A stretch of DNA of 64,000 bases from Chrysoperla carnea (lineage: Eukaryota > Arthropoda > Insecta > Neuroptera > Chrysopidae). The position numbers and the translations under genes were made by a program. The notes under the pieces were generated by a model. The model made no database searches. It had not been told where the DNA came from and worked only from the letters and a program-made list of their open reading frames with translations. Shown in pieces: positions 1 to 64,000 of this stretch (the stretch's first letter is position 1; the number at the start of each line of letters is the position of its first letter). The DNA lies in the NCBI RefSeq assembly GCF_905475395.1, contig NC_058337.1:135615960-135679959 (forward strand), in the 5' to 3' direction.

Positions 1-2690
1 TTTTTTTTAATTTGCTTTCATTCATTCCAAATGAAAATTATCAAAAACTTCCAAAATATGTCGTTTTTTGAGATTCCTCCATAAGAGCCAATGTATTTTA
101 TATCGATTTTTAATGACTTTTTTCTTAAAAATTTGCACGGATACCTAAGCTGAAATTTTAACGACATATTCTTTGAGTAAAAGACTACCTACAAACAAAT
201 TTTGAGCCTTTAAATCAAACATTGTTGTTGTGTTGCTCATACATCCTTAATAATTACAAATAATATTCTCTAAACTCCTTAATTTAAATATAATTTTGAT
301 AATAATTTAATAATTTACGTCACGATTTTTTGTGTGTTATTTAAATTCAATGTTAACTATATATACTTTCGATTTTTATAATATTTTTGTTGGTTGGTAA
401 ATTTTTTTCTGCTTATTATTTTTACTCTTTGATACTTACCTATATAATATATTAAACTGATTATTATATAAAATTATAATCTTATTAAAGAGATTGGAAA
501 TAATTACATAATTATTTATTGTAACCAAACCACTAAATGACTTAAAATAATCGTTAGTGGTTGTTGGTATGTGAACTATAATTTGTTTCATGTCTGTGTA
601 TAAGATGTTTAAAAATGCTATGAGAAAATACATAACGAAGTAACAAAATGAAAATCAACGTCGTTTTCTTTACCTGAAGGCTATTAAAAATAATCTAAAA
701 GCAAACAGTAGTTGGTTGTAATGCTGCAAGAGACAAGAGATAAGATAAAAATGATAAGTCTGATTTTCGAGAATTATGCAATAAGAGTCTCTATTGGGAA
801 AGTCACTAATATGACTTCAAACATAGTCATTTTGGTCAATATATCATTCATGGTCAACATGGCAGTCATAAGCAAGGTTAAATCTTAAAAAAAAAACAGC
901 AGAGATCTCTGGAATGATTAGACCATTAAAATAAATTTGAAAAGTATTTGCCAAATTATAATAAATTTGTAATATTCTTGTATTTATTCAACGCGTGCTT
1001 AAACCCAGCTTGAGCCCGTTAGCTTATACATAGGAGTGGGTTGTTGTTTGACAAAATGATTTTCCCAATAAAGGTTTTATATATGTACTGTTCTGGAAAC
1101 CGGAAGACATTTTGGGTAATTACGAGGAATTGTATGTAGATTACAGAGGAAGGTAGCGAAATGCTATTATATCCTAAATTCATGCGAATACAATTTTCTG
1201 AAGAATTTAAGAAAAATGGATTATTGTTTCTTCCATCAGAAATTCAGGAAATATATTTTAATGGTACAACTTTTGAATACGAGGTTGAAATTTATTTTAT
1301 TTATTTGAGATATTTAATTCGGTTCGTGGGATGCAAGGGCAAAGCAAGTTTATAATAATTCTGATGACAAAAAATTGCTATACCTATAAATATTTCTTGT
1401 TATTTTTCACCTTGTATTTTATTCGATGTCCAGAATTAAGATAAATGAAGATAATTTTGTATTTCAATTAATTTCTATCATTCTTTATATAAATGAGAAT
1501 TTGTTTGACTTTCTACAAGTATTTAATCATTCTGTCAAATATATTAACTTTTTAATCTATTGCATAATCTTTAAATAAATATAATATACGTTTTTGAAAC
1601 TAAATACGATTTCTGAATTTTAAAATTCTTTGCAAATATTTGAAACTCACACAGTAGGAATAATACTTTAAAAATAATCGATAGAATCAACAATATTATT
1701 TAGTGTTCTTGATAAGACGTTATAGAACAAAAACAGCTGAACTATTATTTTACTCAACGCGGAGTGACATTATTATAATTACTATAAAAGCATCTCAACA
1801 CTTAAACAACAACAATAACGATGCCATTTTTTATTGTGTATAACTTTAAGGTGGACAACTTTTAGTTTATATATACAAATCTATCGGAAATTTTACGCCT
1901 GATAACGTTAGATCAACCTATTTTTCTCTAAAATGCATAGTTTTCGAGTAAGTTTCAAAAAGTTGTAGAAAACCGTTGATTTTTCGAAATCACTCTTTTT
2001 TTCTACGCATTTGAATTTTTTAATTTTGACTCTGCAGGTTGAAACCTAAAAATAAGCAAAGGTATCACATTCCTGTACCCAATATTGCGTAAATTCCTTT
2101 TCCCATGAGAGGTGTGTGGTTACTTGGACGGTATCCATTCTAGAATTAACATGGAGAAATATTTGTTCATTGGTTTATATCACCCAGGAAACTACTTGTC
2201 TGCTCTGAAGTTACCCAGTCCTTGCAATCTTTTGGGTTAAAATAAGCATGGTTCTATTCTTTCACGCCTAAATTATTTTTGTACAAGCTTTTAAAACGTT
2301 TTTTTCTTAAAGAATTTCACACTTTTTAAATTAAAACAATTTCTTTTGTGCTACAGAATCCTAACAATTTAAAATTTAATTAACACATAATCACATACAT
2401 GTGATTATTATTGATGATACAAACGTGATTCAAGATATATCGGTGTTACATATACATGTGATGAACATTTTTATAAACATTTATTTAATATTTATTGATA
2501 ATTTAAGTTATTTATTTTATATATTCATGAAATATTTCCAAAAAGAGAAAAGTTAATTAAATAAACTTATAATTAAATAAATAATTAATTAAATTTAATT
2601 GATTAAAAATTCAGTAAAGTGAGAAGGTATTTTAAGTTTTAAATAATTAATTAATTAATTATATTTATTAGTGTTTAAGTTTAATAAACA
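1..2690. other. AT-rich region upstream of the first gene; no gene recognised
   Basis: I see no supported coding exon, RNA gene or intact transposon here. Short ORFs (for example 1,161-1,355) are isolated, match no family I recognise and have no splice context. The last ~170 bases before the ATG at 2,691 are almost pure A/T and would contain the 5' untranslated region and promoter of transcript a of the downstream gene, but no core promoter motif can be assigned with confidence. Confidence 0.5.
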
Positions 2691-2914
2691 ATGCGCGATA
2701 AAGAATTAATAGCTGCAATACCAGCATCTCATACACATCATCATCCACACGGAACAACATTATCATTAGTTAATCATAATAATAATCATAATAATATTAG
2801 TAATAATAATATTAGTAATAATAATAATAATAATAATAATGGTCATTCTACGTCAAATGGACATTTAAGTCATCATCATTCAACCAGTTCTCCATCAATA
2901 CATCATATTAATTG
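2691..2914 (+). CDS. Exon 1a: His/Asn-rich alternative N-terminus
   Basis: ATG at 2,691 (context AACAATGC) opens 74 codons that become a run of His, Asn and Ser, encoded by (AAT)n and CAT repeats at about 2,780-2,880. The exon ends at a strong donor (GTAAGT at 2,915) leaving TG, phase 2; the frame runs into TAA immediately after. Joined to exon 2 it gives Cys-Leu-Ser-Thr. His/Asn homopolymers are common in insect regulatory proteins and vary between species. Confidence 0.7.
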
Positions 2915-5900
2915 GTAAGTTATTAGTTATTGATGTCTTCGAAACACTTAAAACAGTCGAGGTTCGAAAAATTTGAACAGTAAGACGTATTTGAACGTGG
3001 TTTTCTGCATTCGATTTTTTAGAGGGAATGTGGAAATTTTGTGACCTAAATTGATTTTAAAGAAATTAAAAATATGCAATTTGCATAAATAATTTGCATT
3101 TTATAACAGGGTTCGAGGATATACATATATCAGTGGATATATGTCATGATATATATCCGATATATATCAAATGATTATTTATGATATATATCAATACAAA
3201 AAAGATTTAAAAATTTAAATTAGAATTAAGTAATTTTTGACGTTTTTTACTGTATTTCTACTCCCCAAATGTAAATGGCGTTCGGGTAGAGTTAAAACAT
3301 ATTCCCTAACTTGTTCTAATCCATAAATGGCAACACTTCTGCCAGCATTAATGACGTCAGTCGTGTTAGAAAAATTTCGTTACGAAAGAGTAAGTTTTTT
3401 TTATATTTACTCTATTATTTTTTACAAAGAAAGTAATTGACAAAGTGCAGAAACGATTTTACTCCATTTAGGAGTATTTAAGAAGTATTAAATAACTTTT
3501 GTAATTATAGAATATAACTGTTTATTCTATAAATGTAAATACCAAACTTTTGATATATATCGGATATATATCATAAATATCCGATATTTTGATATTTATA
3601 ATAAATATCGGATATTTTCGAACCCTGTTTTAGAATTGCTTTTTAAATTAACGGTAAATATAGTAAATTCATAATTCGGTTAATAGAGATGAAAATGATT
3701 CCAAACTTGTTACACGGGTGTTTTGGGGTTCGCTGAACATGAATATCGCGTCAGAATTTATGTCCAAAGTACCTGTTTCCCAGGGTAGACGGTATTTCCG
3801 TCGTATCCTGGAGTTTTTGGGAAATTAGTTTTAAAATCGATCTAAATTCGTTACTCGAGAGTTTTTTTGGAGTCGCTGAACATGAAAATCGCGACATTCT
3901 GAGTTTGATTTAGCAAAACGTTAGGTAAAAAAAGATAGGTGGTCCTTTTTTCTCTTTCATATTTACAATAACGTATCGGATTAAATTTTTGTTATCACTT
4001 TATAAGAAGAATTCTCTCTTCACGAATAGAAAAGTGAAAAATCTTTACTAGTATGCAAGATATGAGGATTAAAAATTCCTAAAGAAACAAAGAGGAAGAT
4101 ACTCACCAGTGACGTCATACGGTGGGTATCGCCATAGAGATTACATATAAAATTTTGTTTTGCTAAAAGGAGATGGACAACTTTTGAATGCAATCTTTGA
4201 TTGCTTATAACTTCGTTTTTTAATCAATTTTATTTTCACTTTGAAGTTTTATCATGGTATCAAGTTTAGTTTTACATTTTTATGGATAATATGGTCAATT
4301 CGACATCAGGACTATCCCCTATAGAGTCAGCTGAACGACAAAGGCGTTCGACTTATAGGATCCTAAATATTTCTTATAGTTATTATTATTTGGTACTCGT
4401 GTGTTGATAGGTGTAAGACTATTTTTTTCTATTTTTAAATAAAGTTATAATCAACGAACGGAATAATGAATTAAAAGAATCGTACATTAAAAAAACAACA
4501 TTTTACATAGACAATTAAATAACTTTTTTTTCTCTCCAAATGTAAAAAAAAGAAAAAAATGAAATTGCGGCACTTTTGTTCATCAATATATATAGTTTAG
4601 GTTTGATGCACATGGATGAGAAATCGTGTAACCAAATAAACAATAAAACAAACAAACGTAGATACCTATATTCTATTATGATATTCTTTATCTCTATATA
4701 TTATAAATGCGAAAGTAAGCATGTTTGTTTGTTTTTTTGTTACGCTTTCACGCTAAAACTAGCGAATGGTTTTTAATGAAACTGTACAGCAATATAGTTT
4801 ATACTTCAGAATAACACATGAGATTTAATTTATAAAGATATATTAATAAATAAAAATTTAAAAATTAATTTAATTTGACATTACCATAAATTGCAGGTTT
4901 CATAATTTCGTAAAAATAGTCAATATAAAATATTTCCCGGCCATCTTTTCTGATATACGCAATTAATAATTACGACTATTATACATTTAAAAAAATAGAA
5001 AACCATACATATATTTTACCTGTGTAAAACAATCCTTACCATTATTTCGAGTGTTATAGAAAGGGGATACGCGAGAGCAAGCTTTATCAATGTTTACTTT
5101 TTAACCCAGCGAAGCGGGTGGGTATCACTCTAGTTTATAGATAAAAATTATTCTATAGGTATGACATTAAAAACTAGCTATTGTGGTGATGACCAATAGG
5201 GGACAGTTCAATAATTCATTATAATAGATTCAATCTGATTATGACATCTTTTAAGTCTTTTAGACAAAAAAATTGACGTTCTAACCGATGAGATTATAAT
5301 CGATATAGTAATGTATTTGCTTTTATAGGGATCTAGCCGGGACCTTTCATTTTCGTCGTTTTAACCGGCTCGTCGTTATAACCGTATACATACATACTAT
5401 TTTAACCCCCCGAACTAAAAACTAAGGCGTGTTATGAGTTTAATCTGTATGTGTGTGTGCTGTCTGTAGCGCCTAAACGAATGAACGGATTTTGATTTTG
5501 TTTGAAAGGTAATTTAATGGAGAGTGTTCTTGGCTATGTTTCAAGTTCGAATTTAGGGTTCCGTACCCGAAAAAAATTGGCGATGATCTTCCAAATCGGC
5601 TCAGTTTGGAAAAGACTTTAAGGAAAAGGCAATTAAATGGATAGTGTTCTTAGATATGTTTCAAATGCAAGTGTAGGTTTCTGTAAAACAAAAATTTATC
5701 GGGGGTTTTTTAAATTTTGTAAATTTCACTTGTTTTTAAATTTTCGTGGTGTTAATATCTACTCTCTATCAGAGAGTCAAATATTTTTAATGGTAAATTT
5801 TTTGAATGAATTATTTAGTAAAAATTTAATTTGTTATACTCCGATTAATATTTTAATTTAAATTATTATTTTAATGCGAGCCCAATTTTTAATTTATGGT

Positions 5901-8900
5901 TTTAAGTACAAAAACATGTTACGATATAATTAATTAGCATACAAATAATTTTTTTTGTAATATCCATTAGTTTTTCATACAAAGTATGGCCAAAATTTTT
6001 TTTTTAAATTTTTACTCTTTTTTCTACTTCTTGTGAATAGCTATATTATAGAAAATTTATTGAATACCACAAATTTTTATTTTCTAAAAATACTTTAGAT
6101 ATTAAAAAAATTAAAGGAAACATTTACACAGCAACAAAAAGTCACTGTTTTAACAGTTAGAAACCATTAATTTGTCTTTTAGACATTAATAGTTATTAAT
6201 TACTAATAAATTATAATTTGTAATAAGTTAGTTAACATGTGTAATAAATTGGACGCCATTTAATTTATTAGCCAAGACTTTCTAAATGATAAACGTTCTC
6301 GATTATAGAACAACGATTTTGAATATTGTTTCTATAATATTAAGGAAGTTCAGCCACGACTACTATTAAAAGAATTAAAAAATTTTTTCCAAAATTCAAT
6401 TTGTTCAAAATCATCCTGATATCATATTGGCCTTATTACCCATAAAGATGTAAAACTAGACTTGATACCATGACAAAATTTGAAAGTGAAATGAAAATTG
6501 ATTAAAAAACGAAGAAGTTATAAGCAATCGAAGATTGCATTCAAAGGTTGCCCATCTCCTTTTAGCAAAACGTTACTAATGTGTATTTTCCTCTTTTTTT
6601 AATTAGAAATTTTGAACTTCCATATCTTGCACACTAGTAAAGATTTTTAAAAACCAACTTCACTTTTCTATTCGTGAAGTTAGAATTCTTCATCTTCTTC
6701 TTAATCATCAAGTGATAAAAAAATATTTAGTCCTACCCCCTATTCAAAATTATATATTTCAAATAAAAACATGATTATGAGAAAAGTCATGAATCGATTT
6801 CATTTATGAATTTAAAATGGGCGAAAATAAACTTAAATTTTATTGTAACGTCCTATCCCCTCCTCTCGTATATTGAATTCAATGAAATACCACAAGGTGA
6901 ATTCTTTGAAAACTTTGATATATCTTAATGTTTATTGCAAAGGTACATTTATACCTTGCCTTAATGCCCCATCAACCTTAACCTTAATGAATATTTGTCA
7001 ACGAATTTAAGTAAAAAAAAACAACCGTTGTTTAAAATGATTACGGATAAATAAATCTCTCTACCAATTTACATACTAAAATCAATTAAATGGGTATGCG
7101 AGATATTAAATTTTGATGTCTTTATTTGCATATTTAACACACAACAGGAAATTACAAACTGATTTTTATACGGAAATGGATTTAAAATTTATTTATATTA
7201 ACTAAATGGCAAGTGTTTTTTTTAAAAATGGATATTTTTTTTGTGAAGTGAACATCCTTTTTTGCATAATAATTCTTTCACTATGTTGACTTTTTGTTTT
7301 TTTAGTAAATATAAAGTTACCAATTGTTAGTTTTTTTTACTTTTTTAGTTGAGATCAAGTTACTAAGTACCATGATGGCTATTGTGGACTTGACCTGATC
7401 TTTCATGCCCATAATGTCTTTTGTATGGCATTGAATATAGATTTTTTATACCACTTGAAGAAAAAAAACCTGTTTTTTGTTTCTTTAAAGTTTATTGTTT
7501 TCTTAGTAACATAATAGAAGAAGAATAGCTATATTTCAGACATTACCAAATCTGTGTTACAGTAAAAATTGTTTCTTATGATATATGAATGCTGCTTTAT
7601 GAAGCCGTGTATCGATTTGAACTGTATTGGTTTCTTGGTGTAATAACATAATAGAAGTACCAAAATTCAGACATTACTAAATCTGTGTTATAGTAAAAAT
7701 TGTTTCTGATGATATGAACGATTTTTTAAGAGACAATTTATCGATTTAAACAGTTTTTTTCGCTATACATTAAATTCTGATATAAAATCTCCATTTCATG
7801 GAAATTTTCGGAAAAACCAGCAAGACCGGACGCCATTTTTTATATAGCGACTTTTTTTATTGTCTAAAAACACCGAGGTCAATAGAGACTAAAAATTTCT
7901 CCACAACTTCAATTCATTTATCGGATAATTTCCGTATTTTAATGAAATAAATAAATAAAACAAATTTTTTTTATTGATAATGAAATTCTGGTATTGACGC
8001 AAGCTACGATTAGGTACCTTATTGAAGACTCCCATAAGAGGGGAAGGTTTCCTAAAATGATCCCTCTAAGAAAAATGCTTTTATAGCCAAACTATTCGAG
8101 AAATGTATAAAGTTTACCGAAAAGGTATAAAATACTGCTTAAAACATATAATTGGAATTTTTTTTTGTAAAAAAAGAGTTAATTCTATTTGAGAGTCCTT
8201 TCTAATTCCCTGTTTTTGTCCAAAATTAAAGAAAGGAAATTTCCTAAGAAAGAACAAAAGTTTAAAAATCCAAATTTCCCAAAAATCCCTAGTTTTTATC
8301 CAAAATTAAAAAAGGAAATTCCCTGAGAACAAAAGTTTCTGATGTACAAAGTGTATTAAAAATCCAAAATTTTTATTTGTTATTTTAAATAAATTTTTTT
8401 CATTAATGAATCTATATACAATTAAAGTTAATTTTTTGATATTTTACAAGAAAAAAATTTCTCCCTAAAGATTCATCAACATAAATATGTAATATTTATT
8501 TTAAAAAATCAGGTTAAAAATATTTATTAAATTCAATCAATTAATTCTTATATTTTTAACCTAATTATTTATTATTAGTATTTATATACAATTTTAAATA
8601 AAAAGTAGTTTAGATAAATAATTGAATTGATGAAGTGCAACCTTAATAAATCTAATTATTAATAACAATAATAATAGTTAGTATTTAATAATAATAATAA
8701 TAATGTGTTTGATGTTCTTGATGTATGTTCAGGTATGATGGATGCACAATGAATATAAATTAGTTATAAAAAGAAAATAAATAAATAATTAATACACACA
8801 TAATAAATTTAATATAATTAAATAGAATAAATAAAAAAAATTATTATTATTTATATGAAATGTATTGTTATACTTAAAGTCTAGCATAGATTGGCAAAGA

Positions 8901-11900
8901 AGCTTCAGGTCAAATTTGGTCTCCTCAATTTATCTTGTCACTGCGTTCGGCGTTGCTATTTGTGCAAGTACTTGTCAAAATGATTGAATACGGAGAGAAG
9001 CTAATGTCTTTGCTTGTAATAAATAGTAAAGACAACGCCATCTTACCCAAGAAGCATTGGAACGCTTCGGTTTCTTCACCACGAGATGCATAATTGAATG
9101 AAAGCCTAAAAGTCTGCACATAATTTCCGTGTAAAAATAAAATGTTTTCGCAGAATCTTCGGCTACAAATTAGATTTTTACTCAGAGAGTTTTTTTTACT
9201 TCTGAAAACATCCAAAAAACCTTGTAAAAACTTATGGGAAGTCACTTTCAATGGATATCGAACTGATCGAAAAACTTGTTAGTTTATAATAATATCTCGG
9301 GAAGTAATTTCTTGGAAATCGTCTAACTTTTTTTAACTTTTAATCTATTATTCATATTATAAAATAAATAATTAATTTTTTTAAGTAAATATTAAAAACA
9401 TGCAGTGTTTATTATTTTCTAATATTTCAATTTATTTGTTTTATTTTTTGTGAATCAAATACTAAGAAGTAATTTTTTTTTGTTTGAGTTATATAATTAA
9501 TTTTTTTTTTTACATTATTATATCTACGTCAAATCTTACAAAAACTTTGTATTCTTCAGTTTAAAATACTCATACTACTGTCATATTTACAGAAATATTG
9601 ATTAAAAAACGGTGGAAGAATTGAGAATATAGGATTTGGTTACTACGAACACATATCTGTCATGTCTAGCCAATATGCGGTTGTCTCAACTTCATGAACA
9701 TTGTTGTTACTAAGTTACAGAGAGTTTGAAATAAACTTATAACCATCGGTAGCCCAGTTGGTACACCGGTAGACTTTAGACACTAAAATCAACAGTAATC
9801 CATAGGTCGCTGGTTCAAGTCCAACTCGAAAAAAGCTAATTTATTTTTTAAATAAACTTAATTTCTATTTCCAGAATAGAAACACAACCTAAGTTGTCCC
9901 AGTCTGCTCAATCGGTTGTGTCAATCACATCACTATTTTGTTATAATATTTGTAAGTGCTAGAACCAATTATCAAAAGATTGTTTAAAACTATTTAACAA
10001 TATTTGAAATTTGTTAGACAGTATTTTCTTACAAACAACTCATTCGGTTGTGTCAACTTCATCACATTCGTGGCCCCATTTGCCATATTTGCTCTCGCGA
10101 CGCAGTTGAGACAACCCCATATCGGTTGATATTAAGAGCTTTTCTTTCAGTATAGTATTCATATAGGTTGTAGACCTAAACTTCAAACTGAATGCGAATT
10201 AACGTCATCATTTTTAATTTTCTCTGTTACTCACACACTCCTTGTTTATTTTATTACTCATAGCATTTTTATTCGAATTGTGTGTCGATATTAATTTTCA
10301 TCTCGCTTCCAACAAAAAAATGTACATTGTTACACTTTTTTAATCAGTAAATAACTAATTAATTGGGAATTATACAACGTGGTAATAAATGATTTAATCT
10401 AAAAATACATAAAAACAAAAAATCAAACAAAAAATACAAATACAAACCTAATATAATTTTTAATTTATTTTGTTTTGTAAATAAATACAATCTTCATTAA
10501 AAAAGCAAATATCAATACCAAACTGTGTATATAACTACTGTTGACTAGCTTGTTAAGCGATTGCTTTGTAAATTAGTACACTTTTATTCAAGAAAATCCG
10601 AACTATCTAAAAACAAACGATAATTTTATCCCTATAAATATTTAGAATCGTTAATCGAGCAGAATCTTATACACAATAGGGTATTCTACTATGTTTTAAT
10701 ATTCTACTAAAATTTTATCTAGTCGAGACCATTACAATTTTGCCGGAGGCAAAAAAGTTCATGAGGACAACTCTCTCAATAAGGACTACGTCTATGCAAA
10801 TTTTTTACTTTTTTCAATTAGGTAGAATTAACTATTAAGGTCGATATTAGGTAGAATTTACCTATTAAGGTAAATATTAGGTAGAATTTACCTATTAAGT
10901 TACATTATTGTAAAAAAGTTTTGGTTTATTGCACGGTACATACATATAAACCAAATATATGCTTTTTAGTCAAGTAATGAGTTAGTTTTAGCTTTGCAAT
11001 ATCACACAACTACAAAAATATATAATATATTGTGTGTACTTCAATCATCAATACTCTAACTATAGTCGTCTCTATCATCAAATGATGGATCTTCGATGAA
11101 CTCATAATTAAATTAAAATTTTGTTTTTATATCATCGACAACCTTATATTTTTATGGTATTATTATAAACTAAAAGATTGTCTAAATATTTTAGATAGTT
11201 TTGATCACACTCTCTAGATTTTTTGATATAGACATATCCAATTGAAAAGGATAACGTATATGATTCATCATTTTTTCAGCCAATTTTGAACGATAAAATA
11301 ATAATAAAAAGCCCCGTGACCTAGGAATTTTTGTGATTTTTGGAAACTTTGTTAATCAAAAAATGTATTTATAAAGTTTTATTGAAATCCCTAGTATTAT
11401 CCAATCCTTGCATATCTCCTTAATAAAATATAAAGATCTTGAGAACATGCAAATACTCTGTTACCTGCTTATTTGTTTCAATTTATTTGAATTGGATTAT
11501 ACAAAAGTTTGATTGAATTCATACATAATAAAAACAGCAGCAAACGTAATTAAAAATGTTTAGTTCGTTCATATAAGTTGTGTACTTTTTTTTTTACAAA
11601 GTTTTATATGAAAACTACTACTTCTCTAAAACATAGTATTGTATGTAAATTAATTAATATACAATATGGACTGTTGTGTGTTATTACACTCTTACAATAT
11701 TTCTATATCAACACACTCTTATAAAATCAACCATTAATTTACTGGAAAATCTTTAACGTTTTAGAATTTATAGAGAAGTACCTTCACTTACATGTTTTTA
11801 TAAACGTCAAGTAATAAATATCAACGTTCATTTTATTTTAATGAAATTACTAACAGATTTTATTTTGTCTTTTTTATTCATGTTCCTGCATTCCTGTTAA

Positions 11901-14900
11901 TGAAAATTTTATTCGATTAATTATATTACAAAGAAATGAAGAAAATAGATGATAGATTATTTATTATTGATGTTTGCAATGGTTTGTGACGATTTAAGAA
12001 CTTCTAAAAGAAATAGAAAAATTTATGGTTTTAAATTTTTCAATTTTGTTGATAAGGAAATAATATTTTTTATTTTAAGTTAGTCCAAGACTTTACCCAA
12101 TGGTAAAAAACGTTAAAATAATCCCCCAATCCAATTATATCCTTTTCTGTGTTCAGAAAAAGGTTGGAATTTAAAAAAAAGGTAAATTATTGTGAATTTT
12201 GCCAAAAAGACTGCTTAGAAACATTTGAAATTGAGTGCACAATACCCCCAAATATGGGGAATTGTGTCTTTCATCTATTTGCAAGTCAGTGGTGCTAGAT
12301 TTTTTTTACTAGAAACGGGAGAATGACATTCCCATATTTCTACCACTGGTTATCGTAATATTATTAACATGAAGGATCCTTAGCTCATAATGTCAAATTT
12401 CTAATTATTCTAAGCAGATGTTTTGGCAATATTCACAAAATATCCTTTTTAAGAGTTCACCCGGTATGAAAAAAATATGAGAAGTAAAAATCTAGCGATC
12501 GAATGACGTCGTTATGTTTATTGTGCGTCACATGTCGTGCACACCTTTCCTTTTTTAATAATGCATGTGTATACATTTAACATACAAAGCATCTATTGTT
12601 CGAAACTGACAATAACCTGACGGATACATCATACAGTGTAGTTGTTACCCACCGATACAGAATGAGTACATAGCTACACAGCCAACGAACATCGGACGTA
12701 CCATATATAAATTATATACTACATACTACATACTACGTATAACAGACAAAGCATCTATTATTTGAAACTGACAACACACTATACAACCCTTAACGAGTCA
12801 ACTCTAGTGGTGCGTCGGGCTGACACACACAATTTTTATTCAAAAGGAAGTTTTCCTGGCTATAAGAATATGTAGAAATTGTCATTATTTTAACGTTATC
12901 TACCATTTGATGAAGTCCTATTGTTTTAACTTGGACCATCCTGTATAACGCAGTTGCACACTCGATACTGTTAACGGAATATATCGGAAATTTATTTTGA
13001 ATAAAGAGTAGTAAAGTGAATTTAAAAATAATCTCTATAGAACCAAACGTTTTAAAATATCATCCAAAAATTATGATACTATTGTTTTCAGTTCTAAATG
13101 TTGGGTCTATTATTTAACCAGTAAATCCTGTGGGTGTTGGAATTTTATTATACTCAGAGATTATATTAAAATTTATTTGTATGATAAGAATAACGGTACA
13201 ATTGTTCAACAATGTTTATTATTGCACATTTTATTATTACACTCAAAAATTGTTAAAATTGAAATTAAATGTTATTGTTTTAAATAAATTTTTGGTTCAT
13301 TGTTGTATGGATTAGTAATAGAATTTTAATAACTCGTATGGTATGTTTAAAAATAATTCAAATCATGGCCGTTATTCATTTTGGGGATTTTAATTCTCTC
13401 TCCATTATCAAACAAACATTTTTGTATGATAAAATTTCTTTACCTGTAAAAATTTAATAGCAAATGCCACTGAGATAATGCAAGGATTCTAACGATACTC
13501 CATATATTCGAATCTGTTCAGGAATTTAGAAGTTATGATGCTATAAAGAAACTCACATACATAGATGATTGCATTCGAGGGACCGTTCTGTGGAACACTT
13601 TTTAATCTAAGAGGTAATCTGTCATGAAAATTTTCTCTACCTGTAAAAGTTTAATAGCAAGTGTCACTTGAGGTAATGCAAGGATTTTAACGATACCCCA
13701 TACATTTGAATCTGTTCAGAAATTTAGAAGTTATGGTGACATAAAGAAACACACATAAATAGATAATTGCATTTGAGAGACCGTTCTGTGGAACACTTTT
13801 TAATGTAATAGATCCCCTGACTGTCTTGACAATTTTCTCTACTTGTAAAACTTTAAAAACAAGTGTCACTTGAGATAATGCAAGGATTCTAACAAGACCC
13901 CATATATTCGAATCTGTAGAGGAATTTAGAATTTATGATGGAAAAATGAAACACACATACATAATTTCATTATCCTCCTTTGGCTATTCGAGCAATAATT
14001 ATCATAGTTTGCATCTTTCATGAAAATAAGATGAAAATACAAAATTTATATTATGTTGACATGAACTTTTTGGATTCTTTCGATGCAAGAAATTCACTTT
14101 TTGTTTGAGTATTTTTGAACTATCCCATTGTAATGATTTGGTTTTGATGACACAACTTTGTATGGTATTAAGTTTTATCGCTCGGACAGAAAAATGAAGT
14201 TGGTTTTTGGAAATCTTTAGAAGTACGCAAAATATGATCGTTTAAAATTCCTAATTAAAAAAAGAGGAAGATATAGGTTAGGGACTTCATTATCCGATAT
14301 CAACATAGAGATACATATAAAATATATATAAAACTTTGTTTTGCTAAAAGGAGATAGACGACAATCTTTGAATGCTTATAACTTCTTGGTTTTTTAATCA
14401 ATTTTAATTTCACTTTCAAATTTTGTCATGGTATCAAGTTTTACATTTTTATGCGTAATATGGCAAACTTGGTATCAGGAAAATACCATATTGCCATTGT
14501 AGGCGAAGAACCGTTCTGTGGAACACTTTTTTTAAGAGTATGTTTCAAATATCCACGTGCCCGTAACCACGAGCTTGTAGGTCAAATCTATTTTTAACAA
14601 ACGTGTTAAATTTTTGCATTAAAAAATTAACCGTAAAAAAAATTGAACCCCACAAATTAACTTGAAGCAAAATTTCATAAAACGCCTACCTATTTTATTA
14701 TATTGTAAGTGCAAAAATTTTAATTTGTCAATAATTTTTTACATCGATTATATCAAATAAAATAGAATACACCTATTGAATAGCGTTTGTTATTTTGTTA
14801 TTAGGTGTAACCGTGGAATGAAGTTCGATTACTTTTTTATAATAATTAATATGGTTAATAAAAAATTACTGTTATATTAAGTTTTTATTTGCCTTGCAGC

Positions 14901-17900
14901 GAGATTACAACAAACTTTATATTATTGCAAGAATGTTATACAATTATTATCGTATGAGATGAATTTATGTTACGATTAAATTGATTTCTAAGCATCTTTA
15001 TTCTACACTTAATATCGGCATACAAAGACCTGTTGCTATCAAATGAGAGAACTGAGGGGTCAAAGAGAGAACCTAACAATATATTTGATTTTGTAAAATT
15101 TAAGAGGTATTCACTGTTTTTAAGTACCTAATTTGGAGAGAGTTTCTAGTGATACTAGCAATCATCCACCCGCTTCGATGAGCAATTTCAACTTTAAAAA
15201 AAAACAAAGATTAGCGTCTTATAGCCTTCACTTCTCTTGCCGTCACTTATTCCCTCTTTTGTTCATGAGTTTTCATTTTTTGAGAAGGAAACCTATTTTT
15301 TTTTTTTTTTTTTAAATAAAATACAGCCCATTATACTCGCCGATAATGTATCTTTCTATAGATGAAAGAATTTTTAAAATCGGTTTAGTAGTTTTTGAAT
15401 TTATCCATTATTATGACATTTATATTTCCTCATAAATCTGGCAATAATATACAAAAACAATTTTTTGAATTCGACAATTTTTGGGATAACCCATAGATTA
15501 GCGCGTTTAAACAAACCAAAACTTTAGCTTTATTATAGTAGTATATCCCTGCTTAAAGGAGAATTTTCAACAAGCTGCACAAAGATTTTAGTCGATAAAT
15601 CAAATAGTTTTTTCGGAATTGTGGGAGCAGTTTTGTAATACCATATTTCGAGAACAACAAATTTAAAGCCTTTTTTATATACAGGTGATTAATTTTTTTT
15701 ATAAACTTATATTATTTATAACTTACTATTGGAAACCTATAAAATTTTCATCCAAATAAGTTGTCAAAATGTACTCTGGACCTAGATTTATAAAAACTGC
15801 GCTAATAAATGAAAGCGGTAAAAAGCATATCACACAAAGCCATAGAAAATGTATTCCATAATGTGTGTTATGTATAAGGAAGAATAGGAATTAAAATTGC
15901 ATGTTTAAAGGTGATAGAATATTATAAACTTTCAACAAACTAGACTATTTATTATGCTTTTTACTAGCGTAAAGTTGTCTATATAGTGTGCATACCTATA
16001 CTTGGGTATCTTATGCCTACAAATACTGCATTAAAAAATGTCTTGACATTTAACTAACTTGTGAAAAAGTAGGTCATGAATTAAGTACCTATTTCTTTGA
16101 TTTTTTTTGCAAAATAAAGGAATTTTTAATGGTTTACTGCACACATAAAAATAATTATGAACATTCGTTTAAAAACTCTTTAAAATTATAGACTTTTATA
16201 ATTACGGTAAATATCCGATGTGTTCTGGACAAAAATATATCTGAAATACTGTAAGCATAGGGGAAAAGAAAACAAAACGGCACACTTTAAATCATTCAAT
16301 TTACAACCGCCCCGTTTTGGTCCATTTTATCTTCACATCGAGGTAAAATGGATCGATCACACTCTAAGAGAAACCTTGCATTATAAAATCAAAAAAATCA
16401 ATGAATTAAATTTTGATATAGGTGTTCATAAAATCACCTAATTAGTCCATTTCCGGTTGTCTGTCCGTCTGTCATCACGATTACTCAAAAACGAAAAGAG
16501 ATATCAAGCTGAAATTTTTATAGGTTGCTGAGGACGTAAAAAGTGAGGTTAAGTTCGTAAATGAGCAACATAGGTCAATTGGGTCATGGGTCCGTAGGAC
16601 CCATCTTGTAAACCGTTAGAGATAGAACAAAAATTTACATATAAAAAATATTCCTTATAAAAAATTAAACAACTTTTGTTTGAAACATTTTTTCGTAAAC
16701 ATCACTGTTTACCCGTGAGAGCGCAAATTATGCGCAAACTGTATAGTATGTATTATATGGAAATATCAGTAATATATGTGTGACATGTATGTATAGGTTA
16801 TGTGACAGAGTAATCAACACTGTTTATACATGGTACTTCAACAATTAACTCAGACAATTGTGTGTTTTCACTTGTTTTTTTTTTTTAAACTCTAAAAATT
16901 ACAATCAAACCAAAAGAAACATCATTAAATATTTGGCATAAAAAAATTAAATAAAACAGAAAGTTTAATAAAATTTCTCTACATGTTCAAAATGAAATCA
17001 ATAAAAATATCGCAATAATAATAATTTTTGTAATGTAGGAAGAGAAAAAATAAATAAATAATATCAAGTTATTTTGTTTAAAAATGAATAATTGATTAAA
17101 TTACGTATGGTTTACCGCAAGACCTACATTTTATATACCCACAAAATAATTTGATCTAAAATTACCATACAATAAATTATCTTCATAAGTATATAAAATA
17201 AGTGTTGGTGCGTCTGTTTGTAATCGTGTAAGTACTGAATGACTTCCCCAATTGAGATGATGCTTTCCCTAAAAAAAAGATTGGTACATGAGACCCCTCA
17301 ATGATAGAAACGTGAAAATGAAGCGAACTCCAAATTAATCCTCCTTTTTTTCCGATTTTCTCGATTTTTTCAACCCTTTAAAAAATTTGCAAAAAATCGA
17401 GAAATTTTTTTAATCTCCAATTTCGATAAAACTAAGTATATAAGGTAATTTTGACCCAAAAAGTACAAAAATCAGGTGCATTTGATTACTGGTCGAATAG
17501 TTTTTGAGATACGGCCTAAATTCGAAATTTTGAGTATCTAACGTTAACCTCATAGGGTCAAGGTGACAAAAGAAATATTGTGCGGTTATGGTTAAAAGTT
17601 GGAACTGTCCAGTGAAGCGGATGAATAACGGCTAGTCGTATAAATGTAATATCTTTTATCTTAGTGATTAGAAAAAATAAACAGTATTGAATGTTATTAC
17701 TAACCTTCAATCAATTTAAAAATGAAGCGTAAACACGTGCTGATAAATGCTTTTGTTAAGGTATTATTATTTTTAACATACATTAATGATTCATGTTGAG
17801 ATAAGGGATTTTAGATAAAGAATGGTTAGGGTTTTGTATTAAATTGGAGACGAATTGAAAATTTGGAGTAGAACTGGAGAAAAATAAATACTTTACAAAA

Positions 17901-20900
17901 TGTAAAAAGTTGCTGCAATAGCCTTTCCACCGCAGACAAAAACAATTGGAAAACTGCACTATATTTGCTCACTTTTCCCATGAAAGCTACTGTACTTCAT
18001 TTTTGTCTAAATTCAAGGATAAAATTTTTATGAATTTCATACTTTCGATTGGAAAAACACTTCTAAAATAGCTCCAAAATGGTCAAAGCTGACCCATTTC
18101 CAGGTTACTCTTTTCGACTGAACCTCCCGGGATGCCCAGGGTCCGAAGTCGAAATGGGCTTCTGCCTGTCCTTAAAAAAATGATACTTAGGTTCAATCAA
18201 CAATTTGGTACAGTTGGGCATTGAAAGAAATTCGATTTTCCAGCAATCAAAATACGCAATAGTAACCATTCAATAATTATCTAATTAGTACACTAATCAA
18301 GTTGAAAAACTTATCGATAATAAACCAAATGCTAATTAATATTTTGTATTTTGTGACAGAAAAATGAGATATTTTTTGTCACAACAATTTATTTATACAC
18401 TGTGACACGTAGAGTGAGCCTGTTATTTTCCAGCATGTCAGTAATAACGTGACCACAGGCATAGAAAATGTCAAATGAAGTTCACAAAAAAAGGGGTCCC
18501 GTTTTCTTTTTGTGTCAAGGATCTTCAAAAGGTCAATCCAGGGAACAAATAATTGGTTTGGCGTCCAGATCAGTGTTACAACCTATTTTTCGGGCTAAAG
18601 ATTGACGTACCAAAATGCCTTATAAGTCTAGATGATTGTTTTAATGCTTTTATTATTTGCCTCCATTATGTCTGTGGTTTTCCGACGCTAGACTCTGCCG
18701 TAAAATTTTGTTCACTCCTCTGGACAGAAAGTGTCAATTTTCGTCCCGCTGTGCTATAGGCAGTTGCCGATTTCCGGCTCCGTCGATCATAAATCAAGTA
18801 AAAAACAGGATCAAGTAAAGAATGTCTCACTCAGATCTCATGTCGAGGGTGACAAAAATGAGATCAGATTTCATGTTTGTGAGAGGGGGCAAGTACTGTC
18901 CCTACAAGGCAAGAAGGGACATTCATGTTACTGATCCTAGCGTCAGAAAACCTCACTCTATTTGTCACCCTCAGTCTGTTTGTCACCCTCGGCATTGCCT
19001 CGGAAGACAATGAACATGAGATTCACATGAGACATGTAATATACTATTTAGTAAACATGACACTACGGAAATGAAATTTGCAAGACGCAGTTTCATGATT
19101 ACGAAATCTTTGTGCGTGCATCTCTAACACACACTTAACAAAATTAATTTTTGTTATTAGAAAAAAAGAATGAGTCGATTTTAATTTAATTAATCAATAG
19201 GTCGCTATATTAAAATCCACTCATCAACTCGTGTGGTGTTATCAAACTATGTAATATTATCATTTCATTACAATGTGTAATCAATTTTCAAATTTTTATG
19301 TGCTGATTACATGACAACTCGCTTAAAACAAACTTTACTTCATTTAGTAACGCAAAAACGAGTTCAATATATGAAATTATTGAACGCGAGAAGAGATAGT
19401 CAGTGAAACACGAATACTATGACATTGCGCACAAATGAACAAATTTTCTCTTAACGATATCATCACCATTTTCTAGGAGTTCATGTAGATGCAACACAAT
19501 GTACTATTTATTATTTTAGTAACAAAAACATTTACTTGAATGCGGCATTATTGTGTTTATAGTTTTTCCAAATTATGACGTTTTTAGAAATTAAATAAAG
19601 AACACTATATATATATTTTGTACTTTGTCTTTTTTTGCGTAAAATAATTGTGATATTTCTTATTAAAAATTTTAATGTGCCTTTTACTACATCCGTGTCA
19701 CAATGTGTCTTATTTAAAAATTATGACTACAAAGTCACCGCGTCGTATTAAAACTGATTTACATCCAACGCCACATGGTTCGCCAACATTTTCTCGATCT
19801 AGGTATAGAAGTTAGATAGTAAGGATGCTGTACCATTAACTGTTGAATGAGCCGACGCATGTTGGTTACAAAGGTAAGTTCCGTAAATTTTTTCAAATAT
19901 TTTCAAAAAAGTTTATCGCAAATGGTGTCATTATCAAAATTAAAGTGAATTAAATTTGTAATATTTTTTAATTGTCGGCAATTGTCGGCAAAGGGGATTG
20001 TTGGTCCAAAATAAATTCACTTTAACTCTATTTTTTTATAACCAAAGTTGCGATGAAACTATTGAATATATTTTAAAAACACCATATTTTACGGAACTTA
20101 GTTTTAGCCCAAAGTGCCAAACATTCAGTTATGGTGACAGTGTATGTCGGTTAGGCAGAATAAACCACGAAACTAAATATTTCTTCATCAAAACATTTTT
20201 TGGAAAAGAATTTTTTGATGAAAATCATTGTGCTCGGAAAAAGACATTTAATTCAGTACCAATTTAAGCGTTTGAAGTTCTTGAATCTATTTTAAGTTAT
20301 TGGTTAGTTAACATTCAAGATAACAATCACTGAAAGTGTCTCTGCCAAATTCGATTTCATTTAATCAGGCATTTTCCAAAAATGCAACATTGAAGAAATA
20401 TTCAGACCTTTACAAAGGATGTTCTAAAATGAACGCACATGAAAAGTACAATAAAAGAAAGTTCATGCGATAAACAAAAGAAAAGTTTTTATCGGCTTTT
20501 CTCGTGTATGATAATTCTGGAATTACGTATATTTCCTTATTTTTTCTGTTATATCGTATCCTGGGACAACATCCTAACATTTTGAATCCTAAAATAATTT
20601 TTGAAATTAACTTATTTTTGTTATTTACAGTTTAAGCACAACAGCAAGTCGTTCAGGAAGTCGTCTTCAACAAACATTACGATGTCGTGCAGGTGGAGCA
20701 GAACAAATCAACAACGTACCAGATTCACCACGTTCGTTAGATGGAGGTGGTGGTGGAAGCCGTTCACGTATTACATCAACATCATCAGCATCACATAGCC
20801 CATTACGATTATCACGTCGTTATATGCCAACATCTTCGCCAACGAGTGGTGGACAGTTAAGTTCAACTGCCTACGATTCAGATGATTCTATACGATTAGA

Positions 20901-23900
20901 TCGTAGTACACACGGTTCGATGATGCAAGATATTGTTGGCATGAAAACAATGTTGTTAAAATTGAAACGGGTTTTACAAGAGGTAAAAATTTTTATGATT
21001 GACATTGAACGGATTTTGATTTGATTGATTGATTCAGAAATTATTGATAATAACAGCACTTATACAATCATCTTTAATAAAATCATTTTTTCGTTATTTG
21101 CGCATGCCCCATTTATTTTTATAGAAATATTACAAAACTGTTAGTAAAGCTGTTTTTAATTTTTAATCAATTTTGTGTGATAAAATTCCTGAAAAATTAC
21201 TTCTTTAATTTTTGATATATTTTAAAAGAAGGGGATTCCCCGTTTTATTGTATATAAATGTCTGGGTAAAGCTGCGATAATCGTCACCAATTTGCACTTT
21301 TTATTTTATTTGCAAAGGCTTGTAGCAATGGAATGCCTGTGTAATACATCCATTGCTGTGAAATATATGATCTCCGCTATGAAATGCCATAATTTTTCGA
21401 GTCAAGTAGAATAGCTCCTTCTTTAATCTTTGCCATTTTGTAGAACGCATGTTTTGGCTAAATTGTGGTTAGCGATAACTAGAGAGATATACTGCGATAA
21501 CGAATATTTTAGCTCAAAACATCCAATTTGGGCAGTTTAGAACTCCTCTGATTTTGATAGAAACATGTTGCTTCGTTTGCTCATAATAGAAACTGTTACC
21601 ATGAGGCACTCCTGCTTCCATATGATGGATGGATTCATACTATTATTCGAATTACTCCTTTAAGGGACTCCTAAGTCTTATCCTTTACGTATCTGATTAA
21701 ATCTGATTCAAAAAACCAAGTTTAATTTGAAGCTTAGATTGTAGAAAAGGTACAATGACTTTTCAGGAATTTTATCAACGCAAAACATGATTGCGCAATG
21801 ATGTTATAATTTTTTAAAAAGAGGCCGTTTAAAGAAAATATGCTTCAGCATGCATTATTTTTAATTTTTACGCTTTTTAATTTATTTTTGTTTTTCTTTT
21901 TTTCCATTTTCGTTATTTGTATGTGTGTGTGTTTATTCAATTCCCCATTCTTCCAAAATTTATCATCATTCACGAGCGCAGCCAAATGAAGATTTATTGA
22001 TGAGGGTAAGTTGACTCATTTTTTTATTTGCCATTTCTATAAATATGTCATAAAATATCTAATTGGGATACGACTAAATACCCTTGTCAAAATAACTCGC
22101 GATTATTCTGGTGGAAATTTTCCAAACTTCCACGCTATACGCTTTGGCAAATATTTTGGCTGGGATATTTAGTCGTATCACTTATTTTTACGTGTGGTAA
22201 GAATTTTGGCAAACAATTCAACACCAACAATTTTAAACTATTAAAATTTCGCTTTCAACTTGGGATGTCTAAATTTGCTTAAAATAGGCTCATACTTTGG
22301 CCTTTTCATCGAAGGATTATTGTGAATAAAATGGCGTGTCTAAGCCGTTCAGTTGAATAGCATGTATGGCAATTGGGAAAGAGATCATGAGACTGAGAAA
22401 AACTGCTTAATCTAATTTCTTTCGCCTTTGCCAAACTGCTGCACATACCTTCCAAATTATCTTTCTAGCTGATTCTTCTTGCTTGCGCTACGTCACAAGC
22501 CTCAATATGTGCCTTAGATCGATTATTTATACTTTTGGCTAAAATTCTTACCAAACTTCTAGAATAAAATCATGGGACATTAATATTAGAACTACATCTT
22601 TCGAATACATTCAATTCTGTGTTTGAGTAGTCAGGAGTTAATAAGATAAGAATTAATATAATCATGCGTGACAGTCAAAAATGGTGGAAAAAAATATGTA
22701 TTAATAAAAAATTTTCTTCATTTCTAGTCTGAAACTCTCAACCCATTCGAATCACCGCTAAAGAATGGGCACTTCAATATTAACGATGGCATGAATAACC
22801 AATCAACAGAAAATGTGGGAGCCGATGAACGTTTTGAGCTAGCAGATTTACGTCGTCAAGTTTTATTTTTACAAGCTCAATTGGAAGAACGTGAACGAAC
22901 TGTACAGCAGTTACGTCAACAAGTTGCTGATGTAACAACATCAAGTTCAGCACCCACATCTATTTGCGATTCAACAACAGAAATGTGTAATGCAGCAACG
23001 CAAACTGATAGAGTAATTATTTTTTGCAATATTTAGGCTGGAATCCCTAGGCGTCAAATGTTAGATTTACTAGCAATTAAGGACGAATTTTGGTGGTGTG
23101 ACAGACACTCTCAAAGAGGGAAGTTTGCAAAAATTTTCAAGCCCTCTCCGTAAAGAGGGCATATCGAGACACATTTGATGTTACGGATTTTTAGCCTAAC
23201 ATATTTGAAACTGTAAAATTATATTTAATTTATGTTTGTCATTTTCAGATACGACCTATGTCCGCCGGTCCTTCCTTATTACAAGGTTTTCCCACCGATG
23301 CTGCAAAAGGTGGTCCATTAGTCAGGTAAATTTTCCACTCGTTTGGTAAAAAACCAAGGTTTATGTATACTATACAGAGGTTACGTTCTTATCATGATTT
23401 GAGATCAGTCTTGAAAATGGCCCCTAATGAAAGATTCCAGTTAAAGGCATTTGAAAGTACAGAATTATTTTTTTCGATAGTATTGGTCTCGTAAAACGAT
23501 TGTAGCATCTTCATTGGAATGTTGGAACTATGCTTATTATGCTTTAAACGGAGGGGGGCTAGACAAGAAACAGTGTCATGCCAATACTTTTTTTATACTA
23601 ATGAGGCCGTGGTCTTGTGTTTCTGGTTCTAACCTCGAAAACTTCTGATTACTATTCATAAATGACTTTTGACATAAAATTTGGCAACAAACTTTTATTT
23701 TGATTACTATGTACAGTAATGCTTGCTCATATTATATCTTCTTCGAAATATCGTAGAAAAAGTTGCCGACCAAGTAAAGTCACAGTTACGACATGTGAGT
23801 TCAACGAATCGTGACAAATGTATTCACAAATCTTGGATAAAGTAATAATCTCTGTAACGTATGTATAAATTTTGGTAATAACTCATCAATTCTCATCATG

Positions 23901-26900
23901 AGCACAAAGTATATTTGAGCCAACCAAAATAAGCTTTAGATTAATATTTACTTTGAAATTTTCATGCGGCCATAATGACAGCTTTCGGATTGGGAAGGTA
24001 GAGTGTGCTGATTTACTATTTGGAATATGTGTCTTGTGTTCCATTAATCTCCTTTGTTTCCTTCATTTACTCTATACATGTTCATCCTGTTATTGTCCTA
24101 GTCGTGACTAAGACGAATTTCTTTATTAAGGAGATATATAAAAATTTTCGAGAATTGTTTTTTCAAAAGCATTTATAGACGTAATAGTACAAACGTTTTT
24201 AAATTAGCCCAGCTTTTAACAATTATATCCGAATAATTTTTTTCCTTAATAAAGAAATTTTTTCAAAACATGTACTCTCTTTCTCTCTAAGAAAAACGTT
24301 GAACATTTTTAGTAGACAATAACAAAAGCTCTATACGATTAAAAATTTTAAAAACTCAAATGTTGGTAACAGTTTTTATTCCATTATTTTATTAGCAATT
24401 GATAAAGGATTTTTATTATATCGGACTTTCATAATCAGGCCTAAAGGTAGAATTAAGATGCAAATAGACTCGTAATAAATTTGACACCGCCTCTGTCTAA
24501 ATATTTTTATTGGTTAATGGGTACTCAAAATTGGAATTTTTGATTTTGATGTTTCTCAAGTTCGACTCATCTATCATACCAGTTCCATGTCTTGGTAAAT
24601 GGAGTATAGTATGAGGCTAATAATTTCACTCCGGAAAACATTTTGTTCAGAAAGTTAGGTTCGGGCTCAACGGAAACCGAACTACCAAGGGAATATATAT
24701 GTAGGTTCCACCCATATTAGAATAAACATTATCACGATATTAATCGTAGTAAGAGTTATGAAAGACCTGAAGTTGAGTGAAAAGTTCTCCAAACGTCAAA
24801 AATTACGACTTGGATAATTTTCCCTGTGGAAGCAAGATCTCAATTTACTAAAAATCTTGAAACCAAGGGAATTTAATTTCATATTTAATTATTTATTTAT
24901 GAGCATCCCTGTTGAAACGTTCTCAAAAAGTTATCCACACGGATTGATCCCCCAACCTACCTTGAATCGAAATGGTGAACATATATCCGTCTCGTAATAT
25001 TGTTACTTAACATAACTTTGGAACATCCATATTTGTTAATTTTTGATTACCTAATTAATCAGCAGATAATATAAAAATAATCAAAACTGATAAAATAATG
25101 GAATACTTATTTAAAGATATGCAATTTTTTGGTCAAATTTTTGAAAATATCAATAAAAATGGCGTACAAAATTGTCCAAAAAAAGAAAGATAATAATAGT
25201 GCCTTTTTTACACAAAATCAAAACGTTTATAGACAAAACTACTTAAAAAAAATTCTGTTAATTTACTTAAAAAAATGTTTAATTAATGTTATTAAGAAAA
25301 AACTAATTATAATGCTTTTATTAATTAAAATTTTATCAATGAATTTATTTAACGTCAGTGTTAAATTGTGCACTAGAAAAATAATAAGGCCCTAATTTTC
25401 ATAGAAAATAATTATATATAAATAGAATAAATTGTATTATTGTATAAATCAACACTTAAATCATGGAGACTAGACAAGGAGGGACTTTGCACCGGGATAG
25501 TATAGAGAGTGTAAGGCACGAGTTTGATTTTAAAAATATGACGTTCTTATATTCGAATGTGATCGTATTTATTTACTTCAAAATAAAATTGATTACTTGC
25601 TTACTCCTATTTCTTATACTATATTCACTAAGGTGCAAAAGGTACATTAGCGAAGTTAGTGGTTGCAATTATTTCTACCATTACTTTGACAAATTTTGTC
25701 AATTTTCTCGCTCGACCTCGATCTCCTTGTGTAGTCTCCATGACTTAAACTTTAGAATAATAAAATCAAACAAATTGAAATAATTGCTCAGCCATAAAAG
25801 AAGGCAGAGCCTAACACGGATTGATTTGACAATATAATTGTGCCAACTCAAATATGAACTCAGTAGATATATTCATGAAATTATCTAGATGCTGTAATGC
25901 GGATGAATCTTTTTCGTCATCTGTTTCGTATCTGTAAATTTGTCCGTATCAATTTTATTATTCTAAAAATAATAAGGTATTGATTTATTTAAAAATAAAT
26001 AAAAAAGTCACAGAAACTTGTAATGGTGTCGAACATATTTTCACGCTGCTATGTTCAGCCAACATTTGGAGCTCGTAAGTACAAAGAATGTCAAATACAA
26101 AAAAAATAATACTTAACAAAACATTCTCTGCAACATTACTGTCATTTTACAAGCAAACACATACAAGTATTTTTTTAACGCTTCATTTTTCGCACTATTT
26201 TGTACATACATATTGTTTACTTTCACAAGCTTTCTCTCTTTCGTTAATGCCTTTCTTTTTCATTTCTTAGTAAAATTGTTTCATAATAAACTGTCTGTAA
26301 AAGCATATGACGTTTTTAGAGACAAGCATGAAAGTGTTTGAGTCCGATCGAAATCGTTCTAAGCTCTTACAGGCAGTACAAATTATTTATATTTCATCTA
26401 TTTTTTCTTTCAGCTGTTTAGAGTGAGAAAGTATATACAGTTATAGTATCAGTCTCTCACACTCGTGACACTCAGAACGCAGCAAGATCTGGGAAATTGA
26501 CTTCGATGGTGGAAATTATTTCCTCGAAAAAACTCTGAGAGTCTTGAAAGCTTTTAATATGACTTTCCAGAAGTCTTTTTTTTCTGAAAAACTAAATAAG
26601 TGTGAACTCTTAATAACTCTTAAAAAAAGTCCGAAATCTCAGAAAATATTTGGCTTATTTAGAGTTGTTTGGAGTATATTAGGCTTATTCACACTTTTCT
26701 TTAGTTTTACAGAAAAAAAAGACTTATTTAGAGTTTTCAAGACTTTTTCGGAAAAATAATTCCACCTGGATTGGCATGAGATTTCGTAAAGTACTACGCA
26801 CCGATTTAACACACGACAGATTTTCAGTTGCTTAATTCACGTAACTCTCCTTGATTGGTGAATTAATTTCAAGGGATTAGAGTGCACATTTTGGGTAAAA

Positions 26901-28061
26901 ATAAGTTTCGGTTAAAATATACTAACTCACTCAACGTTAACACAAACTTCACAACTTTGCGAACTTCACATACTTTCATGTACATACTAAACTTTCAAGT
27001 TTAAAGCTTTTTTGCAGTATATATAAAATTCATCTGTCAAAATTCACTCACCATATTGGAAAGAAATACCTAACAACATTTTTCATATATCACATTATTC
27101 ACGAGGATTCATTAAATTTAATAAGTATGACTCCTGGCAAAATATCTGCTGGATTTGGCTACAAAACAAAGGCCAGTTCAAGAAACAGCATGGAATTGCT
27201 CTAAATTCCGTAAAATTATTCGCTGAATATTCCTTTGAAGGACTTATATGTCATAGTACCTACATGACTGACCAGAATATCACAAAATTTGTGAAAATAT
27301 TTGTATGTTTTTCTTTTTTTGATTGGCACAGTTTGGTTTTCTAATGCTCAAGATTAATTTTTCGAGTTTCACAGCTAAAAAATTATAAATTCTAAAATTT
27401 AAATTTGTATTATGCACAAAATGAATAGTTCCATACTTTTGAGAACAGAAACATTTTCGTACAACATCTACGTTAGTTTTTCGATATGAATATTCTAATA
27501 GAAAGACTATTCTATGGAATTTTAGACGAAACAGATAAACAAAAATCTGATCTAGAGTACCCTTGTAAAATGCGAATATCTCAAAAACGAATCATTTTTT
27601 TTTGCTTGAGTTATATTTAGAAATTCTGGCCCTAGTCATGAGCCCTTCAAGGTATGATATAGACAGTCTCTATAAGAACAAATTCTTGAGGAATGAACCA
27701 AAAATCAAATTTCTAACGTATCTGGTATTAATTTTGTAATTATTTCATTTTCAGCATGAATAATGATGAGTCCACTACAATGATGAAGAAACAACATCGA
27801 CGAATACCAACACCCACATCAAATGATTATTATCGTCAAAAACAATCCTACGATTCATCATTGACAACAACAGCAACAAACCCCACTTCACCTCCTTCAA
27901 CAAATTTATTACGTGTATTTAATCAAAAAAAATCATCAGCTGAATCTTGCGTCCCCAATCGAATATCTCGACCTGTTTCGCCTGCACATCCATCAGCGAT
28001 ACCAACGAGAAGATCACTGTCACATAGTCGTATTAAAATCACTACCACACAATATTTATAG
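2691..28061 (+). CDS. Serine-rich coiled-coil protein, CCSER-like (split gene, two alternative first exons)
   Basis: Coding exons: 1a 2,691-2,914 or 1b 19,723-19,802; 2 20,631-20,982; optional microexon 21,982-22,005; 3 22,728-23,012; 4 23,249-23,325; 5 27,755-28,061. All junctions have GT/AG ends and agree in phase. Without the microexon the products are 414 aa (1a) and 366 aa (1b). The middle is Ser/Arg-rich low complexity and ends in a leucine-rich helix (KTMLLKLKRVLQE). Exon 3 encodes a coiled coil (DLRRQVLFLQAQLEERE) followed by NAATQTDR. The Ser-rich stretch, short helix and coiled coil resemble animal CCSER/FAM190 proteins; this family call is from memory of its architecture and is tentative. 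The C-terminus is Ser/Pro/Arg-rich. The function is unknown; a cytoskeletal scaffold would be a guess. No signal peptide or membrane segment is visible. Confidence 0.75.
3107..3627. mobile_element. hAT-type MITE with 8-bp target duplication
   Basis: The 521-bp element starts CAGGGTTCGAGGATAT and ends with the inverse (ATATTTTCGAACCCTG). It is flanked by TTTTATAA (3,099-3,106) and TTTTAGAA (3,628-3,635), a 7/8 match and the size made by hAT transposases. The CAGGG terminus is also typical of hAT. Both subterminal regions carry repeated TATC/GATA palindromes of the form GATATATATC. No transposase is encoded. Confidence 0.75.
3700..3920. repeat. Degenerate tandem repeat, about 150-bp unit
   Basis: Two related units share the core TCGCTGAACATGAA followed by ATCGCG (near 3,730 and 3,882), each preceded by TTAC-CG and a run of T/G. 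It looks like a decayed tandem repeat and is non-coding. Confidence 0.5.
4150..4320 (+). repeat. Dispersed repeat family E, copy 1
   Basis: The segment from TTTTGCTAAAAGGAGATGG through ACATTTTTATG recurs in inverse orientation at about 6,400-6,580 and in direct orientation at about 14,335-14,470. The copies differ by substitutions and small indels. It is non-coding and I cannot assign it to a known superfamily. Confidence 0.6.
4691..5133 (+). mobile_element. Non-autonomous Helitron-like element
   Basis: It begins TCTCTATATATTATAAATGC directly after an A, and ends CACTCTAG directly before a T, the A|TC...CTAG|T arrangement of Helitrons. A GC-rich hairpin (ACCCAGC-GAA-GCGGGT, one bulge) lies about 12 bases before the CTAG end. 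There is no target duplication, as expected for rolling-circle insertion. The 443 bp encode no Rep/helicase. Confidence 0.6.
5401..5680 (+). repeat. Dispersed repeat family A, copy 1
   Basis: The unit containing AATGGAGAGTGTTCTTGGC, a CTATGTTTCAAG segment and GGGTTCCGTACCCG recurs inverted at about 44,280-44,530 and 58,690-58,980. A partial second unit (ATGGATAGTGTTCTTAG at 5,638) follows in tandem. It is non-coding; many insects have similar interspersed sequences. Confidence 0.6.
6380..6620 (-). repeat. Dispersed repeat family E, copy 2 (inverted)
   Basis: This is the reverse complement of the 4,150-4,320 repeat, including CATCTCCTTTTAGCAAAAC at its right side. The copy extends further right into sequence also related to 14,190-14,270. 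It is non-coding. Confidence 0.55.
7505..7760. repeat. Two-copy tandem repeat, about 137-bp unit
   Basis: The units at 7,509 and 7,647 share ACATAATAGAAG, CAGACATTAC-AAATCTGTGTTA and AGTAAAAATTGTTTCT, then a GATATGA segment and a diverged ATCGATTT-AAC end. No coding potential is seen. Confidence 0.6.
8195..8345. repeat. Two-copy tandem repeat, about 90-bp unit
   Basis: Two adjacent units share CCCT-GTTTTT-TCCAAAATTAAA, AAGGAAATT and GAACAAAAGTTT. They are non-coding intronic sequence. Confidence 0.5.
9669..10126. mobile_element. Inverted-repeat element containing a tRNA-like segment
   Basis: The left end reads CAATATGCGGTTGTCTCAAC and the right end its near-inverse (AGTTGAGACAACCCCATATC), making terminal inverted repeats of about 22 bp around 458 bp. 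The motif CGGTTGTGTCAA also recurs inside (9,910-9,930 and 10,050-10,070). A tRNA-like segment lies at 9,741-9,830. No transposase and no clear target duplication were found. Confidence 0.45.
9741..9831 (+). repeat. tRNA-like segment (SINE head or tRNA pseudogene)
   Basis: Pol III box A-like TAGCCCAGTTGG (9,750-9,761) and box B-like GGTTCAAGTCC (9,812-9,822) are 50 bases apart, as in a tRNA or tRNA-derived SINE. The stems do not close into a convincing acceptor arm, so I do not call a functional tRNA gene. Confidence 0.4.
10821..10905. repeat. Three-copy 29-30-bp tandem repeat
   Basis: GGTAGAATT starts at 10,821, 10,850 and 10,880, each followed by an A/T segment with CTATTAAGG. It is a simple minisatellite inside the large intron. 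Confidence 0.7.
13440..13960. repeat. Tandem repeat, about 200-bp unit, 2.5 copies
   Basis: GCAAGGATT-TAAC starts at 13,480, 13,678 and 13,880. Each unit carries CATTTGAATCTGTTCAG-like sequence, an ACACACATA segment and ACCGTTCTGTGGAACACTTT. An orphan copy of that last segment is at 14,511-14,532. Non-coding. Confidence 0.7.
14330..14480 (+). repeat. Dispersed repeat family E, copy 3
   Basis: This is a direct-orientation copy of the 4,150-4,320 repeat (TTTTGCTAAAAGGAGATAG through ACATTTTTATGCGTAATATGG). Confidence 0.55.
16420..16885 (+). mobile_element. Dispersed repeat family B, single copy
   Basis: It starts at GGTGTTCATAAAATCACC, continues through CCATTTCCGGTTGTC, GGTCCGTAGGACCCATC and AACCGTTAGAGATAGAAC and ends near TTTTCACTTGTTTTTT. 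It is the same family as the inverted pair at 51,978-52,530 and 54,026-54,576, but diverged and lacking the terminal ATATAC palindrome. The ORF at 16,220-16,441 is a by-product. Confidence 0.65.
17200..17540 (+). repeat. Dispersed repeat family C, copy 1
   Basis: The segment TCTCCAATTTCGATAAAACT, then AAGGTAATTTTGACCC, TACAAAAATCAGGTGCATTT and TTTGAGATACGGCCTAAA is shared with about 60,975-61,110. Non-coding. Confidence 0.55.
18840..18990. repeat. Local inverted repeats in a GC-richer block
   Basis: GAGGGTGACAAA (18,846-18,857) is exactly inverse to TTTGTCACCCTC at 18,960-18,971 and again at 18,978-18,989. The surrounding 18,400-19,050 is less AT-rich than the rest of the intron, suggesting an inserted element, but I could not define its ends or a protein. 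Confidence 0.4.
19723..19802 (+). CDS. Exon 1b: alternative short N-terminus
   Basis: ATG at 19,723 (A at -3) opens 26 codons (MTTKSPRRIKTDLH... SPTFSRS) rich in Lys/Arg/Ser, and ends at AG|GTATAG (19,803), phase 2, just like exon 1a. Joined to exon 2 it reads S-L-S-T-T-A-S. There is no AG acceptor in the ~60 bases before the ATG and the upstream frame has stops, so it is better read as a separate first exon with its own promoter than as an internal exon. Confidence 0.6.
20631..20982 (+). CDS. Exon 2: Ser/Arg/Gly-rich region plus leucine-rich helix
   Basis: The acceptor TTATTTACAG ends at 20,630 and the donor GAG|GTAAAA is at 20,983; entry phase 2, exit phase 0. It encodes 117 codons with SRSGSR, a Gly run, SHSPLRLSRRY, TSSPTSGG and a C-terminal amphipathic helix (MQDIVGMKTMLLKLKRVLQE). 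The frame is open throughout on the plus strand and uses CGT/CAA/TCA codons unlike the intron sequence. Confidence 0.85.
21982..22005 (+). CDS. Candidate 24-nt microexon (PNEDLLMR)
   Basis: A 24-base open segment lies between an AG (GAGCGCAG ending at 21,981) and a consensus donor GTAAGT (22,006-22,011). It fits phase 0 on both sides, between exon 2 (phase 0 exit) and exon 3 (phase 0 entry), and would insert PNEDLLMR after LKRVLQE. A pyrimidine-rich tract is present at about 21,895-21,912 but not immediately next to the AG. It is probably used as a cassette; RNA data are needed to be certain. Confidence 0.5.
22067..22179. repeat. Inverted repeat flanking a 70-base loop
   Basis: GATACGACTAAATACCC-like sequence (22,067) is inverse to GGGATATTTAGTCGTATC (22,162-22,179), about 16 of 18 paired. 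It lies 60 bases downstream of the candidate microexon. It may be a small MITE or a hairpin in the pre-mRNA. Confidence 0.5.
22728..23012 (+). CDS. Exon 3: coiled-coil exon
   Basis: The acceptor TTTCTAG ends at 22,727 and the donor AGA|GTAATT is at 23,013; phase 0 in and out, 95 codons. It begins SETLNPFESPLKNG, then has a heptad-patterned helix (ADLRRQVLFLQAQLEERERT, VQQLRQQV) and ends CNAATQTDR. This is the most conserved-looking part of the protein. Confidence 0.85.
23249..23325 (+). CDS. Exon 4 of the serine-rich coiled-coil gene
   Basis: The acceptor ATTTTCAG ends at 23,248 and the donor CAG|GTAAAT is at 23,326; entry phase 0, exit phase 2. It encodes IRPMSAGPSLLQGFPTDAAK and GGPLV plus two bases of the next codon. 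Junctions keep the frame into exon 5. Confidence 0.75.
25462..25742. mobile_element. MITE with CATGGAGAC termini and 8-bp flanking duplication
   Basis: The ends are CATGGAGACTAGACAAGGAG and its near-inverse (CTCCTTGTGTAGTCTCCATG). Flanks are ACTTAAAT (25,454-25,461) and ACTTAAAC (25,743-25,750), a 7/8 match, consistent with a hAT-like non-autonomous element. The 106-codon ORF at 25,463-25,783 falls almost entirely inside it and is not considered a gene. Confidence 0.7.
26508..26766. mobile_element. MITE-like inverted-repeat element
   Basis: GGTGGAAATTATTTCCTCG at the left is inverse to CGGAAAAATAATTCCACC at the right, and the inner sequence (CTTGAAAG / TTTCAAGA and AAACTCT) continues the pairing imperfectly. 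The element is about 259 bp in the last intron of the coiled-coil gene. No target duplication is clear. Confidence 0.55.
27755..28061 (+). CDS. Exon 5: terminal exon with stop
   Basis: The acceptor TTTTCAG ends at 27,754. Entry phase 2 gives AGC (Ser) then MNNDEST. 102 codons of Thr/Ser/Pro/Arg-rich, low-complexity sequence (RRIPTPTSNDYYRQKQSYDS; RISRPVSPAHPSAIPTRRSL) end at TAG 28,059-28,061. SP and RRSLSHS motifs suggest phosphorylation sites, by inference only. Confidence 0.8.
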
Positions 28062-28383
28062 TTTGATTTGGTTGTTTTTTCTTGATGTTGTCATTCCATT
28101 TGAGTTCAAAACGTACTAGGAACAAAAAAATAATTTGGCTAAAGTCACGGCGTTTGATAAATATTGCTCGGAGTAAGTTTCATTTGTTATGTTAGAAGCA
28201 AAGGAAATGTTTCTTAGTTTCATTTCCGATACGCGTTATTATATTGCTTACTGCCTGTGAAATTTGTCGAACATTTCGACTTTAGCTCTTAGGCTTTTCA
28301 AACACAACAATTATTATTATCTGTGATCTAATTAAAAGACTATATTTAAAATAATATGTGGTCTTCTCAGCGGTTTATATACA

Positions 28384-28389
28384 AATAAA
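28384..28389 (+). promoter_or_regulatory. Candidate polyadenylation signal (AATAAA)
   Basis: AATAAA lies 323 bases after the stop codon of the coiled-coil gene and is followed by an A-rich run. AATAAA is frequent in AT-rich DNA, so this is only the first plausible site. Confidence 0.35.
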
Positions 28390-28603
28390 AAAAAACTTAA
28401 TTTATTCCTAAAATTTGATAAATGAATGATTTTTCTTTATTAAAGTACTTAGTTTCAAGGTTAGTCCTTCTAAATCCAATCGCTAGTAAATCATCTATGA
28501 TCTTGATGATTAGGGATAATAGAAATAAGTGTCTCGGAGACTTCACGTATCTAATTGGTTTTTAAAACAGATATTGAAAATTTATTATGTCAATGTGAGA
28601 AAA

Positions 28604-29225
28604 CCTCTGAGAAAACTTAATTCTCATTGAAGCTGGCTGTCTATTATAATTCATTTTTGGTCTTTTAAGCCGGATTAATTATAGAAGTTTTCAATAATTA
28701 CATGTACCCCTTTCTAGCTGACACCCTTTTCAATCATTAAAATAAATAATCCAATATTTTGACTTTTTTTAATCGGTTGTTGATGGTATTGTAATTGTCC
28801 AGAAGTTATATAAGTAGCCGAAACCAGGTGTTTAAAAACAATAGTTTATCCGAAAGCTATCAATTATACTTTACCACCATTATTGAGAAATCAAATACTT
28901 TTTGATATAACCTCAAAATGTTTTTGGTGTAAAATCATAGACATATAAGGATGTACACATAGACTTATATGTGTAAAAAATCATTCTGAGAGAACCATAG
29001 AGCTATTATAAGAAAAGAGTGCGCAAGTGCCTATAAATGAGAATATCCGCAGATAAGAGAGAAAACGCTGCCTAATATACACACCTGAGAAAACTTAATT
29101 CTCATTGAAGCTGGCTGTCTATTATAATTCGTTTTTATGCCTTCAAGCCGGATTACTTATAGAAGCTTTCAGTAATTATGTGTGACGCTTTCTGATTGAT
29201 ACCTTTTTCAATCATTAAAATAAAT
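28604..29225. repeat. Direct repeat pair, about 140-bp unit
   Basis: The block GAGAAAACTTAATTCTCATT, GAAGCTGGCTGTCTATTATA ... CAATCATTAAAATAAAT occurs at 28,604-28,747 and again at 29,088-29,225 with about 90% match by eye. The spacer (about 340 bases) is unrelated. The second copy abuts the MITE at 29,251. Confidence 0.7.
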
Positions 29226-29250
29226 CGCCATAGAGTAAATGATAAGATCA

Positions 29251-29564
29251 CGAACCTATATAACAGGGACGTGAAACTCGAGTGGAGAGAGTAGCAGGAA
29301 AAAGAGCGCCTATGTGGGCAAGGTCTAATCATAGGTCGTTGCGTACTTTTACTGCGCGTCAGTCTTTTGTTTTCAATTTTTGTCTTTTGTTTTCAATCAA
29401 TTGAAAACAAGTCAGGCTCTCTCGTTCGAGAGAAAGGCAGCCTGATGCGCAGTACAAAGACTCAACGACTTATGAGTAGACCCCGCTCAGATAGAACACG
29501 TAAATTCAGCCACGGGTGCTTATAGCTCGGAATAGGAGTTTCACGTCCTTGTTATATGGGTTCG
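29251..29564. mobile_element. MITE with long imperfect inverted repeats
   Basis: The left end CGAACCTATATAACAGGGAC continues GTGAAACTC, and the right end is the inverse with three mismatches. Deeper pairing (CATAGGTCGTTG / CAACGACTTATG, and TACTGCGC / GCGCAGTA) shows that most of the 314 bp folds back. A central (TTTTGTTTTCAAT)2 and GTTTTCAATCAATTGAAAAC palindrome forms the loop. No protein is encoded. Confidence 0.7.
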
Positions 29565-30339
29565 TAGAGACGATAGTTTAGCAGAGAGAACATAATTTTG
29601 GAATCCAATTTATAAACTATGAACGGGCTCGTTATTTGAAAAAGTTCGTTATAAATATTAAAATAAAATGAATTTTCATAAGATTCATTTGCATGGTTTC
29701 CAAAACACAATCTCTTCTACAAACAAAATGACCGAAATAACTGTGTTTTCCAAAACATAAAAGTCTCAAATAAAATCGAAAATTTTCAATCCTTGAAATT
29801 GAGTACTTGTTTATTACGTGCATTATTAGACCAGAGAAATAGCCAATCGTATATGAGTTTTTTTTTTTTTTAATATTATATGTTTTTTAATTTTTTGTTT
29901 TGTGGTTGTAATATTTTAAATAAAAATGTGATATTTTTGATAGAAATATTTTATAATTTGATATAATATTTAAAAATCATTCATTTATTATTGATTATAT
30001 TTTAAAATAAAAAAAAAATACAAAACTATATTATTATTATATTTATTAAAAAAACAAATTAATCTTGCTTCTATAAAACTATGAAAGAGACTAGACAAAA
30101 TATAAAAAAAATTTTAAATAAAAAAAAAACATTGATTTAGTGTTTTTTAAGATAAAAATATAATTATATATATAATACATATAAAAAATATTGTCCTATC
30201 TATATTTTTAATCGTAAAAATACTCGTAAATTAAAACAAAAAAAAATCATTAATATAGAGATGATTCAAAAATCACGATACATTTTATGCTTAACTTTTA
30301 ATATATGATCGTAATGGCCTTCAAAGTAAGTTCTTCAAA

Positions 30340-30912
30340 AGATCTCGCACAAATTAGATGTAATCTGCATTTCGGTTAAACTTTTTCAAATTTTGGGAAA
30401 TGATAGTTTAAGTCATTCTGAATAAAAGTTCCCATGGTCACAAGTCATGAAAATGACAGGATTTCAAGTTATCGCTAAATTAAAGTTGGAAAATGTTCTC
30501 ATTTGTATAAAAAAATTATTGTAATTTAATTGTCAAAACTCATTTAAGAATACATGTAGCTGAAAATATTGATCTTAACGCTGGAATTTATATTATTGAT
30601 CCACTGAACATTTAACACTGCTTCTTCTTCGAATTTCGTAACATATTCTTAAAAAAAAAAAAACAAGAATTAAAAAACACACGTATGCATGTGTAGTTAT
30701 ACATATCTGTATATGTATTTGCCTATACACTCATAGGCATATATTATACAAATGAGTACATTCTCCAACTTTAATTAAGCTTTAACATGAAATCCTGTCA
30801 TTTTCATGAATTGACTATGGAAACTTTTCTTTAGAATGACTTAAACTATTATTTGCCAAAATTCGAAAAAGGTTGACCGAAATGTAGATTACATCTAATT
30901 TGTGTGAGGTCA
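30340..30912. mobile_element. Fold-back element with ~165-bp inverted arms
   Basis: The left arm (30,340-30,515; ...CAAATTAGATGTAATCTGC...) is the inverse of the right arm (30,745-30,912; ...GTAGATTACATCTAATTTG) with about 85-90% pairing by eye. The ~225-base centre holds short A and TATA/CATA repeats. It looks like a MITE or fold-back transposon. No ORF of note. Confidence 0.65.
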
Positions 30913-32759
30913 TTTGTCTTAAATTTCTGTGTCTTAGAAATACTTAAATTAAAATCATTCGGTGAATTTTAATATTTCTAAACATCTTGTCACCTACTCC
31001 ACCACAATTCCGTCACTATAAAACTGAAAAGTTCCAAGATAAAAAAAAATCGAGCGTTAAAAGTATAGCGATATTTGAATCATTTCCATAATGCATAAAT
31101 TCATCATGCATCAATTGAAAAAATTTCGTAAAGATATTATGAGATGGAGGTTTCAAAAATAAAATCACAAAATAAATAACTACTGTCTTATTACATCCTC
31201 TCCTAAACATTTTAACATCGATACTATTACATTCAAAACTCACGTTTATGAGACTGGTTGTGGAAGCGGTGCCAGAGAGTTTACATTCCACGTGTAAACA
31301 CCTCTATTTCTATTATCTTTATGGGATAAAAATTTTAAGAGCATTCACATATAAGTTCGTTATATGTCGTAAATCATCGTATTGTATGTCACTAATGTTA
31401 AATTTAACTAAATTTAGAATTGAATTTGTTAAAAAATAGTCAACTTAATATAGATCAGTTAACCATCCTTGATTTTCGAGTTCTTCTAAAAGAAGTTTCG
31501 GCCATCGCTACTAACATCATCGCAATTGACTTAAGAAGAATCAACTTATATTGAGATTCAATTATTGGAAATTTGTTTAAGGTGAAACTAAAAATCTCGT
31601 TTCTCTGAGACGCTTCAAAGTTATTTTGCTTCTGTATGCACCTGAGAATTTTGAACGATATGGGTAAACAATTTGAACAAAATCGTTCAAGGACACGTAA
31701 GAACTTTTTCTTAAATCAAGGCAGCATTCTAGACCCTACTTTGTTATGAATTATATCTGGTGAAACAAATAATTTTTTTGTGAACGATTCTGCCATTATT
31801 TCCATTCAGATGTGGATCTTTAATGGATCCGAAGGACCAAGATGGCCGTTGTGGACTCAAATCGAAAATCAATATATGTGAATGCAATATTCTAAAATCA
31901 ATATGTAATATATATTTAAAACTCTAAACAATGTAATACAATCATTCCTCGTAACAAAAAAATTTATGCTAATAACTATTTATCTCTCACAACGCCCAAC
32001 ACACTCTAACAAGCTTCAATTCAAAGTACTTCTGTCAAAACTATGTACTTTTATGTTTTTGAATTAATTTTTTGTAATTTTTTATGGGGATGCAATAATC
32101 GTAGCAAATTTTTTAATTTTTTTTTTAAAAACAGTTTAACATTTAATTTGTATATAATTGAATATACGCCATGATCTCATAATTCCATTTTAATTTTGTC
32201 ATTTTTTTTATTATTCAAGATTTTGAATGGTTGTGTACTTATGGATTTATGATTTAGGTTGTTTTTTAGAAGGCATTTTTTGGTGGTAGCAGAAAGCCAG
32301 AAACCGCTTTAGCGATTTTAATCGTGTGTTTTTTGCAAGTGATGCTTTGCTTTCTTTTTATGCGTTCCAATAAAAGTTGAATATTCATATATTCAGTGCA
32401 TTAATTGATGTGTGGCGTTAAAGTGGATTGCATTTACAGTTTCCTACTCTAAAATAGTTTAATTTCCGTTTTTCACCAAATATAAACAAAGCGATGAATT
32501 AAAGTTTAAAATCGACCCGATTGAATTGTTCAATCGCTCTGGCATGAAGTTGATTCCTTTGTCAAATCCTGAACTAGTTTTTCAATTGTTAAAAGATCAT
32601 TCCATTCGATCCAAAGAGCAAAAGGTCAAGAGAACTAAATTTTTTTACTCGAGTAGAAAAAAAAACGAGTATTTATTACTCGTCATTCATCGGAAACTTT
32701 TTTAAATTTCGATATTTTTGATCAATGCAACTTGCCTATCTTATTACATCTTACTAGTA

Positions 32760-33107
32760 CAGTAAAACCTCGATAACTCGAATATCAAGGGAAATGCAAA
32801 CAAGTAGTTATAGTTACAGAGGATTTAATTACTAAAATTTCTACTTAGAAAGGTACGGTTTTATTTCACAAATAAGACGTCATTATATTTTTACTAACTA
32901 CAACTTACGGACCTACGGAGTTTGCTTATTGAAATTTGAGTTACAGAGTATAAATGTGTACTATGAATACCTAGCAGGGAAATAACTTTTTGTTCGTGTG
33001 ACAAAGTCTAAATAATTCGAGATACGCGTATTTAAGGGTTCAGCAAAAGGGAACGGCATTTTTTTTCGACTTACTGAGCATTACGACTTAACGAGGTTGT
33101 AGTAATG
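32760..33107. mobile_element. pogo/Tigger-like MITE, diverged
   Basis: The ends CAGTAAAACCTCGATAACTC and the inverse of CATTACTACAACCTCGTTAA are flanked by TA on both sides (32,758-32,759 and 33,108-33,109). The CAGTA-AACCTCG terminus and TA duplication are characteristic of pogo/Tigger elements of the Tc1/mariner group. 348 bp, non-autonomous. Confidence 0.6.
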
Positions 33108-33728
33108 TAGGTTTATCAACTCAACATCACTTTCTTTATATCGGTCAAACATTAACAAAAATTATTTTCCTTATTTTGTTGATTCGCTTCGCGTAGTAAG
33201 ATTGCCTCTACCGCGGAACCAAACAAATTTCCACCAAAAAATGTCTTTAAGGTCCTTTTACCCTATAATTTATGTTCCTTTGTAAATTGTAAAACATATA
33301 TATTTTATGTTTAAAAAAACAGTATTACTACGTATCTGTATGAAATATTATAAACAAACAAAAAAATGTACATCATCCAATTCATTATCAAATCATTTAG
33401 TATAGGAGCTCGCAACGTTTTCGAGAGAGAATTTTATTATTGCTGATTTTATGATATGTTGTTCTTCTTGCTCTTTAAGATAGAGCTTGGGCCATCTGGC
33501 TGGCGGTAGTGGTTGCGTTTAGTACTGCGCAGCCTAAAGGTACAGGTAATAATCCTAAAATGTACAGGTAATAATTCTTTTAAAAGTGTTTTAGTATGTC
33601 TGTAATTTTAATATTATGTTATTTAAGTATACAAAAACCTAAAATTAATTAGCCAGACGTTAATTCGGTTACTAAACCTTGAATAAAAGCGAAAAAGTTG
33701 AAGAATATTGCAATGCCAATGACATTAG

Positions 33729-33730
<2 letters not shown>

Positions 33731-33804
<74 letters not shown>
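33731..33804. repeat. (AT)n microsatellite
   Basis: A nearly uninterrupted TA dinucleotide run, likely polymorphic and hard to assemble. The ORF 33,679-33,915 with alternating Ile-Tyr is a translation of this repeat and not a gene. Confidence 0.9.
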
Positions 33805-33814
<10 letters not shown>

Positions 33815-34149
33815 TCTTTATTGATATACAAAAAGCAAATCAATTATTACAAAATTACAGCTTGTGTTACAGAATAGTGCAAAATTATAAAATATGTATT
33901 TACGTAAAAATTTAAAAAACAAATTAAGTAGAATAACATAAATTCTTTACAATTTACTAGTTAAAAGTCAGAATGGCTCATATATACGTTTTCATGTTTT
34001 AATGTGTGTAAAACAACAAACTTGGTCATCAAAACAACAAACTTATCCTCTTCGATAGTATGAAATTTGTATAAGTCGTCACTACTCCCATAGCATGTTT
34101 CGGTCGACTGAATCGAGAGCTTTTTTTTGAGTCAATAAAACAACATTAG

Positions 34150-34156
<7 letters not shown>

Positions 34157-34225
<69 letters not shown>
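34157..34225. repeat. (AT)n microsatellite, second copy
   Basis: A second TA dinucleotide run preceded by the same ACATTAGTATTTTATATATA lead-in as the first. Ends into an unrelated ATCAAGCGGCAATTC sequence. Confidence 0.9.
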
Positions 34226-34227
<2 letters not shown>

Positions 34228-35050
34228 AGCGGCAATTCGGATGCAGCAGCAGTCAGCAATTTGTTTTCTTAAGTAATATTTTTTTTTTAATTTTAGGTTT
34301 TTGTATACTTAAATAACGTAATATTAAAATTACAGACATACTAAAACACTTTTAAAAGGATTATTACCTGTACATTTTAGGATTATTACCTGTACATTTC
34401 CAAACGCAACCACCACCGCCAGCCAGATGGTCCAAACTCTAACTGAAAGAGCATGAAGAACAACATATCATAAAATCAGCAATAATAAAATTCTTGTTCT
34501 GCTGACGGTTGCGAGCTCCTGTACCAATCTTAGGTGTTTTAATAACTTCTCTAAAAAAAAAAAAAAAAACTATCATTAAAACATTAAAAAAAACAAAAAA
34601 ACAATGTTAATTTGTATTTATGAAAAAAAAAAACTAAAACTAAATGAATATTGTAAATTGGGCTTCGTTCTCTTTATATAGTTGTAGCTGAATAGTGAAA
34701 AATTTCATTAGATTCATATACTACTTGTATTTAAATGAAAAAAGAAAATGAGAAAATAAATACAATCTTTTACAATGTGATTTTTTATTTCTTTTATACT
34801 CAAACATTTTAACTTAAGTGGCGAGCAAAATCAATCTTGGTATTAAATCTAAGCAGTGTTGGATTTGATGAAGATGGCGCCATATTGTCAAGGCTTCGCA
34901 AGACGCCTTTTTTTGTAACGAAATATAAATATATATACAGGGTGTACCATTTTAATCTATTATGATTAATTGCTTATTTTGTAGATAACCAATAAAAAAA
35001 TAACTTGCATAACAAAACCAAACAAAAGTTGAATGAGTTTGATGGATTTA

Positions 35051-35376
35051 TTATTCATCGTATTCGTCGTCGTTGTCTAAGTTCTGTGGCTTCGGTTTCA
35101 GGCGAATAATGCTATTATCATTTCCAGTAGTAGTTTCCAGATTGATATCTGGTTGCCCAGGAATTGTGCTACCAAGATCAGAAGATCCATTACTTATTTC
35201 GTTCCCAGATACATGCTGATTAGTCTCATCAGGACCTCCTCCACTGATATTAACAGTACCCATCTTCTCTATATCTTTAACATTATTAGTCTGGCCATCT
35301 TTATCTTTAACTTTATCTTCTTTTTCTTCCGTATCTTTCTCCTCTTTACCTTTTGACGGCTCAGTCACTTTCCACA
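35051..35376 (-). CDS. Exon 5 (terminal) of the K/E-rich secreted protein
   Basis: The acceptor TTGTTGCAG precedes TGTGGAAAGTGACTGAG. Entry phase 1 gives VWKVTEPSKGKEEKDTEEKE, then a unique tail with GGGPDETNQHVSGNE and PQNLDNDDEYDE before TAA at 35,051-35,053. AATAAA overlaps the end of the stop region (AATAATAAATCC). Confidence 0.65.
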
Positions 35377-36341
35377 CTGCAACAAACTCTCTTTAAATTG
35401 TGTTTTATGACAATTTTAAAATGCAAACCTTTTTCATCTGCATCTATGTTGACGGTACTATTTTCCTCTGTATCTTTAACATTATTAGTCTGACCATCTT
35501 TATCTTTAACCTTAGTATAATCTTTTTTTTCTTCCGTATCTTTCTCCTCTTTACCTTTTGACGGCTCAGTCACTTTCCCTACTGCAACAAAATCTCTTTT
35601 AGTTGTGTTTTAATGAAAATTTTAAAATACAAACCTTTTTCATCTGCACCTGAGTTGACAGTATCCGTTCTCTCTGTAACTTTCACATTATTAGTTTTAT
35701 CATCTTTATCTTGAACCTTACCTTCTTCTTCTGTATCTTTCTCCTCAGTCATTTCCCCTTCTGCAACAAAAATTCTTTTAACTGTGTTTTGTTTGTTCCC
35801 ACTTTTTAAATTTAAAATTTTGTTTTGATTTAGCTTTTGTTTTAAATCATATATGAATTTTTAAATAAAAAATTTTACCTGTAGAGATTGACTGACAGAT
35901 TTTTTGTATAAGATTGTATGTCTTAAGATTAATACATTTCTTTTTATTATTATTATTAGTCTGGCCATCTTTATATTTATCGTCATTCCTATCTTTTTGT
36001 TCTTCTGCGTCTTTATCCTCTTTATCTTTTGGCGGATTGGTCGCTTCCCTTTCTGCAACAAAAACTTTTTAAATTGTGTTTTAATGATTATATATTTTAA
36101 AATACAAACTCCTTTTTATCTATATCTTTTGAAGGGTCAATCACTTCCCCTTTTGCAATAGAAACTCTTTTAATTTTGCTCAAATGATAATATTAAAGTA
36201 CGAACCTGTTTCATCTGCACCTGAGTTGTCAGTAACCGTTTCTTCTGTAACTTTTAAATCTTCAATTTTTGGCTTAAACGCTGAATAATTAAGACAAGCA
36301 TAAACTGATAATGCAAAAACTGTTATAGGTAATAAACACAT
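35051..36341 (-). CDS. Small secreted-type Lys/Glu/Asp-rich protein built from duplicated exons
   Basis: Coding exons in transcript order: 36,206-36,341; 35,879-36,052; 35,635-35,760; 35,429-35,581; 35,051-35,376. All internal junctions are phase 1 with GT/AG ends, giving about 304 aa. The ATG at 36,341 begins MCLLPITVFALSVYACLNYS, a signal peptide-like hydrophobic stretch. The rest is hydrophilic and probably disordered. Exons 2-5 repeat the pattern VTEPSKGKEEKDTEEK, then K-DKDGQTNNVKDTE, then TVN--(G/A)ADEK. The last exon adds a Gly/Asn/Ser region and an acidic end (NDDEYDE). I recognise no family. Signal peptide plus fast-evolving exon repeats recall salivary or venom secretions of insects, but this is inference only. 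It lies tail-to-head about 1 kb downstream of ACE on the same strand. Confidence 0.65.
35429..35581 (-). CDS. Exon 4 (repeat unit) of the K/E-rich secreted protein
   Basis: 51 codons, phase 1-1, acceptor GTTGCAG, donor GTTTGC (weak). It encodes VGKVTEPSKGKEEKDTEEKK, a DYTKVKDKDGQTNNVKDTEE segment and NSTVNIDADEK. It is nearly identical to the first part of exon 5, showing recent duplication. Confidence 0.6.
35635..35760 (-). CDS. Exon 3 (repeat unit) of the K/E-rich secreted protein
   Basis: 42 codons, phase 1-1, acceptor GTTGCAG, donor GTTTGT. It encodes EGEMTEEKDTEEEGKVQDKD, then DKTNNVKVTERTDTVNSGAD and EK. The same pattern as exons 4 and 5, with the PSKGKEE segment deleted. Confidence 0.6.
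35879..36052 (-). CDS. Exon 2 (diverged repeat unit) of the K/E-rich secreted protein
   Basis: 58 codons, phase 1-1, acceptor GTTGCAG, donor GTAAAA. It begins EREATNPPKDKEDKDAEEQK and DRNDDKYKDGQTNNNNKKK like the other units, but continues into KCINLKTYNLIQKICQSIST before a different donor. The end therefore reads into what is intron in the sister units. It carries the only cysteines outside the signal region. Confidence 0.5.
36107..36156 (-). pseudogene. Decayed repeat exon within the first intron of the K/E-rich gene
   Basis: Between exon 1 and exon 2 lies another copy of the unit (GGGGAAGTGATTGACCCTTC then AAAAGATATAGATAAAAAGGA). Its acceptor has changed from GTTGCAG to ATTGCAA, most of the unit is deleted, and the GTTTGT donor is out of phase with its neighbours. 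Inclusion would shift the frame, so it is read as a dead exon. Confidence 0.55.
36206..36341 (-). CDS. Exon 1 of the K/E-rich secreted protein (signal peptide)
   Basis: 45 codons plus one base. It starts at ATG 36,341: MCLLPITVFALSVYACLNYS is hydrophobic, then AFKPKIEDLKVTEETVTDNS and GADET. The end (VT-E-TVTDNSGADE) resembles the end of exon 3, and the donor (CAG|GTTCGT) stands at the same place as in the repeat units. An upstream in-frame TTG is not taken as the start. Confidence 0.6.
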
Positions 36342-36974
36342 CTGGAAGTATTGTAAGTTTGTCCAAGAATAATTTCTCAATAACTACCGAAACACGATAA
36401 GAAATTCATAAAACTGATGATACTACCAATAACTTCATTGTGCTTGGTATAAAAAATCGGCCGTTAATTTTTATTTGGGATGTGGGAAGGTTGTTATTTA
36501 TACAATTTTTTTATTTTATTTGAAAGAATAATCTTTTTCTGGCGTTTACACATTGTTTTTTCAATGCTACATTTATATTATTACTTGTAATATAAGTTTT
36601 TATAATTTTTTTTTTTTTGGTTTTGAATAACAGTTTTATGTCAAACAATTAAATTTATTTTTTAGTAATTAAAATTAATATTGTACTCGGAAAATAAAAT
36701 TAGTTAAACATCTATTAAAATTATTATTAATAATAATTAATTAAAAATATAAAAATAAATTGTGAAGGTCGAAATTTTTGGAATATACTTTTTGGAAAAT
36801 GTGAACTTAAATACGAAGTGCATTTTTAATTGAAGGAAAAATCAACAGGCGAAGGGAATCAGAAAACGGATTGGGACCATGCCCACTAACTTCTTTAATA
36901 TAAAATTGCATTTATAGACAAAAAATTCCAGTAGCTTGAATGGTGCTGTTCTCCAATAGGAGACAGATCTTTGC

Positions 36975-37060
36975 TTGATTATGCAAGGTGGACCATTTTC
37001 GATTAATGATTATCCAAAAAATAACTTGAACAAAAGTTGGTAAGTTTGATGGGGAAAATC
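36975..37060. repeat. Repeat also present at 34,940-35,045
   Basis: GGTGGACCATTTTCGATTAA, then AAAAAATAACTTG, AACAAAAGTTG and AGTTTGATGG match the segment at 34,940-35,045 in the same orientation. The two copies flank the K/E-rich gene as direct repeats; the inner copy abuts its stop codon. Confidence 0.5.
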
Positions 37061-37254
37061 ATGGACTGACATCAGATTGGACCTAGATCTGCGGATTGCA
37101 CTTTAAATAAGAAATTTTCATTAAAAAAAACACACATTTTTTCGATAATCGTTTTTTTTAATGAGTATCAGCTTTCTAATTTAATTGATTTAATTTATTG
37201 GAGAACGATTTTTCAGGTTAATCAAAAAGAAATATTTATTCACAATCATAAAAC

Positions 37255-37260
37255 TTTATT
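37255..37260 (-). promoter_or_regulatory. Polyadenylation signal of the ACE gene (AATAAA)
   Basis: On the minus strand AATAAA lies about 61 bases after the ACE stop codon (TAA at 37,321-37,323). The distance is normal for a short 3' untranslated region. Confidence 0.6.
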
Positions 37261-37320
37261 TTTTTTATAAAATACAAATATCAATACTTGTTGCACAAAA
37301 GTTAAAATCACTTTACAAAA

Positions 37321-37346
37321 TTATTCCGAATTCGATGGTGGGCATC
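37321..37346 (-). CDS. Ance: ACE exon 9 (terminal, 26 bases of coding)
   Basis: Acceptor TAATTTTAG; G|GA then TGC CCA CCA TCG AAT TCG GAA TAA gives GCPPSNSE and stop. No hydrophobic anchor follows. The short exon is chosen because the exon 8 donor is consensus and the phase matches; the intron is only 66 bases. Confidence 0.7.
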
Positions 37347-40300
37347 CTAAAATTAATTAAAAAAATTCCATTAAATTATTGATTTTTTGTCTTTTTTATT
37401 TTGGATACATACCAAAAGATTTGTTGGAATGTGTCCATCCGACATGTACACCATTCTCTTTGTTCTTGTTTTCAATATAATCTAAGATTGGTTTGAAATA
37501 TTCTAATAAACCACTTGCATCCATTTTTCGTTGCCCAGTAATGGCTTCCATTGCATCAGGCCATGGTTTCGATGAACCCAATTGAAGCATATTTCTAATA
37601 AAAATGTATACATTAAAAATTTGCTCATTTTTATACGAATTCTAAATAAATTGGAAGTTTTTAATGTAGTAAGAGCCAATTACAAGCTTTTATTTATTTT
37701 TACTGCTCCGTTATTAGTTCTTTTCTACTTTTTAGTACAATAAAAGCTTATGTGTGTGTGACATATATGTATGTATGACTATCGAAGAGTGGCCGAAGAG
37801 TGGCTATCTTTCTTTACTTACATGACATAAAAAAACAAATGATTCCGTAATCAACACATTCTATACATGGTATTTCAACAATTAACTTAGTCAATTATTT
37901 GCTTTCACTTGTTTTTTTGATAAGATGTGATACGCAAGGCTGATATTGGAGAGATAAAATATTGGATTATAAGACAAACTTTGTTTAAACTTACTTCAAT
38001 AGTTTTCCAGCTTCTGTATTTTGATAAATATCACATTGGTGTAACTGCTTGGTTGGATCGTTGGGGACATATTGACCAGATTTCTGGCATACAGCTTTAT
38101 GGAATTGGAATTGAATTACAAAACTTACAAAGTATCTGCGAAAATAGAAATTGATTATATTCGAGGTGATCTTGTACCTATTTGTAAAATGGTAAGTAGC
38201 CTGGCATTCTAAATTGCAACTACTGAAAACGGGCCCACTTTCTGCTTTGATTAGTACGAATTATTAGCGCCAGTTGGCGAGTTGCAAGTTTCAGTTATTA
38301 ATTGTCAATTCAAACATTATTATTAAGTAAGACATCTCATAATAATATTCACTTCGAAGGAGCTACAACACTTAAGTAAATTTCTTGCATGGAGGATAAA
38401 AATGAATTTACCTGATATAAGGAACATCAGCAACAACATGATATTTAGCGCCTGCATCAAAACCATCAGAACTTCGATTGACTGGAGGTTCAATTCCTTG
38501 GTAATTTTCACGTAGTTTCCACCATTCACAATTATAATTTTCTGGTTTAATTAAACCTTTAAATATATTCCACCGGAATTGATCAACAGTGTAGGCGAAC
38601 GGTAAGAATACAATTTTATCTAATGCCGTACTATATAAATGATTCAAATCTGATTCATAATCATCTTCTTGAGATTTGAGTAAACCAATTTTACGTAGAT
38701 GTTTTTGGGTTGACACAGACAATGATATTGTGTCCCCAACAGCTTCATGGAATCCTAAAAAAACATTAACGATTTTGTGCAATAAATCGGTATACAAATA
38801 TCCATTAAATAATTCTATTTCAGAATTATTTTGACTAGGAGATCTTTTTGAGACTCTCAACAACCGAAAACCGAAGAAACAAACATGCTTTTAGTACTAG
38901 TATATTATTTCCATGTTAATTAAAAATTTAATAATATCTGAAGTTCGTACATCCTACTTCCTCAGGCCACTGCTCACGGGGTGTTAGTTACTTCTTAGCT
39001 GTTCAAGCTGTTTCGACATTTGTTTACATTTATTGATTTTTGATCATGAGACGCCATGGATATTCGTCGCTTTTTGTATAAAAAAAACCACACATTGATA
39101 TTATCGAAACCGGATTTCAATAATTTTTTATTTTAATCAAACAGAAAATCATGATCCTGGCGAGTCTATCGAATTGGCTGTTGATGCGAAATATATTTTG
39201 ATTGAAAGAAGAGGAAACGTTGGAGAAGAGTTCGGGAAAATGTTCAAAGCCGTGAGCGAAATCTGTGATGAAATCGACATGGAATTGCGCAAATCGAATG
39301 TACAGACTGATTCATTTGATGATTATTTCCGAATCACAATCTAAATACAGCTTTGTATGTAGATTGTTTCTGATACATTTACAAAATCATCGCAATATCT
39401 TATCAAATTTTGCTTGTCTCTTTCCCAACAAAATGCAAAATTTTGATGAATTCTTGCGCTTTGTAACTTTTCGAACCATACTCTTCAATTTTTCTCGATG
39501 ATTTCCGTGAAATCTGGGTCGACAAAGTTAAACTAAGACGAAAACGCATTGCCGAACAGGACTCAAAACTTCATTCAAAACACTCGATATTTGCAATGTT
39601 TCACAAATACTTCGCGTTCTGGCAGTTACAACAATATCGACGAATGAACGCATAAACTATTCGTCGTTTCAAAATATATCTTATATCGACAATATCTGAA
39701 GAGAACGACAATGTCTGAAGAAATCGACAATTCGCAGAATTTTTCTTGCCTTTATTTACTTTATGGCTTAAAATGGTGAACAAAAGTTTGTTCTCCCTAG
39801 GATGATTCCTGCACACGGGTCTACCTATTCTCTATTTTCCTAATTCTTTAATTCTACATAGACAATTACATAATCATATGACGAAATTGTAATATTTCCC
39901 ATTAATTCTTCATAATTTCTGTGAGTTACGTTCTTTTAAAAATCTAAACTCTAATAGGAAAATTAACGCTATGTGCTCCCATAACCAAGATTGAGAAATA
40001 ATATTCCCAACGTGTGCTAATTACTTGGGCCACCGAATATTAGTGTAATTACCACTTAATTTATTAAAATATTAATAGTATTAAGTTTTTTTTTGACACA
40101 AATTGTTTACCGGAATTAGCTCCACGTCTAAATTTAATTGGCAAATGTTTATACTGTAGGTAATAGTGAACATGTCCCATTTCATGGTGGACAGTAAAAA
40201 AATCTTGTTGATTTACGGCCGTACACATCTTAATCCTATAAATATATTTAAAAAAAATAAAAATAAATAAATATTAAAAATCTCACCCTCATTAGCCCCC

Positions 40301-43300
40301 TCCCGATAAATAATTGGATGATGTTTGTATGCTAAATCGTATTGAATGTGTCCCATTTCATGATGAACAGTGAAAAAGTCCTCAATATCCACTGTTGTAC
40401 ACTGTTTAATCCTATAAATTATTTGTCAAACCTCAAAATTATTAATTTTGCGCTTCTGTTCACACATACATTGTTGAGCGATTGTCTAGCAAGTTTGAAA
40501 TTTCTATCATCACAAGAGTAATGATTCTGGTACGAAAGACAACCGGTCTGAAGGGTTAAGCATTTGGCGCAAGAAGATATTGATTCATGTTAAAAATTGC
40601 TCAACATTGTATGTAAGTATGGATATGGCTTAAGGTTGATCGGACAGTACCTTTCAATTTTACTGTACACTCTAAATCTTTTTTAAAATCAGAAAATTTT
40701 AATCTGTAAATTAATTATTTAAATCGGTTATTTGGTTATTTAAATAAGTTGGTTCCGTCAGTAGCGTTTATACCAAGATTGAGTCCAGAAATGCTACAAC
40801 CGGTTTTGATCTTAACCGAAATTGATTTTCAGTGATGAGACAGAGACAGAACCGACATATTTAGCGTTTCGGACTAGTTAAGTCCCCCCTCCCCCACTAC
40901 CATAACCGGCGATCTTACATCGAATATAATATTTTTGGAATTATTGTTGATCAAAGCCGGTTCTTCCAATTCTCTAATCAGTTCAACCTTATGATAGACT
41001 CTACATCTTTCTCAATCTATTAGAGCTAAAGCCCCCTTTGAGAACGTTGAGTAGGCTTACTGCTAAGGACTAACTGGCTAACACCTATGAAACTTGAAAC
41101 AGAATTTCTGTAATAACTCATTAAGGTAGTACCTACACGAAAGTGATATTCCAAGAATTTCTCAAAACTCAGAATATAAAATATTTAATTCATAATACAC
41201 TTGCTGTTAAAATTAGAAGATGATTTACCATGCCATTCATGAGATATTAGCAATTAAAAGTGACGCAATTTGTACGTGTACATGGGAGAAGTGTATAAAA
41301 ATACACAAATTTACAAATATTATATTTATTTACCAATGAATGACGTCCAACATCTCTATGAAAAACTAATATAATGTAGAATACTACATTTAGAAAATAT
41401 ATAAATAAAAATAAAAATTATTTACCATATAGTTTCGATAAAAAACTTAAATAAATAACTCGTTTTAGCGATGATTTTTGTGGAAAGCATATAAAAACTA
41501 ATGGTAAAGGTTTGTATCAAAGTATGTGTGTGTATACGAATAGAAGATATAATTGTGTGTAACTACAGTCTGTTGAAAATAATATATTGTATATGTATAA
41601 TAGTCATAGCACAGTTAACGCACTGAATGATAGTATTAGTCCAAAACTTTTTGACTGGACGGTCGCGGAGGAACTACCTTAAAACTGTTCTTGGCCGCAG
41701 GTCAATATGAATCAGCCATTAATAACATTTAATAAATTCGGATTTTTATTTATACATTGCCTTAATGTCCCATCAACCTTAATATTTGCAAATAAACAAA
41801 TTAGTTGGGAAATGTCTAGAAAAAACTGAGCTTTGTCATAATCAGTTTTTCGTTACTTTTGTGGTTATATGCCCTAACAACTCGTCACGCTGAAAAGAAA
41901 TCTGAAAGAAGTCCAAAAAATGCGCTAGGAAAATATTTTCCTTTAGAAAATACAAAATACAGTAGAATCTCGATAAGTTAAACCTCGGTAACATAAAAAC
42001 CTTAGTTACTTCAAAAAATACTACGTTCCCTTCCCATCAGAGCCCAAAACCTCTATAGCTTAAAATACGCAACCTCTATAACTTAAATAAATAATTTCTG
42101 TTAGGCCCTCAGTAACTAAAAGAAATGTTTCCACAACCTCTATAACATAAAATTGTGTGAATGAGTCATTTTGAAAGAGTGTTAAAACAAATGGTTTCGA
42201 TATTTATTGCTTGCTTTATTGCTTATATCATTTATAGAGCAGTGTAGCAACATAGAAGATAATGTATTCTCCTCTCTATTTGTCATTGAAAATCAAATCG
42301 ATTTAGAAACAGTGAATTTTTTAAAACAAAAGAAAATCACAGATTTTTATAAGTAGACTAAACCTTTAGTTGTTGTTTTATTTTTATGTAATGTAAGTAA
42401 TGTGAATAAATATGATTACATATGTATTTAATTTTCAGTATTTTATTGAACCCATCCTTCTGATGCATTCAATAACATAGACCCTTGATAACTAAAAACC
42501 TCTATAACTTAAAATATTTTTTGTTTCCCTTGGACTTTAACTTATCGAGATTCTACTGTAGTTGAAGCCAATTGAAATGTGGCCATTTATAGAACTCCCC
42601 TGTTATGTTTACCTAAAATCTTTTCCATCACTCATATCCCAAGCCGATGCATGGCAAACTAGTTCGCGGCCTTCTGGTTTCTGAAGTATTGAATTCTTCC
42701 AAAATGTGTCAGGCATTGGGCTTAAATTGATTGATTTAAAGAATTCTTCAGCACTTTCAAACATTTTAATTGGAGTATAACCTTGTTTAACCATTTCTTG
42801 TGTAACATCTTCTGGTGTTTTGTTGGGGAATGGTAAAGTTCGTTTTGCTATATTTGACCAAGTTTGTGCCCACATGTTACCTTAAAAAAATTTACAGGAT
42901 ATAATTTTATGAGGGATATTTTGGCTGAGAAATTTTTGCACTAATTTTGCTGTAGTAAAGTGATGTTTTCGCTTACCCAATAAATGAGCAGGTATAGGTG
43001 CTGTACTTGAAACAACACTTTCGCCATATATCTTTTGAAGTTCATTTCGTACAAAAGCATGAATTTGTAAATAGGCTGGCTTAATTTGTTGCCATAAATC
43101 TTCGAATTGTTGCACAATATCCTCAGTTTCATAATTGTCCAACCAGAATGCACCATTGTCAGCGAAATCTAAAAGCAAATTGATCATATTAAAATCTTTT
43201 AAAACTTAATTAATTACGAAAACCGTTCGAAGTTAGTCTTCCGTGATAATACTAAAGTACTTTAGTATTAGCAATGAAAGTTTAGGCTCCAAGAAAGGGT

Positions 43301-44817
43301 CTAGTTTACGGAACTTACTGTTCAAACGTGCAGCTTCGTTGACTAAATTCACGTATTCTTTGAATAATGCTTTAGATTTATCCCCAGAATTTTTACGCCA
43401 TTCAACCCATGCATGTTTCAATTCTTCTGCATTATTTGACGTTGACAAGATATGTGTAATTTCTGGTTCTAAACTAAGATTGCATTTTTCAGGATTTTTA
43501 AAATCACAAATTTTTGCTTTGGCATAAATTTCTTCCATTGAAGCTATCGCTTTGGTTAATTGTTCATATTTGTCACTTGATAAGGCAGCGGTGCCAAGAA
43601 TTGAATATTTGGAAAATTGTCGTTTAACATCCGGATCTTTAAATGTTTTCCATGCATATTTTTGTACGTCTTGCCATTGATCTTTGAAGAACTTTGCTCC
43701 TTCACTACTTACTGCTAGCTAAAATTAAATAAATTTTTAGATATCTATACTTCTAACAAAAAAAGTTTCACGGAAATTTATAGTTAAGCAAAAATTACTA
43801 CTCAAATCAGGGATGATATTATTCTGGATAGGGACAAGATTTCAAACGAAGACTACAAGTCCCAGAATTAATATCGAATGATAACATCGAGCCAAGCATG
43901 TATGGCAAGTCTTCGCTCAAGTATGAGTGTCAGGATCCTGGCCCAAATCTGATTTAATTTATAAAAATCAACAATTAACTCAGGCAGAGGCAAATTATTT
44001 TCCGTCAGGCAGACACCACTAAAATAAAGATTCGTTATCTTAGGAGGAGAGACATGCAAACTTTCCAAAAAAATTTTGAAAGGAAATGAAACATATATAA
44101 TTATTTTCCGAGAGGTTTAACATTTTTTATCAGTTATTTATCAATAGATAACTGAAAAGATAATCTTGGATTGAAATTTAATCTACAAAATGACTGATTG
44201 TTTCCAACTTAAATAATAAATTAAAAATTTAAAGAAACTCCCGTCAAAAAATCAGGTCTGATCGAATAGTCAGTAACATCGTAGTTACTAAACGGATGAA
44301 CCGTTTTTGATTTTTTTTTTTTTTTTTGAAAAGTAATTTGTTCGAGTGTGTTCTTTCTTAACTGTTCCTCAGCCATTTGACGATCATCACCTCCTTTTTT
44401 AGTTGTTATCGGATGCGGAAGCCTAAACTCTTACTTGAAACATAGCTAAAAACACTCTTGAGCAAATTAGCTTTTAAAAAAAATCGGCTCATTCGTTTTG
44501 AAGCTGCAATGTCACAGACAAACACGCAGATATACAGAAGCACACAGAAATTTTGCATACAAAATATTTATTCTTGCAGATAAAAAAAAACTATTTTTTG
44601 ATTCAAGTTAATAAATACATACTTTCGTTGCTAAATTTTCATCGGTAATATTTGATGCATATGCCCATTCAGCCAACGATATTTTATTTCTCCAAAGTAA
44701 TGTATCACGATTCGCTTGCTCCAAGAATTGTTTACCATGTTCTTCATCGTAGTCTAATACATTGTTTGTTGAACATAATTTTGATAAAATTAAAATTGAT
44801 AATGTTGGTAACCACAT
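37321..44817 (-). CDS. Ance: Angiotensin-converting enzyme, single-domain (peptidyl-dipeptidase A, M2), with duplicated active-site exon
   Basis: Nine-exon coding sequence, minus strand: 44,623-44,817; 43,319-43,718; 42,977-43,168; 42,613-42,880; 40,287-40,411 (5A) or 40,111-40,235 (5B); 38,412-38,754; 37,995-38,135; 37,413-37,594; 37,321-37,346. All phases agree; product 623 aa, normal for insect ACE. A zinc dipeptidyl carboxypeptidase of the M2 family that removes C-terminal dipeptides from peptides. Visible landmarks: hydrophobic start [48 protein letters not shown] (His353 region of human testis ACE); [14 protein letters not shown] with the third zinc ligand; [30 protein letters not shown] keeping Lys511, His513, Tyr520, Arg522, Tyr523. 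No C-terminal membrane anchor, so secreted. Transposons sit in the introns on both sides of exon 5. Gene symbol is by family (fly Ance); orthology is not proven. Confidence 0.95.
37413..37594 (-). CDS. Ance: ACE exon 8
   Basis: 182 bases, phase 2 in, phase 1 out (TTTG|GTATGT). It encodes [40 protein letters not shown] and [12 protein letters not shown]. If the intron were retained the frame would end GMYPK and stop, an alternative C-terminus of the same length class. Confidence 0.9.
37740..37920 (+). repeat. Truncated family B repeat in ACE intron 7
   Basis: The distal part of family B (TATGTGTGTGTGACATATAT, GTAATCAACAC, ATGGTATTTCAACAATTAAC, TTTCACTTGTTTTTT) without its GGTCCGTAGGACC half. 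Antisense to ACE. Confidence 0.55.
37995..38135 (-). CDS. Ance: ACE exon 7
   Basis: 141 bases, phase 2 in and out (acceptor TTCGCAG, donor TTGAA|GTAAGT). It encodes [40 protein letters not shown] and EAGKLL. This matches the IIQFQFHEALC...C-IY-S-EAG block of ACE; Glu of FHEALC is Lys here. Confidence 0.95.
38412..38754 (-). CDS. Ance: ACE exon 6 (third zinc ligand and catalytic pocket)
   Basis: 343 bases, phase 1 in, phase 2 out (ATCAG|GTAAAT). It begins [20 protein letters not shown] (third zinc ligand Glu in HEAVGD) and includes [40 protein letters not shown] and [17 protein letters not shown]. Works with either exon 5 alternative. Confidence 0.95.
39052..39500 (+). pseudogene. Decayed hAT-type (ZMYM1/52-kDa-repressor-like) transposase fragment
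   Basis: Plus-strand reading gives [12 protein letters not shown] at 39,057 and, after frameshifts, [40 protein letters not shown] and, in another frame, [19 protein letters not shown]. The helix-rich pattern with FG..F....EIC.E..IE.RK resembles hAT-derived transposase proteins from memory. Stops and frameshifts interrupt it. It lies antisense in ACE intron 5. Confidence 0.5.
40111..40235 (-). CDS. Ance: ACE exon 5B: active-site exon, second alternative
   Basis: 125 bases with the same phases as 5A; acceptor TTTATAG|GATTAA, donor TCCG|GTAAAC. It encodes [31 protein letters not shown] and [10 protein letters not shown], 27 of 41 residues identical to 5A. HEMGH is intact and no stop or frameshift is present, so it looks functional. 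The 391-equivalent is Tyr and the 403-equivalent Arg, as in the N domain of mammalian ACE. Confidence 0.85.
40287..40411 (-). CDS. Ance: ACE exon 5A: active-site exon, first alternative
   Basis: 125 bases, phase 2 in, phase 1 out; acceptor TTTATAG|GATTAA, donor GAGG|GTGAGA. It encodes [31 protein letters not shown] and [10 protein letters not shown]. It carries both zinc histidines and the catalytic Glu of HEMGH. The residue equivalent to 391 of human testis ACE is Asp (usually Phe/Tyr) and 403 is Glu. Mutually exclusive with 5B by frame. Confidence 0.9.
41960..42558. mobile_element. pogo/Tigger-like MITE in ACE intron 4
   Basis: Ends CAGTAGAATCTCGATAAGTT and its inverse (AACTTATCGAGATTCTACTG), flanked by TA at 41,958-41,959 and 42,559-42,560. 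599 bp, with repeated CCTCTATAACTTAAA inside. Terminal sequence and TA duplication fit pogo/Tigger. It ends only 54 bases from the exon 4 donor. Confidence 0.75.
42613..42880 (-). CDS. Ance: ACE exon 4
   Basis: 268 bases, phase 1 in, phase 2 out (AG|GTAAAC). It encodes [58 protein letters not shown] and KDF plus two bases of Arg. Contains the CHASAW active-site segment. The next exon must start with one base completing Arg, as both 5A and 5B do. Confidence 0.95.
42977..43168 (-). CDS. Ance: ACE exon 3
   Basis: 192 bases, phase 1 in and out (acceptor GCTTTTAG, donor TTGG|GTAAGC). It encodes [20 protein letters not shown], the [18 protein letters not shown] helix and PIPAHLLG. The position equivalent to Arg186 of human testis ACE (chloride site 1) appears to be Leu (FWLDNYE). 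Confidence 0.9.
43247..43270. repeat. 24-bp perfect palindrome in ACE intron 2
   Basis: TAATACTAAAGT followed directly by its inverse, 43 bases downstream of the exon 2 donor on the transcribed strand. Intron 2 is only 150 bases, so an RNA hairpin here would sit close to both splice sites. Function unknown. Confidence 0.7.
43319..43718 (-). CDS. Ance: ACE exon 2
   Basis: 400 bases, phase 0 in (acceptor AATTTTAG), phase 1 out (AACA|GTAAGT). It encodes [20 protein letters not shown] through [20 protein letters not shown] and [20 protein letters not shown] to NEAARLN. The CxxxxxxC region with EPE and W-EWR is typical of ACE. Confidence 0.95.
44280..44530 (-). repeat. Family A repeat, copy 2, in ACE intron 1
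   Basis: Inverse-orientation copy of the 5,401-5,680 repeat, recognisable by CTTGAAACATAGCTAAAAAC, ACTCTTGAGC and GGCTCATTCGTTTTGAAGC. Diverged. Confidence 0.5.
44623..44817 (-). CDS. Ance: ACE exon 1 (signal peptide and N-terminal helices)
   Basis: ATG at 44,817, 65 codons, donor AAA|GTATGT, phase 0. It encodes a signal peptide-like [19 protein letters not shown], then [20 protein letters not shown] and [16 protein letters not shown], the ACE lid helices. Confidence 0.9.
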
Positions 44818-45699
44818 CTGTAATGAGTAATTTTAATAAAATGTTATTGTTTCTCTCTAACTTTATAAATTATTTTAATTAATGCGTATATTTTTGTTGT
44901 TATGACTTACTTTATTAAACTATACTGATCACTGATCAGTTTATCAGTGAAATGATTGATCACTAACAAATGACTTGTATAATATATCAAAAGAAAACAT
45001 TATTAAAACTATAAAATTGAAAGTACATTTTTTATTTAATCTAGCACATATTGGCCCCTGAGCACGAAAAAACTAAAAATTTTGAAAATACAATTTAACT
45101 ATTATTTACAGGAATTTATTTCGCTTTTATGCCTATTTGAACATGGCGAAAATAATAACCATCGATGAAACTCCTTTTCGAATTCCTATGAATTGGATAT
45201 CTTGTTCACAGGGGATCAAAGATCTTCCATTCAAGCTACACTAGAGAGATCGGCCTAGAACTTAAAAGCGTGCCTTTCTAAAAATCCCCTAGTCCAGTGT
45301 TGATGGATTACCTAAGCACCACCCCTACACAAATATTTTACATGGTGTAAATAATTCAAAACATGTATGGTATAAGAGTAGCAAGGCAAAAAAAAGTTGA
45401 TTTCAAGGCAACTGGAGTTTGGATATATCTTTTGTTATAGAAATTAGGTAGGAAAAAAAGTTCGTCTGCGTTGCGTCTTTTTAGCAATAACAATTATAAT
45501 ATATTTGGTAGTTTTAATGGACAGTTTTACCGTTGCTAGCACCACGGCAGAATTTTAATTTTCTAGACACTTGTGACGTTGCTAACACCGTGTTAGAATT
45601 TTTATTTGCCAGTCAGACATTTTATCGATTTACTAGGGCAAATCCTGCATTAATTAACGCAATTGCTTCCGAATGCAAGACCTAGTTCATTTCTATTTA

Positions 45700-46119
45700 T
45701 CTTGTATATTAAAACGAGCAATTCTTGTATATATATATATATCAACGATCTTGGAAATGGCTCCAACGATTTTTATGAAAATGAGTATGCAGGGGTTTTT
45801 TGGGGCGAAAAGTCGATCTAGCAAGGTTTCATTTTTAAAAAACGTCGTTTTATCCCACTTTTCATGAAAAACTGAAACCGGCAATGCAAATTATAACTCT
45901 TCCTGACATCTATTGGTGTATATCGTAGTTAATGAAATACAATGCAAATTATAACTCTTCCTGACATCTATTGGTGTATATCGTAGTTAATGAAATAAAA
46001 TACATTACCGGGACATTCAAATTGGTATTTGTGTGGAGACATTTAAAACGGTCTTCTATTAGTGATAAAATTTGTGTCTTTTTAAGAATACCGAGCAAAG
46101 CTCGGTCATCCAGATATTA
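45700..46119 (+). mobile_element. Dispersed repeat with GC-rich 3' hairpin
   Basis: Begins TCTTGTATATTAAAACGAGC, has ATGGCTCCAACGATTTTTAT and GGCGAAAAGTCGATCTAGC inside, and ends with the perfect hairpin CCGAGC-AAA-GCTCGG followed by TCATCCAGATATT. The hairpin end resembles rolling-circle or similar non-autonomous elements, but there is no CTRR end, so the class is open. A 58-base tandem duplication lies within. Confidence 0.5.
45883..45998. repeat. Recent 58-bp tandem duplication
   Basis: The block starting AATGCAAATTATAACTCTTC is repeated immediately at 45,941 with no mismatch except at the final bases. Very recent or an assembly artefact. Confidence 0.85.
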
Positions 46120-47624
46120 TTCAATAAAGCAGGAAATATTCGAAATAAAGACGTCTTAATATAAACTCGCGAAAGCATTACCAAGCTTTCGCATCATACC
46201 TATAAGCGGAATATTATAAATGAAAATGTTTTTCATGCTGATATGCCGATCTTAGCTCGACTATCAATTAAAAACTATACAAATTGTAACTATTAATTTC
46301 TACTACACAAGCATGTAATCTATGTAATTATTTAATTTTTTATTTGTGATATTAAAAGTGTGTCGTGGATTTTCATATGGAGGCGGGAGGTTATTACTTA
46401 TAGTTCAAGAAAATTAGGAATTTGTTATTCAACGGTTTTCATTCAATTCTAAAACGAGCAGTTTCTCAACAGAAAACTTGTACATTTTTAATTAAAAAAT
46501 ATATACTTTCGTTACCTGTGCTCTCACAGCATCTTTCTAATTATTTATAAATGTATTGATTTTCGCCAATTTTTAGGATTTCATTGCTAATATTTTAAAT
46601 ATCTATTATTAAAAAAATGAAATTATCCCAGTAAAACCCTCAATATGGTTTTTTAAGCCCTTTTCGTACATATATGAGTATCTTAAAATTAGAGAAACTT
46701 TGAACATTTTTAGACTATATTAAACATATTTGTGTAAAAAAATTGCCTATATTTATAATCTTATTGAGGGTTGAGGTTTTAGCCCTTGTTGAGGGTTGTG
46801 TGATCAATAAATACACTTATATTGATAATAGAGGATGGGTCCCGAAGAATATGGGTCAAGATAGTCCTTTTTAAAATTAAAAACCTCCAACTTTGCGTTG
46901 AGAAATTATTAATTTCAGAATTTAACGTACTAAATGTCTACTTTGCTTGGACTATACTATTAAAGTTTATTTAATTCATTTATTACTAGAAACTCTTTTT
47001 GGTAGTTCGAATCATTTAATTTTACGTAAAAAATACGCACTTCCTGTTACATCCTCTAATATCTAATGCACACAGTTTAATCCATTTCGAACGTTATCAT
47101 ATTCTATTAAAATCATATGAAATAATTCTATGAAAATTAAGCTTCAAAATAGGCAAAATGGTTATAACACACTGGTCTATAGCTAAAAAACATATTTAAT
47201 AAATAACTGTTGAGACTGTATACGGTATGCGTTCTTTATGTCCTAGCTGCCAGCTTGTTTTGTTAGCGATGAAAAACTGCGATTTTCCTTTGTTTCTAAC
47301 TTAAAATATATATTATATTATTTTATCTATAAAAATGTTATAAACAAATGTTGGGTACATTTGTAGAAAAAAGTACAAATAAAAATGTTATTACTATTGT
47401 TATTATTATGTTACTAGAGCGATTTTAAAGTACTTAATTGGTACCGATAATTAAAAAAAAAGTATATTAATTGATATTAATCAATTTATCAACACGAGGA
47501 AATAAAATTAAATAATTGAATAATTTTATATTATTGCCTCAAACTATTGGCTATGATATAATTTTATGTTATTACCTCAAATAGTATTTTGCAACTTTCA
47601 ATTACTTCAGTTCGAAATTAAAAA

Positions 47625-48230
47625 TTCAATTTTTTTGATAACACATTCAAATTTGATCCGATATGATTGGAATTTTTTTTTGAAATCTACTAATTTTGGA
47701 TCATACTTTTTAGTTGTAATATCAGTTTTTCGCTAGCTATCACTTATGTGCTTAATTCCGAGAGCAGGACTCCATTATTCTTGAAACCTATTAGAGCTAG
47801 GTTAATTTTGATCACAAATTTGAAAAGTGTGACCCAAATTTAGTAGGATTACATACTTGGTTTATCAAAATTGGATAAAATTTGGATATGATAGAGCAAA
47901 ATTAAATTTTTTGGATTCTGGTGACGTCATAAAGTTAAAAAATTCGATTTTTTGATAACACAGGCAAATGTGATCCGACCTGATTGGAGTTTTTTTTGAA
48001 ACCCACTAATTTTGGGTCGTTCTTTTCAGCTGTGATAACAGTTTTTTGCTAGCTATCACTTATGTGCTTAATTCCGAGAGCAGGACTCCATATTCTTGAA
48101 ACCTATTAGAGCTTGGTTAATTTTGATCCCAAATTTGAAAAGTGTGACCCAAATTTAGTAGGATTACATACTTGATTTATCAAAATTGAATAAAATTTGG
48201 ATGTGATAGAGCAAAATTCATTCTTATTTT
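47625..48230. repeat. Tandem repeat, about 317-bp unit, two copies
   Basis: Units start near TGATCCGA at 47,654 and 47,971. Shared blocks: CTATCACTTATGTGCTTAAT, TCCGAGAGCAGGACTCCA, CCCAAATTTAGTAGGATTAC and GATAGAGCAAAATT. The two differ by a few percent. A related, more diverged array occurs at 62,290-63,200. Confidence 0.75.
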
Positions 48231-48734
48231 TGTCGTCCATTGATTTAAAATACAGAAATAATATATATTAAAACAAAATTTGCAAAAGTTCTAATATTTA
48301 TAGTAAAAAAAGCAACAAAAAAGTTGTTGTATTTTCCATATTTTTAGAACTACTTCCAAAATATTTATTTGTTAATTTAATTCTCGTTTTCACGGTTCAC
48401 GGAATTTCGTGATATTAATGTCGTTATCTTTAGACATGTAGTATTGTTTTTTTTAAGGTAGTACGAGCACCGAAGCAATTTCAGCTTTAGGTTTCAAATT
48501 ATTTGTACCTTATTTTCAACTTTGATGATGAATTTTGTTATAACTTCATGAATGTAGACGAAAAATAAGAATAGAATTTTTCGATATCTGTCTTGTTTTC
48601 GAAATATAGAAAAAATTAAATAAAATTTTCAATTTTCGATATTTTAGTGCTCATACATCCTTAATTAGTCGGGCACAACGTTTTATTTTTATTTTTTATT
48701 TTTTTTTTCAATAATTTTTAAACTTTAATTTTAA

Positions 48735-49106
48735 GGACGTTCATGCGTCAACCTGTTTTGATATGTGCGTTCATAGGGAAACAGTATGTAAATTTTAAAG
48801 AATTTTAAATTAATAGAAAATAGAAAATTTTTTTGAAATTCTATTAAAAGTTTAAATAATTATTAACTGGTAAAAGTTTCAAGTATGGTTATCGATATAA
48901 TTTTTGAAAAATATCGATTTATATTTTTCATTTAGTTCCATGTTAAAACTTACTTTTAGTCATTTTTTGAACTTTAAAAAAATTTAAATTAATTCGATAA
49001 CAGCTAGGTTATTTTTCCTGTCTTAAATCATAGAAAATCATTTAAATTATCGCATTATCATATTGTTTTTTATTTCTCTACTAATATTGTTGACGCATGA
49101 ACGGCC
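48735..49106. mobile_element. piggyBac-like MITE flanked by TTAA
   Basis: Ends GGACGTTCATGCGTCAAC and its inverse (GTTGACGCATGAACGGCC), with TTAA immediately outside each end (48,731-48,734 and 49,107-49,110). TTAA duplication is diagnostic of piggyBac-type transposition; the terminus is not the usual CCC/GGG triplet, so the assignment is by target site. 372 bp, no transposase. Confidence 0.6.
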
Positions 49107-51977
49107 TTAAATAGTTTATTTTAAGTTCATCGACTAGTTTTGAAGAAATACTGTAAATATAGTTTTTTGTCAATACTGTGAATAATTTTTAGTCCCTCCA
49201 AGGCAGAAAGGAAAATCTTTGACTCCAATTCTTAGTAATAAAAAGAAGATAGTTTTCAGAAACGCAATATTCTTAACTTTTTTCCCAAATCAATGTAATT
49301 TGCATGATAATAGTTTCTTAACAATACTATTTACTAAATAATACTAATTAAATTTAACAATATACCTTGGTCCTTGCTAATTAGTTAATAATTATACACA
49401 CAATATTAGTTCTTTACCACATTTCATCGACAGATCACAAAACACAACTGAAACTAAATAACTAACGAACACTCAATTTAAAATAATCAATTTTACCGGT
49501 TTTTGTACGTAAATAAATAAATAAATAATATTTTAAAATGGGGGGTAATAATGATTTTTCATCAAAATTTTATTAAGTCTTCTATTAATAATAAAGAAAT
49601 AATATAAATATCTTGTATTTTGCAATATTTTTTATAAATAAATAAATAAAAATATTCAATTGCTTGTTTTTACATGCCGAAGAATAAACGAATAGTTTCA
49701 AGGTCCCGTAAACAGAAATAAAAACAATTATATTTTTTTGTAGATAAAGTTCAAACATGTTTTGACAATATTCCTAATAATTGAAAACACAGCTTTCTAA
49801 AATATTTCCAGATTCAATGTATTTTTTTGTTTCGTCATTGAAAAAAAAAACATGTTAGAATCATTTTTGTGTTTGCCTGTCTATCCGATTGTCAATGACT
49901 ATTTTCTCCGAATTTATTTAACGAAAAAAGAAATTTTTTACTTACATAGAGCTTGGTGATCCAAGGGACGTTAGTATAAACAATCAAGTTTTGATTTTGG
50001 GAAATAATTTCGATGGGTAAGTTAGACAGTTAAAAAAAACTTTACTCAAGTTTATCATGTGACAAATCTTATGGCTCGTTATGAGGAATACAAATATTTA
50101 TTTAGAAAATTTTGAAGAAAATATGTGAAAATTAACCATTCCCCTTTACCTCGGAATATTTACCCTTTTATCTCGGAAACTATTGAATCTTAAAAAATAA
50201 GCCTAGGGCATTGTTCACTTCTTTAAATTTCCAAGAAATAAATTTTCGTGATAATTTTTATTACACTTAAAACAAAGTGTTAAATATTCATAAAATAAAT
50301 ATTTTTTTTGTTGAGATAAACCATTTTATGAAAACACCACAGACTTAATAAATATTTCCTTTTTGCTTTACTGGTTTCATACAAAGAAATAACAGATATG
50401 CATTTGCACGTGACCATGTCGCTCTTATTTTTATAATTTTAAGTAAAATTTGTATAAAAATTTTTCAGATGATTGATTTAACGCTGATTTTCATATGGTT
50501 AAATCTGATCAAGGTTCTAATATTACGAAACTTTCTTATAATTTAATTTCTTGACACGAAAATAAAAATTGATTTTTTAGGCTAAGGTTGAACGTGCTAT
50601 AAATATCGGCAGTTACAGAAAAATGACAAGTTGAATAAACATGGTTGCTGATATTTATAATTCTTTTTATTTATTTTATTGATTTCTCCTAATCTACTAT
50701 AATCTCTTTTTTTTCTAGTTTATCTTAGTGAAATACAATATACCAAATTATGAGACTCTAACGAAGATGCTGTAAGTGTTTCTAGATTTGTATATGTAAC
50801 GACATCTATGAATACCAAATGAAACTATTATTTAATTTAGTACATGTAGTGACACCTATGAATATTAATCGCTAGATTGTAGCTCTAATAATAGTTTTAT
50901 TTAGTATTCATGGGCGACACTCCATGTACCATGTATATAATTGTTTCGTTAGGTTATAATCCCTGCTTTATCCCCATCAAATTTTATTTTCGCGACAAAA
51001 TACTTTTAAAAAAAAGGAGCCTTTATTTTCTGCCTCATAAACCTTTTAATAGAGATTTGCCCTTTTCAAGTCTTAAGAAATTTGAAAGTTAAAAGCATGT
51101 ACTGCGATCTTGATGTTTTTTGAGAATAAAGGAATGAGGACGGTTTTTTGGCTACTTCTCCCCTCAGTAGATGGTTAATAATTTTTTTAATTTATGCAAG
51201 GTAACTTTAAAACTTGGCAAATAAATAATACAAAAATTATATTTTTTTAAAAGTTGTTAATTTTAAGTTTTTATGATTTTTGAAAAAGTTTTTTTCCATA
51301 ATACAAAAACAGTGCCGTAAGTTCGACCGATACCTACTATTGAATTTCTATACTTATTGACTGAAATATTTTTTCGAACATCGAACAGATGCGGAAAAAA
51401 TTTTAACACTAACAACATTTTGCTCCAAGGTTATACCTTCGTGAGAAATTAGATTCGAAAATATTTTTCCAATAAAAGTTGCTACTCATTTGATAAGGTA
51501 TCACTTATATCAATTATAATAGTTCTTAAATTTTAAATAAAGAAAATTGTTGCAAGTCCACCAAAGAATATCACACCCTGGTTCTTTTGGTTTAATTTAA
51601 GTATGATGCGACACTGCGACACTCAGTGGGATACTTGTATTTAAAAAAACATTATTGCGCCAATCAAAAATGAAAACAAGATTTTATTTTCATAAGCATC
51701 AATAACTCATTTATTAATTGTTTAACCGCGATGCTTAATTTTACCTTTGTAACGAAAAATTTATGGAGCTGTCAGTCAGCTTTTAGCTGTTAAGCCTACA
51801 ATTATTTTATGACATAAAGGTTAAACAATATAAGTATGGCGCTTATTAGACCATTGCAGTAAAAAAGAAACTAATTTGGAATACTCACACGACATCAATC
51901 ACACCTTTTCAATCTATTAATAGTAAGTCTTTTATAGATGCAAGCATTAGGCACTTGCATAAACTTAAAAAAAAAGA

Positions 51978-52530
51978 CAAGTGAAAACAAACAATTGACT
52001 GAGTTAATTGTTGAAATACCATGCATAGTCAGTGTTGATTTCTTTATCACATTACACATACAAACATGTGACACATACATAACTGATAATCAAGTAAAGT
52101 ACATATTATAAAATTTCCTCCTAATTGGCGCCCTCACGGGTAAACAGTGATGTTTACGAAAAAATGTTTCAAACAAAAGTTGTTTAATTTTTGATAACAT
52201 TTTTACATTTAAACTTTTGTTCTATCTCTAACGGTTTGCAAGATGGGTCCTACGGACCCAAGACCCAATTGACCTATTTTGCTCATTTACGAACTTGACC
52301 TCACTTTTTACGTCCTGAGTACGCTGCAAAAATTTCAGCTCGATATCTTTTTTCGTTTTTGAGTTATCGTGTCCACAGACGGATGGACGGACGGACAACC
52401 GGAAATGGACTAATTAGGTGATTTTATGAACACCTATGACAAAATTTTTTTTCTAGCATCATTATTTTTAAGCGTTTAAAACTTGGGACTAAACTTAATA
52501 TACTATGTATATTTCATATATACATAGTAT
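51978..52530 (-). mobile_element. Family B repeat, left arm of an inverted pair
   Basis: Inverse copy running from ACAAGTGAAAACAAACAATT to the terminal palindrome around ATACTATGTATAT / ATATACATAGTAT (52,500-52,530). It contains GATGGGTCCTACGGACCC. Nearly identical to 54,026-54,576; the first 35 codons of spurious ORFs in both are the same. Confidence 0.75.
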
Positions 52531-54025
52531 AAAAACGGAGGTGTCGAAGGACATCCAGTAGGAACTATGTTCCTTTCGTTATAAATTAGCATTACAAGCA
52601 CAATGAAAGAATGATGTCTAATAATTTCTTTTCAAGTTTTCGAATCATTTAGTTAATAGTTAATTGTACTGTTTTAATTATTATTGTATAGGTGTCGTTT
52701 TCGATAAAAAAAAGTTTTAGTTTCCAAGGTTAGAGTGCTACTTTTTTTGTTTTTTGCACATTTTTTTGTTAAACTTTTTTTGGTTTAATTCCTTCAGTTC
52801 AAAAACAAATCAGAACGATAGCTGCGATAAAGAACATAGTTCCAACTATTATCCGTTTAGTTATATCTAAAAGATCCACTCAGTGGCTACAGACGGAATC
52901 ACAGGGTTAACGCAAAGGCCAAAAAACCCGCAGACGCAGACCAATTCGACCCCATTAGAGGCATATACCCAACACATAGATCAGAGCGAGGACAAAATCA
53001 CCGAGTTAATACAAGCGCCAATTACCGTCTAAGTTTATCTTACGATTTGCATAATAATTTATAATAATACTTTCATGAACGATAAATGAAAAAATTAATT
53101 TTTAATAAAAAGAGATAAATAGATAACATACTCATTAATATATGGAAGTTAAATAATCATCAATCATAAAAATTATAAATGATTTCAAGGCTGCTTAAAG
53201 AAAATTATAAACAAATTAACAAGAAACAATGATTAATTATTAAATTATTCTTCAATTTTTACTTCATATATTTATGGATTTGGAACGATGAAAATGTTTT
53301 ATTAAAGCGCAAACACAGTATTGTAGGTAGTAACTCAATCCCTGTCATTGGAATTTTAATAACGAAAAGCGAAGACAATTGAAATTACTAATATTTTTTT
53401 AGTAACTAATTCGCAAAAATTGTAAAGTTTATATCCAAATTTTGAATTTTTTATTGTCACAGACTTATGTAATATTACAGGCGCCCGAATTAAGTTCATT
53501 AATGCAGTATCCAGTCTAATATTTTACTAAGGGCCTCCACGAAAATAAAATTTTATAAATTTGGTTAAAGATCTTTTGTGAAAAACACCAGGTAGATTAG
53601 CAAGGACTGAAAAAAGTGGACAAATACAAGGAAAGTCGAACAAAAAAAGGAAAAGTTCGTCTCTGCTTAATTGGGCCTTCTCTGCTTAAGTTGTAAACGC
53701 GACACAGGATAACAAACTAAAAAATCAAAAAAAATGAAAATTTAAATAAATTTTTTTTAATTCAAAGTTTATGGCTTTGGATGGCCGTAAAGTATTTCTA
53801 AAATTTATTAATTATTTATTATTGACTTTACATTAATTGAATAGTAATGAGAAAACCTGTTTTAACGAGTTTAATAATATAAATCAAACAAAAATTAATT
53901 TATGGAATTACTTATTTAAACAAAAATTTTAACCGATTTATTGACCCAATCCTTATCACAACACTTTATGAGAAAAGTCAATGTCCTGTAAATTAAGTTT
54001 TTTTTTACTTAATTACTTACTTATT
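52531..54025. other. Spacer between the inverted family B arms
   Basis: No gene found. Near the left, GGAACTATGTTC (52,560) is inverse to GAACATAGTTCC (52,834), making a ~275-base stem-loop. 52,880-53,030 is less AT-rich (GGGTTAACGCAAAGGCC, CCGCAGACGCAGACC) and may be an inserted fragment of unknown type. Confidence 0.4.
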
Positions 54026-54576
54026 ATACCATGTATATATGAAATATACATAGTATATTAAGTTTAGTCCCAAGTTTGTAACGCTTAAAAATAATGATGC
54101 TAGGAAAAAAATTTTGTCATAGGTGTTCATAAAATCACCTAATTAGTCCATTTCCGGTTGTCCGTCCGTCCGTCTGTGGACACGATAACTCAAAAACGAA
54201 AAAAGATATCGAGCTGAAATTTTTACAGCGTACTCAGGACGTAAAAAGTGAGGTCAAGTTCGTAAATGAGCGTCATAGGTTAATTGGGTCTTGGGTCCGT
54301 AGGACCCATCTTGTAAACCGTTAGAGATAGAACAAAAGTTTAAATGTAAAAAATGTTATCAAAAATTAAACAACTTTTGTTTGAAACATTTTTTCGTAAA
54401 CATCACTGTTTACCCGTGAGGGCGCCAATTAGGAGGAAATTTTATAATATGTACTTTACTTGATTATCAGTTATGTATGTGTCACATGTTTGTATGTGTA
54501 ATGTGATAAAGAAATCAACACTGACTATGCATGGTATTTCAACAATTAACTCAGTCAATTGTTTGTTTTCACTTGT
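54026..54576 (+). mobile_element. Family B repeat, right arm of an inverted pair
   Basis: Direct copy from ATACCATGTATATATGAAAT through GGTCCGTAGGACCCATC to TTGTTTTCACTTGT. The palindromic ends of the two arms face each other across 1,495 bases. No transposase is seen; superfamily unknown. Confidence 0.75.
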
Positions 54577-54742
54577 ATATTCATTAAAATTCTCACTTAA
54601 TAATAGTTCATTGCTTTTGTCTATTTTAAATTTTGCAAAAAATTTTGTTGTAGATAAGGTTTTGTTAAATTATGGTTTTAATTTTGAGAATTTCTCTATT
54701 TATATTGGTAAAATAAAATGCAGTTTTTATAACAAGCAAAAG

Positions 54743-55033
54743 GTCGCCCTATTAACTCAGTTGGTTCCGTCCGCGGTATGCTTAGGGTAGCTGGTTCGAT
54801 TCCCGCCGTCGCAACAAAATTATTTTAATTAATAATTGTGATGGGCTGGTGTAGTGTATGGTATATGCATGAACGAGGTGCACTCAGCCTCTGAAATTGT
54901 GGAACTGATAAATGAAATTATCAGCGGTAAGGTAAAACACATATTTGGTAAAACACATATTTGGTTATTTGGTATCACAATGGGCTCTATAGCCTAAGTG
55001 CGTCCTTCGTGGACAGCCAATATAATCTAATCT
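54743..55033 (+). mobile_element. tRNA-derived SINE with target-site duplication
   Basis: The head has box A-like TTAACTCAGTTGG (54,752-54,764) and box B GGTTCGATTCC (54,792-54,802). A ~220-base body follows, ending GGACAGCCAATATAATCTAA with a TCTA-like tail. Flanking repeats are AACAAGCAAAAG (54,731-54,742) and AACAAGCAAAAAG (55,034-55,046). 291 bp, structurally complete. Confidence 0.8.
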
Positions 55034-55908
55034 AACAAGCAAAAAGTTGAATTTTACAGATTTTCATCCCATAATTTTTTTGTCCTTAAGCAAAAACCTA
55101 AACAAAAATAATATTGGGCTCCTTGGGAATATACCGAAGAATGTTCGATTTAGATCTTCAAAAAGTTTTTTCGACAAAATCCGAGCGAAAACTAGAAAAT
55201 TGGCATTCTTAATTTTCGCTCTATTTTATCGTATTTAACAAAATTCCACTGTCTGTTCTTGTTTCAGGTTCTAAAAAAACAAATTTTTTGTGTGTTATTA
55301 GCATGAAAAATGTGTTTACATAATTTTTTGCAGCGGCATCTACAAGTTTCCATTAATATTAAAATATTCCTTATTATTCAAATCACAAAAAATTACCGCT
55401 AGAAAAAACAACTTTGTTGTATGTCTCATAGATGTCACTACAATTGTTTTTATTCTCTTCAATGTTTTTTTTATATACAAGAATCGTTCATGCGTGGCAC
55501 ATAAAGAAACATAGAATAACATTTAGTTCCAATGTTTGACAGAAGCCTATGAACACGCGTTAGTATGTAATGGAGTTTTTTGCCGAAGGTGGGAGTGTTA
55601 GACATGAAACATAACCTGATTTTTCGTCCTAATTTTGAAATAACAAAACATAATAAAAATAATAATATAAAAAACGGTTTATTTTATGTGCTATGATTGA
55701 TAAATAAATAAAAATGGTGTTTAAAAAAAATACTCTGTGATTTTTAATAAATATTTTGGTGTACTATATTTTTTTTCTTAAAATATTTCTGTGTTATAAA
55801 CAAAAATTCGTAAAGTGATTTTGAGATTATAAAATACCGTAAGTTTGTTAGAAAAGTGCACTTAAAAAAAAATTGTTTAAATGTTGTAATGTTGATAAGT
55901 TATAAAAA

Positions 55909-56083
55909 ATGAATACCAGATCTCATTTACAACCGTTTTTAAGTAATTCAATTGCAATTCGTCAAGAAATTCAACGTTTTGAAAGTGTACATCCCTCAAT
56001 TTATGCGATTTACGATTTATTGGATTTATTCCCGGATGGTATTGTGGCTCAACAAATTCGGGATCATGTTGTTTGCATTGAAG
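55909..56083 (+). CDS. CenG1A: AGAP/centaurin-gamma (Arf-GAP with GTPase-like, ANK and PH domains), first coding exon only
   Basis: ATG at 55,909 (AAAAATGAAT) opens 58 codons plus one base, ending GAAG|GTAGGT. It encodes [53 protein letters not shown] and VVCIE, then Asp on splicing. The block [19 protein letters not shown] and QIR-HV--IED is the conserved N-terminus of AGAP proteins just before the GTPase-like domain. AGAPs bind and regulate Arf GTPases and endosomal traffic. The GLD, PH, Arf-GAP and ankyrin parts lie beyond the window. CenG1A is the fly name, used by family. Confidence 0.85.
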
Positions 56084-56499
56084 GTAGGTAATTTTACGCA
56101 GATTTTTAAACTTTTTAGTACTTACCTATAAGAAATGTTTGTTTATTTTTTTTTTCAACCCTTATTTTTATGAGACTAGTTTTTAAAAGCCGGTTTTTGT
56201 GTGTGTGTGTGTGTTTGGTTAGAAAGGGATATCAATTCAATAAATTCTTCGAATAGATAATGCATTCAAAGACATCGTTTAAGGTAGTTTTACTGTAAAT
56301 ACGTGAATAAATATGAATAACATCACGATTTCAAACACCCTTATATTACGTCTGAATGATCTTTTTTTTATATACAATTTTAACCGTTGAAAAGAAGGAG
56401 GAGGTGAATACAGTTAATCGTAGAATTTTGAGTAATATCGTTATGGAAGGATATATTCCACAAATCTCAAGAAAATTATCGTAAATAAATTTCTATAGT

Positions 56500-57824
56500 T
56501 ACTTCTGAAACAAAATCTTTCACATTACCTTCCTCTCGTTAATCCTCCTCTTTCTCATTTTGGTAGCTCCTATGTAAATCTTTGGTACTGGAAGGTCCAA
56601 AGTTTTAGCGTGCGTGCTTCTTAGCCTGTGTCCCGCTCGTAATGTATGCTTATGGAGGTCTTTTGAAGTGAAACAATATCCTCGGACGCTTTGGATTGTT
56701 TTCCGCCCAAATTTGTCTTCTAGTACCCACTAGAACTCTACAAATACATTCACTTCCCTAGAATGTCTCTAAGGTCTGATACCCATATCAGATTTACATT
56801 GGCATTTGCCCACAACTTGTCCAGAGGAAATCGGCAGTAGTCTGGTTCCTTCGAGGATAGATAGACAGTCTTCTGGGATTTTATCGAGTCTGAGCTGATA
56901 TTATCTTCAGAGAGAATAGTCATGTCTTCGGACGTTAAAAAAAAAGTGCTCGGTCATTTACTACGTTAATGGACATCACTTCCACTTGATACAAACTGTA
57001 GTGATCTGACTAACGGCAAAATGCTTGTCTCAGATTTAGATTTACATTAAATCCCACAACTCTCATTTTGCTTCAGCTTTGATACACCGTTGTAAAAGAT
57101 CTCGTTCTTTATAAGTTTTTTCGAAAACTGGGAGAGGGTAGTATGTAGTCAATGGATTCTAATAGTACCAGTCCGGGATGAAAGAGATTTAGGGTGGTTC
57201 ATCTGGCCCTAGCTGCGTATTTTTCTCCAAGGTGCTTTACAAAGTGCTTCCTTAAGTGCTTTTGATGGTGGAGTTCGTCGGTATCACGTGATCAGAGGAG
57301 TCCACCGTCTTAGTAATAAAATGGTGTGGGCCTCATGGTCGTAATGTATTTATGGTCCATTGGACCATTTTAAGTAGTGATGAGCGATACCAAGATTAAG
57401 ACCAAAGAAGAACAAAGTTATCTAAATCTTGGTTTTGACGATTGAATCTTGGTATTGGTCTAACATTTTTAGTATCTTACTAAAATATGTCTTGATTTTG
57501 CAGAATCGAATCTTGGTCTTGCAGAGTAAGAGAGACTGCCAAACCGACACTAATTTTGTTCATCACTAACTTTAAAATAGTATCTCCTTGAAAGGAGTAC
57601 AATTTCATTTCCATCAGTGTCTTAGATTTTTTTAACGTAGATTTTAGCTTGTCTGATAGCGTTTCGAAAAAATTCTCTGAGACTACTCTTGCTATATCAT
57701 CTTTGTAAGCGATTAACTTGCATCTCGAGTATACTAGTTTTAGGAGAAACTCGTTTAGTGTAATACTCCAAAGAAGAACTGAGATTATATTACTTTGTGT
57801 GGCGTGCATCTCCTTTCGTATCAA
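56500..57824 (-). pseudogene. Decayed non-LTR retrotransposon (reverse transcriptase and RNase H remnants)
   Basis: On the minus strand, 57,600-57,824 reads SNIISVLLWSITLNEFLLKL then KLIAYKDDIARVVSENFFET, matching the palm of non-LTR reverse transcriptases (QGG--SPLLW...L and A-ADD). The first residue of the ADD box is Lys here. Further along, about 56,780-56,850, ANVNLIWVSDLRDILGK matches the RNase H motif V-L-WVPGH--I-GN. Order and orientation are right. Stops and frameshifts abound, and a MITE interrupts it. The block is also less AT-rich than its surroundings. Confidence 0.55.
57375..57568. mobile_element. hAT-like MITE inserted in the non-LTR remnant
   Basis: Ends TAGTGATGAGC and the inverse of TAGTGATGAAC; flanks ATTTTAAG and ACTTTAAA (6/8). 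It holds repeated CCAAGATTA / AATCTTGG motifs. Its position between the reverse transcriptase and RNase H pieces shows that it jumped in after the retrotransposon. Confidence 0.5.
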
Positions 57825-58689
57825 TGTATCACAGAACCAGCCAATTGAAATCTAATCTTTCGAAATTAAAGCAATATATTGAAAAGGATCGACAGATCGA
57901 TATTTTAGTTTTTACTTTAGTGCATTTTTGATGTTGGTTATATTTTTTTGTTTGAAATTAAAAAGTTTTCGTCGTACATTACAGTTTTTATTTTAGATAA
58001 AAAAAAAGAATTATCCTTGATTTAAATTGACTGTTTCGTTTTTGTATTGACTTTTTGTCATTTTAAAAATATATAGAGACATAGAGACATGCAATGCATA
58101 TGTGTTTCGTATATATTTTAAATGGAACCTTGGGAATATTGTTTAAAATATACTTTAGAAATATTACAAAATCGTGAAATATGATATATGTGAAAAATCA
58201 GTCTACTTGAAAAACGAAATCTGATTTTTTGTTTTTTGTTTTCAAAATTAAATATTCATTTTTATATACAGAAATACAGAATTGCTTAACGATATTGGAA
58301 AAAACGGAAATCTAAGTTCATAGACCTTTCTTTTCGAAAGGTTAGAACAGGAATAGATATTTTTTATTCAAATTTCGAGGTGTGAGAAATGTACATTTTT
58401 TAACAATTTTTAAAAGACTTCCAGAAGAAAAAAGGTTTTTTTAAAGATATGCAGGTATGTGTTTTTTAATGGAGTATCCTGTAGTGGCTGCTTGATAAAC
58501 GAGCTACCATTTACCATTGTTTTTTGAAAATGAATGTAGACTGTCGTTAGGCATCACTTTTCGGCTTGCGATATTATTCGTCGATATAATCACTTTAAGG
58601 GGGTTGGTTTCTTGAATACCTCTGAACACTGGAGCTGTCAGAGTCACATGTGATTGTTGAACAAGTGAAATTTACAAAATTTAAAAAAC

Positions 58690-58985
58690 CCCCAACAAGT
58701 GTTTCTGATACGGAACCCTAAACTCGCACTTGAAACATAGCTAAGAACACTCTCCATTAAATTACCTTTTTCGTTATAGCCTTCTCCAAACTGAAAAGAG
58801 ATTTTGAAGATTATCGCCTTCTTTTAGTTGTTTCGGATACGGAACCCTAAATTCGCGCTTGAAATATAGCTTAAAACACTCTCCATTCAATATCCTTTAA
58901 AACAAAACAAACAAATGAAAATCGGTTCACCCGTTTAGGAGCTACGATGCCACAGACAGGCAAGCCCACACATACATAGGGTCTA
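58690..58985 (-). repeat. Family A repeat, copy 3, in tandem
   Basis: Two successive inverse units, each with ATACGGAACCCTAAA, CGC-CTTGAAA-ATAGCT and AACACTCTCCATT-AAT, then GGAGCTACGATGCCACAGAC and a GGTTTGGGGGTTAA end. Matches 5,401-5,680. Confidence 0.65.
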
Positions 58986-59212
58986 AGTTATAAATAACCC
59001 GTCTTTTTGGTTTGGGGGTTAAATATGCAAATATGTGTTTGCTTCCTTGTGATTTGAATACTTGATCCTGAATTTTGGTGAAAATTTTGAAAAATCTTCG
59101 AGAAATATAATATGAATTTGAAATCGATTTTTCGAAAATTACATCATACGCCAATGCCATTCTCATAGACATAATGTAAGTTGATTTACTTAAAGAGAAT
59201 TAAAAAAAATAC

Positions 59213-59283
59213 ACTCGAACCAGGACACGAACCCGGACTTCTTGGATTCATGTCAAGCGCCCTACCAATTAGGCTATTCGAGT
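59213..59283 (-). tRNA. tRNA-like cloverleaf, probably a tRNA pseudogene or tRNA-derived element
   Basis: 71 bases fold as a cloverleaf: acceptor ACTCGAA/TTCGAGT perfect 7 bp; D arm GCCT/GGGC with AATTGGTA loop; anticodon stem CTTGA/CCAAG with one A-C mismatch; T arm CCGGG/CCTGG around TTCGTGT. Position 33 is A where nearly all tRNAs have U, so an anticodon cannot be read safely. A T run downstream (TATTTTTTTTAA) could terminate Pol III. A partial copy with its flank lies at 59,487-59,531. Confidence 0.45.
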
Positions 59284-59486
59284 TCTAGACACGAATGCAA
59301 CTTTTTCAACTCAATGAATTTTTTAATTTGTTTATCCACTTATTTATTATTATTACTTACTTATTGTTGTTGTTTACTTATAATTATGCATACGATATTT
59401 ACATCATGTTCTATTCGATTATTTTTGATGAAATATGCTACATACAGGCGTAAACTAAATATTGACAAATATCTTGTCTAGTAATC

Positions 59487-59531
59487 TTAATTAAAGAGAA
59501 CTGAAAAAAATACACTCGAACCCGGACTTCA
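59487..59531 (-). repeat. Truncated copy of the tRNA-like element
   Basis: TTAATTAAAGAGAACTGAAA, then AAAATACACTCGAACC and CGGACTTC match 59,186-59,240, with an 11-base deletion between two CGAACC copies. The offset is 301 bases. Indicates a repeat unit larger than a tRNA. Confidence 0.6.
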
Positions 59532-60339
59532 GTGTAAACATTATCTTAGAAAATGACATAAAATAATTATTTTAATTGACTTAAGAAATTACGAAATATA
59601 TGTTCTTTGGTTTTTGTTTGTTTATACCATGGAGATAGATATTTATACCCTCTTCAGTCATCATTAAAGAGCCACCTAAACTTAAAAATGAAATTTCTCA
59701 AAATTTTCCACGGTAACCTATATAAAAATAACCATTCAGTAAAGGAGACTATAATCTACAAGAAAACAAGCCTCATATCCCATTATTATGATAGAGCGCG
59801 AGCGTCCTTAAATCTTCAAATTATGTAACTGAATCCTGAATCAAACATAGTTGAGTTTTTCATAATCAAATAATAAATAAATAAAAAAGATTTGTGAATG
59901 TTAATCAGAATAATTGTGTGTGGTTTTTAATTTCATTTTGATATACATAATTTTAAAATTAGATACAACAAACATTTCATATTCACAATCACAATACTAC
60001 AAAAAAATAAAACCATTATAAAAACATATGGCCTTGAAATAGTTAAAATATATATAATGTGTTATACGTATGTATTTTAGTTATTGTATTCTTCAGAGTT
60101 AACACAAACAGAACTGATACAACTTGGTGATATACCACCACTTGACTTACTTATATGCCTAAAGGCTAGCTCACACCATACTGGTTATTGTGATGGTATC
60201 TGTGATAACAGAGTGTCTATTTGATAAAATGCAATCAAGAAGGGAATATTCCGAAGGAAATAAAGCTATTGCTTTTGTACTGATGACTTCAAATGTTCAT
60301 TAATCCTACCTAATAGATGTCAAAAATGACCATCGTTAA

Positions 60340-61110
60340 AATTTATATATATATATGTATACATCTATACGTTTGTGTGTCTGTACTCTCTCTAGCGGTC
60401 GCAATTTTAGTCCGATTTGAATAAAATTTAGTATCATTTGGTATCAAGAAGGAATTTAGCATTTGAAAGGTTAAGTTAAACAACCGTTCAAGGTTCAAAA
60501 TAAACAAGGGGGGTGGGAGGGTTTGAGCAAAGTGTAAAATTTTGATTTTAAATAAAAAATAAAGTAACTATTGTGTTTTTTTCTCTAGATGCTTAGTTTT
60601 GAAAATAAAAATTCTTGGAAAAAATATTCGATTTTAAGAAAAATGTTCCCTCCCCTCAATATCAGTGTTGATTCGCTTAGCTTACGCAGCTCCTGCGCTA
60701 CGAATTTTTTTTCTTTTCTACGGGCGCATGTATGTTATTAGTAGATATTGAATGTGTTCTTACGAAAGAAAAAGTTGAAATTGAAACAATATCAGTATCT
60801 GATTTGTGAACAATTAAGGCACAGGAAACAATAATAAAGCGCGGTAAGGTGGCTACAAACTAGGAAAATCGAGAATTAGCAGGGGATATTGCCAATAATA
60901 ATAATAATAATAATAATAATATTGGGAATTATTATTGTCTCTGTTTTTTGGATCATATAAAGTCTGCCTTTTGGATCATATGAAGATTGTCTCCAATTTC
61001 GATAAAATTCAGTGAATAAGGTAACTTTGGTCCCAAACAAAATACAAAAATCGCATTCATTTGATTATTAAATGCATAGTTTTTGGGATATCGTCTAAAA
61101 TCTCATACGA
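60340..61110 (+). repeat. Dispersed repeat family C, copy 2
   Basis: Contains GTCTCCAATTTCGATAAAAT, AAGGTAACTTTGGTCCC and TTTTTGGGATATCGTCTAAA, matching 17,200-17,540. An (AAT)n run sits at 60,895-60,921. Non-coding. Confidence 0.5.
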
Positions 61111-62289
61111 AAAGCAATTTGTTGGTACGATTTCTTACTCAAAAAAAATCCGATGATTTGATCATTTCAGATTTTTCAAAATATCACCTGTCAAATTTTT
61201 CTAGAGGGATAAAATAAAAGTTTTTGTTTTCAAGAATATACAATTGTGTAGGTATCTCTGAAATGGTTTCAACCGATTTTGAGCCTTTAGAAATGAGTAC
61301 ATTTCTATTATTTGATGATTGAAAAACTCGAGAAATGAATTGTTGAGTACTCAAAGAGTAATCTACTTTTAAAGTAATCTACTAAAATAATCTAAGTAAC
61401 AAACATAGTGTGATTCAATCTTTAAATACAAAGTATCTGTTTATCTGAATCGTCAAAGTTTACCATATTCAGTGATATTTACTACTTGCAACAAGAATAA
61501 TATTTGCATATTTAATAATAATTTTTTAAATAACAACTTTTTTTTTCTTTCATTTTAATTTTATAATCTATGTATGTTTAGTTTTAAAACTTTACACCTG
61601 TTTATTAAAATAATATACTTACCTTTATAAATCTTATTAAGATTGAATTATTGTTTTTATTATTATGAGATGTTTTTAATAATTATGACTAAAATGTATT
61701 TTAGATAATAATTATGTTTATTTCATTCATAATACGTGTTTAGTATCGTCGTCAATTTTTTAAACTTCATCCTACACAGAGCCATTATTATGTGGGTGAT
61801 AGATGATAATTATAAAACTTGTTTATTTGTCTGCTGAAAAATATTTTTAATGATTAGTTCTGAATTATATATAAAAATAAGCGCCAACAATGATACTGAA
61901 TTTATTACTATACTTACGTAATTTTATTGAAATAAAACTTTTGAAATTAGCTCGATATTTTAAGTTCTCTAGAGAAGTTCTCTATCGTTTTGTTTTTTAT
62001 CTAGATAACTTACGGACACTTCTCGAAAATACGGACACTTCTTGCGATTTTAAATAACAGCTGCAGTAACTTTAAACAGTAAATATATTGTGATATTTAG
62101 TAATTCCTAGTAATTTCAGGGCCACATAATTGGTCACTAAACAAACTTCTATTATATTTTTCTCTTTTTCCGAACAAATCAAAAGAGTATTGGACAGGAT
62201 TATTCAAGTACTCGTCACATCCCGTATAATTTTTGCATGTTCTTAAAATTAAGAAATTTTTGAATCCTTTCCGTATAAAAAGTAGTTTT

Positions 62290-63200
62290 TTTTTTATTTT
62301 CATCCAATTTAAATGAATTTTTTTTGAAACCTACTAATTTAGAGTCATATTTTTCATGTTAATTATTCGCTAACATTAATACTTGCACAAAATGTGGAGC
62401 CAATGATAGTGTATTTATGAAATTTGTTGAAGATATGTTAAATTTGATGAAAAATTTGAAAAATATGGCCCAATACACTACGAACATTGATACTACGAGC
62501 AAAATTTTGTCTGTCTTTCAATCTGTGTCCGTCTGACAACACGATAACTCAATATTAAAAATACGAATACGCCTTAAATAAATAAATAAATGAAATTAAG
62601 GAAGGTATAAGGAAGGTAGAAATTAAGATTACACTGAATTAGTTGCAATCGACATCGTGTGTCATGCGGTATCTTTTCCTGAAAAGCAACGTATGTGGGT
62701 TAAATTGACCCCGTTCGTTGATTTCCGGTAAAGAATTTTCGCGGGATGAGAGGAAAAATGATTTGGACATGTGGGACTACATAAATTAGTGGGACTACAT
62801 GTTTGGTCTATAAAAATTGCATAAAATTTGGGCGTGATAGAGCAAAATCAAATTTTTTGGATTTTGATTACGTCATAGAGTATAAAAAACATTTTTTTGA
62901 TATTTTGGCCAAATGTTATTCAATTTGAATGAATTTTTTTTTGAAACTTGTCAATTTAGGGTCATATTTTCCATTTTTCATATTAGTTATTCGCTTGTAC
63001 AATTTGTGAAACTCATAATGGTGTATTTATGAAATTTGTTTAAGATATGTTAAATTTGACGTAAGATTTGAAAAATATGACCCAAAATTAGTGGGATTAC
63101 ATGACGTAGTGTATTTATGAAATTTGTTGAAGCTATGTTAAATTTCATGAGAGGTTTGAAAAATATAACCCAAAATTAGTGGGATTACATAACGTTTTCT
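62290..63200. repeat. Diverged tandem array related to 47,625-48,230
   Basis: Repeated blocks TGAAATTTGTTGAAG-TATG, TTAAATTTGATGA, GAAAAATATGACCCAAAATT and AGTGGGATTACAT occur three to four times, with GATAGAGCAAAATCAAATTT as in the 47.6-kb array. Non-coding. Confidence 0.6.
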
Positions 63201-63251
63201 TGATATAAGGATGAATTTTTGTTGACTTTGAGTTGAGACATAGTTCATGTG

Positions 63252-63285
63252 TTCGTGTAGCTGAATTTAAATTCAGCTACACGAA
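63252..63285. repeat. 34-bp perfect palindrome without spacer
   Basis: TTCGTGTAGCTGAATTT is followed directly by its exact inverse. It is not part of a recognised element here. Confidence 0.85.
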
Positions 63286-64000
63286 AACAATTTGCTTGTT
63301 TTGATAATACCTACTATGAAGTATTTTTCCAGTCAATCTTCCAAGTGTTTTTATAATAATATTATTGTTAAAATATCGATTACATATTAAATTTAAATAT
63401 AAATATATTATTTTAAATTTAAATATTCAAAGATTCGTATTGATGTAGGCATGAATTCAAGTTATTTTTATATAAAATATTATCGTACCGTTCTCTTAGA
63501 TGTTACCTTTAAATTCATTGTTTTGTATTAGATATTATTATACCTATGGTGTACACTATTGTTCATTTAAATGGAACCAAAACTAGATCAAAATTTCTTT
63601 TCTACCTGGGATTATTCGAATCACAATTTAATAATTTATGCTTTAAATGTTAGTCATAAATCAAAAACAAGTGGTAATAATAATTGAGTGAATTGTTGAA
63701 ATTACACTTTAAAGACAGAGTTGAGTATCAGTGCTTGATACCTTGAATCTCTCAACATAATGTACCATGGACATATGCTTATATGCATTAAAAACGAATG
63801 ATAAAAGAAAATAAAGAATTCATCTTGAGTCATTAAAATGATTATGCAGTTGAAACTATTGCTGGACGCTTAGAGCAGTGGACTCTTGTTAGAAAGAGCG
63901 CCTTCAGGTACAATTTGTAGAGGTGATTACAGATACATTATGCTTTGTGTCATGGTAAATATAATGTTGTACTATGGTTCACACGTCTTTATCGATAGTT

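Follow-up and report, generated by a model that had tools for sequence, protein, structure and literature searches.

Two probable mutually exclusive active-site exons in an ACE gene of the lacewing Chrysoperla carnea

The window analysed, a 64-kb stretch of Chrysoperla carnea DNA, contains a complete ACE (peptidase M2) gene on the minus strand, with nine exon positions and a product of 623 aa (Table 1). The fifth position is occupied by two adjoining exons, 5A and 5B. The spliced model containing 5A is identical to the public C. carnea protein P0001, which corresponds to isoform A and carries a precomputed PF01401 assignment. Comparison of the lacewing protein with AnCE chains aligned residues 24-614 (~711 bits), and both isoforms match these chains full-length at E ~1e-212, a measure of M2 domain similarity. 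The domain and motifs are those of single-domain insect ACEs such as Drosophila AnCE (peptidase M2, PF01401). The motifs MWAQ, HASAW, GAKxH and PYIRY, which we take to be the substrate-anchoring motifs of a dipeptidyl carboxypeptidase, are all encoded by shared exons.

Table 1. Features of the C. carnea ACE gene (window positions; pocket positions in tACE numbering)
Feature	Position	Strand	Basis
ACE exon 1, ATG start	44623..44817	-	part of 623-aa model identical to P0001
ACE exon 2	43319..43718	-	gene model
ACE exon 3	42977..43168	-	gene model
ACE exon 4, phase 2 out, carries MWAQTW and CHASAWD	42613..42880	-	gene model
Exon 5A, alternative active-site exon, residues 353-393, form in public protein	40287..40411	-	
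5A HEMGH codons	40348-40362	-	
5A codon, S2 position 391, Asp (GAT)	40336..40338	-	
5A codon, S2 position 403, Glu (GAG)	40300..40302	-	
Intron between 5A and 5B, 51 nt, A+T 92%	40236..40286	-	
Exon 5B, second alternative active-site exon, length and phases as 5A	40111..40235	-	
5B HEMGH codons	40172-40186	-	
5B codon, S2 position 391, Tyr (TAC), as human ACE N-domain Tyr369	40160..40162	-	
5B codon, S2 position 403, Arg (CGT), as human ACE N-domain Arg381	40124..40126	-	
ACE exon 6, begins with GFHEAVGD (third zinc ligand)	38412..38754	-	gene model
ACE exon 7	37995..38135	-	gene model
ACE exon 8	37413..37594	-	gene model
ACE exon 9, stop codon	37321..37346	-	gene model

Exons 5A and 5B are each 125 nt long and equal in phase: two bases of a split codon precede the exon, and it ends with the first base of another. 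They share 82 of 125 nucleotides and 27 of 41 amino acids. HHEMGH is intact in each, supplying two zinc-ligand His residues and the catalytic Glu, and the downstream Glu ligand encoded by exon 6 completes the zinc site. The donors are GTGAGA for 5A and GTAAAC for 5B, the latter also being the donor of exon 4. When the four possible exon choices were tried, only 5A alone or 5B alone kept the frame from exon 4 into exon 6 and gave an open 623-aa product (CDS of 1872 nt, single terminal stop). Inclusion of both exons, or of neither, resulted in a frameshift and a premature stop. All the features of the exon pair listed in an earlier note on this DNA were reproduced here. The note had also called the acceptors near-identical; TTTATAG/GATTAA is indeed common to both exons, but the match is limited to the last bases.

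A tblastn search with the lacewing protein matched 5B at E=1.7e-14. Pairwise comparison of the two exons gave a pS of 0.82 (saturated) and a pN of 0.23, in a test that averages over both branches, and pN was below pS in 2000 of 2000 codon bootstraps. The tblastn match and the difference between pS and pN exclude a chance likeness of 5B, and constraint on the encoded protein has shaped the evolution of the pair. The copies differ at 43 of 125 nt, which rules out an assembly artefact or a collapsed haplotype. When six ACE proteins were searched against the window by tblastn, none of the remaining ACE exons proved to be present twice, and there was no further ACE exon of which 5B could be a companion in a second gene. 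A duplicated exon 4, considered on account of the Anabrus X3 alternative, was likewise absent from the window by tblastn.

To place the differences between the exons in the active site, we used Table 3 of PMC12025037, which lists only those pocket residues that differ between AnCE, cACE and nACE; all of its S2 and S1' positions fall in exon 5. Polar pocket residues are also named in that paper. PMC3875237 additionally names Thr496 at the S2/S1 border, a position lying outside exon 5, and assigns position 380 to S2'. Solved structures exist for relatives. Judged by its residues, the predicted 5B pocket is N-domain-like (Tyr391/Arg403), and that of 5A is acidic (Asp391/Glu403).

Proteins for comparison numbered 276 in all, drawn from the best 120 of 7392, all 105 and 120 of 330 matches. 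In Anabrus simplex (Orthoptera), the NCBI isoforms X1 and X2 have 12 protein-level differences, all inside exon 5, and none at the 604 positions elsewhere. At S2 they exchange Phe/Glu for Tyr/Arg, which is the difference between the human C- and N-domains (PMC3875237, PMC12025037).

Lepidopteran orthologues fall into two exon-5 types whose distribution disagrees with the tree built from the remaining gene, as seen in cross-species pairs. Two pair screens were used, one by whole-protein 10-mer overlap, which gave at least 9 rows, and one on 283 motifs, in which 106 pairs passed and 30 of these were listed. In pairs of opposite type, exon 5 was far more divergent than the rest of the protein (Achroia/Galleria, 14/41 versus 35/567, p=5e-7; Ostrinia/Loxostege, 14/41 versus 29/541, p=1e-7); same-type pairs showed no exon-5 excess. 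The rest-of-gene tree needs five type changes, four of them forced by starred branches, and the exon-5 tree needs one. These trees comprised 6 type A and 8 type B rows (O. furnacalis left out), with 20 hand-picked other rows each. Type residues common to the lacewing and Lepidoptera occur at 369 (Gln/Met), 388 (Ile/Val, not in Eumeta) and, in part, 374 (Asp/Asn). No lepidopteran species in the retrieved protein set carried both exon-5 types in this gene. The exon-5 swap seems not to be confined to the lacewing.

We estimate a probability of about three in four that 5A and 5B are mutually exclusive exons of one lacewing ACE gene, and that their exchange retunes the substrate pocket. Both isoforms are expected to be active dipeptidyl carboxypeptidases, because the substrate-anchoring residues sit in shared exons. 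The probable exclusive splicing proposed in the earlier note is supported by the frame logic, the protein-level constraint, the Anabrus swap and the lepidopteran exon types. The note had suggested checking related genomes at this position, and the protein sequences do reveal an annotated swap in Anabrus and two types across Lepidoptera. It had further regarded exon-level duplication of the ACE zinc site as undescribed: no earlier description was found among the literature matches listed (for example 20 of 316, 20 of 203 and 20 of 248), and the data point to a wider occurrence than a local novelty.

The two-exon arrangement is perhaps an old insect feature. Tentatively, the ancestor of Neoptera may already have had two mutually exclusive exons for the ACE active site, of which the first had a C-domain-like S2 (Phe or Asp at 391, acidic 403) and the second was N-domain-like (Tyr391, often Arg403). 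The lacewing, orthopteran and lepidopteran pairs could alternatively be independent duplications of one exon followed by convergence, an explanation that concerns origin only, is compatible with exclusive splicing, and strikes us as possible but somewhat doubtful. In its favor, AU tests on 41 columns do not reject a 5A+5B clade (p 0.45), a LepA+LepB clade (p 0.42) or the Anabrus pair (p 0.18), and 403 is the sole tabulated position at which Anabrus matches the lacewing types exactly. Against it, 56 lacewing-Lepidoptera quartets (7 type A × 8 type B rows, lepidopteran types picked by eye) gave 133 sites favoring type, 14 favoring species and 0 favoring the cross arrangement, these sites not being independent. 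Anabrus X1 also clusters with termite and stick insect exons, not with Anabrus X2, and constraining the two Anabrus exons to group lowers the log-likelihood by 12.3 units. Overall, common and separate origin both survive the AU tests on the exon tree (p 0.18-0.59, with a bootstrap that had not settled), and the exon tree was dropped as proof of shared origin. In the rest-of-gene tree the lacewing gene has no settled place, and a long-branch warning applies.

Exclusive splicing might also yield functionally equal isoforms, making the exons a redundant pair or a means of regulation only; we regard this as unlikely. The catalytic and anchoring motifs are common to both forms. The listed subsite positions are not over-represented among the lacewing differences (3/5, P=0.21, as expected given 14/41 differences across the exon), and subsite enrichment was dropped as an argument; the corresponding figure for Anabrus X1/X2 is 4/5 (P=0.02). 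The case against equal isoforms is that both S2 positions change, with a charge reversal at 403 (Glu/Arg), and that Anabrus changes the same two positions. The matching Tyr/Arg to Phe/Glu double change in the human N-domain lowered affinity for an N-selective, S2-directed inhibitor 250-fold (PMC3875237). At 403 the lepidopteran types break the Tyr/Arg rule, and Tyr391 occurs in type A of Bombyx. Our preferred reading remains that the swap would retune the S2 pocket and part of S1'. ACE2 has Arg at the MWAQ site. A monocarboxypeptidase role for 5A, raised by its ACE2-like residues, was not adopted, the shared exon keeping MWAQ.

It is also improbable that 5B is a relic, no longer spliced since 5A took over after the duplication. 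Nonsynonymous divergence is low and synonymous divergence saturated; therefore neither copy looks like a relic. In simulations of neutral decay, splice dinucleotides, frame and HExxH survived together in 0.05% of 20,000 runs with all 43 changes placed in a single copy, and in 2.6% of 20,000 with 22 changes placed there, which argues against decay. We also scored both exons on a family profile of 86 distinct sequences, obtained from 94 single-domain rows (P0017-P0120) after merging duplicates, taking out 5A and dropping rows whose last letter was not G; the family sequences were scored on their own profile. 5B matched 19 of 19 near-invariant family columns and scored 92.7 bits, compared with 18 of 19 and 89.7 bits for 5A. 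Relative to the family both exons score near the bottom, 5A under all 86 sequences and 5B over just one of them, and this low 5B score favors a relic.

The public record points the same way, since only the 5A form occurs among the proteins listed. The 5A exon is the one used in the single C. carnea ACE protein among the matches listed. No full-length 5B form, which should have ranked top, was present among the best 120 of 7392 proteins, and a close relative of 5B was absent from all 105 matches of a separate protein search, in rows that are cluster representatives and may hide isoforms inside a cluster. The Anabrus annotation of the same swap weighs against a relic, as does the pyrimidine tract of 5B, which surpasses the one at 5A: the 22 nt immediately upstream of the acceptor contain 15 pyrimidines for 5B, 10 for 5A and 13-15 for the remaining seven acceptors. 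If the exons are mutually exclusive, cells would choose between the 5A acceptor with its poor tract and the U-rich 5B acceptor.

The intron between the two exons contains YTNAY branch-point-like adenines at 13, 19, 23 and 29 nt from the 5A donor, and a fifth match at 48 nt, 3 nt from the 3' end. A steric limit for exclusive splicing of ~50 nt between 5' splice site and branch point is described for vertebrate and viral introns (PMC7969005). Because the intron measures 51 nt, any branch point in it falls within this limit, which comes from vertebrates and may not hold in insects. The intron may be too short for 5A-5B splicing; introns of around 50 nt may be spliceable in insects. Products with both exons or neither would be removed by nonsense-mediated decay. 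A scan for RNA pairing in seven intron pairs (each covering 300 nt, or the whole 51-nt intron) found at least 3 of 20 shuffles equally strong for each pair, with little power from one genome, and long-range pairing (docking/selector) was set aside as the mechanism of choice. A poison-exon switch, in which joining 5A to 5B or skipping both cuts ACE output and sequence choice is secondary, agrees with the early stops of both arrangements but is very improbable, as conservation of the catalytic motif is not required of a poison exon, constraint acts on the pair at the protein level, and 5A-5B splicing would need the 51-nt intron.

Elsewhere, insect ACE diversity arises through gene duplication, not alternative active-site exons, in what PMC1325048 describes; its Anopheles examples are a tandem cluster, the double-domain AnoACE9 and alternative first exons of AnoACE3. 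Mammalian somatic ACE likewise provides two active sites from one gene, with S2 differing at Tyr369/Phe391 and Arg381/Glu403 (PMC3875237, PMC12025037), the same two positions altered by the insect exon swap. Unlike the lacewing gene, in which a 125-nt exon is doubled and each protein would have one site, the mammalian gene duplicated a whole domain and carries both sites in one protein. Homologous exons used one per mRNA and altering a substrate, ligand or catalytic site are described for helminth coq-2 (PMC7434440), PKM, CRMP and CG42249 (PMC7954323), none of which is a peptidase. One CRMP isoform loses a zinc ligand, whereas both lacewing copies keep the zinc site and the surrounding pocket changes. 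OGDH exons 4a/4b and alpha-tropomyosin also have a short intervening intron, with the branch point less than ~50 nt from the upstream donor (PMC7969005); in the lacewing the intron is 51 nt in all and its branch points are only predicted, and the threshold is vertebrate and viral.

ACE is an intensively studied drug target, and a few pocket residues distinguish its two mammalian sites. From one lacewing ACE gene, two enzymes could arise that prefer different peptides, and a swap of the pocket exon alone, with the rest constant, would amount to a natural mutagenesis experiment on ACE specificity. If this is true, ACE activities per insect genome are undercounted, and work on insect ACE in reproduction, immunity and salivary effectors may have measured isoform mixtures, or one of two isoforms. 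If the cassette is ancient, insects would achieve with one swappable exon what vertebrates achieved by whole-domain duplication, and many single-isoform insect ACE annotations would miss half of the enzyme repertoire.

A complete ACE gene was reconstructed on the minus strand (44817 to 37321) from open stretches and splice sites, and contains nine exon positions, the fifth of which is present twice. The two versions, 5A and 5B, are 125 nt each with equal phases, lie 51 nt apart, and are identical at 82/125 nt and 27/41 aa. The 5A-containing product (623 aa) is identical at all residues to P0001, listed by NCBI as 'angiotensin-converting enzyme-like [Chrysoperla carnea]', which places the window in C. 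carnea or a species very near to it (Neuroptera). The 5B-containing product is open and likewise 623 aa. The tandem exon 5 described in an earlier note was correctly observed. Including both exons breaks the frame, with a stop seven residues past 5A, and joining exon 4 to exon 6 without any exon 5 gives a stop two residues past the junction codon.

Comparison of 5A with 5B gave a saturated synonymous difference (pS 0.82) and few nonsynonymous differences (pN 0.23), with pN < pS in 2000/2000 codon bootstraps. Among 20,000 simulated neutral copies, 0.05% kept the splice dinucleotides, frame and HExxH when all 43 changes fell on one copy, and 2.6% when the copy received 22 changes. A neutral copy of 5A/5B age would thus only rarely keep these features. 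Against a profile built from 86 other insect exon-5 peptides, 5B scored 92.7 bits and 5A 89.7 bits; both lie at the bottom end of the family (92.3-110.4), with 5A under all 86 and 5B over one. Because of its higher score and its match to 19/19 near-invariant family columns (18/19 for 5A), the unannotated 5B appears, if anything, the more ordinary exon. The 5A residues Asp391, Ala393 and Glu407 occur together in 44/58 ACE2 (collectrin-bearing) motifs and in 2/232 non-ACE2 motifs (P0001 left out of the count). This set is otherwise typical of vertebrate ACE2, and no conclusion is built on the likeness.

Exclusivity may be enforced in two visible layers, the reading frame and the geometry of the short intron. 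The 5A-5B intron (51 nt, 92% A+T) has branch-point-like adenines at 13-29 nt; among the constitutive introns, the shortest measures 66 nt by the exon coordinates. A steric limit of ~50 nt has been proposed for U1/U2 assembly (PMC7969005). Because this limit was set outside insects, we offer steric exclusion by the 51-nt intron as a hypothesis. The pyrimidine tract of the 5A acceptor is the poorest of the nine tabulated (10/22), which suits a regulated exon. No competing RNA pairing between intron pairs stood out in a scan of this one genome, which has low power. Intron 4, upstream of 5A, also contains an element of 599 bp bounded by TA on both sides, whose terminal inverted repeats are 28 nt long and 96% complementary and which resembles a small pogo/Tigger-type transposon.

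A search with the 5B region matched 105 proteins, none of them a lacewing 5B form (the best by identity reached 80% across 74% of the region). The full-length 5B form, expected first, was also absent from the top of the ACE protein search (best 120 of 7392). The katydid Anabrus simplex (Tettigoniidae) has three NCBI isoforms of 645 aa each. Twelve residues separate isoforms X1 and X2, all in the exon-5-homologous stretch (0/604 elsewhere); at the protein level, this stretch is swapped also in an insect of another order. Isoform X3 (P0031) differs from X1 at 16 residues confined to 272-301, where EMWASTW replaces NMWAQSW as a second alternative stretch. The Gln lost there corresponds to tACE Gln281, which anchors the substrate carboxylate. 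This stretch is perhaps a second exclusive-exon site within one enzyme.

Lepidoptera were flagged by a screen for protein pairs with similar flanks and dissimilar exon 5. Orthologues of the Bombyx gene (P0222) carry two exon-5 types. Differences within and outside exon 5 were 14/41 and 35/567 for Achroia and Galleria, 14/41 and 29/541 for Ostrinia and Loxostege, and 14/41 and 74/597 for Choristoneura and Cydia. The excess was absent in the same-type pairs Galleria/Aphomia (4/41 and 45/561), Diatraea/Loxostege (6/41 and 50/594) and Plutella/Euphydryas (0/41 and 94/601). In the rest-of-protein tree (quick method), starred branches join the two members of each different-type pair, and five changes of exon type are required, four of them forced by starred branches. 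In the exon-5 tree, one branch separates the lepidopteran types, each on one side. Most simply, both exons would be present in the gene, with annotation showing now one, now the other; we infer rather than observe this, because no single lepidopteran species in the retrieved protein set had both types in this gene. Taken with the frame logic, the constraint and the Anabrus swap, the lepidopteran types leave the mutually exclusive splicing proposed in the earlier note well supported at the level of DNA and protein sequence.

Across 56 lacewing-Lepidoptera quartets, 133 sites followed exon type, 14 followed species and none paired crosswise; the quartets have sequences in common, so these counts are not a statistical test. 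Recurrent type residues are Gln/Met at 369 and Ile/Val at 388 (Eumeta excepted). In the exon tree, a starred branch (96/85) unites Anabrus X1 with termite and stick-insect exons, and an open one (91/82) unites X2 with 5B, thrips and Agrilus; with 41 columns and an unsettled bootstrap, this tree decides little, and AU tests rejected 0/5 groupings (p 0.18 to 0.59). The rest-of-gene tree leaves the position of the lacewing gene unresolved. An old shared origin of the exon pair across lacewing, Anabrus and Lepidoptera is likely.

Eleven pocket positions differing among AnCE and the human C- and N-domains have been tabulated (Table 3, PMC12025037), and the tabulated S2 (391, 403) and S1' (376, 379, 380) positions all lie within exon 5. 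At these subsites 5A has Glu376, Phe379, Thr380, Asp391 and Glu403, and 5B has Gln376, Phe379, Thr380, Tyr391 and Arg403. Anabrus X1 carries the Phe391/Glu403 pair of the human C-domain and X2 the Tyr391/Arg403 pair of the N-domain. According to PMC3875237, the residues at these two positions touch RXP407, an N-selective inhibitor, at its P2 group. In that paper, replacing Tyr/Arg with Phe/Glu in a double mutant lowers affinity for the related 33RE by 250-fold, and Thr496, a position outside exon 5, borders S2/S1. Lepidopteran type A has Phe391 in 5/6 rows and Asp403 in 6/6; type B has Tyr391 in 8/8, and its residue 403 is Glu, Ala or Asn. Every 'b' exon examined thus has Tyr391, and in each of the three lineages the 'a' exons carry an acidic residue at 403. 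Subsite changes number 3/5 between 5A and 5B, which is not enriched (P=0.21), and 4/5 between Anabrus X1 and X2, which is weakly enriched (P=0.02).

Just downstream of ACE, several alike K/E/D-rich open stretches (KGKEEKDTEEKKD, KDGQTNN) follow a possible signal-peptide exon, and may belong to a gene whose exons were duplicated in tandem.

Positions of exon 5 versions and other features in the window
Feature	Position	Strand	Remark
Exon 5A	40287-40411	minus	
Exon 5B	40111-40235	minus	
Transposon-like element	41960-42558		intron 4
K/E/D-rich region	34900-36400	minus	
K/E/D-rich stretch	~35.05-35.39 kb	minus	
K/E/D-rich stretch	~35.36-35.61 kb	minus	
K/E/D-rich stretch	~35.58-35.86 kb	minus	
K/E/D-rich stretch	~35.85-36.07 kb	minus	
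Possible signal-peptide exon	near 36.35 kb	minus	
Tandem repeat	13426-13963		198-nt unit
Tandem repeat	45882-46001		58-nt unit
Tandem repeat	47620-48218		315-nt unit
Tandem repeat	63021-63195		88-nt unit
tRNA gene	59212-59283	minus	49.8 bits, over Rfam gathering score

Insect ACE diversity is described in PMC1325048 as arising from duplicated genes and from alternative first exons, and one form of aphid ACE3 retains an intron (PMC4351530). Nine events at catalytic sites are counted in a survey of exclusive exons (PMC7954323); term counts found 'angiotensin' and 'peptidase' neither as word beginnings in its main text nor in a 15-insect study (PMC3303723). No paper on exclusive ACE exons was among the matches listed in literature searches, which covered few subscription journals. 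Since the Anabrus isoforms have NCBI entries, the raw fact of the exon-5 swap is already public there; a description was not found. Mutually exclusive exons are a known kind, of which a swappable catalytic exon in ACE is a form that we found nowhere described, and which is apparently common to three insect orders.
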